This document shows positions 1 to 64,000 of a DNA stretch of 64,000 bases, one piece after another; positions within the stretch are counted from its first letter, which is position 1, and the number at the start of each line of letters is the position of its first letter. Source of the stretch: an uncultured Cohaesibacter sp. (lineage in GTDB: Bacteria > Pseudomonadota > Alphaproteobacteria > Rhizobiales > Cohaesibacteraceae). The stretch is taken from positions 620,001 to 684,000 of the forward strand of contig NZ_OY762905.1 in assembly GCF_963666525.1 (NCBI RefSeq). The letters are read 5' to 3'. The position numbers were made by a program, and so were the translations under genes. The notes below the pieces were generated by a model that was given only the letters and a program-made list of their open reading frames with translations, searched no databases and was not told where the DNA came from.

Positions 1-246
1 ACCGGAGCCTCTCTGGCTTTTGCCCGCTCGCTGGGCGAGTTTGGCGCGGTGATCTTCATCGCCGGCAACATGCCCTTCAAGACCGAAATCGCCTCGCTGC
101 TGATCATGATCCGGCTTGAGGAATATGACTACCCGGCAGCCAGCGCCATTGCGGGCACGATCCTGCTGATCGCACTCGCAGTGCTGGTTGCGGCCAATAT
201 CGCGCAAGCGCGCGCCACCAGACACCTGCACAAAGGGAGCGCCTGA
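1..246 (+). CDS. cysT: Sulfate/thiosulfate ABC transporter permease CysT (CysU), C-terminal part
   Basis: Only the last 81 codons are in the window; the frame is open from base 1 and stops at 244-246. The visible part starts in the last transmembrane region, with SLGEFGAVIFIAGN, the typical CysT segment just after the EAA loop, and ends with one more hydrophobic helix and a short basic tail. CysT pairs with CysW in the inner membrane to form the pore of the sulfate/thiosulfate importer energised by CysA. The cysW start lies 2 bases after this stop, so the genes are cotranscribed. Assignment rests on the segment and on the cysW-cysA order that follows. Confidence 0.88.
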   Translation, partial: TGASLAFARSLGEFGAVIFIAGNMPFKTEIASLLIMIRLEEYDYPAASAIAGTILLIALAVLVAANIAQARATRHLHKGSA

Positions 247-248
247 CC

Positions 249-1112
249 ATGACCGTATCAACGAGCAGACCGGCGATCACCAACCCTCAGGTTCTGGCGC
301 TGTTTCGCAAGCAGGCCCGCAAACGTGCCCTCTTGATCGCCATCGCCATCACCTTTGCGCTGATTGTCATGGCTCTGCCTGTGATCGCGATCTTCACTCG
401 CGCCTTTGCCGAGGGGCTGGCGATCTACTGGTCCAACATTATCATGCCCGACACACTGCACGCCATCTGGCTGACGGTGTTGACGGCGCTCATCGTTCTG
501 CCAATCAACCTCGCTTTCGGCATCGCCGCGTCATGGGCCATCGTGCATTATCGCTTTCCCGGGCGCCGGGCGTTGCAAACCATCATCGAACTGCCCTTCT
601 CGATCTCGCCCATCGTCGCCGGGCTCTGCTATTTGCTGATCTATGGTTCCATGGGGCTCGTCGGCAGGTGGCTGGATGGCTTTGACATCCAGTTGATGTT
701 CAATCTCACCGGCATCGTGCTGGTCTCGCTGTTCGTCACCTGCCCGTTCGTGGCGCGGGAACTGATCCCGCTGATGGAAATCTCCGGACGGGATCAGGAA
801 GAAGCCGCCCTGACGCTCGGGGCCAACGGCTGGCAGACCTTTCTTCGTGTCACACTACCGAAGATCAAGTGGGCGCTGCTCTATGGGGCCATTCTGGCAA
901 ATGCCCGCGTCATCGGCGAATTCGGCGCGGTCAGCGTTGTCTCGGGCAACATCCGCGGCGAGACCATGACGCTGCCACTGCAGGTGCAGCTGCTCTATGA
1001 CGACTATAATGCCACCGGCGCCTTCGCGGCAGCCACGGTTCTGACGGTGATTGCCGTCATCACACTTGTTTTGCGCTCTGCCATCGAGGCACGCCACCCG
1101 CACGAGCACTAG
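249..1112 (+). CDS. cysW: Sulfate/thiosulfate ABC transporter permease CysW
   Basis: Inner-membrane permease of 287 residues, normal family length, with about six transmembrane helices. The EAA loop that docks on the ATPase is visible at about residues 184-203 (EEAALTLGANGWQTFLRVTL). A second diagnostic stretch, RVIGEFGAVSVVSGNIRG, follows at about 220-237. It forms the heterodimeric channel with CysT for sulfate/thiosulfate uptake. The start ATG is 2 bases after the cysT stop, with AAAGGGAG just upstream inside cysT. The periplasmic binding protein gene is expected before the window start. Confidence 0.93.
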   Translation: MTVSTSRPAITNPQVLALFRKQARKRALLIAIAITFALIVMALPVIAIFTRAFAEGLAIYWSNIIMPDTLHAIWLTVLTALIVLPINLAFGIAASWAIVHYRFPGRRALQTIIELPFSISPIVAGLCYLLIYGSMGLVGRWLDGFDIQLMFNLTGIVLVSLFVTCPFVARELIPLMEISGRDQEEAALTLGANGWQTFLRVTLPKIKWALLYGAILANARVIGEFGAVSVVSGNIRGETMTLPLQVQLLYDDYNATGAFAAATVLTVIAVITLVLRSAIEARHPHEH

Positions 1113-1132
1113 GAAAAGGCGAGGAAAAAGCC

Positions 1133-1885
1133 ATGTCTCTACAGATCCGCGAGATCAGCAAATATTACGGCTCCAATCTGGTGCTCAATGCGGTCAGCCT
1201 TGATTTTGAGCCGGGCGAGTTCATTGCCCTGCTCGGGCCATCCGGCTCGGGCAAGACCACCCTTCTTCGCACCATCGCCGGCTTGCAGTTCGCCGAGGGC
1301 GGTTCGCTGCTGTTTGATGGCGAAGACATCACCGGGCTCGACGCCCGCAAGCGCCGCTTCGGCATGGTGTTCCAGAACTACGCCCTGTTCGAACACATGA
1401 CCGTGGCCGACAACGTGGCCTTTGGCCTCAAGGTGCGGGACCGCAAGAGCCGCCCCTCCTCGGGCGAGATCGCCAAGCGCGTCGAAACCTTGCTAGAGAT
1501 GGCCCAGATCAACCATCTGGCGGATCGTTATCCGGGCCAGTTGTCCGGCGGCCAGCGTCAGCGGGTGGCCTTGACCCGCGCTCTTGCCATCGAGCCAAGA
1601 CTGTTGCTTCTCGACGAACCCTTCAGTGCCCTGGATGCCCGCGTGCGCAAGGATCTTCGCGCCTCCCTGCGCAGCCTGCAGCGACAGGTCGGCGTCGGCG
1701 CCATCCTCGTCACCCACGATCAGGAAGAGGCCTTCGAGCTGGCCGACCGCATCGCCGTCATGGCCGATGGCCGGATCGAACAGTTCGACACTCCGGCCAA
1801 TCTGCTGAAGAACCCTTCGTCGCCCTTCGTCGCCGAATTCCTCGAAGGCTCGGAAGCCTACAACCATTCCGGCGCAGGCATTTGA
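1133..1885 (+). CDS. cysA: Sulfate/thiosulfate ABC transporter ATPase CysA (short form)
   Basis: ATP-binding subunit that drives the CysTW permease. Walker A GPSGSGKT is at 35-42, the Q-loop Gln at 81, the signature LSGGQ at 137-141, Walker B LLLLDEP at 157-163 and the switch His at 195, so the nucleotide-binding domain is complete. The protein has only 250 residues, whereas many CysA proteins have about 330-360 with a C-terminal TOBE-like regulatory domain; that domain is absent. It starts 20 bases after cysW with a GAGGAAAAAG ribosome site. It could serve a related oxyanion, but the CysT/CysW context favours sulfate. Confidence 0.88.
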   Translation: MSLQIREISKYYGSNLVLNAVSLDFEPGEFIALLGPSGSGKTTLLRTIAGLQFAEGGSLLFDGEDITGLDARKRRFGMVFQNYALFEHMTVADNVAFGLKVRDRKSRPSSGEIAKRVETLLEMAQINHLADRYPGQLSGGQRQRVALTRALAIEPRLLLLDEPFSALDARVRKDLRASLRSLQRQVGVGAILVTHDQEEAFELADRIAVMADGRIEQFDTPANLLKNPSSPFVAEFLEGSEAYNHSGAGI

Positions 1886-2080
1886 CGACCCTTGCAGTAG
1901 AGCCCCATAGGCAAACTTGCCAAGGTCAAACTCACTACGCTTAACGAAAAGTAAATAAACCATACATTTCAATATCTTAATTGGAACATATTGTCGCAGG
2001 ACGGAAATGTATAACGAATCTTAGATTTCCATGGTTACAACCATTGATGGCCAGAACCGGTTTCAATAGGGGCTGGCTGA

Positions 2081-3466
2081 GTGAACCAGAGTATGGACAT
2101 CAGCTCCGCCAGGCGCACCAGCTCGCAAGAGCAAGTCGCCAGAGACCGAGCTGATGGACGATGGAAGAAGTCAATGGAAGAAGCGTTCGTCAGTTGCCTG
2201 AGCGAATATGGCATGGCTCCGGCAAAAGCCTATCAGCAGATTACAGGGGAGTTGGCCGGAGACGGCAATCCCTATCAGGATCTGGGCAGCTTCACCGCCG
2301 TCAGGATGCAACCGGAAGCCAACCGCCTCATCTGCGACACCCTAGGCAAGAATCTCGCCAACCAGAATGAATATGGCGAAACGACCAGCATTCACAAAAA
2401 GCTCGTCGCCACCATCGCCGACCTTCTCCACGCGCCCGACCCGGCCCATGCAGCAGGCACCTCCACATCGGGCTCATCAGAAGCCTGTGCCATTGCCATG
2501 CTCATGCACAAATGGCTCTGGCAGGCCGGAGCCGAGCCGGAAAGCAGCGGGCCGCGCAGAGTCCCCAATATCGTCCTTGGTACCAACGCCCATCTGGTGT
2601 GGCGCAAGTTCGCCCTCTATCTGGGTGTCGAAGTGCGCGAAGCTCCCTTCGATGGCATCAACAGTTATCCTCTCGAGACCATGTTGTCGCTCGTAGATGA
2701 AAACACCATTTGCGTCGTCGCAGTCATGGGCTCCACCTTCTCCGGCTTTTGCGATCCGGTGAAGGAGATCAACGACGCCCTGATGGAAATGAACGCCCGC
2801 AATGGCTGGAACGTCGGCATTCATGTCGATGGCGCCATCGGTGGCTTCATCCTGCCCTTTGTAACCGACAGCCGGAAACCGGTTTGGGATTTTGCCTTGC
2901 CGCTGGTGCGCTCGATCAACCTGTCTGGCCACAAGTTCGGGCTGGTCTACCCCGGCCTCGGCTGGCTCATGCTGCGCGATCAGACAATGATCCCCGAGCA
3001 TATGAACATGACCGCCAGCTATCTCACCGGCAACACCCAATCCTATGCGATCTCCTTCTCGCGCTCGTCATCGCTGGTCATCGCCCAATATTTCAACTTC
3101 CTCCATTACGGACGGGCCGGCTATGGCGCGGTGATCGGAAAGTGCCTCAACAATGCCCGTCATGTCGCCTCCGGCCTTGAAGCCATGGGCTGTTTCGAAC
3201 TGATAAGCGACCTCACCCTGCCGGTGATCGCCTTCAGCTTCACCTCGGGTCTTGAAGGACGGGAAGCGGACTTTACCAGTGCGCTGCGCTCAAAAGGCTG
3301 GATGCTGCCCTTCTACCAGATGCCCGCAGGCATAGAGCGCAAGGCGATGCGCATTGTCATCCGCGAAGACATGTCCCGTGAGCGGCTCGAAGCACTGCTG
3401 ACAGATATCGCCGAAGCTATCGCGACGCTCTCCCCCCAGACCTGTCTCTATCGGCGGGCAGGTTAG
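2081..3466 (+). CDS. gadB: Glutamate decarboxylase (PLP-dependent, GadB-like)
   Basis: PLP enzyme converting L-glutamate to GABA and CO2 with consumption of a cytoplasmic proton. At 461 residues it matches the 466 of E. coli GadB. Visible signatures are HVDGA (248-252; Asp250 for the PLP ring nitrogen) and SGHKFGLVYPGLGW with the Schiff-base Lys285, which is diagnostic of GAD rather than other group II decarboxylases. The GTG at 2081 has AGGGG 8 bases upstream; an ATG at 2093 is an alternative. It is the first gene of an operon with an ion channel gene 10 bases downstream, then a Cache sensor and an MFS transporter. No glutamate/GABA antiporter of the GadC type is seen; the MFS protein may do that job (inference). 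Confidence 0.93.
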   Translation: MNQSMDISSARRTSSQEQVARDRADGRWKKSMEEAFVSCLSEYGMAPAKAYQQITGELAGDGNPYQDLGSFTAVRMQPEANRLICDTLGKNLANQNEYGETTSIHKKLVATIADLLHAPDPAHAAGTSTSGSSEACAIAMLMHKWLWQAGAEPESSGPRRVPNIVLGTNAHLVWRKFALYLGVEVREAPFDGINSYPLETMLSLVDENTICVVAVMGSTFSGFCDPVKEINDALMEMNARNGWNVGIHVDGAIGGFILPFVTDSRKPVWDFALPLVRSINLSGHKFGLVYPGLGWLMLRDQTMIPEHMNMTASYLTGNTQSYAISFSRSSSLVIAQYFNFLHYGRAGYGAVIGKCLNNARHVASGLEAMGCFELISDLTLPVIAFSFTSGLEGREADFTSALRSKGWMLPFYQMPAGIERKAMRIVIREDMSRERLEALLTDIAEAIATLSPQTCLYRRAG

Positions 3467-3476
3467 GAGGCCAGAC

Positions 3477-4541
3477 ATGACAACCTGTTTCCGCTCGCTT
3501 ATGTCTCATCTGGTTCAGACGCTCGTCTGCCTTTTTCTGCTGCTCGCGCCAAGCAGCGCCGCAGAGCCGACGAGCGCTCCTGCCTTCAAAGACGCCACCA
3601 AGGCCAGCGTCGCCATCAACATCAACAAGATCTACGAGTTCAACGAACTCAACGAAACCTATATCATCGATGGCTATCTGGTTGTTTCCTGGAAGGACAA
3701 AGCGCTGGCCGAGCGGATGCGATCAGGCGTGGCTCTTCCCGATATTTATGAGAATGACGCCATCGACGATCTCAAGGCCGAGGGCATCCGCATTCCCGCC
3801 ATCGAGTTCATCAATGTCGTTGGCGACAGGAGCGTTGCCAACCGGCAGGTGGTCACCAGTGCCGATGGCACCGTGCTCTACAACGAGCGCTTTCAGGCCA
3901 CCTTCTCGACCGCCATGGACTTCCGCAAGTTTCCCTTCGACACACAGAAACTTGCCATCGAGCTGGAGTCTTTCTCCTTCGACAAGACCCACTTCGAATT
4001 TGTCAATCCGAAGGTCTATCCGGAACTGGTCAATCAGGAGATGCTGGCCGAGTGGAATATCGTCGACAAACAGGTCGCCGTCACGGATCAGGACTATTCC
4101 CACCTCACCGAGGACGGCAGCAAGACCGAATTTTCCCGCTACAATCTGACGATCACCCTTGAGCGCAAGTGCGATTACTATATCTGGAACTTCATGCTGC
4201 CGCTGATCCTGATCATCACCTCATCCTGGTGCGTGTTCTGGGTTGATGATTTCCTGACCAATATCTCGATCGCCTTCACACTGATGTTGACAGTGGTTGC
4301 TTTCACCTTTCAGGCGACCAGCCTGTTGCCCAGGCTGCCCTACACAACCTTCATGGGCATGCTCACCATCCTCGGTTATCTGAGCATATTTGCCAGCATG
4401 GTGGTGATCATCGCCGCCGAGTTGCTGTCAAGAAAATCCGAAGCATTCGACAAGGCCAGGCTAATGCGGATGTCCCGCTATCTCTATCCGCTGAGCATCG
4501 TCCTCATCATTGCCTTCGAAGTCCGCTATTTCAATCTCTAG
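3477..4541 (+). CDS. Pentameric ligand-gated ion channel (prokaryotic Cys-loop receptor homologue)
   Basis: Inner-membrane channel with an extracellular (periplasmic) ligand-binding domain, relative of GLIC and ELIC. Residues 1-29 look like a signal peptide (LFLLLAPSSAAE). The beta-sandwich domain spans about 40-232 and carries the Cys-loop core FPFDTQ at 152-157 without the flanking cysteines, as in bacterial members. Four helices follow: M1 about 235-255, pore-lining M2 about 261-281, LPRLPYTTFMG at 284-294 leading into M3, and M4 about 335-350. The 354-residue length suits the family. Aligned without gaps to the GLIC M2 as remembered, the -2' Glu is replaced by Leu260. It sits 10 bases after glutamate decarboxylase, so GABA or a related amine is the obvious candidate ligand (inference). 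Confidence 0.92.
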   Translation: MTTCFRSLMSHLVQTLVCLFLLLAPSSAAEPTSAPAFKDATKASVAININKIYEFNELNETYIIDGYLVVSWKDKALAERMRSGVALPDIYENDAIDDLKAEGIRIPAIEFINVVGDRSVANRQVVTSADGTVLYNERFQATFSTAMDFRKFPFDTQKLAIELESFSFDKTHFEFVNPKVYPELVNQEMLAEWNIVDKQVAVTDQDYSHLTEDGSKTEFSRYNLTITLERKCDYYIWNFMLPLILIITSSWCVFWVDDFLTNISIAFTLMLTVVAFTFQATSLLPRLPYTTFMGMLTILGYLSIFASMVVIIAAELLSRKSEAFDKARLMRMSRYLYPLSIVLIIAFEVRYFNL

Positions 4542-4560
4542 CCCGCTGAGAGTCTGCCCC

Positions 4561-5943
4561 ATGGAAATCATCAAGACGCGCCCCAGACTTGAGGCCATCA
4601 TCCTCTCAAGCCTTGTGGTTTCCCTGATCTGCTTTCTGGCGTTTCTCATCTACAGCAAGTCCGAGGACGTGCTGGAGAAGGAAATCAAGATCGGCCTGCT
4701 CTCCAATGTCTCGGCGGCAGCAACAACCATCAACGGCGATCTGCACAGGACCTTCACGGCTCGCACAGCCCGCACCGATCCCGCCTATCTTTCCGCCATC
4801 GAACCATTGGAGAGAATCCGGCAGGCGTCCACCAACATCCGCTATATCTACACCAACATCCTCAAGGACGGTCGGGTCTATTTCGTCCTCAACCCGAGCC
4901 CCCAGAACGACAATGATGGCGATGGCCAGCCGGACCAGCCGCCAGCACTGATGGAACCCTATAACGATGCCGCACCGGAACTGATTGCGGCGCTCAAAAC
5001 CCAGAAAACGGTTGTCTCTGACCCCTATACAGACAAATGGGGCACCTTCATTAGCGCCTATGCGCCCTTCCATGATGCGGAGGGACGCTTTGTCGGCGTG
5101 CTGGGCATGGACCTGCAACTCGATGATTTCTACCAGCGGATCTATCCCATACGCCTTGCCTTTGAAAAAACCGCCTTCATCGTCATTTTCATCGGCCTGA
5201 TCATCGGCCTGCTGACTTGGCTTTCACGCAAATACACTGCCTGGCTTGCGGCAACAAACAGAGCTCTGCGCAAAGAGATGGCCCAGCACGACCTGCGCCT
5301 CGCGACAACGACCAAGGGCTTCGTTTCGCTTGTCGAAGCCATCGCCGGGCAGACGAAAGAGACAGAAACAGCCCGCTGGATCAATGGCTGGCTTGCCTAT
5401 TTCACGGTGACAGCCAACACGTCAACCGATGAAGACAATTTCGATCTGGACACCCTGCTAGCGCGAGTCGCCTCCGCCCCTGTCCTGAAGGGCGGTTTGG
5501 AGCTTTCAAGAGATGCCGCGATCCCGCAAGTCCTTTCGGGCGATCGGCTGTGCCTTGAAAAACTTATTGTCGACCTCATCAGCCGTTTTCAGACCGTTAG
5601 CAGGACTGACCGGACAACCCTTGCACTTTACCAACAGGCAGAAGGCGTGAACGACGTCCTGCTGCGCCTGACCATAAGCGCCCCCACGCTTGCCCATCCT
5701 CTCTCCGAGGCGGACAGGACACTTGCGCCAGACCTCACGGCTGCGGCAAACCACGACCCAGCAGATCTCGACTTTTTCACCTGTATCAAGACCATCCGTG
5801 CGATGGGCGGCGTGGTCCAGTGGCAGCAAACGGGGGCAGCGACAGAGCTCGTCATGGACCTCACGCTCCGCAAGTGCCGCGAAACCCCTCTTGATGAAAA
5901 TGACCTTGCCGCAGATCAGCAAACCGGGGTTGCTGCCGAATGA
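4561..5943 (+). CDS. Cache-domain membrane sensor with degenerate cytoplasmic signalling region
   Basis: Two transmembrane helices (about 11-31 and 205-221) bracket a periplasmic domain with the Cache/PDC signature WGTFISAYAPF...GRFVGVLGMDLQLDDF (160-190). An Asp-rich loop NDNDGDGQPD (116-125) resembles a calcium-binding turn. The cytoplasmic region (222-460) has a helical start like a kinase dimerisation helix, but I see no phosphoacceptor H-box and no N, G1 or G2 ATP boxes, so it is unlikely to be an active histidine kinase. The ATG at 4561, 19 bases after the channel stop, is preferred over an in-frame ATG at 4510 inside the channel gene. The last codon overlaps the MFS start (ATGA). Role within the GAD-channel operon unknown. 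Confidence 0.75.
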   Translation: MEIIKTRPRLEAIILSSLVVSLICFLAFLIYSKSEDVLEKEIKIGLLSNVSAAATTINGDLHRTFTARTARTDPAYLSAIEPLERIRQASTNIRYIYTNILKDGRVYFVLNPSPQNDNDGDGQPDQPPALMEPYNDAAPELIAALKTQKTVVSDPYTDKWGTFISAYAPFHDAEGRFVGVLGMDLQLDDFYQRIYPIRLAFEKTAFIVIFIGLIIGLLTWLSRKYTAWLAATNRALRKEMAQHDLRLATTTKGFVSLVEAIAGQTKETETARWINGWLAYFTVTANTSTDEDNFDLDTLLARVASAPVLKGGLELSRDAAIPQVLSGDRLCLEKLIVDLISRFQTVSRTDRTTLALYQQAEGVNDVLLRLTISAPTLAHPLSEADRTLAPDLTAAANHDPADLDFFTCIKTIRAMGGVVQWQQTGAATELVMDLTLRKCRETPLDENDLAADQQTGVAAE

Positions 5944-7100
5944 AACAGATCACACCCTTCATTCTGGTGCTCGCAGCCTTTGGCATTCAACTCTCCTCGG
6001 GTATCAACTACATCACCTTTCCGCTGGTGCTGCAGTCGCAAGGCGTGACCAATGCACTGATCGGCTTCGTGATGTCATGCGACATCCTTGCCCTGATTGT
6101 CTTCTCCAGCCGCATATCGACGGTCGTCAGAAAATTCGGCGTCATCAACACCATTATCATCTGCTCGATCACCCGCTTCGCCGTGGTCTATTTTCTTTCG
6201 GACAACGACATGATCATCGGCTGGATTGGCGGCATGTTTCTCTATGGCCTGACTACCAGTGCGTTGCTGGTCGTCCTGCAGACATGGCTCAACATGGTCT
6301 CGGCAGGCAAACTGAAAGGGTTGATCATGGGGCTCTATTCATCGGCCCTGTCTTTGGGTGTTGCTCTTGCCCCGATCCTGCTACGCCTTACCGACATGCA
6401 CAGCCACATGCCGTTCCTTCTGAGTGGAGCGATCTCGCTCGTGGTGCTGCTTATAATGCTGACCGTGCTCAAGAGCCGCCCCTCCTTCCATACGGACAAG
6501 AGGGCCCGCATCGGCTTCGTATTCAGGCATGCAAGGCTGATCATGCTCTCGGCTGTCGTTGGTGGCTTCTGTTTCTTCGGCCTGCCATCGTTCCTGACCA
6601 TCTATGGCATCAAGAACGGCCTCAAGGCTGAAGATGCCGCGCTGCTGCTGACCATGTTCATGCTCGGCAGCGTGACCCTCGGCATGCTGGTCAGCACGGC
6701 CTCCGCCTTCATGAACCACTATCGTCTGGTCTGCATCTGCGTCTGCACTTCGGTCTTCTGCGCCTCTTTCCTGTCGCTGGCCATCTACTCCCACCTGCTG
6801 GTGGCTCTGGGGCTGCTCTATCTGTGGGGCGGCTGTATGGGAGGCATCTACGCTCTTGGGCTGAACATCATCGGCGAACAGTTCCGCCGGGAAGACCAGA
6901 TGTCCGCCAACATGACCTATACGCTGATGGACGCCATCGGCGGCATGGTCGGGCTGTGCATCATCGGAACCAGCATGGATGTTATTGGCGCGGAGGGTCT
7001 GTCCTATACCATCGTAATTGCCGCCATGATCTATCTGATCTATCTCTTTGCGGCGCTCGGGTCTCGCCTCAACCCCGAAGGATCAGAGGCAACGGTGTGA
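5940..7100 (+). CDS. MFS transporter (12-TM, YcaD-like)
   Basis: 386 residues with about twelve hydrophobic segments in two halves, typical of a major facilitator. The second half opens near residue 200 (LIMLSAVVGGFCFFGLPSFL). The overall look recalls the YcaD-type subgroup of small MFS proteins, an impression only. It is translationally coupled to the Cache sensor by a 4-base ATGA overlap and closes the glutamate decarboxylase-channel operon. Export of GABA, exchange of glutamate for GABA, or efflux of the channel ligand are possible roles from context alone; no sequence feature fixes the substrate. Confidence 0.8.
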   Translation: MKQITPFILVLAAFGIQLSSGINYITFPLVLQSQGVTNALIGFVMSCDILALIVFSSRISTVVRKFGVINTIIICSITRFAVVYFLSDNDMIIGWIGGMFLYGLTTSALLVVLQTWLNMVSAGKLKGLIMGLYSSALSLGVALAPILLRLTDMHSHMPFLLSGAISLVVLLIMLTVLKSRPSFHTDKRARIGFVFRHARLIMLSAVVGGFCFFGLPSFLTIYGIKNGLKAEDAALLLTMFMLGSVTLGMLVSTASAFMNHYRLVCICVCTSVFCASFLSLAIYSHLLVALGLLYLWGGCMGGIYALGLNIIGEQFRREDQMSANMTYTLMDAIGGMVGLCIIGTSMDVIGAEGLSYTIVIAAMIYLIYLFAALGSRLNPEGSEATV

Positions 7101-7139
7101 TCCCATGGCAAGAAGCGGTCATTAGACCAAACAGAACAA

Positions 7140-7157
7140 AGGGGCCTTGCGGCCCCT
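7140..7157. terminator. Bidirectional terminator between MFS gene and chemoreceptor
   Basis: Perfect 7-bp stem AGGGGCC-ttgc-GGCCCCT. It lies between two convergent genes (stops at 7100 and 7193). On the minus strand it is followed by a T-rich run (TTTGTTCT); on the plus strand the T tract is weak. Confidence 0.75.
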
Positions 7158-7192
7158 CTTGCATTGCGTCTCAAATGAAACCGGCCCCTCTC

Positions 7193-8482
7193 TCAAAGAG
7201 CCTGATAGGTTTCGTCCAGTGCGCTAAGGAACTTGCCTGCATGCTGGCTGAGATCATTGGACTGGCCGCTCAGATGACCGGACCGCTCGGAGACCAGTTT
7301 CGCCGCCGCCTCGGTTTCCCGTGCTGACCGCTCGACGCCCTGAAGGGCATTGTTGATCTTCTCGGCGCCGCCAGAGGCCTGGATCACATTGTCGGCGATC
7401 TCCTTGGCTGCGGATGACTGCTGCTCAACAGCCGTGGCGATGGACGAGGAAATGTCGTTTATGTGGGTGATCGTGCCAGCAATTTTCTCGATCGCGGAAA
7501 CGGTCTGGCTGGTTGACGTCTGGATCGCCGAAACCTGCCCGGAAATTTCCTCGGTTGCCTTCGCAGTCTGGTTTGCCAGATCCTTCACCTCTGCTGCCAC
7601 GACAGCAAAACCCCGCCCGGCTTCACCCGCACGTGCCGCCTCGATCGTGGCGTTGAGGGCCAGCAGGTTGGTCTGTTCGGCAATTTCCTGAATGAGGCGG
7701 ATGACATCGCCGATGCGGCTTGCCGATGTAGCCAGTTCGCTGACCACATTGGTCGTTGCCTCTGCCTGTCCCGATGCCTCATGCACCACCTGCGTGGAGG
7801 TTGAAACCTGTCGCCCAATCTCTTCGATGGATGCGGAAAGCTCTTCGGTTGCGGCCTGAACAGAGCGCATGTTCTCAACGGTCTGATTGGTCAGTGAGAA
7901 CAGAGCCGAGGTTTCGCCACTGGTACGGCGGGCATCCCCGATCATCTGCTCGGCCGTGCCCTGCAGGTCACCTGCGGCTGTCTCGATGGACTGGGCCACA
8001 TTGCCGACACTGTTCTGGAAGGTTCCGGACAGAGCCTGAAACTTGCGGTTCCGGTTGAAGGCGGCTTCGCTGTTTTCGGCATCCTGCAAGACGGCACAGG
8101 CATAGGGCACGCCATCGATCACGGCGATTGACACGTCGGTCAGCGCACCAAAACTGCCGCCATCGGCCTTGTTGTAGATGGAGCGGCCAGACCACTTGCC
8201 ACTTTTCCTGATCGCTTCCTCGACCATCCGGGTCATCTCCGACACCGGTTTGCTGCCATATTGTTCCTTGGCCAGAAGTTGTTCAACCGGACGGCTCTGA
8301 ACCGCCTGAAGAGAAGCAAAGCCGGAAGCCCTCAGAAAAGCCTTGTTGGCATAGACAATGCCTTCGCGACCGGGCGCCAGGCAATTGATATAAATTCCGG
8401 ATGGAGATCCTTCCATGGCAACCGCCACCAGATCATTCATGGAAGGTCCGGTTTCTTCCTTCTTTTTCCCTAGCCCAAACAT
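7193..8482 (-). CDS. Soluble methyl-accepting chemotaxis protein with N-terminal PAS domain
   Basis: 429 residues with no transmembrane helix: a PAS-like domain at about 20-137 followed by a long coiled-coil MCP signalling domain. The hairpin tip that binds CheA/CheW is present ([19 protein letters not shown]). It is probably a cytoplasmic energy, redox or metabolite receptor feeding the chemotaxis kinase. The start at 8482 is chosen because GGGAGT lies 8 bases upstream; a longer frame to 8533 lacks such a site. No CheR-docking pentapeptide is visible at the C-terminus. No other chemotaxis genes are nearby, so it acts in trans. Confidence 0.9.
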
Positions 8483-9150
8483 CGCTCTACTCCCGCGCAA
8501 CCGCGCACAATCGGATTGTTTGGGAGCAACCATGCAACTGCACCATTTGACAACAGGTTAACCATGAAGTCGCAAGTTTTGCGATAAACAGAAAAGTACA
8601 AAACCATGCCGCGCGTTCTTGACGCAGCGAGTTTTGGCAAGAAAGAGAAAGTCTGAAAGTGATGCCACGAAGCGTCGACACACCCAACGGCAGCGGAAAT
8701 ATGGCAAGGAAAGTGGCTCCGACCAAACGTATCGATGTTTACCCGGCGCTGATAACACGATGGGGTGCACCCGGCACTCTCGCAAAGCAAGAGCATCAAA
8801 GAAGCACCCCATCTCCAGTCCCCCCCACGGGAACTCTTAAATCCTGATCCGGCCTTGAAGACCGGCTTCACACACGGCTTCTCCATAAGCCAGCCGGCGC
8901 GGCACAAATTTGCAAAACCCACTTTTCTGCAAATTCAGCTAGGATTATTAGCAAAAGAAGGTCAACCGCACTAGTACATTTAACAATGCAACTTTAACAT
9001 AGAATTTGTGCAAAGCGTCCCAAAAGGACAGAGACTGATGAAATTTCAGCCATTTGGGCAGATATTATGCGGATCCATGCCTGCTTAGAAAGCCGTGCAA
9101 AGATGGAGGGAAATGGAGATCGCTATCAGCAGACCAGACGCCGAAGAGCC
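8483..9150. other. Intergenic region without a supported gene; contains a 10-bp inverted repeat
   Basis: No reading frame here has convincing composition or a ribosome site. Frames reading out of the chemoreceptor start (for example to 8922 on the minus strand) are Cys- and Arg-rich and look non-coding. The notable element is a perfect 10-bp inverted repeat GATGGGGTGC / GCACCCCATC (8759-8768 and 8804-8813) around 35 bases. The right part (8930-9065) is AT-rich. Confidence 0.5.
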
Positions 9151-9783
9151 CTATCGGGACAGCGCATAGGTCTGCATGGCCTCCTCCATCAGCAATTTCT
9201 GCTGATACTCGATGACGGGCATCACGATCATGTCAACGATCTCGATGATCTTGGATTTATCCGGCTGCTGCCATGTCATGAAAAACTCGCTCCGCAACAG
9301 ATCAAACGGCAGATGCTTGAGCCGTGCGGGCAGAGGCTGAGAACTGATTTCTCCACGCTCCACGGCTCTGAAGAGGATCCGGTCGAGCACAGAGTTGCTG
9401 GCAAGGATGATTTTCTCCCTCAGATCAGCAGGCCGGACGGAGGTTTCCCGGTAATAGTCGACCAGCTGCGAGGCGAGAATCATCATCATGTGTCCGCGCA
9501 TGTTGCAAACTTGATCCAGCAGATTTATCAGATCATCCCTCAGCGATCCCTGATCCGGAACCGATGGCCTGTTTTGCTGGAAATAGTGCAGCAGTGCAGC
9601 TTCAAAAAGCTCAATCTTGTTGGACCAGCGCCGATACACAACAGATCGGCTGGTCTTGGCGCGCTTGACCACGCCCTCCACCGTATAATGCTGGAACCCG
9701 TGAACGACCACTTCCTCCCAGGCGGCGTCCAGAATGGCATGCTCGAGGGCTTCGCCTCGGCGCCTTGTCTTCTTCTCGCTCAC
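9151..9783 (-). CDS. TetR/AcrR family transcriptional regulator
   Basis: 210 residues. The N-terminal TetR helix-turn-helix is at about 12-58 (AILDAAWEEVVVHGF...VVKRAKTSRSVVYRRWSNK). The rest is a helical ligand/dimer domain with no recognised specificity. It starts with GTG at 9783 (reverse strand), supported by GGAGG 6 bases upstream; an overlapping ATG is out of frame. It stands alone, with the sugar-kinase operon upstream on the same strand. An inverted repeat ATTGTC-N6-GACAAT at 9873-9890, upstream of the start, is a candidate autoregulatory operator. Confidence 0.88.
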   Translation of the reverse strand: MSEKKTRRRGEALEHAILDAAWEEVVVHGFQHYTVEGVVKRAKTSRSVVYRRWSNKIELFEAALLHYFQQNRPSVPDQGSLRDDLINLLDQVCNMRGHMMMILASQLVDYYRETSVRPADLREKIILASNSVLDRILFRAVERGEISSQPLPARLKHLPFDLLRSEFFMTWQQPDKSKIIEIVDMIVMPVIEYQQKLLMEEAMQTYALSR

Positions 9784-9872
9784 ATCTTCCTCCGCTAACC
9801 AAACACAGCATTGTCACTTTGCGAATGCGACCACCTGTGGGGTAGATACGGTCTGGTTTCCTATATTACAAG

Positions 9873-9890
9873 ATTGTCAAACCCGACAAT
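9873..9890. promoter_or_regulatory. Candidate operator of the adjacent TetR regulator
   Basis: Perfect inverted repeat ATTGTC-aaaccc-GACAAT, 90 bases upstream of the TetR start. A further half-site CCGACAAT follows near 9911-9920. Size and symmetry suit TetR binding; the link to this regulator is inference from position. Confidence 0.45.
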
Positions 9891-10031
9891 TTGCGTTCAA
9901 AAGCACAAATGCCGACAATGTGATCTTAACCAGCGATTGCTGGTGCCGAAAACACAAAAAGCACGCCACCGCAGCGACATGCTTTTCATCATTGCGCGAT
10001 TGCTCTGGCTTTGAGGCCAAAGGCTATTGTC

Positions 10032-10973
10032 TCAAAGCTCCTGCGCCCATGGCGGATTGGCCCCCTTGCGCGATACGGTGACGGCAGCAACTTTGGCCGC
10101 AAAGGCCATGGCGTCGGCTATCTGACTGTCGGAAATGCCCTTGAGCGCCACCTTGTCGAGCAGGTCCATCTCGTAGAGCTTGGCCAGAATACCGGCATTG
10201 AAGGTATCCCCTGCTCCGACGGTATCGACCACGGCGACCCGCTCGGATGCCACGGATATTTCCCGCCCGTCGGCAAGATAGGCAGTTGCGCCGTCGGCTC
10301 CCTTGGTGATCAGAATGATCGATGGTCCAAGGGCTTTCATTTCTGCCACCTGCTCTGACATCCCGTCGAGGTCGGGGAAAAACCACGCCAGATCTTCATC
10401 CGAGAGCTTGACGATATCGCTGTGTGAAATCATCGAACGGATGCGGGCACGATAGACCTCGGCGTCTTCAATGAAACCTGGCCGCACATTTGGATCGATC
10501 ATGATGACATGCCCCTCCGCCTCGCGAAGAGCCAGCGCCTCATAGGTGCGTGCGCAGGGTTCGACGGCCAGACTGATGCCACCGAAGAAAAGCGCATCAA
10601 TGGACCCGGGTACCGCCCCCACATCCTCGATCGAAAACATGCGGCCTGCAGAATTCTCGTCATAGAAATGATAGGTGGCGTGACCGTCGACCAGCTTGAC
10701 GAAGGCCAGCGTCGTCGGCCGTTTGCTCAGCTTGCAAAGACTTGCCCCGACGCCGCTTTCATCGAGCGTACTGGTGATCTGCTCACCGAACAGATCAGAC
10801 GACAGCCCTGTCAGGAATTCGGTAGGCACCGACAGCCGCCCCAGCGCGATGGCCGTGTTGAACACCGCCCCGCCGGAACAGGGCTGATAGGCCAACGCGC
10901 CTCCCTCGCCCACGACAGGTATCATGTCGATCAGGGCTTCCCCGCAGCAAATGATCCTCGCCTCTTTGCTCAC
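10032..10973 (-). CDS. PfkB-family sugar kinase (fructokinase-like)
   Basis: 313-residue ribokinase/PfkB kinase. Visible motifs are the N-terminal sugar-binding region with CSGGAVFNTAIALGRL (about 32-47), DPNVRPG (160-166) and the ATP/catalytic signature DTVGAGDTFNAG (250-261) with catalytic Asp256. It phosphorylates a furanose sugar, most likely fructose to fructose-6-phosphate. It lies 35 bases downstream of the LacI regulator on the same strand. The divergent gene across the regulator encodes a D-lyxose/D-mannose isomerase whose product could be fructose or xylulose, which supports a fructokinase or xylulokinase-like role. Exact substrate inferred. Confidence 0.88.
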   Translation of the reverse strand: MSKEARIICCGEALIDMIPVVGEGGALAYQPCSGGAVFNTAIALGRLSVPTEFLTGLSSDLFGEQITSTLDESGVGASLCKLSKRPTTLAFVKLVDGHATYHFYDENSAGRMFSIEDVGAVPGSIDALFFGGISLAVEPCARTYEALALREAEGHVIMIDPNVRPGFIEDAEVYRARIRSMISHSDIVKLSDEDLAWFFPDLDGMSEQVAEMKALGPSIILITKGADGATAYLADGREISVASERVAVVDTVGAGDTFNAGILAKLYEMDLLDKVALKGISDSQIADAMAFAAKVAAVTVSRKGANPPWAQEL

Positions 10974-11008
10974 GATCCAACTCCTCCTTAGTCAGCAGTT
11001 TTGTCTTA

Positions 11009-12043
11009 TTATGCGTGATCCTGCCACCCCACGTCATGGAAGCTGATTTGCGGTTCCTGAATGATCTGTGACACTCCGGTCGCGCTTCCATCAAGGATGG
11101 ATAGCAGGGTCTGCCCCATCAGAACCCCGGCATTTTCGACATTTTCATACATCCGGTCGAGATCAGGTGAGATCTGCTCCAGAATGGCGTTGTTCGTCTT
11201 GACCACTGCCTGATAATGCACCTTGCGCCTCAGACCGACACTGCGCAAGCCGGCATTCAGCGCCAGATAGCTCGCTTCGCCCGGAAAGATGAAGCCATGC
11301 CGGTCCGTATCCTTGCGATCAGACAGCAGGTCCACGGCCCACGAGCGGATGGCCTCCAGATTGGAATCAAGCGTCACCACATCCGGGATGACATAATCAA
11401 GCCCCCCTTCGCGCACAGCCCGCATGAAGCCGTAGCGCAGATGCTGGTGAAAGGTGAAGCCTTCGGGCGGCAGGACGATGGACAGCCGGTTGCAGCCGAT
11501 CGCAGCGAGCCGGTTAGCCGCCTGATAGGCAAAGGCCTCGTTGTCGAAATCGACATAATTGTGCTGCTGGGAAAAATCCGTCCTGCCATGACTGATGAAG
11601 GGAAAGTTGTTTTCCATCAGAAAGCGGATGCGCTCATCGAAGTTGCGGGTCCGCGTCAACACCAGCCCGTCCGCCAGACCGTTCCGCACCACATGCTTGA
11701 TCGGCGCCATTTCGTCGCCGTTGGCAAACATCGGCGTCACAATGAGATGATAGCCCGTACCGGCCAGCGACCGGGTCAGGCCCTCGATCATGCTGTTGCC
11801 AAAACCAAAAAGCTCGTCATGGGGGCTCAGTATCAGGCCGATCACCCGTGTCTTGCCGGTTCTGAGGCGCTGGGCGGCCCGGTCCGGCACATAGCCGATT
11901 TCTTCAGCGACCTTTGCCACCTGCAGCCGTGTGGCTTCGGCGATCTTGGGGTCTCCCTTGAGCGCACGGGATACGGTGGTCACCGCCAGTCCCATGATTT
12001 GCGCAATGGTTTTCTGTGTTGGCTTGCTAGACCCTTGCTGCAT
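11009..12043 (-). CDS. LacI-family transcriptional regulator
   Basis: 344 residues. The N-terminal LacI helix-turn-helix is at about 9-55 (TIAQIMGLAVTTVSRALKG, hinge GYVPDRAAQRLRTGKT), followed by a periplasmic-binding-protein-like effector domain. The start at 12043 has AGGGA 6 bases upstream; a longer frame to 12064 has no ribosome site. It is first in a two-gene operon with the PfkB kinase and divergent from D-lyxose isomerase. It probably represses both arms from the operator at 12171-12184 and responds to a sugar or sugar phosphate of this pathway (inference). Confidence 0.92.
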   Translation of the reverse strand: MQQGSSKPTQKTIAQIMGLAVTTVSRALKGDPKIAEATRLQVAKVAEEIGYVPDRAAQRLRTGKTRVIGLILSPHDELFGFGNSMIEGLTRSLAGTGYHLIVTPMFANGDEMAPIKHVVRNGLADGLVLTRTRNFDERIRFLMENNFPFISHGRTDFSQQHNYVDFDNEAFAYQAANRLAAIGCNRLSIVLPPEGFTFHQHLRYGFMRAVREGGLDYVIPDVVTLDSNLEAIRSWAVDLLSDRKDTDRHGFIFPGEASYLALNAGLRSVGLRRKVHYQAVVKTNNAILEQISPDLDRMYENVENAGVLMGQTLLSILDGSATGVSQIIQEPQISFHDVGWQDHA

Positions 12044-12170
12044 GAGATCCCTTTGACAACGCATGGAAACGGGACGACCGAAAATTAATACGTAACTTTC
12101 CAGTCAGGCGGGAATCCTAGTTCATTATTCCGCCGATTACAAACAGTTAGACGCTTATCCCACCTATCTA

Positions 12171-12184
12171 TTGTAACGATACAA
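12171..12184. promoter_or_regulatory. Candidate LacI-family operator
   Basis: TTGTAACGATACAA, a near-perfect palindrome (13 of 14 positions symmetric apart from one base pair) with the central CG typical of LacI-family sites. It lies in the 235-bp divergent region between the LacI gene and the D-lyxose isomerase gene. Confidence 0.6.
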
Positions 12185-12278
12185 AGTTGGCGCCGATTCA
12201 ACTATACTACGGCCAATTCTGCAATGATCAACCGACCATCCTTGTTTCCGAAATCCTTGAGTTCAGAGAGCTGAGTCC

Positions 12279-12959
12279 ATGAAACGTTCCCACGTCAATG
12301 AAATTCTGAAAGAAAGCGACGCCTTCATCCGTTCATTTGGTTATATACTCCCCCCCTTCGCCTATCTCTCGCCGGAGGAAATGCAGGCCACCGACCACAG
12401 CCTCTTCGTGGAACGGGCAATGGGTTGGGACATCACCGACTACGGCCAGGAAAAATTCGATGAGCTGGGACTGTTTCTCTTCACGGTCCGCAACGGCATA
12501 GCCGCTGACCTGAAGAAGGGCACCGGCATGCTCTATGCCGAAAAGATCATGATCAGTCGCGACATGCAGATTTCACCAATGCACCGCCACTATATCAAGG
12601 CGGAAGACATCATCAACCGCGGTGGCGGCAAGCTGGTACTGGAGCTCTGGGCCCCCGATGAAGAAGGCAAGATCGACCGGCAAAGCGATGTCACGGTCCC
12701 CATCGACGGCCGCTTGCGCACCTTCTCGGCCGGAAGCCGGGTTCGTCTGGATCCGGGCGAAAGCATCACCCTTATGCCCGGTGTCTGGCATTCCTTCTGG
12801 GGCGAGGAAGGCGACGTTCTCATCGGTGAGGTTTCCACCGTCAATGATGACCGTACCGACAACTGGTTCGAGCTCGACATCGGCCGCTTCTCCAATATCG
12901 AGGAAGACGAAGCGCCCGCCCATCTGCTGGTTTCCGACTATGACACCTATCTGAGCTGA
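12279..12959 (+). CDS. D-lyxose ketol-isomerase (cupin sugar isomerase)
   Basis: 226-residue single-cupin enzyme of the D-lyxose isomerase family, which interconverts D-lyxose/D-xylulose and D-mannose/D-fructose with a divalent metal. Metal ligands are visible as MHRHYIKAED (His102, His104, Glu109) and GVWHSFWGE (His171). Length matches the family. It is divergent from a LacI regulator and PfkB kinase, which together make an isomerase-kinase pair able to feed mannose or lyxose into central metabolism. The family assignment is strong; the physiological sugar is uncertain. No sugar transporter is adjacent. Confidence 0.9.
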   Translation: MKRSHVNEILKESDAFIRSFGYILPPFAYLSPEEMQATDHSLFVERAMGWDITDYGQEKFDELGLFLFTVRNGIAADLKKGTGMLYAEKIMISRDMQISPMHRHYIKAEDIINRGGGKLVLELWAPDEEGKIDRQSDVTVPIDGRLRTFSAGSRVRLDPGESITLMPGVWHSFWGEEGDVLIGEVSTVNDDRTDNWFELDIGRFSNIEEDEAPAHLLVSDYDTYLS

Positions 12960-12993
12960 GCCATCTGTCATTCTGTAACAGCCAGGCAATGAA

Positions 12994-13026
12994 AACGCCC
13001 GCAGATCGATCTGATCTGCGGGCGTT
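12994..13026. terminator. Bidirectional rho-independent terminator
   Basis: 12-bp stem CGCCCGCAGATC (12996-13007), loop GATCT, GATCTGCGGGCG (13013-13024), flanked by AAAA and TTT. It serves both convergent neighbours, the lyxose isomerase and the nucleotidase. Confidence 0.9.
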
Positions 13027-13070
13027 TCCTGTTCATACCTGTGCGTCGCAATGCGCGTACGACACAGACC

Positions 13071-15050
13071 TTAGAGCGTAATGCGGTAGACCCCGAAGCC
13101 ATCCTTGCTGGTCTCGCCGGTCGACTCGATCTTCACCGCCTTGACCTCGGCCACAAAGGCAGCAGCCTTCGGCCCGGTCTCGAACAGCACCGTCGTGTCA
13201 GCAAGCGGCGCCAGCGACCAGTTTGAATCGGCGGTCGGATTGACGGTTCCCTTCTCGACGATGTACCGCACGATCACATCGCGGTTGGTGTCAGGTGCCG
13301 TCAGGATGATGGTGGAACCATCACAGCCCGGGAAATTGCCCCCACCACCAGCGCGATAGTTGTTGGTCGCAACGACAAACTCGGCAGCAAGATCAATCGG
13401 CTTGCCGTCATACATCAGATCAACAATGCGGTTGGCGTCCGGGTTGAGCACCTTCTTGCCGTCGGACGAATATTTCGAAGGCTGCGAAACATCGATCTTG
13501 TAGGTCACTCCATCGATCACATCGAAGTTGTAGGAAGGGAAGTCCGGATTGAGCAAGGTCTTGTCCTTCGAACCGGCCTCGATCTGATTGAACATCCCTG
13601 CAGAGCGCTCGAGCCAGTCCTTGATCTGCTGACCGGTGACCTTCACCGCGCGGGCCGTGTTGGGATAGAGATAGAGGTCGGCGACATTCTTGATGGCAAC
13701 CGGCCCGGCAGGCACATCGGTATAGTAGTCCGGACCACCGCGGCCACCACATTTGAACGGTGCAGCAGCAGAGAGCAGCGGCAGGTTTTCATATTCCGAC
13801 CCGGTCAGCATCTGCTTGGTGTACCAGAGCTGGGCGTTGGAAACGATCTGCACGGATGGATCGTCGGCCACCAGTGCAAAGTAGGAATAGAGCGCCGAGG
13901 CTGCCTGACCCACCGGGCGGCGGATATAATCAAGGGTCGCTTCGTGGGTTTTCTGCACCGGAGCCAGAACCGAGGCCACACTCTCGACCAGAGGAACATA
14001 TTTGCGGTTCTCGCGCTTGTAGATCGGCCGTGCTTCGCAAACATGTGACGCAATGGCCCATTTGCCGTTGTCGTTCTTCTCGAGCAGAAGGTCGATCAGC
14101 CCCATGTGCGAGCCCCAGAAACCGGCCATCACCGCAGGCTTGCCCATCAGGGTTCCCTTGTCATTGTCAACGCCCTTGATATCGGCATAGTCGCCAGGGA
14201 AGACACGATGATGGTGCCCGGTGAAGACAACGTCGATATCCTTGACACCGGCGAGATAGAGCGATGCGTTTTCCATGCCCTCAGAATAGCCGCCACCGGC
14301 GATGCCCGAGTGACAAAGGGCGATGATCAGGTCAGCCCCTTCTTCCTTCATCTGCGGTACATAGGCTTCCGCCGTCTTGATGATATCGCGGGTCATCACC
14401 TTGCCATGCAGGTTGGCCATGTCCCAGGTCATGATCTGCGGTGGCACGAAGCCGATGAAGCCGAGTTTGATGGCATGGTCCTTGCCCTCCCCGTCCTTGA
14501 TCATCCGGTCGAGAATGGCATAGGGCTTGATCAGTGTCTTGTCCTTGGTCGGGTCTGCCCCGAGCGTATCCCCCATCGCCAGATTGGCGCAGACAAACGG
14601 GAAATTGGCCCCCGCAAGTGACTTGTTGAGGAAGTCGAGGCCATAGTTGAATTCATGGTTGCCAAGGGTCGCCATATCGTAGCCAAGAGTGTTCATCGCC
14701 GCCATCATCGGATGGATCTGATCGCCCTCGAAACCGCGTTCATAGGCCACATAGTCCCCCATCGGGTTGCCCTGAATGAGGTCGCCGTTATCCAGCAGCA
14801 TGGAGTTGGAAGCCTCGGCGCGAATGTCATTGATCAGCGCAGCGGTACGCGCCAGACCGGCCGAATCCGTCGGCTTGTCGCCATAATAGTCATAGGGGAA
14901 AATCGCGACATGGATGTCGGTCGTCTCCATGAGGCGCAAATGCGCCTGCCCTGCCTTTGCAAAAGCCGAAAACGGATGCAGGGCGATCAGGGCACTGGCC
15001 CCGGCAACGCCTGCCAGAAAATGACGGCGGGAAAGAGAGAGTGTAGACAT
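13071..15050 (-). CDS. cpdB: 2',3'-cyclic-nucleotide 2'-phosphodiesterase/3'-nucleotidase (CpdB-like), Tat-exported
   Basis: 659-residue periplasmic nucleotidase that hydrolyses 2',3'-cyclic nucleotides and 3'-nucleotides to salvage nucleosides and phosphate. A twin-arginine signal SRRHFLAG is at about 7-15, and the hydrophobic stretch ends with FAKA. The metallophosphatase domain shows [27 protein letters not shown] and [13 protein letters not shown], all metal-binding motifs. The C-terminal 5'-nucleotidase domain contains [17 protein letters not shown]. Start at 15050 with AAGGAG 10 bases upstream; a longer open frame reaches 15368 but lacks a signal peptide. Length fits E. coli CpdB (647). 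Confidence 0.92.
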
Positions 15051-15376
15051 AATCAAGCGCTCCTTGGATTTGAATAAAGGCTTTGAACAAAACACTTCGA
15101 ACGGGACACTTCGAACGAGACACAGACAAATCGGTCGCCAGACCAACTGACGGGCCACGGAAGACATTGCCTTCGGGACAACCTTCGCAGTGGCTCCCGC
15201 TCCAATACTGAAAACAGGTTGTAGAGTGTATGTGCTTATAGTGTGACGCATACAGCCCTTTGCGCCAATCAAGCAGAAAGTCACAGATAAAAGGTCGATG
15301 AGCACGCCGATCGGCCGTCCGTTCGGCAGAACATCCCGCCTTGTTCGCAGACAGGCAACAGGAAGCACGGATTTCG
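15051..15376. other. Intergenic region with a 14-bp tandem repeat upstream of cpdB
   Basis: No gene supported. It holds the cpdB promoter region. The clearest element is ACACTTCGAACGGG followed directly by ACACTTCGAACGAG (15092-15119), then ACAC, with a degenerate copy CTTTGAACAA just before. Confidence 0.5.
15092..15119. repeat. Two tandem 14-bp repeats, possible regulator site
   Basis: Two copies of ACACTTCGAACGRG head to tail, 40-70 bases before the cpdB start. Each contains the palindrome TTCGAA. Tandem direct repeats near 11 bp spacing would suggest a Pho box, but the 14-bp period does not fit that well; the bound factor is unknown. Confidence 0.5.
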
Positions 15377-15961
15377 TTATCGGTTGAGGGGCGCACCGTT
15401 CAGAAACAGGTCGAGCGCCTGATCGACATGAAGGCGAATCTCGTCGGGCGACATGCCCTCACCGCCCCCCATCAACAGGAAGGTCCGCTTGGACAGCAGC
15501 AGGGCGTTGTAGAACTGAGCAAGCCCCTCTGCCCTGCCTTTCGGCACATGCGGCCGCAAATAGGCTATCAGCCTGCCGGACCAGTGGGGCTGCGCCTGAG
15601 TGCGAAAGATGTCCCCAAGTTCACTGCTGTTATGGCTCTCTGCAATCATCAGCCGGAACAGCGCCAGATTCCGCGGCTGCATATGGCGAGTTAGAAATGC
15701 GAGGCCATAGCGATGCAGTTCCTCTGCTGCAGCGGCCTCGCCAAAGAAAAACTCCATCTCATCTTCATCGAAATGGCCGATAAGCGCAGAAAACAGGGCC
15801 ACCTTGGAGGGGAAGTATCGATAGACCGTCTGTTTGGTCACGCCCGCCTCATCCGCCACGGCATCCATCGTCGTGCCCATATAACCAAGGCCCAGAAACA
15901 GCTGTTCTGCAGCCTCCAGAATGGTTGTCTTCTTCAGTCGATATTTCTCGGCAGCTTTCAT
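15377..15961 (-). CDS. TetR/AcrR family transcriptional regulator
   Basis: 194 residues with a canonical TetR helix-turn-helix ([20 protein letters not shown] at about 31-50) and a C-terminal domain of the TetR_C type found in AcrR-like repressors. It is transcribed divergently from a DMT-family exporter gene starting at 16041; the 79-bp gap contains the symmetric site ATACT-gaca-AGTAT. This is the classic layout of a repressor controlling its efflux pump. Effector unknown. Confidence 0.9.
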
Positions 15962-15987
15962 GGCGTCAACAATAGTCCTTGCAAATC

Positions 15988-16001
15988 ATACTGACAAGTA
16001 T
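15988..16001. promoter_or_regulatory. Candidate TetR operator between regulator and exporter
   Basis: ATACTGACAAGTAT: 5-bp perfect arms around GACA, within the 79-bp divergent region. A related ACAAGTCA half-site follows at about 16023-16030. Confidence 0.5.
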
Positions 16002-16040
16002 TATGTTCAAAAACTTGAAATTACAAGTCAGGAATTTGCA

Positions 16041-16919
16041 ATGACATCTCACGAAAAAGGTCTCACCTATCTTCTGGTGGCGGCGGCGCTGATGAGCCTT
16101 GATGCGGTGTTCATCCGCCTCTCGGGCCTACATGGGTTCGCCCCATCGTTCCTGTTCGGCGTCTTCTCCCTCATATCAATGACGGCACTGACCCAAGTCC
16201 GGGAAGGCAATGTGCTGAGGGTCGCCAGGGCTGGTGGCTTCATGCTGCTGGTCTCGGGTGCCATCATGGGCGTCAGTGGCACGGCCTTCACGCTGGCAGT
16301 GCAAAAGACAACAGTCGCCAACGTCCTGCTCATCATGAGCATCACGCCTATTTTCTCGGCCATCTTCAGCTGGATTTTCCTCAAGGAAAACATCAAGAAG
16401 CACACCGGCCTTGCCATCCTGTTGTCGATCATTGGCATCTACATCATCGTTCAGGGTTCCCTTGCCACCGGCGGGCTCGAAGGCGACCTTATCGCCCTTG
16501 TCTGCGCGCTGGCTGTATCGATGAACTTCATCGTCTGGCGCAAGTTCAAACAGCTGAACCGGTCGCTGGTCGTCGGGGCCGGCGGCTTCTTCATCGCGCT
16601 ATTTGCCACGCCGTTCATCGCCGTCGCGGATTTCGACATCAAAGGGGTGCTCGTGATGATGGTCATGGGGCTGTTCACCGCACCGGTGGGCCGCATGTTC
16701 AATGCCATGGCAACCCGGATCATCTCCGCGCCTGAGGTCAGTCTCATCTCGCAGATCAAGATCGTCATTGCCCCGCTGATCATCTGGGCCATCTTCGGCG
16801 AGGTGCCGGGAACTGCAACCTTCATCGGCGGCAGCCTCATTCTGCTCGCGGCGTTGGGCCAACCGCTTTACAGCCTCTATCTCATGAAGCGGGCACCAGT
16901 GCCCGCTGTCGCCGAATAG
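16041..16919 (+). CDS. EamA/DMT-superfamily transporter
   Basis: 292 residues with ten predicted transmembrane helices in two EamA repeats (about 5-135 and 145-285), the usual drug/metabolite exporter architecture. In the first repeat VNVLLIMSITPIFSAIFSWIFL-like residues (KTTVANVLLIMSITPIFSAI) match the conserved end of the repeat. Start at 16041 has AGGAA 8 bases upstream; the frame is open upstream through the TetR start and is unlikely to be translated there. Regulated by the divergent TetR gene (inference). Substrate unknown. Confidence 0.87.
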   Translation: MTSHEKGLTYLLVAAALMSLDAVFIRLSGLHGFAPSFLFGVFSLISMTALTQVREGNVLRVARAGGFMLLVSGAIMGVSGTAFTLAVQKTTVANVLLIMSITPIFSAIFSWIFLKENIKKHTGLAILLSIIGIYIIVQGSLATGGLEGDLIALVCALAVSMNFIVWRKFKQLNRSLVVGAGGFFIALFATPFIAVADFDIKGVLVMMVMGLFTAPVGRMFNAMATRIISAPEVSLISQIKIVIAPLIIWAIFGEVPGTATFIGGSLILLAALGQPLYSLYLMKRAPVPAVAE

Positions 16920-16975
16920 TATCCGGCCTTATTTTCCCGTGATCCGGCGCCAGCAAGAACCAAGTTCGAGACCAA

Positions 16976-17014
16976 GAAAAAGCGCAGCAGCCACACGGCT
17001 TGCTGCGCTTTTTC
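16976..17014. terminator. Bidirectional rho-independent terminator
   Basis: Long hairpin AAAAAGCGCAGCAgcc...ggcttGCTGCGCTTTTTC with A and T tracts on the two sides. It separates the convergent DMT exporter and GH94 phosphorylase genes. Confidence 0.88.
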
Positions 17015-17074
17015 TTGAAGGGCTCAGGATTGCGGAGCAAGGGACACCCCGAACCTGTGGCCGTTGGCCTTGGC

Positions 17075-19519
17075 CTAGCCGATAACAGCTTCTACTGTGA
17101 CCTTCGTGACGCCCTCGGCTGGTGGCGGCACAATGTCCCCGGCAATCGGCTTACCGTCCACCCGGAGCGAGGTCAGGTTGCCCGCCCCCTTGCGCACCAC
17201 GGAGATATCGTAGGTGACACCCCGGAACTGCCGTTGCACCCGGAAATCGTCCCAGCGTTCGGGAATGACCGGCGCGATCTTGAGCCCGTCATAGTCCGGG
17301 CGAATACCGAGGATCCACTGGGTGATCGCATAATAGTTCCATGCTGCCGTGCCGGTCAGCCAGGAGTTCTTGGCCTCGCCGTGGCTCGGGGCATCGCGCC
17401 CGGCAATCATCTGGGCATAGACATAGGGCTCCAGACGGTGCACATCCGAAATGGTTTCGCGCACGGACGGGCTTATCCGGCTGTAATAGTCGAACGCAGC
17501 ATCGCCATTGCCCAACACCGCCTCTGCGATCACGACCCACGGGTTGTTATGGCAGAAGATACCGGCGTTTTCCTTGTATCCCGGCGGGTAGGTGGAGATT
17601 TCGCCATATTCGATATAGTAGCGCGAATAGGCCGGCTGCTGCAGCACGATGCCGTGCGGCGTTGCCAGATGCTTTGAAACAGAATCCAGCGCCTTGCGGG
17701 CCTTGCCATCCTCGACACCGACCCCGGCCAGAACGCAGAAGCCCTGCGGCTCGATGAAGATCTTTCCTTCAGCCTGTTCGTTGCTACCCAGCTTGTTGCC
17801 GAAATCGTCATAGGCCCTGAGGAACCAGTCACCGTCCCAGCCATGTTCGCTGATTGTGGCGCTCATGTCGGCCGAAACCCGGGCGTAATAGGCGGCATCG
17901 CCATCCTTGCCCACGACCCGGGCAATGTCGGAAAGCTCCTTGGCGGACAGCACCATCAAACCGGCAATGAACACGGATTCGGCCACTGTGCCTTCCTTGC
18001 TGGTGGTCGTCTGGAAGCTTTCGCCCGGCGTATCCGAGAAGCAGTTGAGATTGAGGCAGTCGTTCCAGTCGGCCCGCCCGATCAGCGGCAAGCCATGCGG
18101 CCCCATCCGGTCTTCGGCATACTGGATCGAGCGTTTCAGATGCTCATAGAGCGGCTCTTCCGTGCCCGGCTGGCAATCGAACATCACCGGTTCCTCCAGA
18201 ATGGAGAAATCGCCGGTTTCCTTGAGATAGGCGGCCACGCCAATGATCAGCCAGTGCGGATCATCGTTGAAGTCGCCGCCAATATCGTTGTTGCCCTTCT
18301 TGGTCAACGGCTGATACTGGTGATAGGCGCCACCGGAAGACAACTGCGTAGCGGCGATGTCGAGAATGCGCTCCCGTGCCCGCGACGGCACCATATGGAC
18401 GAAGCCCAGCAGGTCCTGATTGGAATCGCGGAAGCCAAGCCCGCGGCCGATACCGGATTCAAACGACGAAGCCGAACGGGACATGTTGAAGGTCGCCATG
18501 CACTGATAGGCGTTCCAGATATTGACCATGCGGTTGGTGTGCTGATCTGGCGAGGACACCTGATAGACCCCGAGCAGCGCGTCCCAATGGCTGGCAAGCG
18601 CATCAAATGCAGCATCGACTGCGGCCGGATCGCAATAGCGGGCAATAATCGGCTTGACGGTCTTCTTGTTCAGGATCTGCGAATTCGGCGGATCGAACTT
18701 GTCGGTCTTGTCATTTTCGTGGTAGCCCAGCACGAACACGACCTGACGGGTCTCGCCCGGCTCAAGCCGAAGCTTCACATGGTGCGAGCCGATCGGCGAC
18801 CAGCCGTGGGCAATGGAATCCCGCGACTTGCCCTCAAGCACGGCAACAGGCTTGTCCCAACCGCGCCATGGACCAAGGAAATCCTCACGCTGGGTATCAA
18901 ACCCGGCAACCTCTTCGGAACAGGCGAAAAAGGCAAAATGATTGCGCCGCTCACGATATTCGGTCTTGTGGTAGATCACCCCGTCTTCCACTTCCACCTG
19001 ACCGGTAGAAAGATTGCGCTGGAAGTTGCTCTGGTCATCCAGCGCATCCCAGAGGCAGAATTCAACCGATGAGAACAGAGAAATGTCAGCAGGAACAAGG
19101 CGCTCGTTGGTCACTGTGACCTGCCAGATTTCCAGCGTCTCGTCGAGCGGCACAAAATAGCGGGTGGCCGTGCGGATACCCGCCTTCTTGGAAGAGATGA
19201 CCGAATAGCCCATGCCATGACGGCAGCTATAGTCCTCGATGTCGGATTGCATCGGCATCCAGGAAGGTGTCCAGCAGTCCCCGCACTCATTGTCGCGTAC
19301 ATAGACATAGCGTCCGCCAAAATCAGTCGGCACGTTGTTGTAGCGACCACGGGTCAAGCGGCGCAAACGGGCATCCCGATAGTAGGAGTAGCCGCCCGCC
19401 GTTGCGGACAGAATACCGAAATAGCTCTGACATCCGATATAGTTGATCCAGGGAAGCGGCGTATCGGGGCGTGTGATGACATATTCGCGCGCCTGATCGT
19501 CAAAATATCCGTATTTCAT
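17075..19519 (-). CDS. GH94 disaccharide phosphorylase (cellobiose/diacetylchitobiose phosphorylase-like)
   Basis: 814-residue cytoplasmic enzyme of glycoside hydrolase family 94, which cleaves a beta-linked disaccharide with phosphate to give a sugar 1-phosphate and free sugar. The N-terminal beta-sandwich begins [15 protein letters not shown]; the (alpha/alpha)6 barrel carries [14 protein letters not shown] (360-373) and [10 protein letters not shown] (484-493), where Asp487 is the likely general acid. Length matches cellobiose and N,N'-diacetylchitobiose phosphorylases (about 800-820). Which disaccharide is used cannot be read by eye. Start ATG at 19519 with AGGTG upstream. A perfect LacI-type palindrome lies about 150 bases upstream; its repressor is not adjacent. 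Confidence 0.88.
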
Positions 19520-19663
19520 GGTGAGCACCTGCCCTATGGGTATCTAGCTGGAACTGCGTATCTGGCTGGAGCGCTTGCCCCGACCCGATCATGCAATCAA
19601 GACCACGGCAACTCCAATTCTCAGATTGTCGTCCACCTACCACACAAGACAGAAAGTTGGAAG

Positions 19664-19675
19664 TGAAACGTTTCA
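19664..19675. promoter_or_regulatory. LacI-family operator upstream of GH94 phosphorylase
   Basis: Perfect palindrome TGAAACGTTTCA with central CG, the common half-site pattern of LacI/GalR repressors. It is followed by AT-rich promoter-like DNA and lies 145-156 bases before the GH94 start. Confidence 0.7.
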
Positions 19676-19881
19676 GATTTTAATTTAGTGTCTCATTTTT
19701 GAAATTAATGGTGTAATTTGCCGATTTCGACTCTATTTTGCTTTCAACCGCAACCGGATGTTGACGGAGCGATTTCACCCGGCTGTTGATATCTTTCATC
19801 ATGAAAGCGGCGTCACGAGACGGAGCGGTCGCACCGAGCATGGTCGCGAACGGGAGCAAATCGGATGGATGACATAAAGAA

Positions 19882-19912
19882 AAGGCCCGGGAATCCCCCC
19901 CCGGGCCTTATA
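19882..19912 (-). terminator. Rho-independent terminator of the paaN-liv-fadB operon
   Basis: Stem AAGGCCCGGG / CCCGGGCCTT around AATCCCCCC-type loop. On the minus strand the hairpin is followed by TTTTCTTT, 30-60 bases after the stop of the hydratase/dehydrogenase gene. Confidence 0.85.
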
Positions 19913-19940
19913 GATGATCAAAAATCGAAAAGAGACAGCG

Positions 19941-21893
19941 TTATCCCTTGCAGTCATGCAGAAACATTGGCCCGCCTTTCCAGCGAGGGAAGCCATAGCC
20001 ATGGATCTCGACCAGATCGATATCCGATGCAGATTGCGCAATCCCCTCGTCAAGGATCGCCTGCCCTTCGCTGGCCATGGCGGCAAGCAGGTTGGCGACG
20101 ATCTTGTCGGGCGACATCAGCCTTGAAGGCGCGACATGAGCGGACAACAGATTGGCCACCACCCGGGAGGGTTCTGGCGTTCGACTGCCATTAGGATAGT
20201 CATACCACCCGCCGTCTGTCTTCTGGCCCTTGCGCCCGGCCTTCACCAAACAGTCGCCAAGCGTTTCGGGCACGGCATGCCCGGCTGCCCGCGCTCCTTC
20301 CCGTTGCAGATAGGCAATATCAAGCCCACCAAGGTCTTGCGCCTCGAACGGCCCCATTCTGAAGCCGAATGCCCGCATGGCTGCATCGATCTCGGCAATC
20401 CCCACACCATCCACCACCAGAGACTCGGCTGCTGCGCGATAACGCTTGAGAATGCGATTGCCGATGAACCCCTCGCAGATTCCAGCCTCGACCGGCACCT
20501 TGCCCAACAACCGGCCAAGTGCAAAGGCTGCGGCAAGGACATCGGACGCGGTTTCCGGCACGGGCACGATTTCCAAAAGCTTCATCACATGAGCCGGACT
20601 GAAGAAATGCAGCCCGATGAAACGCTCAGGATGGGCCAGACCTGCCACGATGGCCCGCGGATCCAGATAGGACGTGTTGGTGGCGAGAATGGCATCGGCC
20701 CGACAATGGCGCACCAGATCGGCAAACACCGCCCGTTTGACGCCGATCTCTTCGAACACGGCCTCGATTACCAGATCGCACCCGGCAAGCGCGGCATAGT
20801 CGGTGCTGCCGGTGATCCCGGCCAGACGGTCCGCCTTGCCAGCACTATCAAGCTTGCCGCGCTTGACGGCCCCATCAAAGATAGATGCGAGATTGGCAAG
20901 TCCCCGATCAAGCGCCGCGTCATCCCGCTCGATCAACACAACGGGCAAACCGGCTTCGCGACAGGCGGCGGCAATGCCTGCTCCCATGGTGCCACCACCG
21001 ATGACGCCGATCGAGGCAACGGAACGTGGTTTGACAGCCCGCAAGGCATCAGGGCGCCCTGCCCCTCGCTCCGCAAAGAAGACATGACGCAAGGCTGCGG
21101 CTTCTTCGGACTGGCGCAACGCCAGAAAGCACGCCCGTTCCTTGGCCATCGCCAGGGGAAAGGGATGCTCGGAGCCAAAGCGGATCAGCTCCAGCGCTTC
21201 AAGCGGGGCCCGATGACCAGCTTTGGCCGCACGCTTGCCCGCCTCCTGCCAGAAGTCCTCCGGCATCGGCTCGACCGGCCTTTCCGACACAGCAGGGGGC
21301 AGCGGACACTTGAGCGCAGAACGCGCAAAGGCAACAGCCCCCGCCACAAGGTCACCGGCAATGATCTCATCGATCAGCCCGACCGATAGAGCCTTGGAGG
21401 CATTCCAGGGCCGTCCGCTGGTGACCAGATCCACGGCCACAGAAACCCCGGCGAGCCGCGACGTCCGCACGGTCCCCGAAGCGCCCGGCACAATGCCGAG
21501 CGTCACTTCTGGCAACCCGACCTTGGCGTCGGGAGATGCGACGCGAAACCGGCACCCCATCGCCACTTCGAAACCGCCGCCCAGCGCCGCGCCATGAATG
21601 GCTGCCACCCATGGCTTCTTCGCAGCCTCGATCCGAGCCACCACATCAGGTAGATGGGGTGACTGGGGTGGCTTGCCAAATTCGCGAACATCGGCCCCGG
21701 CAATGAAGGTACGCCCGGCGCAGACCAGAACCACGGCCTTGACCGCGTCATCCCCGTCACAAGCCTCAGCCGCCTCAAGCAACCCTTGCCGGAGGTCCGC
21801 AGAGAGCGCATTGACCGGCGGGTTGGTAACGGTGACCAAGGCGATCTCGCCATCCTTGCGGATGCCCACCAGTGCTGTTGTCTTGTCGTCCAT
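19941..21893 (-). CDS. Bifunctional enoyl-CoA hydratase/3-hydroxyacyl-CoA dehydrogenase (FadB/FadJ-like)
   Basis: 650-residue fusion. The crotonase domain (about 1-190) shows the oxyanion-hole motifs AGADVREFG and GAALGGGFEVAMG. A linker leads to the NAD-binding Rossmann domain (IGVIGGGTMGAGIAAA, near 290) and the C-terminal dehydrogenase domain with FFSPAHVMKLLEIVP. It hydrates an enoyl-CoA and oxidises the 3-hydroxyacyl-CoA. ATG at 21893 starts 1 base after the LivF stop with GGGGA upstream, so it is last in the paaN-liv operon. As no separate paaF or paaH is in the island, this protein probably supplies both steps of late phenylacetate degradation (inference). Confidence 0.9.
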   Translation of the reverse strand: MDDKTTALVGIRKDGEIALVTVTNPPVNALSADLRQGLLEAAEACDGDDAVKAVVLVCAGRTFIAGADVREFGKPPQSPHLPDVVARIEAAKKPWVAAIHGAALGGGFEVAMGCRFRVASPDAKVGLPEVTLGIVPGASGTVRTSRLAGVSVAVDLVTSGRPWNASKALSVGLIDEIIAGDLVAGAVAFARSALKCPLPPAVSERPVEPMPEDFWQEAGKRAAKAGHRAPLEALELIRFGSEHPFPLAMAKERACFLALRQSEEAAALRHVFFAERGAGRPDALRAVKPRSVASIGVIGGGTMGAGIAAACREAGLPVVLIERDDAALDRGLANLASIFDGAVKRGKLDSAGKADRLAGITGSTDYAALAGCDLVIEAVFEEIGVKRAVFADLVRHCRADAILATNTSYLDPRAIVAGLAHPERFIGLHFFSPAHVMKLLEIVPVPETASDVLAAAFALGRLLGKVPVEAGICEGFIGNRILKRYRAAAESLVVDGVGIAEIDAAMRAFGFRMGPFEAQDLGGLDIAYLQREGARAAGHAVPETLGDCLVKAGRKGQKTDGGWYDYPNGSRTPEPSRVVANLLSAHVAPSRLMSPDKIVANLLAAMASEGQAILDEGIAQSASDIDLVEIHGYGFPRWKGGPMFLHDCKG

Positions 21894-21894
21894 A

Positions 21895-22596
21895 TCAAAT
21901 CCCCAGATAGGCTTCACGAATGCGTGGATCAGCAATGAGATCGGCAGCGGGACCTGACATGGTGACCCGCCCGGTTTCCATCACATAGCCCCGATCGGCG
22001 ATCTTCAGGGCACCGAAGGCATTCTGTTCGACCAGCAACACGGTCACATCCCGCGCCTTGAGGCTTTCGACCACCTCGAAAATCTGCGCCACCAACAGCG
22101 GCGCCAACCCCATAGACGGTTCATCCAGCAACAGACAATGTGGCCGCCCCATCAGGGCTCGGGCAATGGCCAGCATCTGCTGCTGCCCCCCGGAAAGCCC
22201 TCCGGCCATCTGGTTGCGCTTCTGCTTGAGGATCGGGAACATCGCAAAGGCATCGTCCATATCCGCAGTCACGCGCTCATCACTGAACAGGAAGGCACCC
22301 AGACGCAGATTTTCCTCCACCGATAGATTGGTGAAAATCTGCCGCCCCTCCGGAGACTGAGAAAGCCCGCGAGCCAGCCGTTTGAAGGCTGGTACTGTCG
22401 TTATAGCTTCGCCGCGAAAGTCGATCCGTCCCCCGGTAACCGGCTGGATGCCGGACAGGCACTTCAGCAAGGTCGTCTTGCCCGCACCATTGGCCCCTAC
22501 CACGGTAACGATCTCGCCGGAATTGACCTCGAGATCCACCCCGTGCAGCACTTCAATGCGCCCATAGGCCGAATGCAGTTTCTCAACCGACAGCAT
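21895..22596 (-). CDS. livF: Branched-chain amino acid-type ABC transporter ATPase LivF (paa island)
   Basis: 233 residues, a complete ABC ATPase: Walker A GANGAGKTT (about 34-42), signature LSGGQQQML, Walker B LLLDEPSMGL. Gene order after livG and the short length identify it as the LivF member of a HAAT importer. Its start overlaps the livG end by 14 bases, implying translational coupling. In this operon the importer likely carries an aromatic acid such as phenylacetate rather than amino acids (inference from context). Confidence 0.9.
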   Translation of the reverse strand: MLSVEKLHSAYGRIEVLHGVDLEVNSGEIVTVVGANGAGKTTLLKCLSGIQPVTGGRIDFRGEAITTVPAFKRLARGLSQSPEGRQIFTNLSVEENLRLGAFLFSDERVTADMDDAFAMFPILKQKRNQMAGGLSGGQQQMLAIARALMGRPHCLLLDEPSMGLAPLLVAQIFEVVESLKARDVTVLLVEQNAFGALKIADRGYVMETGRVTMSGPAADLIADPRIREAYLGI

Positions 22597-23410
22597 GGGC
22601 GGCCTCCTTCTCGTCTTCCTCGTCTTGTTCGTCTTGTTCGTCCTGCTCTGCGTCGACCGTTCCCAGATAGGCTGAAATCACCTCCGGATTACGGGACACC
22701 TCGTCCGGTTTGCCCTCGGCGATCTTCTCGCCATGATCGAGCACGACAATATGGTTGGAGATGCGCATCACCATTTTCATGTCATGTTCGACCAGCAGGA
22801 TTCCGATTCCCGTAGCAGCGAGTTCGGCGATGAAGGCGTCGATTTCCTCCGTCTCCACCGCGTTACAGCCTGCAGCCGGTTCATCCAGCAACAGGACACG
22901 GGGCGACATGGCCAGTGCCCGCACGATCTCCAACCGCTTGAGAGCCCCGTAGGAGAGATTGCCGGCCACCTGTTCGGCGGCCTTGTCGAGCCGCACACGG
23001 GTGAGCAGCGCCATCGCCTTTTCACGCACCTCGGCAGACCGCCGTTTCGTTCCCGGCAGGGCCAGAAGGTCGGCCAGCAAATGGCCGCGCTCAGCCAGAT
23101 GAAAGCCGACGATAACATTTTCCAGCACCGTCATGTCCTGAAAAATCTGCAGATTCTGGAAGGTGCGGGTCATCCCCATGCGGGCCAGAAGGTGTGGCTC
23201 GAAACGTGTCACATCCTGACCATCCAGCATCACCCGTCCCCTATCCGGCAGATAGACTCCGGAAATCATGTTGAACAGAGTGGTCTTGCCAGCTCCGTTC
23301 GGCCCGATAACCGAGACGATCTCACCCGCACTTGCGGAAAAGCCCACATCATTGACAGCCCTGAGACCGCCAAAGCTGATCCCGAGCCCTTCGACTTGCA
23401 AAAGTGTCAT
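22583..23410 (-). CDS. livG: Branched-chain amino acid-type ABC transporter ATPase LivG, acidic C-terminal tail
   Basis: 275 residues with Walker [10 protein letters not shown] (about 37-45), signature [10 protein letters not shown] and Walker [15 protein letters not shown]. The LivG-specific [16 protein letters not shown] segment is present. After the normal end (ISAYLGT) an extra tail [18 protein letters not shown] is encoded by short GACGAACAA-type DNA repeats at 22610-22655; this low-complexity acidic tail is unusual. Signature LSYG rather than LSGG also occurs in other LivG proteins. Start overlaps the livM stop by 4 bases. Confidence 0.9.
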
Positions 23411-24363
23411 TCGCCCCTCCCCCTCAATTTGGCGGCGATGGAAGGCAGCAATCCCCTTGGTAGGAAGATCATCACGAGGATCATTACCAGCCCCATGATC
23501 AACTGCTCATACTCGGCAAAAACAGTGAGCACCTGTGGCAGCAGCGTCAGGATGGCAGCCCCCAGAGTGGCACCGAGCACCGAGTTGACCCCGCCGAGAA
23601 CAGCCATGGTCACCATCTCGATAGAGTGCATGAACCCGGCCACATCCGGCGTGATGAAGCGGTTCTGCAGGGACAGCAGCGATCCGGCCACCGACGCATA
23701 GACCGCCGAAATCACGAAGGCCTGAAGCTTGACCTGAGCCACATCGATTCCGACTGTGCGGGCGGCCACTTCCGAGCCATGCAGGGCGCGCATCGCCCGT
23801 CCGGTGGAACTGTTGAACAGATTGAGCGCGATCCAGACCCCGACAATCAGCACCAGCCCGCAGACGAGATACCAGAACTCGCCGCTCGACAGCTTGAGTC
23901 CGACGCCTTTCAGAAAGTCGCGCAAGCCAAGCTCAGCAACCTCCATGCCATCCGGCCCGCGAGTCAACGCCCGCTCATTGGTCAGCACCATGGAAACCAG
24001 AATGCCGAAGCCGAGCGTGGCGACCGCCAGATAGTAGCCCTTGAGCCGGAGAATCGGCTTGCCGATCAGCGCTGCCATGATGGCCGACACCAGCGCACCG
24101 AGCAGCATGGCAAGGGCGGGATGCAACCCAAGCGCCTCCGGCCCCAGCGCGCAGGCATAAGCTCCGATCCCGGCAAACCCCGCATGCCCGAGGCTTATCT
24201 GCCCCGCATAGCCGATCAGGATCACCAGTCCGACAACGCTGAGCGCGTTGACGAAGATCAGCGCACCGACGCGGAAATAATAGCCGGACGGAAAGAACAG
24301 CGGCAGAATGGCAATCAGCGCCAGCAACACCGCGAGCTGAACCCATTTCGAATTGAATGTCAT
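23407..24363 (-). CDS. livM: Branched-chain amino acid-type ABC transporter permease LivM (paa island)
   Basis: 318-residue inner-membrane permease with about nine helices. Family hallmarks are [20 protein letters not shown] (near 49-68), [14 protein letters not shown] and the EAA-like loop [19 protein letters not shown]. It pairs with LivH encoded 3 bases upstream in the transcript. The ATG at 24363 is close behind the livH stop. The whole cassette (binding protein, LivH, LivM, LivG, LivF) is present and so should be functional. Confidence 0.92.
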
Positions 24364-24366
24364 GGA

Positions 24367-25239
24367 TCAAACCCTCTCGGTTCTCTTGGCGCCAAAAATG
24401 CCCTGCGGCATGGCAAAGAGCACGGCCAGAATGACGATGAAGGCCACCGCATCCTTATATTGCGAGCTGAGATAACCCGCCGTCATGGCCTCCAGCAGGC
24501 CAAGCAGGATGCCGCCGACAAGCGCCCCCTTGGGATTGCCCATGCCCCCCAGCATCGCGGCAGCAAAACCCTTGAGTGCCAGACCAACGCCGACATCATA
24601 GGCAACCAGCGTGATCGGTGTGACCAGGACACCCGCCAGCGCCCCGATGGCCGCAGACAGGGAAAAGGACAGGGTCATCACCCAACCGGTGTTGATACCG
24701 ACGAGCTGGGCTGCCAGCCTGTTGTTGGCAGTTGCCAATACGGCCTTGCCAGTCAGGGTCTTGGTGAAAAACGCCCACAGACCGATGAAAATGAAGAAGG
24801 CGCCCCCGACCACCCAGAGGCTCTGCGGCAAGATCGCGGCCCCCAGCAGGCGGATGGGCTCATCACCCGAGAAGGACGGAAAGCGGTGCAGCTGCTTGTC
24901 AAAGATCAGCTGAGCAGCCCCGCGAATGACAATCGAGGCGCCGATGGTGATAATGATCAGCGAGACCACAGGCGCACCGCGCGCCGGCTCGATCGCCAGC
25001 TTGTTCAGCGCCACACCGACAAGAGCGGTCAGCACGATCGCGATCAGGGCGGCAAGCGGCAGGGGCAGTCCGGCAGCATGGGCAAAAACGGTGATCATCC
25101 CGCCCAACATGACAAACTCCCCTTGCGCGAAATTCACCACGTCGGAGGCGTTGTAGATGATGGTGAAGCCCAGAGCAACGAGCGCGTAGACAGCGCCAAC
25201 GGTCATCCCGGACAAAAGAAACTGCATCAAGGCATCCAT
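24367..25239 (-). CDS. livH: Branched-chain amino acid-type ABC transporter permease LivH (paa island)
   Basis: 290-residue permease. Typical motifs are GAVYALVALGFTIIYNASDVVNFAQGEFVMLGG near the N-terminus (in part YNASDVVNFAQGEF) and GFAAAMLGGMGNPKGALVGG near the C-terminus. Start ATG 25239 with GGGAG 8 bases upstream. It is separated from the binding-protein gene by 63 bases that hold a stable hairpin, a common device to give more binding protein than permease. Confidence 0.92.
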   Translation of the reverse strand: MDALMQFLLSGMTVGAVYALVALGFTIIYNASDVVNFAQGEFVMLGGMITVFAHAAGLPLPLAALIAIVLTALVGVALNKLAIEPARGAPVVSLIIITIGASIVIRGAAQLIFDKQLHRFPSFSGDEPIRLLGAAILPQSLWVVGGAFFIFIGLWAFFTKTLTGKAVLATANNRLAAQLVGINTGWVMTLSFSLSAAIGALAGVLVTPITLVAYDVGVGLALKGFAAAMLGGMGNPKGALVGGILLGLLEAMTAGYLSSQYKDAVAFIVILAVLFAMPQGIFGAKRTERV

Positions 25240-25272
25240 GAGCGGCTCTCCCTTTGTGTTCGAGTCGAAAGA

Positions 25273-25292
25273 GGCGGGGCAACAGCCCCGCC
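25273..25292 (-). promoter_or_regulatory. Intercistronic hairpin between binding protein and permease genes
   Basis: Perfect 8-bp GC stem GGCGGGGC-aaca-GCCCCGCC directly after the binding-protein stop. No strong T tract follows, so it is more likely an mRNA-stabilising or partial attenuation hairpin than a full terminator. Confidence 0.65.
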
Positions 25293-25302
25293 CGATGCAT
25301 GC

Positions 25303-26463
25303 TTATTCAGCAAGGGCCCAGCCACCGTCGCGAATCTCGAGCATCCGGAATGCGCTGAGATCGAGACCCAGATGATCGGTCGCCGAGAAGCTGTAGGTCC
25401 CGGTCGTGCCGACAAGCCCTGCGGTTGCTTCCAGAGCATTGCGGATTGCCTCTGCGTCCGCCCCGCCCGTTTTCATGGCATTGGCCATCAGCAGGAAGGC
25501 ATCGTTGGCATAGCCGCCAAAGGTGGAAACCTTCTGGTCGAACTTGGCTTCAAACGCGGTCTTGTAGGTGGTGACAACCTCCTTCTGCGGATCGCCATCC
25601 GGCAGGATGTCGGCAATCAGCAAGGCAGTCCCTGGCAGTCTTACACCCTCGGCAGCCTCTGCTCCGGCCAGCTTGATGAAGCCATCGGAAGCCACCCCGT
25701 GGCTCTGATAGAGAGGCAGATCGATTCCAAGCTGTGCCTTGTTGCGGGTGACGATTGCCGGTCCCTGACCAAAGCCGGGATTGAGGATCGCCTGCACCCC
25801 CTCGGTCTTGGCAATCTTGGTCAGCTGTGGCGTCATGTCGGCGTCTTGCGGACCATAGGTCTCGTCGGCAAGAACCTCGATACCGTGTTCCGCCGCGATA
25901 TCATGACACTGGGCCTGCATCGAGGCACCAAAGCCGTCGGTGCCCGAAATCATGCCGATCCTGGTGAGCCCGCGCGCGGCCATGTCGGTGAAGATCTTGG
26001 CACAGGCCATGCGATCGGTATGCGGGGTCTTGAAGACATTCGCCCGCACCGGATCGATGATCTGTATGGCGCCGGCAAGCGAGATGAACGGAATGGATTC
26101 GTCTTCTGCCACCGAGATGATCGACATGGTGGTGCCCGTGGTGGAACCGCCAATGATGGCCGTCACTTCGTCATCCTCGACCAGACGCGTGGCAAAGGTT
26201 CGCGCCTTGTTCGGATCGCCGCCATCGTCATAGAGGAACAGCTTGATCTTTTCGCCGTTGATGCCTCCAGCTTCATTGATCTGCTCGACGAGCATTTCGA
26301 TGGTCTTGGCTTCCGGATCGCCAAGAAATGCGGCTGGCCCTGTGGCGGACACGCTTGCCCCGAGACGGATTTCGGCAGAAGCCGGTGCTGACAGGCTGAT
26401 GGCCCCAAGGGCAACCAGCGTCGTCATGCCAGTGGTGAGGGCAGTGGTGATTGCGGTTTTCAT
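25303..26463 (-). CDS. Liv-type ABC transporter periplasmic substrate-binding protein (paa island)
   Basis: 386 residues: a Sec signal peptide (about 1-30, ending APASA-EI) and a type I periplasmic binding fold (peripla_BP_6 type) starting IRLGASVSATGPAAFLGDPEA. It delivers substrate to the LivHMGF complex encoded downstream. Its position between paaN and the permease genes, and the PaaR boxes at the operon promoter, point to phenylacetate or a related aromatic acid as ligand (inference; binding proteins of this family bind many acids and amino acids). Confidence 0.9.
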   Translation of the reverse strand: MKTAITTALTTGMTTLVALGAISLSAPASAEIRLGASVSATGPAAFLGDPEAKTIEMLVEQINEAGGINGEKIKLFLYDDGGDPNKARTFATRLVEDDEVTAIIGGSTTGTTMSIISVAEDESIPFISLAGAIQIIDPVRANVFKTPHTDRMACAKIFTDMAARGLTRIGMISGTDGFGASMQAQCHDIAAEHGIEVLADETYGPQDADMTPQLTKIAKTEGVQAILNPGFGQGPAIVTRNKAQLGIDLPLYQSHGVASDGFIKLAGAEAAEGVRLPGTALLIADILPDGDPQKEVVTTYKTAFEAKFDQKVSTFGGYANDAFLLMANAMKTGGADAEAIRNALEATAGLVGTTGTYSFSATDHLGLDLSAFRMLEIRDGGWALAE

Positions 26464-26510
26464 GGATAGTCCTCCCTAGATATCCAGTTGATGAATGTGG
26501 CCCCGGGCGC

Positions 26511-28163
26511 TCAGGCGACCTTGGGCCAACGGATCATGACGCGTCGGAAACGCGACGCGACAAAGGCAGTGTCCGTCAGGCAGGCATTGCCGGACGGGTT
26601 TGCTCCCGTGACATGGAAGTCGGAAAAGGCAGCCGACTGATTGACAAAGATGTTGCCAACGAGATTGACGGACAGATTGACACCGGCACGGCTGAACGCC
26701 TCTACGGCAACCTCGATCAGATCGGGGTCCGTGGCGTAGAGCGCCGCAGTGATAGCCCCCTTGTCCCGGGCGATGCCGGACGCACGGGCAATGGCATCCC
26801 GTTCATCGGAACAGGCAATAAAGAAGGATACCGGGCCGAAACACTCCTCCTGTTCGGCCCCGCCTTCCCCGGCATCAAGCGCCAGCAACAACGGGGTGGC
26901 GCTGCGGCCGACGCCCGTTTCCCTGCTGTCCCGCACAATGCGTCCGAACCCCCGCGCCGTGGCCACCCGCTTGAGGGTTGCCGGATTGGCAATGGAGCCG
27001 CACACCCCAGACGCCCGGTCCGCATCGGACAGCAGCGTGTCGATCGCAGAGGCAATCCCTTCGGCCACAGCATCAAAGCTCTTGTGGCCTTCGTCGGTTT
27101 CTATACCGGCTGACGGAATGTAGATATTCTGCGGCGAGGTGCACATCTGTCCGGAATAGAGCGATAGCGAAAAGGCGATGTTGTCGCACATTCCCTTGAA
27201 ATTGCTGGTGCCGGTAATGGTGATCGAGTTCACGCCCGTCTCTTCGGTAAAGACCTGCGCCTCCCCGGCATGGGCACGCACCCACGCCCCGAACTGCGAT
27301 GAACCAGTATAATCGATAAGGGCAAAGGCGCCGCTTTCCACCAGATCGCGGGTCATTTCCTGGCCCGGCTCGTCGGCCGCCAGCAGAACCACGTCCGCGG
27401 GCAGCTCCGCTGCAACCAGAACCTCGCGCAACACCTTGACCGTCAGCGCCAACGGCAGGATTGCCGCCGGATGCGGCTTGACAATGACCGTGTTACCCGT
27501 CGCCAGACTGGCGAAAATCCCCGGATAGCCATTCCAGTTGGGGAAAGTGTTGCAGCCGATGGTCAGGGCCAGTCCACGCGGTATCAGCTTCCACTGTTTC
27601 TCCAGCACGATGGACGGCTGCTTGCCCTGCGGCTTTTCCCACGTTGCCTCACGAGCGGTGACATTCATTTCCATCCATGCGGCAGCAACGGCTTCCAGCC
27701 CGCGGTCCTGCGAATGCGGACCTCCGGCCTGAAAGGCCATCGGAAAAGCCTGACCCGTGGTGTGCATCACTGCATGGCCCATCAGAAAGCTCATGGCATT
27801 GAGGCGCACCAGTGCCTCGAGCAGAACGCCAACCCGCACCTCCGGACTTGCTTCAGCCCAGTCACCTGCGGCAGCTTTCGACGCTGCAATCAAGACATCG
27901 GCTTCGGCCGTTGGATAGCTGATCTTGAGTGGCAGCCCCCAAGGCGACTCTTCCATGCCCACACGGTGAGTTTCCGGGTGATCATTCAGCAAAAATCGAT
28001 GACCAATTAGTCGATCAAACGCAACGACACCATCCTCCCGTGCCGTTTCGCCATAGAAGCGTCCGCTCGGGACTTCTGGAAATGGTGTCCAGAATTCTCG
28101 CGATTTCAACGCGGAAACGGCGTCATTCAGCAGTGCATGATGGCATTTGAAAAACTCAGACAT
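26511..28163 (-). CDS. paaN: Phenylacetic acid degradation protein PaaN (aldehyde dehydrogenase family)
   Basis: 550-residue aldehyde dehydrogenase-like protein matching the PaaN type without a MaoC domain. Catalytic features are visible: FTEETGVNSI with the general-base Glu and SLYSGQMCTSPQNIY with the nucleophilic Cys, plus TIGCNTFPNWNGYPG as the cofactor/substrate region. It probably oxidises a CoA-bound or aromatic semialdehyde in phenylacetate metabolism; its exact step is less settled than that of PaaZ, also encoded here. It opens the minus-strand operon with the Liv transporter, and its promoter region carries two PaaR-type palindromes shared with paaG. Confidence 0.88.
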   Translation of the reverse strand: MSEFFKCHHALLNDAVSALKSREFWTPFPEVPSGRFYGETAREDGVVAFDRLIGHRFLLNDHPETHRVGMEESPWGLPLKISYPTAEADVLIAASKAAAGDWAEASPEVRVGVLLEALVRLNAMSFLMGHAVMHTTGQAFPMAFQAGGPHSQDRGLEAVAAAWMEMNVTAREATWEKPQGKQPSIVLEKQWKLIPRGLALTIGCNTFPNWNGYPGIFASLATGNTVIVKPHPAAILPLALTVKVLREVLVAAELPADVVLLAADEPGQEMTRDLVESGAFALIDYTGSSQFGAWVRAHAGEAQVFTEETGVNSITITGTSNFKGMCDNIAFSLSLYSGQMCTSPQNIYIPSAGIETDEGHKSFDAVAEGIASAIDTLLSDADRASGVCGSIANPATLKRVATARGFGRIVRDSRETGVGRSATPLLLALDAGEGGAEQEECFGPVSFFIACSDERDAIARASGIARDKGAITAALYATDPDLIEVAVEAFSRAGVNLSVNLVGNIFVNQSAAFSDFHVTGANPSGNACLTDTAFVASRFRRVMIRWPKVA

Positions 28164-28194
28164 TGGTCCCCCTCATTTTCTTTCCGAACATAAT

Positions 28195-28246
28195 TGACCG
28201 TCCGGACGATTTATTCAAGCGTATAATTGACCGTCCGGACGGTTTA
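28195..28246. promoter_or_regulatory. Two PaaR-type operators in the paaN/paaG divergent promoter
   Basis: Two nearly identical palindromes: GACCGTCCGGACGAT (28196-28210) and GACCGTCCGGACGGT (28229-28243), both within AATTGACCGTCCGGACGRTT. Centres are 33 bp apart, three helical turns, so two dimers could bind the same DNA face. The core resembles other sites found here upstream of the TetR gene and of paaJ. Confidence 0.85.
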
Positions 28247-28297
28247 TGCAACAAGTCTTTCGTTGGCTCTACAAAAGTGGGCCTTGGGGGAGGAAAC

Positions 28298-29092
28298 ATG
28301 GAGAAATCCGAGACCGTTCTGTCGGACCTGCGAGACGGCGTGCTCACGCTGACGCTGAACAGACCCGACAAACTGAATTCATTTAACGAGGACATGCATC
28401 TCGCCTTGCGGGCACAAATCGAACGCGCCCACAGCGAAGAATCGGTCCGTGCGCTGTTGCTCACGGGCGCCGGTCGCGGCTTTTGCGCCGGGCAGGATCT
28501 GGGCGATCGCGATCCGCGCAAGGGCGGTGAGAAGCCCGACCTCGGCGCGACACTGGAACGCTTTTACAATCCGACACTTCGCCTGATCCGCTCGCTTGAA
28601 AAGCCGGTTATCTGCGCCGTCAACGGCGTTGCCGCCGGTGCCGGTGCCAACATCGCCTTTGCCTGCGACATCGTGCTGGCCGCCAGATCGGCCAAATTCA
28701 TACAGGCCTTCTCGAGAATAGGCCTCATTCCCGATGCCGGTGGCAGCTGGTCGCTGACCCACATTCTGGGCGAACCAAGGGCCAAGGCACTCGCCATGCT
28801 CGCCGAGCCTCTGCCCACGGAACAGGCAGCCGACTGGGGCCTGATCTGGAAGGCTGTGGATGACGAGGTCCTGATGCCGGAAGCAACCGCCATCGCTGCC
28901 CGCCTTGCGGATGGTCCGACAGTGGGCCTTGGCCTGACCAAGCGCCTCATCCAGTCGGCTTCAGCCAACAGCTTCGAAGCCCATCTCGACATGGAACGGG
29001 ACTGCCAGCGGCAAGCCGGACAGACGGATGATTATGCAGAGGGGGTCACAGCCTTCCTTGAAAAGCGTCCAGCCAGCTTCCGGGGGCGCTGA
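28298..29092 (+). CDS. paaG: 2-(1,2-epoxy-1,2-dihydrophenyl)acetyl-CoA isomerase PaaG
   Basis: 264-residue crotonase that isomerises the ring-epoxide of phenylacetyl-CoA to the seven-membered oxepin-CoA. Oxyanion-hole motifs AGRGFCAGQDLGDR and NGVAAGAGANIAFACDIVL are visible, and LIPDAGGSWSL precedes the PaaG-type Asp region. Length equals E. coli PaaG (262). ATG at 28298 has GGGGGAGGA directly upstream; the frame extends further upstream only through the operator region. First gene of paaG-paaI-paaK. Confidence 0.92.
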   Translation: MEKSETVLSDLRDGVLTLTLNRPDKLNSFNEDMHLALRAQIERAHSEESVRALLLTGAGRGFCAGQDLGDRDPRKGGEKPDLGATLERFYNPTLRLIRSLEKPVICAVNGVAAGAGANIAFACDIVLAARSAKFIQAFSRIGLIPDAGGSWSLTHILGEPRAKALAMLAEPLPTEQAADWGLIWKAVDDEVLMPEATAIAARLADGPTVGLGLTKRLIQSASANSFEAHLDMERDCQRQAGQTDDYAEGVTAFLEKRPASFRGR

Positions 29093-29093
29093 A

Positions 29094-29564
29094 ATGGACC
29101 AGTATCAGGATCAGCATCACGCGATGACCCCGCAAGAGCTGGCGGAGGCCTGTGCCAGGGCCATGTGGGAGGGCGATTCGGCCTCTCAGGACCTTGCCAT
29201 GAAGCTGGAGCATGTCGCCCCCGGCGAGGCCGTGCTGTCGATGACCGTCTCCAGATCCATGACCAATGGTCACGGCAACGCCCATGGCGGTTATCTCTTC
29301 ACGCTTGCAGACAGCGCCTTCGCCTTTGCCTGCAACACCTACGACCAAATCACCGTAGCCCAGAACTGTGCCATCACCTTTCTGGCTCCGGGCACCCTCG
29401 GCGACCGCCTGACGGCCACCGCCCGCGAGCGATCCCGCTCCGGCCGATCCGGCCTTTACGATGTGCAGGTGACGCGCGAGGACGGGAAGGTCATTGCGGA
29501 ATTCCGTGGCCATTCCCGCACTGTCAAAGGAACACTTCTGTCGCCTCAGGGCGATGGCGTCTGA
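29094..29564 (+). CDS. paaI: Hotdog-fold acyl-CoA thioesterase PaaI
   Basis: 156 residues of the hotdog thioesterase family. The PaaI signature NGHGNAHGGYLFTLADSAFA contains the catalytic Asp of the central helix. PaaI hydrolyses ring-hydroxylated or dead-end CoA esters and so frees CoA when the phenylacetate pathway stalls. It starts 1 base after the paaG stop, so it is translationally coupled. Length a little above the 140 residues usual for the family because of the N-terminal Gln/His-rich start. Confidence 0.9.
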   Translation: MDQYQDQHHAMTPQELAEACARAMWEGDSASQDLAMKLEHVAPGEAVLSMTVSRSMTNGHGNAHGGYLFTLADSAFAFACNTYDQITVAQNCAITFLAPGTLGDRLTATARERSRSGRSGLYDVQVTREDGKVIAEFRGHSRTVKGTLLSPQGDGV

Positions 29565-29580
29565 TCTCGGGGAGGAAACA

Positions 29581-30891
29581 ATGAACGATCTGACACCAAT
29601 CAAGAGCATTCTGGACCCGATTGAAATCGCATCCCGCGATGAAATCGCAGCCCTGCAATATCACCGCATGCGTCGCTCGCTGACCCACGCCTATGAGAAT
29701 TCACCTTTCTACCGCAAGCGCTTCGACGAGCACGGGGTTCACCCCTCGGACCTCAAGACGCTGGCCGACCTGTCGAAATTCCCCTTCACCCAGAAGACGG
29801 ATCTGCGTGACACCTACCCGTTTGGCATGTTTGCCGTGCCGCGGGAAAAACTGGTGCGCATCCATGGTTCGTCGGGCACGACCGGAAAGCCAACGGTTGT
29901 CGGCTACACCCGCAAGGATATCGACGTCTGGGCCGATCTTGTTGCCCGTTCGATCCGCGCCTCGGGCGGACGCCCCGGTGATATCGTCCACGTGGCCTAT
30001 GGCTATGGCCTGTTCACCGGTGGCCTCGGCGCCCATTACGGCGCAGAACGGCTGGGCTGCACCGTGGTGCCGATTTCCGGCGGCATGACCGAACGTCAGG
30101 TCACCCTGATTCAGGACTTCAAGCCCACGATCATCATGGTTACGCCATCCTACATGCTGTCGATTCTCGACGAGTTCCGCCGTCAGGGTCTCGACCCGAG
30201 GCAAAGCTCCCTCAAGGTCGGCATTTTCGGGGCCGAACCATGGACCAACAGCATGCGCAACGAAATCGAACAGGCGTTCGACATGCATGCGGTGGACATC
30301 TATGGTCTGTCCGAAGTCATGGGCCCCGGAGTTGCCAACGAATGCGTGGAAACCAAGGACGGCCTGCACATCTGGGAAGATCACTTCTACCCCGAGATCA
30401 TTGATCCGGCGACCGGCGAAGTGTTGCCGGATGGCGAAATGGGTGAACTGGTCTTTACCACGCTCACCAAGGAAGGCCTGCCGATGGTGCGCTATCGCAC
30501 CCGCGACCTCACGCGCCTGTTGCCGGGCACTGCCCGATCCATGCGTCGCATCGAAAAGATCACCGGCCGCTCGGACGACATGATCATCCTGCGCGGTGTC
30601 AATGTCTTCCCGACCCAGATCGAAGAGCAGATCCTCAAGTGCAAGGGTCTGACACCGCATTTCCAGATCGAGCTGTCGCGCAAGGACCACAAGGACACCA
30701 TGGTCATTCATGTCGAAGCGGCAACCGATCATGTGTCGGAAGACGCTCGCAAGGCGTCCGCTGTTGAATTGTCCCACCACATCAAGTCCGTGGTAGGCGT
30801 CACGACACGCATTGATGTCAGGGATCCACAGGAACTGGCACGGTCGGAGGGCAAGGCCAAGCGCGTTGTCGACAATCGGCCAAAAAATTAA
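29581..30891 (+). CDS. paaK: Phenylacetate-CoA ligase PaaK
   Basis: 436-residue adenylate-forming ligase that activates phenylacetate with ATP and CoA, the first committed step of the pathway. The P-loop SSGTTGKPT is at 97-105; YGLSEVMGPGVANEC and the C-terminal GRSDDMIILRGVNVFPTQIEEQ hinge are characteristic of PaaK. Length equals the family (about 437). Start ATG with GGGGAGGAA 6 bases upstream. Third gene of the plus-strand operon. Confidence 0.95.
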   Translation: MNDLTPIKSILDPIEIASRDEIAALQYHRMRRSLTHAYENSPFYRKRFDEHGVHPSDLKTLADLSKFPFTQKTDLRDTYPFGMFAVPREKLVRIHGSSGTTGKPTVVGYTRKDIDVWADLVARSIRASGGRPGDIVHVAYGYGLFTGGLGAHYGAERLGCTVVPISGGMTERQVTLIQDFKPTIIMVTPSYMLSILDEFRRQGLDPRQSSLKVGIFGAEPWTNSMRNEIEQAFDMHAVDIYGLSEVMGPGVANECVETKDGLHIWEDHFYPEIIDPATGEVLPDGEMGELVFTTLTKEGLPMVRYRTRDLTRLLPGTARSMRRIEKITGRSDDMIILRGVNVFPTQIEEQILKCKGLTPHFQIELSRKDHKDTMVIHVEAATDHVSEDARKASAVELSHHIKSVVGVTTRIDVRDPQELARSEGKAKRVVDNRPKN

Positions 30892-30910
30892 ACCGACCGT
30901 ATGGTCAAAT
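30889..30910. promoter_or_regulatory. PaaR-type operator upstream of the TetR regulator
   Basis: Palindromic core GACC-gtat-GGTC (30895-30906). Read on the minus strand the site is TTGACCATACGGTCGGTTTA, 17 of 20 matches to the sites at the paaG promoter. It overlaps the paaK stop and lies about 75 bases before the regulator start, consistent with autoregulation. Confidence 0.75.
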
Positions 30911-30983
30911 ATACCAAAACTGGTGTATAGGGGGCATATGGAGCCCCCTACTTTCGTCTTCAGCATTATGGAGAATTCTGTCC

Positions 30984-31583
30984 ATGGCCCGAACACGCGC
31001 AAACGATTTCGAAGAAAAACAACATGGTTTGCTGCTTGATGCGGCGCGGGTCTTTGCGACGCAGGGGATGGAGAAAGCCTCCATGTCCCAGATCGCGTCT
31101 GCGGCTGGCGTGTCGAAATCCCTGCTCTATCACTATTACCCCTCCAAGGACGCCCTGATCTTCGAGATCGTGCATTCCCATCTGGAAGAACTCGATCACG
31201 CCCTGATCGAGGCTGACGATACGACATTGAAACCGGAAGAAAGGCTGGAGCGACTGGTCAATACGGTCATCGAGGCCTATCGCGGTGCCGATGATCAGCA
31301 CAAGGTGCAGCTCAATGCCAGTCAGGCTCTATCGGAAGAACAGAGAGCCGAAATCGTCAAGGTCGAGCGCCGTATCGTCAAGCGCTTCTCGAACATCTTG
31401 CGCCTGATCCACCCCACGCTCGATGATCCGGATCGCCCGCTGCTGATGCCGGTTACCATGTCCCTGTTCGGCATGATGAACTGGGTCTACATGTGGTTCA
31501 AGGAAGAGGGGCCGATCTCCCGCGAAGACTATGCCCATCTGGCAACAGTTCTGATCCTGGAAGGGATCAAGGCCGTTCGCTAG
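30984..31583 (+). CDS. paaR: TetR-family regulator of phenylacetate degradation PaaR
   Basis: 199 residues with a TetR helix-turn-helix (MSQIASAAGVSKSLLYHYYP, about 34-53) and a C-terminal domain with the conserved WVYMWFKEEGPIS stretch seen in PaaR-type repressors. These are known to sense phenylacetyl-CoA and derepress paa genes in beta- and alphaproteobacteria. It sits just downstream of paaK, has its own promoter region with a matching operator, and shares that operator type with paaN/paaG and paaJ. ATG at 30984. Confidence 0.88.
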   Translation: MARTRANDFEEKQHGLLLDAARVFATQGMEKASMSQIASAAGVSKSLLYHYYPSKDALIFEIVHSHLEELDHALIEADDTTLKPEERLERLVNTVIEAYRGADDQHKVQLNASQALSEEQRAEIVKVERRIVKRFSNILRLIHPTLDDPDRPLLMPVTMSLFGMMNWVYMWFKEEGPISREDYAHLATVLILEGIKAVR

Positions 31584-31628
31584 GCCTTCGGCATGCCCTG
31601 CGCCCTTCGTTATGATTAGTGCAAAAAA

Positions 31629-31656
31629 TCGGGATCGACCTCAAAGCCGATCCCGA
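31629..31656 (-). terminator. Rho-independent terminator of the paaJABCDE-x-Z operon
   Basis: 9-bp stem TCGGGATCG / CGATCCCGA; on the minus strand it is followed by ATTTTTTGC. It lies just after the paaZ stop (31671) and between convergent paaR and paaZ. Confidence 0.88.
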
Positions 31657-31670
31657 CAAGGCACCGCCAA

Positions 31671-33749
31671 CTATTCTGCTGCTTCCGACATTGTCATTGG
31701 CCAGGTCTTTGCCACCATGGTCAGCACGTCATATTGCGCCACCACCTCGTCTCTCTGGTTGGTCACCTGACAATCCCAGCGGACTTCCCCATGGTCGGCA
31801 TTCTCCCGAGGGTTGATCTCCTTGCAGGTCAGGCGAACCCCGAGGCTATCGCCAAAATAGACCGGCATCATGAAACGCAGATTGTCGACGCCATAGTTCG
31901 CCAGCACCGGCCCCGGTTCCGGATCGACGAACAACCCGGCGGCGAAGGAGGCGATGAGATAGCCGTGCGCCACGCGATCCTCAAAGAAGGGATTGGCTTT
32001 CGCCGCGTCGCTGTCCATGTGGGCATAGAAGGTATCGCCGGTGAAATGGGCAAAGTGTTCGACATCAGCCTCAGTCACGTCTCGTCTGGCCGTGACGATC
32101 TGATCGCCGATGCGGAGGTCGGCCAGCGACTTGCGGAAGGGATGAATATCCTGTTGCGCAGGTGCGCCTTCCACCCATTGACCGGTGACCGCCGACAGCA
32201 TCGACGGCGGCCCCTGAATGGCAGACCGCTGCATGAAATGCTTGACCCCGCGCATACCGCCCATTTCCTCGCCGCCACCTGCGCGACCGGGGCCGCCGTG
32301 GACAAGCGGAGCCAACGGTGAGCCATGCCCCGTGGAGCTTTTGGCCGACGCGCGGTTGCCGATCATCACCCGACCATGGAAGGACGCCAATCCGGTCGCC
32401 ATTTTGGCAGCAAGACCAGCGTCATCGGTAAAGACCGACGAGACAAGCGAGCCGCGCCCCTTGCGAGCCAGTGTGATGGCTTCCTCGGGGGCGTCATACG
32501 GCATCAGTGTCGCCACCGGCCCGAAAGCCTCGACCCCGTGCACAGCTTCAGACGACAGAGGGTTGGCACAGCGCAACAGCACAGGCGCCATGAAGGCACC
32601 CGCCACATCGTCGCCGGAGACCAGTGCGCAGCTGTCGGGATCACCGGCAACGATCTCCGCTTCGGTCATCAGTTCGCGGACGCGGACACGGACAGTTTCA
32701 CGGTCCCGCAGCGAGACGAGTGCCCCCATACGCACGGATGGATCGGAAGGCAGGCCGATCGGCACCTGCCCGAGCCGCGCCTTGAGCGCATCGACCACAG
32801 CTGCTTCATGCGCACGGGGCACCAAGATGCGGCGGATCGCAGTGCATTTCTGCCCTGCCTTGGCCGTCATCTCGCGGGCAACCTCGCGCACGAACAGATC
32901 GAACTCTGGCGTGCCCGGACCGGCATCTCCCCCCAGCACCGACGCATTGAGACTGTCCGCCTCCATGGTGAAGCGAACGGAATTGGCAATGATGGACGAC
33001 TTCGCCTTGAGCCTCTGCCCTGTCGTCGCCGAGCCGGTGAAGGTCACAACATCCTGCTCGGTCACATGGTCCAGAAGATCTCGCGGATCGCCAGTGACGA
33101 TCTGCAACGCTCCATCGGGAAGAAGGCCGGTCTCCAGCATACGCCGCACGACCAGTTCCGTAAGATAGGCCGTCTGGGTCGCTGGCTTGACCAGACACGG
33201 CATGCCGGCAATCAGGGACGGCGCGATTTTCTCCAGCATCCCCCAGACCGGGAAGTTGTAGGCATTGATATGAATGGCCACTCCTTCCATCGGCGAGAGA
33301 ATGTGCTGGCCCATGAAGCTTGCGTCCCGCGACAACACTTCAACCGGGCCTTCGGTCAGCACGCGGGCATTGGGAAACTCCCGCCGGGCCTTGGAAGCGA
33401 AAGTCAGCATCGTGCCGATGCCGCCTTCGATGTCGGGCCAGGAATCCGCGCGCGTGGCCCCTGTGGCAAAGCTTTCCTCGTAGAACTCTTCCTTGAGGTC
33501 CATCAGCTTTAGCCCCAGAGCCTTGAGCATCAGCGCCCGTTGATGGATCGTCATGGCCCTGAGGGCTGGTCCACCAACAGCGCGGCCCCATTCAAGAGCG
33601 CCCCCAAGATCAAGTCCCTCGGTGCTGATCAGGGCATGGACTGCTCCCGTCGCCGCATTGGCCACAGGCTCTCCCTCACCTTCACCTGTACGCCAGGCGC
33701 CGGCAACATAGCTTTCCAGACGGCGTGGTGACAGGGTCACGTCCTTCAT
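31671..33749 (-). CDS. paaZ: Bifunctional oxepin-CoA hydrolase/3-oxo-5,6-dehydrosuberyl-CoA semialdehyde dehydrogenase PaaZ
   Basis: 692-residue fusion that opens the oxepin-CoA ring and oxidises the resulting aldehyde with NADP. The aldehyde dehydrogenase domain (about 1-525) shows NAYNFPVWG, the general-base Glu263 (TMEADSLN) and nucleophile Cys302 (GQKCTAIRR). The C-terminal R-specific hydratase (MaoC-like) domain (about 545-685) contains FTGDTFYAHMDSDAA with the hydratase Asp/His and VAHGYLIASFAAG. E. coli PaaZ has 681 residues. ATG at 33749 is supported by AAGGAA; it is last in the operon. Confidence 0.94.
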   Translation of the reverse strand: MKDVTLSPRRLESYVAGAWRTGEGEGEPVANAATGAVHALISTEGLDLGGALEWGRAVGGPALRAMTIHQRALMLKALGLKLMDLKEEFYEESFATGATRADSWPDIEGGIGTMLTFASKARREFPNARVLTEGPVEVLSRDASFMGQHILSPMEGVAIHINAYNFPVWGMLEKIAPSLIAGMPCLVKPATQTAYLTELVVRRMLETGLLPDGALQIVTGDPRDLLDHVTEQDVVTFTGSATTGQRLKAKSSIIANSVRFTMEADSLNASVLGGDAGPGTPEFDLFVREVAREMTAKAGQKCTAIRRILVPRAHEAAVVDALKARLGQVPIGLPSDPSVRMGALVSLRDRETVRVRVRELMTEAEIVAGDPDSCALVSGDDVAGAFMAPVLLRCANPLSSEAVHGVEAFGPVATLMPYDAPEEAITLARKGRGSLVSSVFTDDAGLAAKMATGLASFHGRVMIGNRASAKSSTGHGSPLAPLVHGGPGRAGGGEEMGGMRGVKHFMQRSAIQGPPSMLSAVTGQWVEGAPAQQDIHPFRKSLADLRIGDQIVTARRDVTEADVEHFAHFTGDTFYAHMDSDAAKANPFFEDRVAHGYLIASFAAGLFVDPEPGPVLANYGVDNLRFMMPVYFGDSLGVRLTCKEINPRENADHGEVRWDCQVTNQRDEVVAQYDVLTMVAKTWPMTMSEAAE

Positions 33750-33775
33750 GCGCTTTCCTTCCATTTCACTTCGAT

Positions 33776-34540
33776 TTAGCGGATTTTGAGAGCAGCAAGC
33801 TGCGCTTGGGCAGCTTGGGTCCATTCTTCAAGCTGATCCTTGTTGGAGCGATGACGAAGCCCCATGCGGGCCAGCCGCTCAAAACGCCCGGACCCGACCG
33901 CGCCAAAGCTGTCCGCAACCCTTGGGAACCAGTAGTCCACGGAAGCTGTGGCCTCTGAGCGCCCGTCTTCGGTTGCGCAGATTTCGACAAGCCCGACACG
34001 CCCCAGTTCCTTGTGCCGCGCCTCGACGGGGATGATGTCCCTGATCTCATCGGCAAGCGGGATATAGGAGACCTGAGCCAGTTCCCTCAGCTGAATACCC
34101 GTTGCAAGCCCCATCAAGAGGTTCATCACGCAGGCATCCGTCCAGCTGATCAGCGGTGCGTGAAAGACGGACAGACGCATGTCTCCACCCTGACGGCGCG
34201 GGTCGACGTTTGCATCCCTCGGCTGACGGGTGGCCCAATCATGCGCCCGGTTATAGAGCGCCTTGTCGGTACCGAAGTCTTCCATGAGGTCGAGCACCTT
34301 CTCGGCACTGGCTGCCTTTTCCAGCACAATCCGGCTGGCGGCGATGCGCTGGGAAATTCCTGGAGCCCAGTTGATGGCATCGGCAAACCCCGCCGATCCT
34401 GCCAGCTCGCTGTCGACAAAGGAGGACATCAGCCGCAACAGTTCGGCGCGATAGCGTGGCGGCACATTGTCCGGCGAGGACAGTTTGCCACCCCCGGCCA
34501 GATAGTCCTCGATGGACATCGTGTCAGCGTCATTCATCAT
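33776..34540 (-). CDS. PaaA/PaaC-like ferritin-fold protein of unknown role between paaE and paaZ
   Basis: 254-residue helical protein that resembles the PaaA/PaaC (phenylacetic acid catabolic) family in length and pattern. One clear ExxH motif is seen (VEARHK, Glu173 and His176), plus acidic residues in other helices (Glu45, Glu74, Glu154), but the second ExxH of an active di-iron site is not evident. Its ATG overlaps the paaE stop by 11 bases and paaZ follows 26 bases later, so it belongs to the operon. It is not one of the standard PaaABCDE subunits. A structural or chaperone-like partner of the epoxidase, or an oxygenase with another substrate, is possible. Confidence 0.6.
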   Translation of the reverse strand: MMNDADTMSIEDYLAGGGKLSSPDNVPPRYRAELLRLMSSFVDSELAGSAGFADAINWAPGISQRIAASRIVLEKAASAEKVLDLMEDFGTDKALYNRAHDWATRQPRDANVDPRRQGGDMRLSVFHAPLISWTDACVMNLLMGLATGIQLRELAQVSYIPLADEIRDIIPVEARHKELGRVGLVEICATEDGRSEATASVDYWFPRVADSFGAVGSGRFERLARMGLRHRSNKDQLEEWTQAAQAQLAALKIR

Positions 34541-35606
34541 AGCTCAGCACCACCTTGTCGGATACGGGAACACACTGGCACGAGAGCACATAGCCCGCCC
34601 GTACCTCGTAGTCCTCGAGTGCATGGTTGACTGCCATCTCGACCTCCCCTTCCAGAACGCGGGCACGACAGGTCGAACAGACCCCGGCCTTGCAGGAGTA
34701 AGGCGCATCCATGTCATTGGCCACGGCGGCATCAAGGATCGAATTGCCGTCCTTGGGCATGGTAAAACTGCGGGTGGCGCCATCAAGCGTCACGGATACC
34801 GCACAGCTGTTGCCGGTCACTGAGGTCTCTCTGGAAACCGCCGGTTTCACCGCCCTACCGGGCTGGGAAGAGGCAAACAGCTCGAACTTGATCTGCTCGT
34901 CGGCAATGCCATGCTTGCGCAGATTCTCGGCTATGGTCAGCATCAGCGCTTCCGGGCCGCAGATGAAGGCCGTATCCACGCTCTCTGCGTCGATCCAGAG
35001 ATCGAACAGCGCATCGAGCTTATGGTCATCGATCCGTCCCGTGAAGAGGTCTATCTCCTGTCCTTCGCTCTTGAGGATATGGATCACCGACAAGCGGCCA
35101 AGATAGATATTCTTCAGGTCCTCGAGTTCCTCGCGGAACATGATGGAATGCATCTGCCGGTTGGCATAGACCAGCGTGAAGGTCGACTGGGGCTCGCGGG
35201 TCAGAATCGTCTTGATGATCGAGATCACCGGCGTGATGCCGGACCCTGCGGCAAAGCCGAGATAGGTCTTGGCAGCAGCCGGATCGATCGGGGTGAAGAA
35301 ACGGCCCATTGGCGGCATGGCATCGATATGGTCGCCGACCTTGACCTCTTCATTGGCCCAGGTCGAGAAAGCCCCACCCTCAACGCGCTTGATCCCCACC
35401 TTGAGGCAGCCGTCATCAACGCCCGAACAGATGGAATAGGAGCGGCGCAGCTCTTCTGCGCCAAACATCCGGCGGAAGGTCAGATATTGCCCTTGCGTGA
35501 AGGCAAAGGCCTCGGCGTCGGCCGGATCCGGTTTCAGGGTCAGGACCACAGCGTCGCGGGTCTCGCGTCGCACATCGGTCACTTCAAGCGGAGTAAATCG
35601 TGACAT
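34530..35606 (-). CDS. paaE: Phenylacetyl-CoA epoxidase reductase subunit PaaE
   Basis: 358-residue electron-transfer subunit that passes electrons from NADPH to the PaaAC di-iron oxygenase. The FAD-binding domain (RRSYSICSG, about 54-62) and NAD(P) domain (GFAAGSGITPVISIIKTIL) are followed by a C-terminal plant-type 2Fe-2S ferredoxin domain (CKAGVCSTCRARV...LSCQ). Length equals E. coli PaaE (356). Position downstream of paaD matches the usual order. Confidence 0.95.
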   Translation of the reverse strand: MSRFTPLEVTDVRRETRDAVVLTLKPDPADAEAFAFTQGQYLTFRRMFGAEELRRSYSICSGVDDGCLKVGIKRVEGGAFSTWANEEVKVGDHIDAMPPMGRFFTPIDPAAAKTYLGFAAGSGITPVISIIKTILTREPQSTFTLVYANRQMHSIMFREELEDLKNIYLGRLSVIHILKSEGQEIDLFTGRIDDHKLDALFDLWIDAESVDTAFICGPEALMLTIAENLRKHGIADEQIKFELFASSQPGRAVKPAVSRETSVTGNSCAVSVTLDGATRSFTMPKDGNSILDAAVANDMDAPYSCKAGVCSTCRARVLEGEVEMAVNHALEDYEVRAGYVLSCQCVPVSDKVVLSYDE

Positions 35607-35627
35607 GGCAAGCCTCTCCTCTAAGGC

Positions 35628-36167
35628 TCAGATGCATTTGAAATAGTCAAAGGGTTCCAGACAGTCCTTGCAGCGCCAGGAGGCCTTGCATGGGGTCGAA
35701 CCAAACTGGCTGACCCGCTCGGTATGGGTAGATCCGCAGCGCGGGCAGGCGACCACCAGATTGCCCTTGCCAGTCATGCGGCGGGCGCGGGCAGCCATCA
35801 CGCCACTGGCGGATGTTCCGTCAATCGGCGGCGCGATGCCAAAGGCGCGAAGCTTCTCGCGCGCCTCGGCTGTGACCCAGTCGCTGGTCCATGGCGGTGA
35901 CAGGCGCCGTTCAAGCCGCAGCTTGTCCGTGCCCTTCGCGCGCAGCTTTTCCTCGATGGCGAGATCGATCACCGCTGTGGCCGGGCAACCCGAGTAGGTC
36001 GGAGTAACGGCAACAACGAGCGTGTCACCGTCATAATGCACCGACCGGACGATCCCCAGTTCCGTAACGGAGACAACGGGGATCTCCGGGTCAGGCACCT
36101 CGGCCAACCAGCGCCAGACGACGTCGACAGTCGGCAGCACCGCGGATGTGTTGAGGGTTGCTGCCAT
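35628..36167 (-). CDS. paaD: Phenylacetyl-CoA epoxidase assembly protein PaaD (DUF59)
   Basis: 179 residues: a DUF59/MIP18-like domain (about 15-100, VPDPEIPVVSVTELGIVRSV and TPTYSGCPA) and a C-terminal zinc-ribbon-like part with CPRC and CKDC cysteine pairs. PaaD is thought to help iron-sulfur or di-iron maturation of the epoxidase. ATG at 36167 is 5 bases beyond the paaC stop; a much longer open frame upstream overlaps paaC and is not coding. Slightly longer than E. coli PaaD (165). Confidence 0.92.
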   Translation of the reverse strand: MAATLNTSAVLPTVDVVWRWLAEVPDPEIPVVSVTELGIVRSVHYDGDTLVVAVTPTYSGCPATAVIDLAIEEKLRAKGTDKLRLERRLSPPWTSDWVTAEAREKLRAFGIAPPIDGTSASGVMAARARRMTGKGNLVVACPRCGSTHTERVSQFGSTPCKASWRCKDCLEPFDYFKCI

Positions 36168-36171
36168 GGTT

Positions 36172-37008
36172 CTACCAACTGGCTCCCGGATAGGCCCTCT
36201 GCAGGAACTGCATTTCGGCCAGAATATAACCAAGATGCTCCGTGTGCCGTCCCAGATTTCCCCCGGTCTGGGCAAAGCCTGCAGGCCCCGGCACATCGAG
36301 CGTAGCCTCGGAAAAGACCGAGCGGACCGTTTCATCCCACTCCTTGCGCAAGTCGCAAGGTCTGGGTGCAATCCCTGCGGCCGCCATGGCGTCATCGACG
36401 GCGTCAGTCACAAACATCTCGTCCACATAGGGCCAAAGCTGTTCGACGGCGGCCTGCATGCGCCGATGGCTTTCCTCCGTTCCATCGCCAAGCCGGACGA
36501 CCAGATCCGATGAGCGCTCCAGATGATAGCTGGACTCCTTGACGGCCTTGGCAGCAATTTCGGCCACCCGTGGACTGGCCGATCGCGTCAACCATTCCAG
36601 CATCAGGTGATGGCGGGCATCGAACAGGAACTGCCGCATCAGCGTGAGCCCCATGTCCCCATTTGGCAGCTCGCAGAGCAGAAGATTGCGGAATTGCAGC
36701 GCATCGCGCAAATAGGCCAATGCGTCCGCGTCCCTGCCCTTGCCTTCCACCTCACCGGCGAGCCCCAGCCACATCTGGGTGTGGCCGATGAGGTCCAGTG
36801 CCGTATTGGCCATGGCGATGTCTTCTTCCAGCGCGGGCGCATGTCCGCACCATTCCGATACCCGGTGGCCCAGAATGAGTGCATTGTCTCCCATCCGGCA
36901 GAGCCACGCAAAGAAGGCTGGCGCCAGTGCCGCATCGGCGACAAAGGCGTCCTCGACCGGGTTCGAAACAGCTTGCACGGTCGTTTTATTCATACCTTCC
37001 GCGCTCAT
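36172..37008 (-). CDS. paaC: Phenylacetyl-CoA epoxidase structural subunit PaaC
   Basis: 278-residue ferritin-fold subunit that pairs with PaaA in the catalytic heterodimer. Recognisable stretches are MGDNALILGHRVSEWCGHAP, DIAMANTALDLIGHTQMWL and LMRQFLFDARHHLMLEWL. ATG at 37008 shares its first base with the paaB stop (TGATG), so translation is coupled; a GTG one codon earlier and an ATG six codons later are alternatives. Somewhat longer than E. coli PaaC (248) owing to an N-terminal extension. Confidence 0.94.
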   Translation of the reverse strand: MSAEGMNKTTVQAVSNPVEDAFVADAALAPAFFAWLCRMGDNALILGHRVSEWCGHAPALEEDIAMANTALDLIGHTQMWLGLAGEVEGKGRDADALAYLRDALQFRNLLLCELPNGDMGLTLMRQFLFDARHHLMLEWLTRSASPRVAEIAAKAVKESSYHLERSSDLVVRLGDGTEESHRRMQAAVEQLWPYVDEMFVTDAVDDAMAAAGIAPRPCDLRKEWDETVRSVFSEATLDVPGPAGFAQTGGNLGRHTEHLGYILAEMQFLQRAYPGASW

Positions 37009-37295
37009 CACATATGCCCCACTTCATCGGGAATATCGAAGAAGGTCGGGTGCCGATAGGCCTTGGTCTCGGCCGGATCGAACAGTGGCCCCTTCTCGGA
37101 CGGGCTCGATGCGGTGATGTCGTTGGACTTCACCACCCAGATCGAAACGCCTTCCTTGCGACGGGTATAGACGTCACGGGCATGGTGGATCGCCATTTCG
37201 GCATCCGGCGCATGCAGGCTTCCCACATGGCGATGGTTCAGCCCGTGCTGCCCGCGAATGAAGACTTCCCACAGTGGCCATTCTTTTCTAGACAT
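37008..37295 (-). CDS. paaB: Phenylacetyl-CoA epoxidase subunit PaaB
   Basis: 95 residues, same size as E. coli PaaB. The sequence WPLWEVFIRGQHGLNHRHVG and HHARDVYTRRKEGVSIWVV is typical. PaaB bridges PaaAC heterodimers and is needed for activity. ATG at 37295 has GGGAGGA 6 bases upstream; it lies 24 bases after paaA. Confidence 0.95.
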   Translation of the reverse strand: MSRKEWPLWEVFIRGQHGLNHRHVGSLHAPDAEMAIHHARDVYTRRKEGVSIWVVKSNDITASSPSEKGPLFDPAETKAYRHPTFFDIPDEVGHM

Positions 37296-37319
37296 GATTT
37301 TCCTCCCCAAATTTTCCGA

Positions 37320-38318
37320 TTACTCGGCAGCCGTCGTCGCCACCATTCGGCGATGGGCGGCCTTTTCCGCGTGTGCATAAAGCCCTTCCCGGAACCACTC
37401 CCCATCATCCCAGGCCTTGACGCGCGCGCCCAGACGTTCACGGTTGCACGGGCCATTGCCCTTGATCACCTCGAAGAACTCGGACCAGTCCGGCTCGCTG
37501 AAGTCGTAACCGCCCTTTTCCTCGTTCCACTTGAGATTTTCGTCCGGAATGGAAAGGCCGAGATAATGGGCTTGCGGCACGGTCTGATCGACAAACTTCT
37601 GTCTCAGTTCATCGTTGGTGTTGATCTTGATCTTCCAGGCCATGGACTGGGCGGAATGGACGGACTCGGCATCGGAAGGACCGAACATCATCAGTGACGG
37701 ATACCAGAAGCGGTTGAGCGCATCCTGCGCCATTTCCTTCTGCGCCGGAGTGCCTGCGGCCATCTTCATCATGATCGCGTAGCCCTGACGTTGGTGGAAA
37801 CTCTCTTCCTTGCAGATGCGGATCATCGCCCGGCTATAGGGTCCGTAGGAGGTCCGCTGCAACGGCACCTGGTTCATGATCGCAGCGCCGTCAACCAGCC
37901 AGCCCACCGCTCCCATGTCGGCCCAATTCAGGGTGGGGTAGTTGAAGATCGAGCTGTATTTCATGGCACCCGAGTGAAGCTTCTCCATCAGATCGTCACG
38001 GCTGACACCAAGCGTTTCCGCCGCCGAATAGAGATAGAGCCCGTGCCCGGCCTCGTCCTGCACCTTGGCCAGCAGGATCGCCTTGCGTTCCAGTGTCGGT
38101 GCGCGGGTGATCCAGTTGCCTTCCGGCAGCTGACCGACGATTTCGGAATGGGCGTGCTGTCCGATCTGGCGGATCAGCGTCTTGCGATAGCCTTCCGGCA
38201 TCCATTCCTTGGGTTCGATCTTTTCGCCCCGGTCGATCCGGTCCTGAAAAGCCAGTTCTTCAGGCGACATCTCGTCCCGAGACTTCATTCCTTCCGATTT
38301 CACCATCTGAGCATACAT
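37320..38318 (-). CDS. paaA: Phenylacetyl-CoA epoxidase catalytic subunit PaaA
   Basis: 332-residue di-iron monooxygenase subunit that epoxidises the phenyl ring of phenylacetyl-CoA. Ferritin-fold iron ligands are visible in two ExxH motifs: [16 protein letters not shown] and [15 protein letters not shown]. Length equals the family (309-330). ATG at 38318 has GAGGAGGT 5 bases upstream; an open frame extends upstream into paaJ but is non-coding. It follows paaJ by 14 bases in the operon. Confidence 0.96.
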
Positions 38319-38332
38319 GTCCGACCTCCTCT

Positions 38333-39538
38333 TCAGACGCGTTCCAGAATGATAGCGATGCCCTGCCCAACCCCGACGCACATGGTGCAAAGCGCATAAC
38401 GCCCACCCGTGCGGTGGAGCTGGTAGGTGGAGTGCAGCACAAGCCGCGCGCCCGACATCCCCAGCGGATGACCCATGGCGATCGCGCCGCCATTGGCATT
38501 GATGTGAGCCCCGTCCTCGGGCAAACCGAGTTCGCGCAAGACGGCCAGCGACTGCGCCGCGAAGGCTTCGTTGAGTTCGATAACATCCATCTGATCAAGC
38601 GACAGCCCGGCCCGTTCCAGAACCCGCCGGGTCGCAGGCACCGGCCCGATCCCCATCACCCGGGGGGGAACCCCTGCTGCTGCCATGGCGACAATGCGCG
38701 CCTTGGGCGTCAATCCATTGGCCTGAGCCGCTGTCTCGGAAGCAACAATCACGCCCGCTGCGCCGTCATTGACACCCGAGGCATTGCCTGCAGTGACCGT
38801 CAGCTCGGGTCCGTTCACACCGCGCAGCTTTGCCAGCGTTTCAACGCTGGTGTCCGGCCGGGGATGTTCGTCGGTATCGATGATGATCGGATCTCCCTTG
38901 CGGCGAGGGATGGTGACCGGCACAATTTCATCGGCAAAGATCCCGGCCTTCTGGGCAACATCCCAGCGGCGCTGGCTTTCTGCGGCAAACCGATCCTGAT
39001 CCGCGCGCGAAATGCCATAGTCGGCCGCCACATTGTCCGCCGTTTCCGGCATGCTGTGGGTACCATGAACCTTGTGCAATGCGGCATTCTTGAAACGCCA
39101 GCCGATGGTCGTGTCATACATTTCGGCATTGCGGGAAAAGGGGCTGATCGCCTTGGCCACCACGAACGGTGCACGGCTCATGCTCTCGACACCACCTGCC
39201 ACCAGAATGTCGCCATCACCGGAGCGGATCGTTCTGGCCGCCAGCCCGATGGCATCCATGCCGGAGCCGCAAAGCCGATTGACCGTCGTTCCCGGAACCT
39301 CGACAGGCAGGCCAGCCAGCAGCACGGCCATACGGGCGACATTGCGATTGTCCTCGCCCGCCTGATTGGCGCAGCCTAGGATCACGTCATCAACGCGCTC
39401 CCAGTCCATTTGCGGATTGCGCTCGAGCAGCGCCTTCAATGGAACTGCGGCCAGATCGTCTGCTCGCACCTCGGACAAGGCGCCCCCATATCGCCCGATC
39501 GGCGTCCGCACTGCGTCGCAAACAAAAGCTTCCGACAT
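38333..39538 (-). CDS. paaJ: 3-oxoadipyl-CoA/3-oxo-5,6-dehydrosuberyl-CoA thiolase PaaJ
   Basis: 401-residue thiolase that performs both CoA-dependent cleavages of the pathway. The acyl-carrying Cys90 lies in [12 protein letters not shown]; the C-terminal motifs [19 protein letters not shown] (His) and [11 protein letters not shown] (second Cys) are intact. Sequence also fits PcaF of the beta-ketoadipate pathway, but the operon with paaA-E makes PaaJ the better name. First gene of the operon, with a PaaR-type palindrome 43-57 bases upstream. Confidence 0.93.
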
Positions 39539-39578
39539 TCAAACCTCCCCCCCTGAGATCTCGCATCGGCCTCATTAA

Positions 39579-39597
39579 TTAACCGACCGTTCGTTCT
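39579..39597. promoter_or_regulatory. PaaR-type operator upstream of paaJ
   Basis: TTAACCGACCGTTCGTTCT; on the minus strand it reads AACGAACGGTCGGTTAA, matching the site before paaR over the CGGTCGGTT half. It is 41-59 bases before the paaJ start. Confidence 0.75.
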
Positions 39598-39691
39598 ACA
39601 TTAAGGCAAGGAGACCATTGTGCGCAACAGCTTTCAAGCAGTCTTTCGGATGAGAAAGCCGCTCCGCTTACCCAACATTGGTATAAGAAAA

Positions 39692-39707
39692 ATTCAACGT
39701 GTTGAAT
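39692..39707. promoter_or_regulatory. Palindrome ATTCAA-cgtg-TTGAAT
   Basis: Perfect 6-bp arms with a 4-base centre, about 155-170 bases upstream of paaJ, followed on the plus strand by TTGACA. The binding protein is unknown. Confidence 0.4.
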
Positions 39708-39879
39708 GTATTGACATTTTCCTGCAGCGAAAACGCGGCAGAAAATCCACATTTCTGCCATGGTCGCCCTCAGCCTGAACCCCATGGCCCGCAACGACAC
39801 ATGACGACAGGAACCGTTCAAAAGCGCAGTACCGGGCTTTTGGAAGGCAACAGGCTGCTATGAAAGGGGAATCACGATT

Positions 39880-39895
39880 GAACGACCGGTCATTC
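39880..39895. promoter_or_regulatory. PaaR-like palindrome near the lysE 3' end
   Basis: GAACGACCGGTCATTC, with perfect GACCGGTC core and GAA/TTC outer arms. It resembles the other PaaR boxes but the half-site differs, so it could be a distal site for paaJ or chance. Confidence 0.4.
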
Positions 39896-39914
39896 ACCAG
39901 AACCGTATTTGCAT

Positions 39915-40535
39915 CTAGCGGACTTCCCTTGCCAGCTTGCCAGCAAAGCCAAGCAGCAGCGCTCCGGAGACCGTGCGGAAGACGCGATACCGGCGCTGGG
40001 TCAGGAAGCGTCCACGCAACAGCGAGGCCAGTGTCGAATAGCTGAAGAGGGATCCGATTGAGATGGCACAGAATGTTGAAACCAGAATGACCGCCTGCGG
40101 CAGGACTGGCCGACTGGCATCCATCACCTGCGGGAAAATCGCCACGAAGAACAGCACCGCCTTGGGATTGGATACCGCCAAGGTGAAGGCCTCGATAAAA
40201 AGCTGTCTTGCCGGCACCCCGCGACGCGCCTCGCCTGACAGGTCCAGCTCTTCCCGCACAAAAATCAGCTTCAACCCGAGCCAGACCAGATAGCCGACAC
40301 CCAACCAATGGAACAGGGTCCAGAGCAGTTCCGACGCCATGACGAATGTCGCCACCCCTCCGGCGCAGAAACCGCCAGCAACGGCCAGCCCGAGCGCATT
40401 GCCCAGAATGGTGGGAATGGTTTTTCTCAGTCCCAACTGGGTGGCTCTTCGGATGGTATTGAGAATGGCGGGACCCGGCGTGACGATATTGGTGGTGGCG
40501 ATGGCAACGAAAGACAGCCAGACAACGAAATCCAT
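39915..40535 (-). CDS. LysE/RhtB-family amino acid exporter
   Basis: 206-residue membrane protein with about six helices. The family motif TPGPAILNTIRRATQLGLR near residues 19-37 and NPKAVLFFVAIFPQ near 120-133 identify the RhtB branch of LysE exporters for neutral amino acids, homoserine or threonine. It is a single gene divergent from the asparaginase gene. ATG at 40535; substrate not determinable by eye. Confidence 0.9.
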   Translation of the reverse strand: MDFVVWLSFVAIATTNIVTPGPAILNTIRRATQLGLRKTIPTILGNALGLAVAGGFCAGGVATFVMASELLWTLFHWLGVGYLVWLGLKLIFVREELDLSGEARRGVPARQLFIEAFTLAVSNPKAVLFFVAIFPQVMDASRPVLPQAVILVSTFCAISIGSLFSYSTLASLLRGRFLTQRRYRVFRTVSGALLLGFAGKLAREVR

Positions 40536-40794
40536 TGGAAAATCCCGAAGATAAATCAGAGGTGGGAAAATACCCTAGTTGCAACCATGCCCCATGTCCA
40601 GCAGTTTGCCCAGCAGGAAAATGCAGCGGGCAGCGCATGTCGGCATGCCTCGCAAAGGTCGCTGCGGCGGATCCTGTTTCCCTGGTGGCTATTCCCGTTT
40701 GACAGGACCGGATGTTGCCGATAAACCCGGCCAACGGTTCCTGATTTGGACGATGTGCAGCGGCTGTGGCAGCTCTGGCACGGAAAGGGTCGAC

Positions 40795-41748
40795 ATGGCG
40801 ATACTTCTCATTCACGCAGGCGGCACCATCGGCATGGTTGAGAGCGACGAGGGATTTTCCCCGGCCCAAGGCGTGGTCGAGGATCATGTCAACCAGCAAG
40901 TGGCTGAAGGGCTCTTCCCGCCCATGGACATCATACGCCTTGATCCGCTGATCGACAGCGCCAACGCCACGCCCCATGACTGGCACCGTATCGCCATCAC
41001 GATTGCCGAAAAAATGGAGGCCTATGATGGTTTCATCGTGGCCCATGGCACCGATACTCTGGCCTACACGGCGGCTGCCCTGACCTTTGCCCTCGAGGGT
41101 CTTGCCAAACCCGTCATTCTGACCGGAGCAATGCTGCCGATCGGGGTAGAAGGCTCGGACGGACCGGAAAATCTCGCGGCCTCGGTCTCCCATGTGCAGA
41201 AGGCCCCCGCCGGTGTCTGGGTCCAGTTTGCCGGCCGCCATCTGCATGGCTCGCGCGTTCGCAAGTCCCATTCCCGCCAGTTTGATGCCTTTGCTGCCGA
41301 TCCGGGAGAATATCCGCCGCTGCGCTCTGGCCCGGCCTTTCGCCTGCATCAGCCGCGGCCCTGGAATATCGTCATTCTCGCCGTTGCGCCTGGCATGTCT
41401 GACAATGTCGCCCGCTACGCTGCCGAAACCTGTGACGGCATTGTCCTTCGCTGCTATGGCTCCGGCACCGTGCCCCATAGCGAGGGATTGGAGAAGGCAC
41501 TGGCAACCGCATGGCAAAGAGGCTGCCCGGTGTTTGCCGTCAGTCAGTGCCCGGAAGGCGGGCTGGCGCTCGGTACCTACGCCGCCGGTGCCGTACTCAA
41601 GAAATACAACGTCATCGACGGGCGCGACATCACCCTTGAAGCCGCCTATGCCAAGCTGGTGTTCATCCTCTCGCAGGAGGCCAATTTCGACCGTCAACGC
41701 CAGATGCTGCAGACGCCGTTGGCCGGTGAGATGCACACGGCCAATTAA
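40795..41748 (+). CDS. ansA: L-asparaginase (type I, cytoplasmic-like)
   Basis: 317 residues without a signal peptide. Both active-site signatures are present: HAGGTIGM (7-14, nucleophile Thr11) and AHGTDTLAYTAAAL (83-96, Thr86/Asp87). It hydrolyses L-asparagine to aspartate and ammonia. The ATG at 40795 follows AAGGG; the open frame extends upstream to about 40579 but that part is Cys-rich and unlike any asparaginase. Followed by a strong terminator. Confidence 0.92.
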   Translation: MAILLIHAGGTIGMVESDEGFSPAQGVVEDHVNQQVAEGLFPPMDIIRLDPLIDSANATPHDWHRIAITIAEKMEAYDGFIVAHGTDTLAYTAAALTFALEGLAKPVILTGAMLPIGVEGSDGPENLAASVSHVQKAPAGVWVQFAGRHLHGSRVRKSHSRQFDAFAADPGEYPPLRSGPAFRLHQPRPWNIVILAVAPGMSDNVARYAAETCDGIVLRCYGSGTVPHSEGLEKALATAWQRGCPVFAVSQCPEGGLALGTYAAGAVLKKYNVIDGRDITLEAAYAKLVFILSQEANFDRQRQMLQTPLAGEMHTAN

Positions 41749-41790
41749 GAGGAGCCCCTCGCCTCCCTTCACGCCACCCCCAGGAAACAG

Positions 41791-41823
41791 CAAAGGCCGG
41801 AGAGCATCCCTCCGGCCTTTTTG
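41791..41823. terminator. Bidirectional rho-independent terminator
   Basis: Stem AAAGGCCGGAG / CTCCGGCCTTT(TT) around GCATCC, with T tract on the plus strand and A/T tract on the other. It separates convergent asparaginase and binding-protein genes. Confidence 0.92.
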
Positions 41824-41855
41824 TTCATCAGCAGTGTCGTTCCTGCTACGGCCTG

Positions 41856-43118
41856 TTACTTGGCGACCTTGGCCTTGATGGCGGCCACTTCATCAGCCTG
41901 CATCATACCGGTGGTTTCAATGGAACCATCCGCAATCTTCCAGAGGCGGAACGGGCCGGTGATATCGCCATACTGGTCGAAGCCAACCGGGCCGATCACG
42001 CCTTCATAGCGGATTTTCTCGCCCTTCTTGATCAGCTCCAGCGCCTTCTTGAATTCTTCCGGACCGGCATAAATCGGGGTCCCCTCGGTGCCAGTCACTT
42101 CAAAAATGGCATCACGGATCTTGTCAGCCTTGGCTTCGCCTGCCTTGGCAATAGCCAGACCGACGATCGCACCAGCATCATAGGAGCGGTCGGCAGCCGG
42201 AGCATCCGGAGCGATACCACCAGAGACGGCAGCGAAATTGTCATAGAAATATTTGGTCGAAGCAGTCTCGTCGGTGCCCGAAGAGGTGCCATAGGCTTCG
42301 TTGAGATACTGCGCACCGACTGCCTTGATGAAGTCGGAGGAGTTCATGCCATCATTGAGCAGGAATTTCTGCGGGCCACCATTGGAGATCCAGGCACGGG
42401 CGATGGTCGCTCCGTCAACCGGATAGCTGACGAGATAGAGCGCTTCCGGATCACCGGACAGGGCAGCAGTGGCTTCCGAGGAATAGTTGGCCTGCTTTTC
42501 GTTATAGGCGGTAACGGACGTGATTTCGCCGCCGAGTGCCTCGAAGGTGGAGGAGAATTCACGCATCATGTTGACGCCAAAGTCATTGTTGACGTGAATG
42601 ATGGCCAGCTTCTTGAGGCCCTTGTCGATGGCATACTGCGCAGCAGCCGTTCCCTGCAGGGCATCAGAGGTGATGGTGCGGAAGAAATAGCCGCCCGTCT
42701 TGCCTTCCTTGCCCAACTGGGTGAGCGTCGGGGAAGAAGAAGCCGGAGAAACCTGAACCACCTTGGCAGGTGCCGTCACCGAGGTGAGGATCGGCAGGGA
42801 AACCGAGGAGATGATGCCACCGATGACGACCGGCACATGCTTGATGTTGACCAGCTGCGTTGCCTGATCGACGGCCACGTTGCCCTGGCTCTGGCTGTCA
42901 CGGGTGTCGGCTTTCAGCGAACAGCCCAGCACACCGCCAGCATCGTTCATATCCTTGAAGGCCATTTCGACGGCCTTGGCACCAGCCTGGCCATAAACGC
43001 CAGCTGGTCCGGTCAATTCCATGACCATGCCAACTTCGACATCGCACGCCATGGCGGGCAGCATGGTGCCACCAAGACCCGCCAGAACGGCCAATGGTGC
43101 TAAACAGACTTTCTTCAT
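41856..43118 (-). CDS. Liv-type ABC transporter substrate-binding protein (AKR island)
   Basis: 420 residues: signal peptide (about 1-24, MLPAMA-CD) and a type I periplasmic binding fold beginning CDVEVGMVMELTGPAGVYGQ. It carries the peripla_BP_6 pattern of branched-chain amino acid, amide and urea-type binding proteins. It is the last gene of the minus-strand arm of a divergent island whose plus arm encodes LivGFHM, the only transporter components nearby that it could serve. ATG at 43118 with AGGAG 6 bases upstream. Ligand unknown. Confidence 0.9.
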   Translation of the reverse strand: MKKVCLAPLAVLAGLGGTMLPAMACDVEVGMVMELTGPAGVYGQAGAKAVEMAFKDMNDAGGVLGCSLKADTRDSQSQGNVAVDQATQLVNIKHVPVVIGGIISSVSLPILTSVTAPAKVVQVSPASSSPTLTQLGKEGKTGGYFFRTITSDALQGTAAAQYAIDKGLKKLAIIHVNNDFGVNMMREFSSTFEALGGEITSVTAYNEKQANYSSEATAALSGDPEALYLVSYPVDGATIARAWISNGGPQKFLLNDGMNSSDFIKAVGAQYLNEAYGTSSGTDETASTKYFYDNFAAVSGGIAPDAPAADRSYDAGAIVGLAIAKAGEAKADKIRDAIFEVTGTEGTPIYAGPEEFKKALELIKKGEKIRYEGVIGPVGFDQYGDITGPFRLWKIADGSIETTGMMQADEVAAIKAKVAK

Positions 43119-43137
43119 TTCACGCTCCTGTAGGAAG

Positions 43138-43151
43138 GGCCCTCAAGGGCC
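43138..43151. promoter_or_regulatory. Intercistronic hairpin before the binding-protein gene
   Basis: GGCCC-tcaa-GGGCC, a small stable hairpin in the 52-base gap between the aldo-keto reductase stop and the binding-protein start. It may protect or adjust the downstream mRNA. Confidence 0.45.
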
Positions 43152-43170
43152 GATTGGCGAAGGCTTCTGC

Positions 43171-44223
43171 CTATTCTTTGTTGAGATTGTATTTCATGAT
43201 GGATCCGTGCCGCCCGAAACGGTCACGCTCCAATGTATAGACGTCGCCCTCAAGCGGGGTCGACTGATCGAGAATGGACTCGATCCGGGAAAGATCTTCC
43301 GGCGACAGCGTAACCGCGCCTATGCCCAGATTGGCATCGAGATGGCTACGGTTGCGTGCCCCTACGATGACGCCAGCCACATGGGGACGGGTCAGGACGG
43401 CCGCCGAAGCGATGGTCGAGATGTCGGTTTCATGCCGGTCGGCAATGCTGCGCAGCGTCTGCAACAGCGACTGGAACAGCTCCCAGCCACCGAAATCCTC
43501 GATGATCAGCTTGTATTTGGTCAGTGATCGGTTCTCCAGCTCACCCAGAGGTTCCGCCACGCCTAACCAGCGATCGGAGAGGAAACCACCGGCCACCGTG
43601 CCATAGCATAGAAAATGGAAATCATGCGCTGCAGCAAGCGAGGCCATGCGCTTCTCCGGGCGGCGGTCCAGCAGCGAATATTGCAGCTGGATTGTTGCCA
43701 GCGGCAACCCTTCGGCCTTCATTGTGGCGACGTGATCGCTATCAAAATTGGTGCAACTGAGGAACCTGAGGCGGCCTTCCTGCTGGAACTCATGCAGCCA
43801 CTGCATCGCTTGCAGCCAGTCTCCCAACTCATAGTCCCACCAGTGGAACTGCACCAGATCGAGCCGTTCGACGCCCAGACGGGCGCGCGAGCGATCAATG
43901 GTTTCCTGCAACTGCACACGCGTCAGGCTGGAAAGCTTGTCAAGATCGGGCACACATTTGGTATGGACATGAATGGCATCCAGCGCCTCGGCCCCGTGCC
44001 TGTCGCCATAGACCTTTCGAAAATCGCCGATAATCTCTTCGACGCCGGTATAGATATCGGCACAGTCGAAGGTGATGATCCCGGCCTCTGCCGTGGCCAG
44101 CAGATCATCGACGGCGGCCTTTCTGTCAATGGCACCATGACCACCGGCCAACTGCCAACCACCGCGGATCACCCGCGATATCTCATAGTCCGGCGTCAGG
44201 CTGTATCTTGGAACTCGGGTCAT
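43171..44223 (-). CDS. Aldo/keto reductase
   Basis: 350-residue NADP-dependent (beta/alpha)8 oxidoreductase. The catalytic Asp and Tyr lie in FDCADIYTGVEEIIGDF, and DLVQFHWWDYELGDW is shared with the aldo-keto reductase part of the fusion protein at the other end of the island. It starts with ATG 44223, one base after the stop of the TIGR04076 gene, so these are coupled. It probably reduces or oxidises a ketone/hydroxy intermediate of the imported compound (inference). Confidence 0.88.
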   Translation of the reverse strand: MTRVPRYSLTPDYEISRVIRGGWQLAGGHGAIDRKAAVDDLLATAEAGIITFDCADIYTGVEEIIGDFRKVYGDRHGAEALDAIHVHTKCVPDLDKLSSLTRVQLQETIDRSRARLGVERLDLVQFHWWDYELGDWLQAMQWLHEFQQEGRLRFLSCTNFDSDHVATMKAEGLPLATIQLQYSLLDRRPEKRMASLAAAHDFHFLCYGTVAGGFLSDRWLGVAEPLGELENRSLTKYKLIIEDFGGWELFQSLLQTLRSIADRHETDISTIASAAVLTRPHVAGVIVGARNRSHLDANLGIGAVTLSPEDLSRIESILDQSTPLEGDVYTLERDRFGRHGSIMKYNLNKE

Positions 44224-44224
44224 C

Positions 44225-44584
44225 TCAGGTCTCGCTTTCTGGCGCCTTGGGCGCATCAAGCGGCACGGCTGTTGTTTCCGCATGACTGAAGGTGCGCTTA
44301 CGGGTGCGCGTGATCCGGAATCGCGTGCTGCAATTGGGATCAGGGCAGGCAACCTCTGCGTCGGTGCTCATCCAGTCGTTGGGGTGCGTGTCGCGTTGTT
44401 TGGCTGGCAAAAGAGGCAGAAGCGCCGCCAGCGAATAGATGGAAAATCCCTGTCCGGGAGGCATGTGGATCATCTCGCCACGCAGTTCGAAATAGTCACC
44501 AACCTTGGCGCCGCAATAGATCGCCCCGCCTTCGGGTGCCACGACTTCCACGCGGAGATCCCACAATTCAAAGCTGTCAGTCAC
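44225..44584 (-). CDS. TIGR04076-like small protein
   Basis: 119 residues. The pattern LRVEVVAPEGGAIYCGAKVGDYFELRGEMIHMPPGQGFSIYSLAALLPLLPAKQR (in part VGDYFELRGEMIHM) resembles the TIGR04076 family of small proteins that often lie beside aldo-keto reductase and transporter genes. A short segment CPDPNC could bind metal. Function not known. Its start overlaps the GntR gene end by 8 bases. Family call is by impression of the motif spacing. Confidence 0.6.
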   Translation of the reverse strand: MTDSFELWDLRVEVVAPEGGAIYCGAKVGDYFELRGEMIHMPPGQGFSIYSLAALLPLLPAKQRDTHPNDWMSTDAEVACPDPNCSTRFRITRTRKRTFSHAETTAVPLDAPKAPESET

Positions 44585-45314
44585 CGCCCTCTCCTTCGGC
44601 TATATCGCTGCGCAACAGGTTGAAGGACTGGGTGATATCGGCATGCAGCGCCTCGACGGCAGCCTCGGCATCTCCAGCCGCTAGCGCCTCGATCAGGGCC
44701 CAGTGATGATGCACTGCGGTCAGGGAGGGGTTGCGGCCATAGACAAGCGCCGAAGCGCGCACGAACGGCCCCGACTGCATCCACAGACTGCGCACGATCG
44801 GCAACAGAACATCCGAACCGGCCATGCCGTAGACGGTAAAATGAAACTGATAATTGAGCCCTGAGGTTACGCTAACCTGCTCATCGTCGAGCGGTTTCTG
44901 GAAAGCAGCCTCGCAGGCGGCAGTCATGTCGCGCAGGCTCTGCAACGTGACAGCATCGGTTTTCGGAGTGGCCAGCCGCACCAGCTCGCCCTCGATGAGG
45001 CAGCGGACCCGGGCCAGATCCTCCAGTCGTTCGGACGTGATCAGTGGCACGCGCGTCGACCGGTTGGGCATCATTTCGAGTGCCTGTTCCGAGACCAGTC
45101 GCGCCAGCGCCTCACGCACCGGCATGATGGAAACCTGCAGCGTGTCAGCCAGCGCCTGCATCCTCAGCACCTGACCTGCAGCAAAGACGCCATGCATCAG
45201 CGACCGGGCAAGTTCCTGATAAACCCGTTCCTGCAAGGATTCCCGTGCAATGGACCCCAGTCCCGGTATCGCCTTGTCATCGCCTGCCTGATCTGCCTTC
45301 AGCAAGTTTTTCAT
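44577..45314 (-). CDS. GntR-family (FCD) transcriptional regulator
   Basis: 245 residues: winged helix-turn-helix at about 20-85 (ALADTLQVSIMPVREALARL) and a helical FCD effector domain with metal-ligand type residues (NYQFHFTVYG, HHHWALIEAL). It heads the minus-strand arm and faces the LivG gene; a perfect 16-bp palindrome between them is the likely operator. Start at 45314 chosen; an in-frame ATG at 45350 with AGGTGGGA nearby would add 12 residues and cannot be excluded. Confidence 0.88.
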   Translation of the reverse strand: MKNLLKADQAGDDKAIPGLGSIARESLQERVYQELARSLMHGVFAAGQVLRMQALADTLQVSIMPVREALARLVSEQALEMMPNRSTRVPLITSERLEDLARVRCLIEGELVRLATPKTDAVTLQSLRDMTAACEAAFQKPLDDEQVSVTSGLNYQFHFTVYGMAGSDVLLPIVRSLWMQSGPFVRASALVYGRNPSLTAVHHHWALIEALAAGDAEAAVEALHADITQSFNLLRSDIAEGEGGD

Positions 45315-45418
45315 GGTTTGGCTGCGTCTCCCACTCTCAGAAAATGGCATTCCCACCTGTATGGGGCTTTTTCTGTTGCTCTCTCTTTTTTTGCTTGCAA
45401 AAGCGACTTGTGTCAATA

Positions 45419-45434
45419 ATCTTTGATCAAAGAT
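45419..45434. promoter_or_regulatory. Candidate GntR operator in divergent promoter
   Basis: Perfect 16-bp palindrome ATCTTTGATCAAAGAT, centred between the GntR and LivG-type genes, about 70 bases before the LivG start. A further partial copy AAAGAT follows directly. Central TGATCA symmetry suits an FCD-type GntR dimer. Confidence 0.7.
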
Positions 45435-45502
45435 AAAAGATATAAACCCGTCCGGACCAAACCTAGCGATCACATGCCGGACAGGAAGCACCTGGGGATG
45501 TG

Positions 45503-46321
45503 ATGACGCAGACCATGGAAGGCCGACAAAGCGCGCAAGACGCACGGCCATCGAATGAAGAGCCAATTTTGAAAGCCCGGTCTCTCAGCCGCAGCTTTCA
45601 GGGCTTCAAGGCAGTGGATGATTTGTCCCTTGATCTCCACGAAGGTGAAATCATGGGCCTCATTGGTCCCAACGGCGCAGGCAAAACCACCATGTTCAAC
45701 ATGCTGGCCGGGTCCCTGCTCCCCACATCGGGCACAATCCATCTCAAGGGGCTGGATATCAGCCGAGAAGGAGCCGAGAAGAGACTGAGGCGCGGCCTTG
45801 GCCGGACCTTTCAGATCCCCCGCCCCTTTCCCGAGATGACCGTGCTTGAAAATGTGCTCTGTGGTGCTCAGGGCCAGTCTGGCGAGAAAGCCATCAGTGC
45901 CTTCTTCCGCCCGGCCAGAAGCCGCCGCGATGAAGCACTGGCGCTCGAAAAGGCCCGGCATCTGACGGACTTCCTGATGCTCTCCCATCTGGAGAACGAG
46001 AAAGCCCGCGTGCTTTCCGGCGGTCAGCGCAAACTGCTGGAACTGGCACGCATCCTGATGGCCGATCCCAAGGTCATCCTGCTCGATGAACCGGCGGCAG
46101 GTGTCAATCCGACCCTTCTTCAGGACATCATGGCCCGCATTGTCACCCTCAACGAGCAGGGCGTAACCATCCTGCTCATCGAGCACAATATGGACATGGT
46201 GGCGCGGCTTTGTTCGCGGGTCATGGTGATGGCCCTTGGCCAGAAGCTGGCCGAAGGGGCCCCCGATGTGGTCATCCGCGACCCCGAAGTTGTCCGCGCC
46301 TATCTGGGAGATGCCGCATGA
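45503..46321 (+). CDS. livG: Liv-type ABC transporter ATPase LivG (AKR island)
   Basis: 272 residues with Walker [30 protein letters not shown] (LivG-specific), signature LSGGQRKLLE and Walker [14 protein letters not shown]. An N-terminal extension of about 22 polar residues precedes the domain. ATG at 45503 with GGGG 5 bases upstream; a GTG one codon earlier is possible. First gene of the plus-strand arm; its stop overlaps the next start (ATGA). Confidence 0.9.
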   Translation: MTQTMEGRQSAQDARPSNEEPILKARSLSRSFQGFKAVDDLSLDLHEGEIMGLIGPNGAGKTTMFNMLAGSLLPTSGTIHLKGLDISREGAEKRLRRGLGRTFQIPRPFPEMTVLENVLCGAQGQSGEKAISAFFRPARSRRDEALALEKARHLTDFLMLSHLENEKARVLSGGQRKLLELARILMADPKVILLDEPAAGVNPTLLQDIMARIVTLNEQGVTILLIEHNMDMVARLCSRVMVMALGQKLAEGAPDVVIRDPEVVRAYLGDAA

Positions 46322-47055
46322 CGCCGGACATTCTCAGACTGAAGCATCTGCACGCCGGTTACCAGCCCGACCTGCCGATCATCAACGGCATCGACCTCAC
46401 GGTTCGGCAGGGCGAGTTCGTTGTGCTGCTGGGGCCGAATGGCGCTGGCAAGTCGACACTGGTCAAGGCGATTGCCGGGTTGGTGCCGATCCACTCGGGG
46501 CTGGTGTTCCTCAGGGAAGAGAACATCACGCATCTGCCCGCCCACATGAAGCTGCACAGCGGCATGACCTTCGTGCCGCAGACGGAAAACATCTTCACTC
46601 AGATGAGCATCCGCGAAAATCTGCAGATCTCGGCCCAGATCTTGCCAAAGCAGTTGCGTGCAGAGCGCATCGAGGCGATGTTCGCCATGTTCCCGGATCT
46701 GGCAAAACGACCGTCCACACGCGCCGGCGCCCTTTCAGGTGGCCAGCGGCAGATGCTGGCCGTAGCCCGCGCCCTCATCACCGACCCCAAGCTGCTGATC
46801 CTTGACGAGCCATCCGCCGGTCTCTCCCCGATGCTGGTCGATGAGGTCTTTGCCCGGATCAGCATGATCAACCAGACCGGCATCACCATCCTGCTGGTCG
46901 AGCAGAATGTCCGCGTCGGGCTCAATGTCGCGTCCCGCGGAGTGATCCTTGTTGAGGGCAAGGTCGCCCACGACGCCCCTTCGGCCGAGCTCAAAGGTGA
47001 TCCGGTGGTCGCCGAGCTTTATCTGGGCGGTGGTTCCGAGGAGACAGCGCAATGA
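46318..47055 (+). CDS. livF: Liv-type ABC transporter ATPase LivF (AKR island)
   Basis: 245 residues with Walker A GPNGAGKST, signature LSGGQRQML and Walker B LLILDEPSAGLSP. ATG at 46318 overlaps the livG stop by 4 bases and the stop overlaps the livH start by 4 bases, so the transporter genes are translationally coupled. The LivF order and length place it as second ATPase of the HAAT importer. Confidence 0.91.
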   Translation: MTPDILRLKHLHAGYQPDLPIINGIDLTVRQGEFVVLLGPNGAGKSTLVKAIAGLVPIHSGLVFLREENITHLPAHMKLHSGMTFVPQTENIFTQMSIRENLQISAQILPKQLRAERIEAMFAMFPDLAKRPSTRAGALSGGQRQMLAVARALITDPKLLILDEPSAGLSPMLVDEVFARISMINQTGITILLVEQNVRVGLNVASRGVILVEGKVAHDAPSAELKGDPVVAELYLGGGSEETAQ

Positions 47056-47966
47056 CCCTGCAACCGCTCATGGACGGCCTCGTCAACGGCTCGATCATCG
47101 GCCTTGGTGCCATTGGCGTCACGCTCACCTATTCCATTCTGCGCTTTGCCAATTTCGCCCACGGCGAACTGCTGTCTTGGGGGGCCTATCTTGCCCTCAC
47201 GGTCAGTGCCGCGCTCGGTGCGCTGTTGCCCGGCCTTGGCACCCCGATCGGCCCCTTCTCCTTTGGCTGGTCGGTGCCCATCGCCATGATCGCCTCGATG
47301 TTCCTCACCGGCCTTGTTGCCCTGACGGTCGACTGGCTGTTGTTCGGGCGACTGCGCAATGCCGGATCGGCCCAGATCATTCTGGTGATGTCGTCTTTCG
47401 GTGCCGCCCTTGCGCTACGCAACCTGCTCGAATTCATCTACACCTCAAGCCCTGCCTATTTCACGACGGCGCTGCAGATTTCGCGGCCCGTCCTGCCCGG
47501 CCTGCGCGCCACACCGGACCAGTTGCTTGTGCTGGTGCTGGCAGTGGTCATGGTGGTCGCGGTCCACCTGCTACTGACCCGGTCCGCTGCGGGCCGCTCC
47601 ATGCGGGCGGTGTCGGAAAACCCGGCGCTTGCCAGCCTTGCCGGGATCGACACGCGGGCCGTCATCCGCATGGTCTGGATGCTCGGGGCGGCGCTGGCTG
47701 CCGTCGGAGGCATCATGTCCGGTGTTGTCGTCCAGATCCGCCCGACCATGGGGCTCGACCTGCTGCTGCCACTGTTTGCCGCCTCCATCCTCGGCGGCAT
47801 CGGTTCGGTCCCCGGCGCCATGCTGGCCGGGCTGATGGTGGGGCTGGCGGAGGCCTTCACCGTACAGATCATCGGGGCTGAATGGCGGGCTGCGGTTTCC
47901 TTCGTCATCCTCGTTGCCATGCTGCTGTTGCGGCCACAGGGCATCTTCGGAAAGGCTGCGGCATGA
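47052..47966 (+). CDS. livH: Liv-type ABC transporter permease LivH (AKR island)
   Basis: 304-residue inner-membrane permease, about eight helices. Motifs GLGAIGVTLTYSILRFANFAHGE near the N-terminus (in part TYSILRFANFAHGE), the loop AGRSMRAVSENPALASLAGI and the C-terminal FAASILGGIGSVPGAMLAG are diagnostic of LivH. It forms the channel with LivM encoded next. Confidence 0.92.
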   Translation: MTLQPLMDGLVNGSIIGLGAIGVTLTYSILRFANFAHGELLSWGAYLALTVSAALGALLPGLGTPIGPFSFGWSVPIAMIASMFLTGLVALTVDWLLFGRLRNAGSAQIILVMSSFGAALALRNLLEFIYTSSPAYFTTALQISRPVLPGLRATPDQLLVLVLAVVMVVAVHLLLTRSAAGRSMRAVSENPALASLAGIDTRAVIRMVWMLGAALAAVGGIMSGVVVQIRPTMGLDLLLPLFAASILGGIGSVPGAMLAGLMVGLAEAFTVQIIGAEWRAAVSFVILVAMLLLRPQGIFGKAAA

Positions 47967-48961
47967 TCGACCTTCTCTCCTACGGCGCCTTTTTCCTCAC
48001 CATGGCCCTGACTTACGCGGTGATCTGTCTCGGCCTTAATCTGCAATGGGGCCAAACTGGCCTGTTCAATGTCGGCGTTGCCGGTTTTGTCGCGGTCGGA
48101 GCCTATGTTTCCTCGATCCTGACAACGCCTGCAATCGACGGGCGCTTGGGCGGCTTCGATCTGCCGATTGTCATCGGCTGGCTCGGCGGCGGGCTCGGCG
48201 CTGGTTTCCTGTGCTTCCTGCTCGGTGCCATCACCATGCGTCTGCGATCGGACTATCTGGCCATCGCCACCTTCGGCGCGGCTGTGGTCATACAGCTCGC
48301 CCTGCTCAATCTGGAAGGCATCACCGGCGGTCCCTTCGGCATCGGTTTCATCCCCCGCCCCTTCGGCACTCTTGCCGAACAGCCAGGCCTGTTCGCTGCG
48401 GCCAATCTAGCGGTGCTGATCGTGCTGGTTCTGGTCTGCTATCTTGCCTTGCAGCACCTTACGCGCTCTCCGTGGGGGCGTGTTCTGCGAGCCTTGCGTG
48501 AAGACGAGGAAGCAGCCAAGGCGCTGGGCAAGGATCCCGTCACCTATCGCCTGCAGGCCTTCGCCATCGGCGGCTTCGTCATGGGGCTTGGTGGCGCCGC
48601 ACAGGCTCACTTCATCGGTTTCATCGCGCCGGACAATTATCTGCCGACCCTCACCTTTCAGGTCTGGACCATGCTGATTGTCGGCGGTTCGGGCAACATG
48701 CGCGGCGCCATCCTCGGCGCGATACTGGTATGGGCGATCTGGGCTCTGTCGGGCAGCCTCGTAGCCAGCGTCTTCCCACCCGACCAGCAGGCCCGCGCCG
48801 CCTCCTTGCAAATCGTACTGATCGGCGTTGCGCTCTGCCTTGTACTGCTGTTGCGCCCCTACGGAATTCTGGGCGAGGCAGGCACCCTGCGCGCGCCCCT
48901 GCGACGAGCCCTTCGCCGCGCTCCCAATTCTCTCTCTGAAGGACAAAAGACAAATGTCTGA
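47963..48961 (+). CDS. livM: Liv-type ABC transporter permease LivM (AKR island)
   Basis: 332-residue permease with GLNLQWGQTGLFNVGVAGFV, LRSDYLAIATFGAAVV and the cytoplasmic loop WGRVLRALREDEEAAKALGK. ATG at 47963 overlaps the livH stop by 4 bases; its own end overlaps the fusion-protein start by 8 bases. The C-terminus is Arg-rich (RAPLRRALRRAP), a cytoplasmic tail. Confidence 0.91.
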   Translation: MIDLLSYGAFFLTMALTYAVICLGLNLQWGQTGLFNVGVAGFVAVGAYVSSILTTPAIDGRLGGFDLPIVIGWLGGGLGAGFLCFLLGAITMRLRSDYLAIATFGAAVVIQLALLNLEGITGGPFGIGFIPRPFGTLAEQPGLFAAANLAVLIVLVLVCYLALQHLTRSPWGRVLRALREDEEAAKALGKDPVTYRLQAFAIGGFVMGLGGAAQAHFIGFIAPDNYLPTLTFQVWTMLIVGGSGNMRGAILGAILVWAIWALSGSLVASVFPPDQQARAASLQIVLIGVALCLVLLLRPYGILGEAGTLRAPLRRALRRAPNSLSEGQKTNV

Positions 48962-50426
48962 CACACCTGATCGCATCGATCTCGCCCCCGGGCTCAACAT
49001 TTCCCGCCTCGTCTGCGGCTTGTGGCAGGTTGCCGATCTGGAAAAGGACGGGGATCTGCTCGACCCGGCAGAGACAGCCCCGCGCCTTGCCGCCTATGCC
49101 GATGCCGGTTTTGACAGCTTCGACATGGCCGACCATTATGGATCGGCAGAACTGATCACCGGAGCCCTGCTGGCAAACAGCCCAAGGGACACGTCGATCC
49201 GCGCCTTCACCAAATGGTGTCCGGAGCCCGGCCCCATGACGCCGGAAGTCGTCCGTGCCGGTGTGCAGGAACGCCTTGACCGCCTCGGCGTGGCAAAGGT
49301 CGATCTGTTGCAGTTCCACTGGTGGAGCTTTGAAGACCCCCGTTGGCTTGATGCCATGCATGAGCTGGAAAAGCTGCGCGATGAAGGCCTCATCAATGCC
49401 ATCGGGGTCACCAACTTCGATGCGGCCCATCTGGCGCTGGCACTTGAGGAAGGCATCAAGATCGTTTCCAATCAGGTCAGTTTCTCCCTCGTCGACCGTC
49501 GCGCAGCAGGGCCGCTCTCAACACTCTGCGCCAAGTATGGCATCAAACTGCTGGCCTATGGCACCCTCTGCGGCGGGTTCATCTCCGAGAAGTGGCTGGG
49601 CAAGCCAGAGCCGGTCGAGATCGCCGACTGGAGCCGGATGAAATACAAACGCTTCATCGACACAGCCGGTGGCTGGGACGCCTTCCAGGCACTTCTGGCG
49701 GCGGCTGATGCGATCGCCAGAAAACACTGCGTTTCACTTTCCAACGTCGCCAGCCGCTGGGTGCTGGAACACCCCTCTGTCGCCGCAACCATCATCGGGG
49801 CTCGCATTACAGAGGCCGAACATCGGGCCAGCAACCTCAATGTCTTCAAGTTCGCCCTCGATGCTGAAGACCATGCCGCCCTTGATGTCGCCTTTGCCGG
49901 GATGACACCCGTCCCGGGTGACTGTGGCGACGAGTATCGCAAGCCCCCCTTCCTGACGGCGTCGGGCGACCTTTCCCACCATCTCTCCTCCATCGCACCG
50001 GTCAACCCCTCCGTGCCAGACCCGAAGCTTGATGATCGCGCCCGCGTTTTCTCCGGCTCCAAATGGGAACCTCTGGCGGGATATTGCCGCGCCATCCGCG
50101 TTGGGGATCGCATTCTTGTCTCCGGAACAACGGCAACGCACGGCTCCGACCACATCGTCGCACCAAACGACGCAGCCTCCCAGACGACCTATATCCTGGA
50201 CAAGATCATTGGCGCCATCCGAGCCCATGGTGCCGGACCGGAGCATGTGGTACGGACCCGCATTTATCTCGTTGATGTGGAAGACTGTGAAGCCGTGTCC
50301 GTTGCCCATGGCCGCTTCTTCTCTGAAGTCTGCCCGGCCAACACCCTGTTGCAGGTGGCAAAGCTCGTCGGCCCCTATCGGGTGGAAATCGAAGCGGAAG
50401 CCGTGCTGCCGCCTTCAAAAGCCTGA
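48954..50426 (+). CDS. Aldo/keto reductase fused to a RidA (YjgF)-like domain
   Basis: 490 residues, two domains. An aldo/keto reductase (about 1-335) shows FDMADHYGSAELITGALL with catalytic Asp/Tyr and DLLQFHWWSFEDPRW. The C-terminal part (about 365-487) is a RidA/YjgF fold (VGDRILVSGTTATHG, VVRTRIYLVD, FSEVCPANTLLQVAKL). In deaminase-active RidA the last motif carries Arg (PAR); here it is Asn (PAN), as in Rid groups thought not to hydrolyse imines. It is last in the livGFHM operon. A redox step coupled to handling of a reactive intermediate is a reasonable guess only. Confidence 0.88.
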   Translation: MSDTPDRIDLAPGLNISRLVCGLWQVADLEKDGDLLDPAETAPRLAAYADAGFDSFDMADHYGSAELITGALLANSPRDTSIRAFTKWCPEPGPMTPEVVRAGVQERLDRLGVAKVDLLQFHWWSFEDPRWLDAMHELEKLRDEGLINAIGVTNFDAAHLALALEEGIKIVSNQVSFSLVDRRAAGPLSTLCAKYGIKLLAYGTLCGGFISEKWLGKPEPVEIADWSRMKYKRFIDTAGGWDAFQALLAAADAIARKHCVSLSNVASRWVLEHPSVAATIIGARITEAEHRASNLNVFKFALDAEDHAALDVAFAGMTPVPGDCGDEYRKPPFLTASGDLSHHLSSIAPVNPSVPDPKLDDRARVFSGSKWEPLAGYCRAIRVGDRILVSGTTATHGSDHIVAPNDAASQTTYILDKIIGAIRAHGAGPEHVVRTRIYLVDVEDCEAVSVAHGRFFSEVCPANTLLQVAKLVGPYRVEIEAEAVLPPSKA

Positions 50427-50475
50427 TTGGGCCAACAAGACCCGGCTCCGAGCCATAGTGGCAGCATCGGACACA

Positions 50476-50510
50476 AAAAAAGCCGCCCGTCCCCGACTGG
50501 CGGCTTTGTC
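50476..50510. terminator. Bidirectional rho-independent terminator
   Basis: Stem AAAGCCGCC (50479-50487) / GGCGGCTTT (50499-50507), preceded by an A-run and followed by TTTGTCTT. It separates convergent operons. Confidence 0.88.
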
Positions 50511-50546
50511 TTGAATGGCAAGCGTCAATCTCTTTGGCCCATCTCA

Positions 50547-51656
50547 TCAGAAACGCGGAGCGGCGCGCTTGATGATCCGAGGTTGACCCGACTGGATCCT
50601 GACAATGTCGTACAGCCGTTCCGTTCGACCGTCGCTCAGGAAACGGAACGAGCCGGTGGTTCCCTTGAACCCGGAGGGAGTTTCCAGCTTCTCTCGCGTC
50701 ATTCCCTTTTTGCCGTTTGCCCTTGCCAGCTGCGTCGCCATGGCGATGATGTCGTAGCCATAGGCCGCGTCCTGAGTGAAAGGTACACCGAATGTCGTCT
50801 GATAACGCGAGGATATGAGAGACGTCGCGCTCGTATCTGCTCGCGCCATGACTGCGCCATTGAGCTTGTCCGTACCGTAAGACGCCAGATCACTGCTGAT
50901 AATGAACATTTCGGATTTCAGACTGCCCGTCGACAAGAATTCTGCGGCGCTAGCAGTGGCATGAGGTCCAACATCTGCAAAGATCACGGCATCGGCGCTC
51001 TTCAGCACCTTGAGATTTTGCTTGATCACATCACGACCGCGCTGCCCGGACCTCGTTTCAATCTCAAAAAGGCCATACTCCTCCTCAGAGGACAATTGCT
51101 TCAGGGCATCATGAAATGCCTGCGACTGCTGGTCAGGCACAACGGCTACGAGCCGCCGGTCACCACTTAACAGAGCAAAATCCACTCCGGCAACAAGGCT
51201 GGTCATGGCGGATGGCAGAAAGGCATATTGACCAGCTGGCGCTGACGTCGAAAGAGAGACGACCGGAACCTTGCTCCGCTGCAAGACGCCATCGACGGCC
51301 GCTACGGTCTCAGAGCTGGCAACCAGATTGATGGTGCCGTTGCGCACTTCCTTTTCTATTGTCCTGGAAAGTGCCCCGTCGACCTTGTTGGCAGGCACAA
51401 TCTGCAAGGTCAGGGCCGCCTCACCGAGATCCGTCATAGCCAGCACGGCACCGTTCCGGAAACCGACAGACCGGCTGTCCGATCCCAGAAGCATCAGGAT
51501 CTTGGCATTGCCGGAACCGAAGCTCTCAACCGCCAGATTGTTCGGATATTCGGCTGTCTCTGCGCTTTCAATCTGATTGAGACCGACACTCTGGCAGGAA
51601 ACCGTAACGACAGACAAAGCCAGCAGCATCAATGGAAGCCAGAATTTCTTTGACAT
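50547..51656 (-). CDS. Periplasmic binding-fold lipoprotein (LpoA/Leu-Ile-Val-binding-like)
   Basis: 369 residues. Residues 1-20 form a hydrophobic signal followed by Cys21 (VVTVSC), a probable lipoprotein site. The body resembles a type I periplasmic binding fold as in LpoA or penicillin-binding-protein activators: KILMLLGSDSRSVGFRNGAVLAM, then AYGYDIIAMATQLA near the end. In alphaproteobacteria such lipoproteins are often annotated as ABC-type or PBP activator proteins. ATG at 51656 is used because the lipobox then falls at a sensible position. It lies at the end of the secretion locus; whether it belongs functionally is unclear. Confidence 0.7.
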   Translation of the reverse strand: MSKKFWLPLMLLALSVVTVSCQSVGLNQIESAETAEYPNNLAVESFGSGNAKILMLLGSDSRSVGFRNGAVLAMTDLGEAALTLQIVPANKVDGALSRTIEKEVRNGTINLVASSETVAAVDGVLQRSKVPVVSLSTSAPAGQYAFLPSAMTSLVAGVDFALLSGDRRLVAVVPDQQSQAFHDALKQLSSEEEYGLFEIETRSGQRGRDVIKQNLKVLKSADAVIFADVGPHATASAAEFLSTGSLKSEMFIISSDLASYGTDKLNGAVMARADTSATSLISSRYQTTFGVPFTQDAAYGYDIIAMATQLARANGKKGMTREKLETPSGFKGTTGSFRFLSDGRTERLYDIVRIQSGQPRIIKRAAPRF

Positions 51657-51774
51657 TTTGAGCAGTCCTTCAGGTGTCATTACGGTTGCTTGTGAAACAG
51701 TGCACTTGCATTCTGGACTGTTTTTGCCCTTAGGCAAACCGGGTAAAACGGCCCACAAACCCGTTCTCCCTCAG

Positions 51775-52398
51775 CTAGAATTTCAATTCGCCGCGCGGCA
51801 GAAGGTAACAGACCAGAACCAACCCTTCATCCTTGGGCATAACGATGGCGTTAATCCGCCCTTTGACGCGCCGATTGTTGATGCTCAATGTCATGCCGAC
51901 ATTGACAGGGCTGTTGCCGCCCAGCTTCAGCTCTTCCACCAGCTTTTCTATCCGCCGGTCCAGCAGCAGTTGCAGATTGGACGCGACCTGTCTGAGATCC
52001 AGCATGTCGAAGGCACGGGAAATAAAGGTCAGGAACGGCTGGTTGAAGGCATGGATTCGACGGTCCTTGAACAGCGTGAAGGCTGGTGTCGGACAGGCAA
52101 ATAGCAGATTTCTGATCACCCGGTCAGAGGTTGATGTTTGCGACAGGTGAACCTGATCAAGGGTCCAGTTCATGCAAAGCACACGCAGGGTGGAGGTCAG
52201 GTTCTTGCTGTCCTCGACACTGTCCTCGGCCTCTTCCACCAGTTGATGCAAGGGGATTTTGCGTTGCTTTGAAATCATGTCAAGCGTCAGCCAGAACGCC
52301 CGTTCGAGCCGGATTCCACGGCGGCCGTTTTTTGTACGGATGGCTCGAAATTTCGGTATCGATGCCGGATCCTGATTGACCAATTCTTTTGGCACCAA
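51775..52398 (-). CDS. Ribbon-helix-helix domain protein of unknown function
   Basis: 207 residues. The N-terminal half (about 18-75) fits the RHH_4 type (FRAIRTKNGRRGIRLERAFW, then LDMISKQRKIPLHQLVEEAE), found in many alphaproteobacterial small regulators. The C-terminal half (about 95-200) looks like a PAS-like fold (PTPAFTLFKDRRIHAFNQPF). TTG at 52398 or GTG at 52395 starts, preceded by AAGGGGGG. It lies 26 bases after the HlyD-type gene and is probably cotranscribed, suggesting a role in controlling adhesin secretion (inference). Confidence 0.65.
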   Translation of the reverse strand: MVPKELVNQDPASIPKFRAIRTKNGRRGIRLERAFWLTLDMISKQRKIPLHQLVEEAEDSVEDSKNLTSTLRVLCMNWTLDQVHLSQTSTSDRVIRNLLFACPTPAFTLFKDRRIHAFNQPFLTFISRAFDMLDLRQVASNLQLLLDRRIEKLVEELKLGGNSPVNVGMTLSINNRRVKGRINAIVMPKDEGLVLVCYLLPRGELKF

Positions 52399-52424
52399 TG
52401 TGTTCCCCCCTTAATGCATCATCA

Positions 52425-53717
52425 TCATCGTTCGGTCATCGCGACCTGTCTGGCTTTGTTGATCGGCTTCAATAGATAGTTGAGGATCGACTTTCGTCCG
52501 GTGATGATGTCGACGGTGCAGATCATGCCGGGCGAAATATTGAACGTCTTGCTGTCCTTTTCCAAAAACGATTTGTCTGTCTTGAGAAGCACCTGAAAAT
52601 AGGGAGCCCCCGAGGTCGGATCGACCAGACTGTCGGCGGTCACGGTTTCAACAGCACCGGAAAGACCGCCATAAATGGAGAAGTCATAAGCGGAAATCTT
52701 GACCAGCGCCTTCTGACCGCTCTGGACAAAGGCGACGTCATTCGGCGAGATCCGCGCTTCCACCAGCAGCTCCTGCGAGGTCGGAACGACTTCTGCCACG
52801 ACGGTTCCGGACTGGACAAACGCTCCGATGGTATTGATGGCGAGCGAGTTCACGATCCCGTCGACCGGAGAGCGGATATCCGTTCTGGCAACGCGATCCT
52901 GCCCACCGCGTGCAGTTTCCTCAAGCACGGCCAGAGAGGCCAGCGTCTGGGTCTTCTCATTGAGAGCTTCCTTCTGCGCCTGCAGGCTGAGCTCGTTGAC
53001 CTGAAGGGACGCTTCCTCGATGGCACCCTTGATGCGCTCGACAGAAGCCCGCGCCACTTGCAGCTTGCCTTCGCTTTCATTGAGATGCCGCTCGACCCGC
53101 AAGAAATCCGTTTTGGCAGCCAACCGGCTTTCGACCAGCGGCTTCAGCAAGTCGCGCTCCTGTTTGGCGAGCTCGACATCGCCCTGCAATTGCTCAATGC
53201 TGGCAAGGGTTTCGTCCAGTTCCTTCTCGCGCTGGATCTTCCGCTGTTGCAGCACTTCCAACGTGTTGGTGAAATTGTCCTTGCGCGCCCGCAGCAGCCT
53301 CTCCTCATTCTCGCAGATCTGTAGGGATGTGGAGCGGACCGTTTCAGGGCAGGTAAACGCCGTATCGAACAGACCGGTTTGTTCCGCCTCGAGTCGCGCC
53401 AGCTTGGCTTCGAGCGCCAGCTTTTGCGCCATCGTCTCCCCCAGACTGGAGCTCATTGTCGTATCGTCAAGCCGCGCAATCAGAGAGCCCTTTTTCACGA
53501 ACTGGCCGACCTTGACATTGATTAGGTCGACAACGCCCGTCTCGGCAGCCTGGACAATCTGGGTCTTGGAAGCGGGAATGACCTTGCCAGCACCGCGAGT
53601 GATTTCGTCCACCTCGGCGAAATAGGCCCAGACCACGGCAGTGACGAGCAAAAGCACAATCGAAACCGAAATGGCCTTGGCGCGAATATAGCTTTGATCT
53701 GTTGCTTTTATTCCCAC
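52425..53717 (-). CDS. HlyD-family type I secretion membrane fusion protein
   Basis: 430 residues: one N-terminal membrane helix (about 17-32, VSIVLLLVTAVVWAYF), a biotinyl-lipoyl-like segment (GKVIPASKTQIVQAAETGVV), a long coiled coil (about 110-280) and the HlyD C-terminal beta-barrel (VEARISPNDVAFVQSGQKALVKI). It links the inner-membrane ATPase to a TolC-type outer-membrane pore. The order lapB-like ATPase then this gene, and the giant adhesin nearby, make it the LapC-type adaptor. Confidence 0.92.
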   Translation of the reverse strand: MGIKATDQSYIRAKAISVSIVLLLVTAVVWAYFAEVDEITRGAGKVIPASKTQIVQAAETGVVDLINVKVGQFVKKGSLIARLDDTTMSSSLGETMAQKLALEAKLARLEAEQTGLFDTAFTCPETVRSTSLQICENEERLLRARKDNFTNTLEVLQQRKIQREKELDETLASIEQLQGDVELAKQERDLLKPLVESRLAAKTDFLRVERHLNESEGKLQVARASVERIKGAIEEASLQVNELSLQAQKEALNEKTQTLASLAVLEETARGGQDRVARTDIRSPVDGIVNSLAINTIGAFVQSGTVVAEVVPTSQELLVEARISPNDVAFVQSGQKALVKISAYDFSIYGGLSGAVETVTADSLVDPTSGAPYFQVLLKTDKSFLEKDSKTFNISPGMICTVDIITGRKSILNYLLKPINKARQVAMTER

Positions 53718-53742
53718 GAAACGGGCTCCCTGACGAAGGTCT

Positions 53743-55911
53743 CTATTGCTTGTTTTGTGTTCGGGCGACCAGCGCGCTCATGACTTTGTCTTTCGGACCG
53801 TCAGCAATGACACGGCCCTGATCAAGGACGATCAGACGATCAACAAGATCGAGCAGAGCGTATCGGTGCGTCGAAATGATCAGCGTCGTCTCACGGTCGA
53901 ATGCCTGCGACAACGTCTGCATCATCAGCTTCTCCGAGGCAGTATCCATGGCACCGGTCGGCTCATCGAGATAGACAATCTTGGATTTGGCCAACAACAG
54001 ACGTGCCAGGGCAACGGCCTGCTTCTGCCCGCCGGACAACCGCTCGCCGCGTTCACCCACCGGCATGTCATAGCCGCGAGGATGCAGGGACGCGAAAGCA
54101 TCGACACCGGTCTTCTTGCAGATCTCAACGATGTCCTTGTCGGTCGCATCGGGGTTGGCGAGCAGCAGGTTGTATTTCAACGTCCCGGAAAACAGATCGG
54201 CATTCTGCCCGGCGAAGGAGACCGCCTTGCGCACCTCCTGCGGGTGATACTGGCGCATCTCGATGCCATCCAGCAGCAAGGTGCCCTTGGTTGGCATGTA
54301 AAGACCCGCAATCAGCTTGCCCAGCGTGGTCTTGCCCGATCCGATCTTGCCGATCACACCGATCCGCTCGCCAGCCTTGATGGACAGATTGAGATCGGAC
54401 AGAACCGCATTGTCCGTATTGGGATAGGCGAAGCTGACTTTCTTGAAGTTCAGATTGCCCTTGTCGATCACACGATTGACGAAGCCGATGCTCTGCGGTC
54501 TATCCTCGGGCTGCTCCATGATGCGGTCGAGAATCTTCAGTGACAGGAGCGCCTGACGGAACCTGGCGATCGTCATGGTTATCTGGGTGAGTGGCGAAAT
54601 CGCGCGCCCCGACAGCATGACGACGGCAACGATGCCACCGGTCGTTATGTCGCCGGCCGCGTTGAGATAGGCCCCACCGATAACAATGAAGACTGAGACG
54701 AGCTGCGAGACAAGCTGTGTAGCAACCACCGCGCCGGACGAGATCTTCTTGATTTCCTCCGAGGTCTGGGAGGAGTTGGACGTCAACTCACGCCATTTGC
54801 GCAAGAAGGACGTCTCAGCCCGCAGACTCTTCACCGTTTCGATCGTCGAGACCGTCTCTACCAGCATCGCATTGCGCTGGGCCGACTCGTTCGAGGCCCT
54901 GGCCATCCTCTTTCCAATCCTGCCCTGAGCGATGAGCCCGATGACCACGGCCAGAATGAAGGCCATGGCAGGCACAGCCACGAGAACACCGGACAGGAAG
55001 AAAATGACCAGCAGAAAGATGAAAACAAAGCAGAAATCAATCAGCACACTGATCGTATTGGAGGTGAAGAACTCGCGCACGAATTCATACTGATTGACCC
55101 GGTTGGTAAATTCTCCGGTCGCCTGCGGACGCAGCGCCAGCTGGGTGTTGAGCACCTTCTCGAAAATGAGATACGAGATCTTTTCATCTGCCTTGCGCCC
55201 GACATGATCGATAATGACCGATCGCTGAACCTTAAGGGTATAGTCGAAGATCAGCGCAAGCATGACGCCCGTCGCCAGAACCCAGAGTGTCGACACCGCC
55301 TGATTGGGCAGAATCCTGTCATAGACATTCATGATGAAGATGGGTGAGACCAGCCCGATCAGGTTGATGAACAGAGCGGCCATGGCAACGTAGATATAGT
55401 TCTGCCACAGCTTGGCGATGGTCCCCCTCAACCAGTGCGCCTTTTCCAGAACCTCCCCTTCTCCAAGCGTCTTTCGCTCGGTGGAATTGGAGTAATGCAC
55501 GGAAAACGAGATAAACCGTGTGCCGGTAAGTGCCTTGAAATGCTCAAAGGTCAGACCTTTGGATTCCGGCAATGACCCTGAAATGGCAAAACGGCCGCTT
55601 TCGAGCCTTTCGACAATTACAAAGGGCGGGAAGTTGTCCGACAACACCATGAAGGGTGGCTCGGGATGATCCTGATTGAACAGTGAGCGACCCCGGATGG
55701 TTACATCCAGGCCAATTCTGGCAGCGACATGCTCGAAGTCGTCATCGCTCGGATTTTCGAAATCGATAGGGAGCCCGGAAAATAGAACGGTCTCAGAAGT
55801 CGGTCTATCAAAAAAGCGCGCGATATCCTGAAACGCAATGATCAGGGCATGCCTTTTCGAGTGACTTTGGAATTCTACGCGCTCGCTTGCCGCAAGGTGA
55901 CTCTGATCCAT
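53743..55911 (-). CDS. Type I secretion ABC transporter/ATPase (LapB-like)
   Basis: 722 residues: a C39-like N-terminal domain (about 1-150) lacking the catalytic Cys, an ABC membrane domain (about 160-450) and a nucleotide-binding domain with Walker A GKIGSGKTTLGKL, signature LSGGQKQAVALARLL and Walker B IVYLDEPTGAMD. The degenerate peptidase domain is typical of exporters of RTX or giant adhesins, where it works as a substrate chaperone. ATG at 55911 has GGGGAG 10 bases upstream. It lies between the HlyD-type and TolC-type genes. Confidence 0.93.
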   Translation of the reverse strand: MDQSHLAASERVEFQSHSKRHALIIAFQDIARFFDRPTSETVLFSGLPIDFENPSDDDFEHVAARIGLDVTIRGRSLFNQDHPEPPFMVLSDNFPPFVIVERLESGRFAISGSLPESKGLTFEHFKALTGTRFISFSVHYSNSTERKTLGEGEVLEKAHWLRGTIAKLWQNYIYVAMAALFINLIGLVSPIFIMNVYDRILPNQAVSTLWVLATGVMLALIFDYTLKVQRSVIIDHVGRKADEKISYLIFEKVLNTQLALRPQATGEFTNRVNQYEFVREFFTSNTISVLIDFCFVFIFLLVIFFLSGVLVAVPAMAFILAVVIGLIAQGRIGKRMARASNESAQRNAMLVETVSTIETVKSLRAETSFLRKWRELTSNSSQTSEEIKKISSGAVVATQLVSQLVSVFIVIGGAYLNAAGDITTGGIVAVVMLSGRAISPLTQITMTIARFRQALLSLKILDRIMEQPEDRPQSIGFVNRVIDKGNLNFKKVSFAYPNTDNAVLSDLNLSIKAGERIGVIGKIGSGKTTLGKLIAGLYMPTKGTLLLDGIEMRQYHPQEVRKAVSFAGQNADLFSGTLKYNLLLANPDATDKDIVEICKKTGVDAFASLHPRGYDMPVGERGERLSGGQKQAVALARLLLAKSKIVYLDEPTGAMDTASEKLMMQTLSQAFDRETTLIISTHRYALLDLVDRLIVLDQGRVIADGPKDKVMSALVARTQNKQ

Positions 55912-55998
55912 ACGCAACACACTCCCCTACCGTCAGGATACACTCCTCCCGTACATCAACCACACAAATTCGCATAAAATACTGATATTAATAAATAA

Positions 55999-57456
55999 TC
56001 AGTCTCTACGGATGGGGCTGAGGATATCGAGTGGGAAGTCGTTCACCTGACGTGACGGAGCCCGTTTGTACTCTTTGCGTGTCTCGTTGCGTCGGCTCTT
56101 GAACTCATCCCGCGCATAGGCCTCGCTCTGGGCAGGGGCGGCTAGATCAAGGGTGTTCAGCAATTGACCTGTTGCGGCGAGCAACCGGTATTCGGCAAAG
56201 CGTGAAGCATAAACCGCTGTCTTGGACAACACGTCGACATTGAACCGGGTGTTCTGTGCATCGAGAACATCGAGCAAGGATCTCTGGCCAATATCAAACT
56301 GCTTGCGATAGGAACCGACCAGACGATTGTTCTCGTTGGCCTGACTACGATAGATCTGCGCCAGATTGTTCTGACGAATGCGACGATCCCAGGAGGTCCG
56401 AACAGCCTCCTCGACGTCACGATGAGCCTGGCTCCGGATCATGCGCTGTTCACCAGAGCGGCGAATTTGCTCGCGTTCATTGGCCAGCTTGATCCCGCCG
56501 CGATAGAGATTCCAGCGAGCGACGACACGGGCCTGAAAATCCGTGGTTCTGCCATCGGCACCGTCCAGATCATGCCCGGTGCGCGCCCGACCTTCAAAGA
56601 CCACCTCAGGCAGAAAATCTGCCTTTGCTGCATCCACAAGCGAGTCGGCTGCGTCAACATCAGCATTTGCAACCGAGATCCGCGGGTTGCTGCGCAAGCC
56701 AAGATCAATGGCTTCATTCAGCGACTTGGGCAGGGCATAGGCAACGGACTTTGGCATTTGCGGACGCGCGATGGACGTTCCGACCAGCTTTCTGAACTGG
56801 ATATCGGCCGCGGCGAGAGCCTCTTTTGCCTGTTCCACCTTGGCTCGAGCCGCATAGATGCGCTCGGAAACCTGCTGGCGGTCGGCTTCCGTAAGCGTAC
56901 CGTTCTGAATGCTCTTGGAAATGCTCGAGGCGATGCTCTGGTGAACCCGCAGGTTTTCGTTGGACTGCGCGACGATTTAAGCCTGCAGCATATACTCCAG
57001 ATACTCACGAACAATCTGCAGACCTACACTTTCAGAGCGCTCAAGCACGCGGAAGGATGCGCTGTCAACGCGAGATGCCTGACGATCGATCTCGGCGCGA
57101 GTACGCCCGCCATCGTAAAGCTTCTGGGTGAGAACGAGGCTGACTTCCGAAGGATAAAGCGGATCGTTGTCCAGACCGGAGGAGCGGCGAGACGGATTGT
57201 CCAGAGACCGCGCACCGGTACTGGCTTCCAGATCAACCGATGGCAAATACAGCCCCTTGGCCTGCCGAAGCTCGAACTCGATCGCTTCCCTGCTCTCCAT
57301 CGACTCTCCAATTGTCGGGTTCGAAGTGAGAGCTGTTGAAATGGCTTGCTTCAATGAAATCGCTTCGGACGAAGATGTCGCCATCAAAATCATCGCCAAA
57401 CTGGCTATTCCGGAAGAAAGAACCAGGCGAGGTCCCTTACTGCGCATATACTTCAT
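55999..57456 (-). pseudogene. TolC-family outer-membrane protein gene interrupted by an in-frame TAA
   Basis: The frame from ATG 57456 to the stop at 55999 would encode about 485 residues, normal for a TolC/LapE protein. It has a signal peptide (LASLAMILMATSSSEA-type), SEVSLVLTQKLYDGGRTRAEIDRQASRV in the first half, and the second-half repeat PEVVFEGRARTG...RVVARWNLYRGGIKLANEREQI. At codon 160 (56979-56977) a TAA breaks EYMLQA-stop-IVAQSNENL in the same frame; no base is inserted or lost. CAA to TAA (Gln) is the simplest change. Either a true nonsense mutation, a consensus error, or readthrough. As the only TolC-type gene in the locus, its loss would matter for adhesin export. Confidence 0.85.
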
Positions 57457-57821
57457 TCGTTTCTGATCCCCATCCGGCAGACGCCAGTCCCGTACTGCCT
57501 TCAAACATTTAAATATAACAATACTATTCCATGGGGAGAGCTGTAAAGCCAAGAAGAAGGCCGCGTCGTACCTTGGTAAAATTACCGACACGCATGACCC
57601 TATCGCGCAATTTTAAATAAACTTTTGAAATAATTTAATTATTGGAATTTAAGCCATCGAGATTCTGATCGTTCAATTCAACCACAAAGTGAGAAGAATC
57701 ATCTCGCTCATAGATGTTGATAACGTACAGAATCCCGAAAAAATGGTAAACATCGGGAGTTTGCACCTAAATATTTCGAAAAAAACAGAAATATTCAACC
57801 ACCGATTTAGAGATAAATTTA
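57457..57821. other. AT-rich intergenic region, no gene seen
   Basis: Contains the promoter region of the TolC-type gene and the 3' flank of the cysteine-protease gene. The stretch 57600-57800 is markedly AT-rich compared with its surroundings. No frame, hairpin terminator or clear repeat was found. Confidence 0.5.
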
Positions 57822-58754
57822 TCACATGGTCCCTTCGCCGGGGAAGACATCACTGAAACCGACGCGGTTGGCGAGTCGCGCAGTGCCTCTTTGTCCCGTA
57901 CCAACCGGAAGCGCATGGATCCAGGAACTGTTTTCACTAAAGGAGAACAGCGGACGATAGTGTGCCAAGGCCTTGTCGCTGAGAATGGTGTTGCGGATAT
58001 TGTCGAGGATGTAGGTCCCCTTTGTCGTGCTGACAGCAAGAACCGCGTGATACAGATCCCGGCTTTCATCCTTGAGTACGACAAGCGACATGCTCTTTGT
58101 CGGCACGCCGAGTTCCTTCAGTATCGCCATTTTGAGAATGGCATAGTCCTCGCAATCCCCCTTGCCGATCGACGCAGTCTGCTCGGCGCTCGCCCAGTAG
58201 TCAAAGCGACTGTAAAGCTGCCGGTCAGAAACATAGGCAATCGAGGTATTCACCGCGCGATTGACTGCGCGCAACTTGTTGGCGAAGGTTTCACCCTGCA
58301 GGCCAGAAACAAGACGGGAGAGGCTTCTCTCGGACGGAGAGCATCTCTGGGCACTGCATCTCCGCTGCAGACCGACAGCCTGCTCGCCCTTGACCCGCAT
58401 CCACTGCGACTTGCTGGCCAGACCGGAAAAGGCAATCGCCGTGGACCCGAAGATCCCGTGATCAATACCAGTCTTCGTCTTGCGAACGGACCCGGTATAG
58501 ACAGAACGGTCGATCCCCGATGCATAAGCGAGTTTCTGCATTGGCACGGTGTACACTTGCCGGCTGGGCTGATAGGCTGCAAACCATGGAGAGCATGTGA
58601 TATTGTCTTTGCAGACGGGTTTCGAGTAGCCATTGGCCGCAATATCATACATCGCAAAGGTATCGAGTTCGAACGCATTTGCGGTAGCCCCCAAGGGAGC
58701 AAGACACAGGCCCGCTCCAAGAATAACGGCTTTGATGTTTGAAAAAATTGCCAT
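57822..58754 (-). CDS. lapG: LapG-type periplasmic cysteine protease (transglutaminase-like BTLCP)
   Basis: 310 residues with a signal peptide (about 1-27). The bacterial transglutaminase-like cysteine peptidase triad is clear: Cys201 in GKGDCEDYAILKM, His236 in DLYHAVLAV and Asp251 in YILDNIRN. LapG cleaves the N-terminus of LapA-type adhesins at an Ala-Ala-Gly site, releasing them from the surface when c-di-GMP is low. Its position between the secretion genes and the divergent giant adhesin supports that role. No LapD-type c-di-GMP receptor is in the window. Longer than P. fluorescens LapG by an N-terminal Cys-containing part (Cys48, Cys54, Cys133, Cys138). Confidence 0.85.
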   Translation of the reverse strand: MAIFSNIKAVILGAGLCLAPLGATANAFELDTFAMYDIAANGYSKPVCKDNITCSPWFAAYQPSRQVYTVPMQKLAYASGIDRSVYTGSVRKTKTGIDHGIFGSTAIAFSGLASKSQWMRVKGEQAVGLQRRCSAQRCSPSERSLSRLVSGLQGETFANKLRAVNRAVNTSIAYVSDRQLYSRFDYWASAEQTASIGKGDCEDYAILKMAILKELGVPTKSMSLVVLKDESRDLYHAVLAVSTTKGTYILDNIRNTILSDKALAHYRPLFSFSENSSWIHALPVGTGQRGTARLANRVGFSDVFPGEGTM

Positions 58755-59069
58755 GATCGCCTCGGCTTTTGTTTTTCAAAACGATAACCGAGGCGGATAA
58801 AGTTTCGTTTAACTAAAGTAGTTACCGTTCCATCAAAGTTTTCACTAAATTTATTCTTAAATTCCATCACACCCGAAATCCATGCATAACCCCTTATGCC
58901 AACAACTCATCAAAGTGTACTAGTTTAGTAGAATTTGCATAAACTTGTATGCTTATTAGTTAATAAATCGTTGCCGACCACTTCATCCGCATAAATACTT
59001 CCCCCAACAGTCAGTTGCAGGCCACAGGTTTGTCCAAAATCCGGCTTGGTCTTGAGAGAGGGTAGTGAG
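58755..59069. other. Divergent AT-rich promoter region between lapG-like and adhesin genes
   Basis: Low-GC DNA with several short inverted repeats, for example GCATA-N6-TATGC at 58937-58952. It must carry the promoters for both genes. A ribosome site GAGAGAGGG lies at 59054-59062, 7 bases before the adhesin ATG. Confidence 0.55.
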
Positions 59070-62000
59070 ATGAGTATTCGTGACGACAGTTCTTACACAT
59101 TCCGTAATCTGGAAGATCATAACGAGGAAGCCCAGAGCACACAGGAAGTCGCCAGCCTTCGTCTGGCCCAGACAGCTCAAGAGCCGGAAAACGCCCAGAT
59201 CACGAATGATGTCCTGCCATCGGATGCAGAACCTGCCGCCGGACCGCAAGCACCACAGCCCCAACAGACGGCAGAGACTGGTATTCTGACAGCCAATGCC
59301 AACAATGAAGTCACCCTTCCGGAAGGCACGTCTCTCGAAAAGATCGAAATCTCCGGACAGGACCTGCTCATCACCCAGCAGGATGGAACGGTCCTTACGA
59401 TCAAGGATGCCGTTCTCAATGTACCGACCTTCATTCTCGGAAGCGTCCAAATCCCGCCGGACACCCTGATCGCCGCATTCCAGTCGAACAATATCAACGT
59501 TGCCGCCGGACCGAATGGCAATCTGGTGGCGTCGAACGCCGGATCCAACAGTTCAGGCAACAACTTTGCTGGCAACGTTCCCGACATCGGCGACGCCGGC
59601 CCCGTCATTGATCTCCTGCCTTACACCGACCTGCAATTCCCGACTCTCGAAAGGGTCGAGATCATCCCGTCTGAAGACGTTGACAATCCAATTGCCATAT
59701 CAGCCACCTCTATCACCGAGATCAGCGAGCTTTCCAATGAAGGCGGCCTCGACATTTCTGGTGCTCAGACAGACTATGGCAGCGATGAGGATGCCGATCC
59801 AACCAACAACCTGACCAACAGTGAAACATCAGGAACCGGCTCTATCTCCATTGATGCCCCTGATGGCATCGGCAGCATCGCAATCAATGGCACGACCATC
59901 ACCGGCGTAGGCCAGACCATTGCCGGTACCAATGGCTATCTCACAATTCTGACCTTCGATACCGCGACAGGGCAGATCACCTATAACTACACACTCATCC
60001 TGCATACCGATCACCCCCTCACCTCTGACGTCGTAACGGAAGAATTCACGGTACAGGCAACCGATTCCAACGGCGACACGGCATCGACAACTTTCTCCGT
60101 CGGCATTCTTGACGACACTCCATCCATCACCCGCAATGCCACCGCCGTCCCGACCCTGGTCACCGACGACAGCGCCCTGGCCTCCGGCAATCTGGATACC
60201 GGCGCCGAGCAGACAACCGACAGCGCCGACTTCTCCTCCCTGTTCGACAGCGTCTTTGGCGCCGATGGCGGCAAGGATGATGACGATGATGGCGTCGCCG
60301 ACAGTGATGCCGTCCGCTATCAGATGGCCATCTCGACCTCCGCTTCCGGTCTCGTCGACAGCCTCACCGGCGAAGCGGTCACCCTCAGCATCAATGCTGC
60401 CGGGACCCTCATCACCGGCGCATCCGCAACCGGTGGCACCGTCTTCACCATCAGCCTCGATCCCGACACCGGCACCATAACCCAGACCCAGATCCGCGCC
60501 GTCGAGCATGACGACCCGGCCGATCCGTCCGAGGCAACCGCTCCATCCGTCCTCTCCGGCGTCTCCATCACATTGACCGCCACCGTCGAGGATGGCGATG
60601 GCGATACCCAGTCGGCATCAACCGACATCGCAGCCGCCTTCACCTTCGAGGATGACGGCCCATCCATCACCCGCAATGCCACCGCCGTCCCGACCCTGGT
60701 CACCGACGACAGCGCCCTGGCCTCCGGCAATCTGGATACCGGCGCCGAGCAGACAACCGACAGCGCCGACTTCTCCTCCCTGTTCGACAGCGTCTTTGGC
60801 GCCGATGGCGGCAAGGATGATGACGATGATGGCGTCGCCGACAGTGATGCCGTCCGCTATCAGATGGCCATCTCGACCTCCGCTTCCGGTCTCGTCGACA
60901 GCCTCACCGGCGAAGCGGTCACCCTCAGCATCAATGCTGCCGGGACCCTCATCACCGGCGCATCCGCAACCGGTGGCACCGTCTTCACCATCAGCCTCGA
61001 TCCCGACACCGGCACCATAACCCAGACCCAGATCCGCGCCGTCGAGCATGACGACCCGGCCGATCCGTCCGAGGCAACCGCACCATCCGTCCTCTCCGGC
61101 GTCTCCATCACATTGACCGCCACCGTCGAGGATGGCGATGGCGATACCCAGTCGGCATCAACCGACATCGCAGCCGCCTTCACCTTCGAGGATGACGGGC
61201 CATCCATCACCCGCAATGCCACCGCCGTCCCGACCCTGGTCACCGACGACAGCGCCCTGGCCTCCGGCAATCTGGATACCGGCGCCGAGCAGACAACCGA
61301 CAGCGCAGACTTCTCCTCCCTGTTCGACAGCGTCTTTGGCGCCGATGGCGGCAAGGATGATGACGATGATGGCGTCGCCGACAGTGATGCCGTCCGCTAT
61401 CAGATGGCCATCTCGACCTCCGCTTCCGGCCTCGTCGACAGCCTCACCGGCGAAGCGGTCACCCTCAGCATCAATGCTGCCGGGACCCTCATCACCGGCG
61501 CATCCGCAACCGGTGGCACCGTCTTCACCATCAGCCTCGATCCCGACACCGGCACCATAACCCAGACCCAGATCCGCGCCGTCGAGCATGACGACCCGGC
61601 CGATCCGTCCGAGGCAACCGCACCATCCGTCCTCTCCGGCGTCTCCATCACATTGACCGCCACCGTCGAGGATGGCGATGGCGATACCCAGTCGGCATCA
61701 ACCGACATCGCAGCCGCCTTCACCTTCGAGGATGACGGGCCATCCATCACCCGCAATGCCACCGCCGTCCCGACCCTGGTCACCGACGACAGCGCCCTGG
61801 CCTCCGGCAATCTGGATACCGGCGCCGAGCAGACAACCGACAGCGCAGACTTCTCCTCCCTGTTCGACAGCGTCTTTGGCGCCGATGGCGGCAAGGATGA
61901 TGACGATGATGGCGTCGCCGACAGTGATGCCGTCCGCTATCAGATGGCCATCTCGACCTCCGCATCCGGTCTCGTCGACAGCCTCACCGGCGAAGCGGTC

Positions 62001-64000
62001 ACCCTCAGCATCAATGCCGCAGGGACCCTCATCACCGGCGCATCCGCAACCGGTGGCACCGTCTTCACAATCAGCCTCGATCCCGACACCGGCACCATAA
62101 CCCAGACCCAGATCCGCGCCGTCGAGCATGACGACCCGGCCGATCCGTCCGAGGCAACCGCACCATCCGTCCTCTCCGGCGTCTCCATCACATTGACCGC
62201 CACCGTCGAGGATGGCGATGGCGATACCCAGTCGGCATCAACCGACATCGCAGCCGCCTTCACCTTCGAGGATGACGGGCCATCCATCACCCGCAATGCC
62301 ACCGCCGTCCCGACCCTGGTCACCGACGACAGCGCCCTGGCCTCCGGCAATCTGGATACCGGCGCCGAGCAGACAACCGACAGCGCCGACTTCTCCTCCC
62401 TGTTCGACAGCGTCTTTGGCGCCGATGGCGGCAAGGATGATGACGATGATGGCGTCGCCGACAGTGATGCCGTCCGCTATCAGATGGCCATCTCGACCTC
62501 CGCTTCCGGTCTCGTCGACAGCCTCACCGGCGAAGCGGTCACCCTCAGCATCAATGCTGCCGGGACCCTCATCACCGGCGCATCCGCAACCGGTGGCACC
62601 GTCTTCACCATCAGCCTCGATCCCGACACCGGCACCATAACCCAGACCCAGATCCGCGCCGTCGAGCATGACGACCCGGCCGATCCGTCCGAGGCAACCG
62701 CACCATCCGTCCTCTCCGGCGTCTCCATCACATTGACCGCCACCGTCGAGGATGGCGATGGCGATACCCAGTCGGCATCAACCGACATCGCAGCCGCCTT
62801 CACCTTCGAGGATGACGGGCCATCCATCACCCGCAATGCCACCGCCGTCCCGACCCTGGTCACCGACGACAGCGCCCTGGCCTCCGGCAATCTGGATACC
62901 GGCGCCGAGCAGACAACCGACAGCGCAGACTTCTCCTCCCTGTTCGACAGCGTCTTTGGCGCCGATGGCGGCAAGGATGATGACGATGATGGCGTCGCCG
63001 ACAGTGATGCCGTCCGCTATCAGATGGCCATCTCGACCTCCGCATCCGGTCTCGTCGACAGCCTCACCGGCGAAGCGGTCACCCTCAGCATCAATGCCGC
63101 AGGGACCCTCATCACCGGCGCATCCGCAACCGGTGGCACCGTCTTCACCATCAGCCTCGATCCCGACACCGGCACCATAACCCAGACCCAGATCCGCGCC
63201 GTCGAGCATGACGACCCGGCCGATCCGTCCGAGGCAACCGCACCATCCGTCCTCTCCGGCGTCTCCATCACATTGACCGCCACCGTCGAGGATGGCGATG
63301 GCGATACCCAGTCGGCATCAACCGACATCGCAGCCGCCTTCACCTTCGAGGATGACGGGCCATCCATCACCCGCAATGCCACCGCCGTCCCGACCCTGGT
63401 CACCGACGACAGCGCCCTGGCCTCCGGCAATCTGGATACCGGCGCCGAGCAGACAACCGACAGCGCCGACTTCTCCTCCCTGTTCGACAGCGTCTTTGGC
63501 GCCGATGGCGGCAAGGATGATGACGATGATGGCGTCGCCGACAGTGATGCCGTCCGCTATCAGATGGCCATCTCGACCTCCGCTTCCGGTCTCGTCGACA
63601 GCCTCACCGGCGAAGCGGTCACCCTCAGCATCAATGCTGCCGGGACCCTCATCACCGGCGCATCCGCAACCGGTGGCACCGTCTTCACCATCAGCCTCGA
63701 TCCCGACACCGGCACCATAACCCAGACCCAGATCCGCGCCGTCGAGCATGACGACCCGGCCGATCCGTCCGAGGCAACCGCACCATCCGTCCTCTCCGGC
63801 GTCTCCATCACATTGACCGCCACCGTCGAGGATGGCGATGGCGATACCCAGTCGGCATCAACCGACATCGCAGCCGCCTTCACCTTCGAGGATGACGGCC
63901 CATCCATCACCCGCAATGCCACCGCCGTCCCGACCCTGGTCACCGACGACAGCGCCCTGGCCTCCGGCAATCTGGATACCGGCGCCGAGCAGACAACCGA
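59070..64000 (+). CDS. Giant repetitive type I secreted adhesin (LapA/BapA-like), 5' part
   Basis: Open from ATG 59070 to the window end, at least 1643 codons. Residues 1-75 are polar and Gln/Pro-rich. Residues 78-142 form a beta-rich segment (LPEGTSLEKIEISGQDLLIT...NVPTFILGSVQIPPDTLIAA) resembling the N-terminal retention region of alphaproteobacterial adhesins, followed by VAAG at 144-147, a candidate LapG cut site; another AAG is at 56-58. A VCBS-like domain spans about 230-350. From residue 351 the protein is a run of 180-residue T1SS-143/DUF5801-type repeats, each with an Asp-rich calcium-type loop GKDDDDDGVADSD. The C-terminal RTX secretion signal lies beyond the window. Confidence 0.93.
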   Translation, partial: MSIRDDSSYTFRNLEDHNEEAQSTQEVASLRLAQTAQEPENAQITNDVLPSDAEPAAGPQAPQPQQTAETGILTANANNEVTLPEGTSLEKIEISGQDLLITQQDGTVLTIKDAVLNVPTFILGSVQIPPDTLIAAFQSNNINVAAGPNGNLVASNAGSNSSGNNFAGNVPDIGDAGPVIDLLPYTDLQFPTLERVEIIPSEDVDNPIAISATSITEISELSNEGGLDISGAQTDYGSDEDADPTNNLTNSETSGTGSISIDAPDGIGSIAINGTTITGVGQTIAGTNGYLTILTFDTATGQITYNYTLILHTDHPLTSDVVTEEFTVQATDSNGDTASTTFSVGILDDTPSITRNATAVPTLVTDDSALASGNLDTGAEQTTDSADFSSLFDSVFGADGGKDDDDDGVADSDAVRYQMAISTSASGLVDSLTGEAVTLSINAAGTLITGASATGGTVFTISLDPDTGTITQTQIRAVEHDDPADPSEATAPSVLSGVSITLTATVEDGDGDTQSASTDIAAAFTFEDDGPSITRNATAVPTLVTDDSALASGNLDTGAEQTTDSADFSSLFDSVFGADGGKDDDDDGVADSDAVRYQMAISTSASGLVDSLTGEAVTLSINAAGTLITGASATGGTVFTISLDPDTGTITQTQIRAVEHDDPADPSEATAPSVLSGVSITLTATVEDGDGDTQSASTDIAAAFTFEDDGPSITRNATAVPTLVTDDSALASGNLDTGAEQTTDSADFSSLFDSVFGADGGKDDDDDGVADSDAVRYQMAISTSASGLVDSLTGEAVTLSINAAGTLITGASATGGTVFTISLDPDTGTITQTQIRAVEHDDPADPSEATAPSVLSGVSITLTATVEDGDGDTQSASTDIAAAFTFEDDGPSITRNATAVPTLVTDDSALASGNLDTGAEQTTDSADFSSLFDSVFGADGGKDDDDDGVADSDAVRYQMAISTSASGLVDSLTGEAVTLSINAAGTLITGASATGGTVFTISLDPDTGTITQTQIRAVEHDDPADPSEATAPSVLSGVSITLTATVEDGDGDTQSASTDIAAAFTFEDDGPSITRNATAVPTLVTDDSALASGNLDTGAEQTTDSADFSSLFDSVFGADGGKDDDDDGVADSDAVRYQMAISTSASGLVDSLTGEAVTLSINAAGTLITGASATGGTVFTISLDPDTGTITQTQIRAVEHDDPADPSEATAPSVLSGVSITLTATVEDGDGDTQSASTDIAAAFTFEDDGPSITRNATAVPTLVTDDSALASGNLDTGAEQTTDSADFSSLFDSVFGADGGKDDDDDGVADSDAVRYQMAISTSASGLVDSLTGEAVTLSINAAGTLITGASATGGTVFTISLDPDTGTITQTQIRAVEHDDPADPSEATAPSVLSGVSITLTATVEDGDGDTQSASTDIAAAFTFEDDGPSITRNATAVPTLVTDDSALASGNLDTGAEQTTDSADFSSLFDSVFGADGGKDDDDDGVADSDAVRYQMAISTSASGLVDSLTGEAVTLSINAAGTLITGASATGGTVFTISLDPDTGTITQTQIRAVEHDDPADPSEATAPSVLSGVSITLTATVEDGDGDTQSASTDIAAAFTFEDDGPSITRNATAVPTLVTDDSALASGNLDTGAEQTT
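60120..64000 (+). repeat. 540-bp tandem coding repeats, seven full units plus part of an eighth
   Basis: Units start at 60120, 60660, 61200, 61740, 62280, 62820, 63360 and 63900, spacing exactly 540 bp, 180 codons. The differences I found between units (GCC/GCA, GCT/GCA, GGT/GGC, ACC/ACA, GGC/GGG) are all synonymous, so the encoded repeats appear identical. Units 4-5 and 6-7 share an alternating variant pattern, pointing to duplication of a two-unit block. The array continues past the window. Confidence 0.97.

Follow-up and report, generated by a model that had tools for sequence, protein, structure and literature searches.

An uncultured Cohaesibacter carries a four-gene unit that we read, with a probability of roughly 60%, as a self-contained amine cassette, with which a cell would make, move and sense its own amine or a neighbour's. 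The genes encode, in order, a decarboxylase, an ELIC-type pentameric ligand-gated ion channel (pLGIC), a Cache protein and an MFS transporter, and the layout is more than chance because the identical order occurs in all 12 ELIC-type genomes found (4 Cohaesibacter and 8 enterobacterial). Many structures of ELIC and GLIC have been solved (PDB), and a 2016 survey states that a biological role is known for none of the pLGICs of unicellular organisms (PMC4795631).

Layout of the cassette

The window, which is the whole stretch of 64,000 nucleotides that was analysed (contig NZ_OY762905.1), includes the following features, numbered from its first letter.

1886..2080, + strand: AT-rich leader (GC 0.42) between an ABC transporter gene and the decarboxylase gene; presumed promoter region
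2081..3466, + strand: GAD, putative PLP glutamate decarboxylase, 461 amino acids (TIGR01788 and kept catalytic residues)
3477..4541, + strand: ELIC-type pentameric ligand-gated ion channel subunit, 354 amino acids (phmmer, tree, pocket and pore residues)
4561..5943, + strand: membrane protein with a Cache/PDC sensor half and a degenerate histidine-kinase-like half, 460 amino acids (Pfam, conservation and predicted fold)
5940..7100, + strand: MFS transporter, 386 amino acids (MFS_1)

The open reading frame positions in the window agree with an earlier note on this DNA, which had described four + strand genes with gaps of 10, 19 and -4 bases; the start of the MFS gene overlaps the stop of the Cache gene by 4 bases, and the spacing suggests a single transcript for all four genes. 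GAD starts with GTG at 2081, with a possible alternative ATG at 2093. Scanning 1800-7400 for consensus promoters revealed no promoter-like site on the + strand, and no upstream motif was evident across the four Cohaesibacter genomes. Foreign base composition was considered and rejected, with a cassette GC of 0.568 against 0.586 for the window and no compositional signal, because cassette GC3 (0.685-0.775) falls within the range of the neighbouring genes (0.66-0.80).

An ELIC-type channel with an altered pocket and pore

The channel scores 56.4 bits on Neur_chan_LBD (cut-off 26), matches ELIC over residues 41-353 in phmmer (about E 1e-71) and shares about 40% identity with ELIC-type channels; by eye, its N-terminus is signal-peptide-like. 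Its scores lie under the NCBIfam cut-offs for LGIC_1 (122.9 versus 500 bits) and LIC (117.8 versus 280.2 bits), in a scan that did not include ELIC. Cohaesibacter and enterobacterial ELIC-type channels form one clade of 12 with support of 100/99, and this placement, together with the kept amine-site residues, bears out the earlier assignment to the neurotransmitter-receptor type.

Residues Y38, E77, N103, E131, F133 and Y175 are identical in 12/12 channels, and F188 is found in 11, with Tyr in the remaining one. The amine-site residues named for ELIC are Y38, N103, E131, F133, Y175 and F188 (the last two numbered 174 and 187 in PMC3119659), and all six, F188 included, are kept in the four Cohaesibacter channels. 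Elsewhere in the pocket, F19 of ELIC is replaced by Asn and R91 by Gln in all four. In ELIC, F19A raises the cysteamine EC50 above 10 mM and R91A lowers it fourfold (PMC3119659), so GABA gating of ELIC is not transferable to the Cohaesibacter channel. Among the listed pocket positions of the Cohaesibacter channels, no basic residue was seen that would hold a carboxylate. Primary amines, GABA among them, open ELIC itself, with an EC50 for GABA of 2.4 mM (PMC3119659) or 1.6 mM (PMC3430861); GABA is one of its weaker agonists and acts solely at the millimolar level (PMC3119659). In the pore, E229 is the acidic residue that cation-selective members carry in the intermediate ring of charge (PMC3119659); it is Glu in all eight enterobacterial channels and Thr in all four from Cohaesibacter, so cation selectivity cannot be taken for granted in the latter. 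The Cohaesibacter channel is thereby a natural relative of ELIC with both pocket and pore altered.

A decarboxylase of changing kind

The Cohaesibacter enzyme passes the curated equivalog cut-off of TIGR01788 (415.3 versus 380.4 bits) and is 34% identical to E. coli GadB. GadB residues K276, H275, D243, T212, S126, S127 and R422, which we take to be the PLP lysine and its catalytic neighbours, are kept in all four Cohaesibacter enzymes. The identification as glutamate decarboxylase, also made in the earlier note, is supported by this cut-off and these residues. Relative to GadB, the replacements T62S, D86N and Q163H occur in 4/4; D86 presumably forms part of the distal carboxylate site, and its change to Asn leaves glutamate only a putative substrate.

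Three enterobacterial cassette enzymes were scanned against the GAD model (21 bits, 24 bits and no match), and L-methionine decarboxylase came out as the nearest PDB relative of two of them, the NCBIfam scan covering three and the PDB search two of the eight enterobacterial decarboxylases. Judged by these sequence comparisons, the enzyme is exchanged between the branches, being of the GAD family in Cohaesibacter and non-GAD-like in enterobacteria. Because it differs while the families of the channel, the Cache half and the MFS transporter are constant, a decarboxylase as such, not one particular kind, seems to be kept beside the ELIC-type channel.

The Cache protein and the transporter

The third protein scores above the cut-off for MCP-like_PDC_1 (30.8 versus 27 bits), which upholds the earlier description as a Cache sensor for its first half; that description omitted a second, histidine-kinase-like half. 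The Cache/PDC half (about residues 1-240) is conserved, with 48-53% identity between Cohaesibacter and enterobacterial cassettes; the alignment includes two proteins (L070 and L071) whose starts were set too far upstream, and the parts used are unaffected. The stretch from about residue 250 to residue 440 is predicted to fold like a histidine kinase in the AlphaFold model, whose sensor half has low confidence (45-66 in 10-residue blocks). HATPase_c gave no Pfam match at 1e-3. By eye, a His stands at the H-box place in two of four Cohaesibacter proteins, no N or G boxes were seen in them, and no kinase half is recognisable in the enterobacterial versions. The Cohaesibacter kinase-like half looks catalytically dead. 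The MFS protein scores 109.6 bits on MFS_1 (cut-off 33.4) and is 42-44% identical to the enterobacterial cassette transporters, and a PDB search at E 0.01 returned no relative.

Conservation, distribution and genomic site

The earlier note had proposed a search for conserved adjacency, and adjacency was found in two bacterial classes; the idea thus withstands one of the refutations that the note had set for it, the lack of a shared neighbourhood among relatives. A PF00282 gene adjoins the channel in 7/7 ELIC-type genomes versus 0/30 other pLGIC genomes, in a neighbourhood search that took in 37 genomes, with the genome of the window treated separately and four of the eight enterobacterial genomes, found later, standing outside it. 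Nine genomes with weak matches, out of 40 with a pLGIC, were left out (G025, G032, G037, G108, G135, G200, G212, G308 and G374). Like Cohaesibacter, all eight enterobacterial ELIC-type loci have a PF00282 decarboxylase directly upstream of the channel (tested in four, with the other four assigned by similarity to one of those) and homologous Cache and MFS genes downstream. The Cache-half profile and both decarboxylase profiles had no match at 32 other pLGIC places, nine of which were also searched as longer stretches and the rest with flanks of about 1.5 kb.

An MFS gene lies directly upstream of a distant pLGIC (G041, L055), with an MFS-profile match of 5e-12, an observation that counts against the specificity of the cassette.

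The channel is present in only 4 of 18 congeneric genomes and is therefore not a core function. Matches were found in 2/289 genomes of a class sample at 1e-20 (the window's own and G562), in 4/398 of a phylum sample at 1e-15 (its own, G041, G689 and G813) and in 2/185 of a Gammaproteobacteria sample at 1e-20 (28 and 29% identical); these non-exhaustive samples held no ELIC-type channel besides the window's own. A genome-contig scan gave two loci, both from Cohaesibacter. The site of the unit is contiguous in five of the seven genomes that share the flanking ABC gene, of which two carry the unit at another place.

Virus and plasmid origins were also considered and rejected: viral contigs held no relative, and the sole plasmid relative was one distant Legionella channel (23% identical).

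Interpretation

In our preferred reading, a cytosolic PLP decarboxylase would produce a small primary amine, in Cohaesibacter GABA from glutamate, and the MFS carrier, probably an exporter, would take it across the inner membrane. The same amine would be the ligand of the channel, whose ligand-binding domain would be periplasmic and which would open at high micromolar to millimolar concentrations to let ions flow. The Cache protein may sense this amine or calcium; its probable role is to tune the channel, not to phosphorylate a regulator, and the cell would in this way read the accumulation of its own amine or a neighbour's. MFS export, Cache sensing, GABA gating and a host-directed role, all suggested in the earlier note, may each apply, and import by the MFS carrier is as compatible with the genomic evidence as export.

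We consider it rather unlikely that the unit instead responds to foreign amines, with the channel and Cache protein detecting algal, animal or plant amines, the MFS protein importing amines or a precursor, and the decarboxylase being metabolic rather than signal-making. The genomic evidence serves this alternative as well as it serves the cassette reading, and it fits MFS transport in either direction. Zimmermann and Dutzler (PMC3119659) link ELIC to products of amino-acid breakdown in plant roots, and pectate lyase genes lie near the cassette in two enterobacterial loci scanned. However, decarboxylases produce amines rather than consume them, and the cassette includes no amine-degrading enzyme.

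In E. coli, GAD serves in acid stress and gadB adjoins gadC, and the earlier note had offered an acid-stress variant, with GAD consuming protons and the channel adjusting ion flux. In the form considered here, the flux would be of cations, the channel would also act on membrane potential, and GABA would be a by-product. The PDB labels pLGIC relatives, GLIC among them, as proton-gated. We find such a device improbable and its E. coli-type form disfavoured: GadC (TIGR00910) had no match at 1e-3 in any of the four Cohaesibacter genomes, the E. coli control being found, and the enterobacterial four have GadC matches solely below cut-off. The Cohaesibacter enzyme does not keep the C-terminal end of GadB, and the other decarboxylase in the enterobacterial cassette means that GAD chemistry is not the conserved thing. 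Least probable is that the four genes are inherited jointly as one mobile piece without working together, the channel ligand being unrelated to the enzyme. The contiguous site and the carriage of the unit elsewhere in two genomes would favour this, but against it stands an order kept across two classes despite a change of enzyme family, since reacquisition of a decarboxylase in the same position is not what one would expect of a mere co-travelling piece.

A narrower version of the amine-cassette reading is tentative. ELIC-type channels might be receptors for a self-made, secreted amine, with the exchangeable decarboxylase setting the ligand, which would be GABA in Cohaesibacter and might be an alkyl- or methylthioalkyl-amine in Dickeya-like bacteria, and the pocket shifted alongside; the Cache pseudo-kinase might be an accessory channel subunit, by analogy with the Cache-bearing alpha2-delta of animal calcium channels. 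If true, the GABA version would amount to a bacterial signalling unit that both makes GABA and is gated by it. With a decarboxylase kept beside the channel and its kind changing, the purpose of ELIC becomes directly testable, and the published hint that GABA is its natural ligand is called into question because the scanned enzymes beside ELIC-like channels score as non-GAD.

Comparison with known systems

Compared with Cache/PDC sensor histidine kinases, the Cohaesibacter protein lacks the HATPase match and half of its versions lack the H-box His. Tasneem et al. (2004) report Cache domains that are either fused to a pLGIC or encoded by a gene sharing a predicted operon with one (PMC549065); their case in Rhodopseudomonas is a stand-alone Cache gene, unlike the Cohaesibacter protein, and the word 'decarboxylase' is absent from the main text. 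E. coli GadB/GadC and the Cohaesibacter cassette have in common a PLP glutamate decarboxylase with kept catalytic residues, but an MFS transporter, a channel and a Cache protein stand in place of GadC in Cohaesibacter.

The closest known system is the ELIC operon of Erwinia chrysanthemi / Dickeya dadantii, whose channel belongs to the same clade; one enterobacterial channel in our set (L053) is nearly identical to the PDB ELIC sequence. The claim of the earlier note that no system of this composition had been described was too strong, as Zimmermann and Dutzler (2011) placed ELIC in an operon with an annotated glutamate decarboxylase and counted GABA among the likely natural ligands (PMC3119659). 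The legend of their Figure 6A describes the open reading frames of the operon, and that drawing may already include the MFS and Cache genes. The Cohaesibacter unit differs from that operon in its GAD-family enzyme, which the scanned enterobacterial enzymes are not, and in F19N, R91Q and E229T (numbering of that paper) in all four channels. New here are the conserved four-gene unit, the exchange of its enzyme, the GAD-family membership of the enzyme in one of the branches, the location of the unit at a site that runs uninterrupted in relatives, and the pocket and pore changes of the Cohaesibacter channels.

Distribution and gene order

The four forward-strand reading frames of the earlier note were confirmed, with spacings of 10, 19 and -4 bases, in a genome of 5.18 Mb:

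2081-3466, +, PLP glutamate decarboxylase (GAD)
3477-4541, +, pentameric ligand-gated ion channel (pLGIC)
4561-5943, +, Cache protein
5940-7100, +, MFS transporter
7159-7138, terminator-like hairpin on the strand of the MCP gene
7193-8533, -, convergent downstream gene with an MCP signalling domain and a PAS match

Relatives of the channel occur in the named species Cohaesibacter haloalkalitolerans (97% identical) and C. marisflavi (75%), and on this basis the host is assigned to Cohaesibacter. The Cache half carries a DxDxDGxxD loop (window 4909-4935, residues 117-125), with a single varying residue across 12 aligned proteins, which we take to resemble calcium-binding loops.

Channels of the ELIC clade were found in 4 of 18 Cohaesibacter genomes, in 4 of 295 genomes sampled from an enterobacterial family and in 7 of 9 genomes of the enterobacterial genus contributing three of those four positives. 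This genus is probably Dickeya, because the channel encoded at its locus L053 matches the ELIC sequence of the PDB almost exactly. Among 397 genomes searched from the order of Cohaesibacter, 36 others matching pLGICs held distant pLGICs only (best not below E 1e-28). Decarboxylase, channel, Cache protein and MFS gene follow one another on one strand in all 12 ELIC-type genomes found (the window's own, three other Cohaesibacter and eight enterobacterial), so the operon of the earlier note is a conserved neighbourhood. Their channels form one clade (support 100/99) split into the four Cohaesibacter and eight enterobacterial members, in a tree where several outside branches are long.

Across 37 genomes examined, a PF00282 gene adjoins the channel in 7/7 ELIC-type versus 0/30 other pLGIC genomes, where the closest same-contig match lies ~290 kb away. 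The Cache-half profile and both decarboxylase profiles had zero matches at 32 other pLGIC places, and a generic MFS gene lay upstream of the channel at one. That place is locus L055 of genome G041, which has a second distant pLGIC on a separate contig; the MFS gene (5075-6340) directly precedes a distant pLGIC gene (6640-7716).

Enzyme exchange and channel pocket

Three enterobacterial cassette decarboxylases were scanned with the NCBIfam GAD model (cut-off 380), giving 21 bits, 24 bits and no match; the top NCBIfam match was histidine decarboxylase, also below its cut-off. For two enzymes compared with the PDB, L-methionine decarboxylase 7cif was nearest (E 7e-67 and 3e-65), followed by serine and histidine decarboxylases. 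The remaining seven of the eight enterobacterial enzymes are 64-88% identical to the enzyme of enterobacterial locus L051. In L053:9416-10783, the presumed PLP lysine lies in SPYKW, versus SGHKW in L-methionine decarboxylase, with Tyr replacing the usual preceding His.

Judged by sequence, the enzyme differs between the branches while the families of the channel (~40% identity), Cache sensor half (48-53%) and MFS transporter (42-44%) stay.

In full-length ELIC numbering, Y38, V40, N60, P74, E77, N103, E131, F133, Y175 and L178 are invariant in 12/12 channels, and F188 in 11/12. F19 is Asn and R91 is Gln in 4/4 Cohaesibacter channels, both being unchanged in 8/8 enterobacterial ones. In PMC3119659, F19A raises the cysteamine EC50 of ELIC to >10 mM and R91A lowers it fourfold. 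All four Cohaesibacter channels carry Thr in place of E230, the intermediate-ring residue numbered E229 in that paper, and Ser in place of Q233. A pocket shift tracking the enzyme is only suggested, because 41 extracellular-domain positions have fixed differences between the branches.

Genomic site

The search for the ABC ATPase gene upstream of the cassette covered 16 genomes of the same genus and one of the same family; 7 of these 17 have it. The MCP gene directly follows it in five, two of which hold the cassette elsewhere; the other two had no MCP match within the 1.5 kb examined. In the window and genome G149 the cassette lies between the two genes. These arrangements suggest that it moves or is lost in one block; base composition added no evidence on mobility. 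At L050 and L051, both scanned enterobacterial loci, the cassette is flanked by a pectate lyase gene (4948-6099; 5529-6656) and a GH19-chitinase-match gene (11336-12052; 12167-12793).

Relation to known systems

We favour reading the cassette as a receptor unit for a self-made amine (probability about 0.6). Its composition is partly known. Our search found nothing on ligand-gated channels in Cohaesibacter and, beyond PMC3119659, no decarboxylase, channel, Cache protein and MFS unit, most subscription journals being outside coverage. The earlier note's claim of an undescribed system goes too far: in PMC3119659 the operon of ELIC already includes a gene with the annotation glutamate decarboxylase, and GABA is a candidate ligand (EC50 2.4 mM; cysteamine 0.365 mM, aminopropane 0.446 mM). 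Predicted operons pairing pLGICs with Cache and periplasmic-binding genes also appear in PMC549065. For GABA acting on ELIC, PMC3430861 gives an EC50 of 1.6 mM, and the 2016 survey PMC4795631 states that the pLGICs of unicellular organisms have no known biological role. Sequence does not bear out the label cited by Zimmermann and Dutzler (2011, PMC3119659) in the scanned enterobacterial genomes: of the three enzymes, two fall far under the GAD cut-off and one does not match the model, and the two compared with the PDB lie nearest 7cif. In Cohaesibacter, sequence does bear it out. New relative to these accounts are the conservation of the four genes as a unit, the swap of the decarboxylase and this correction to the ELIC story.
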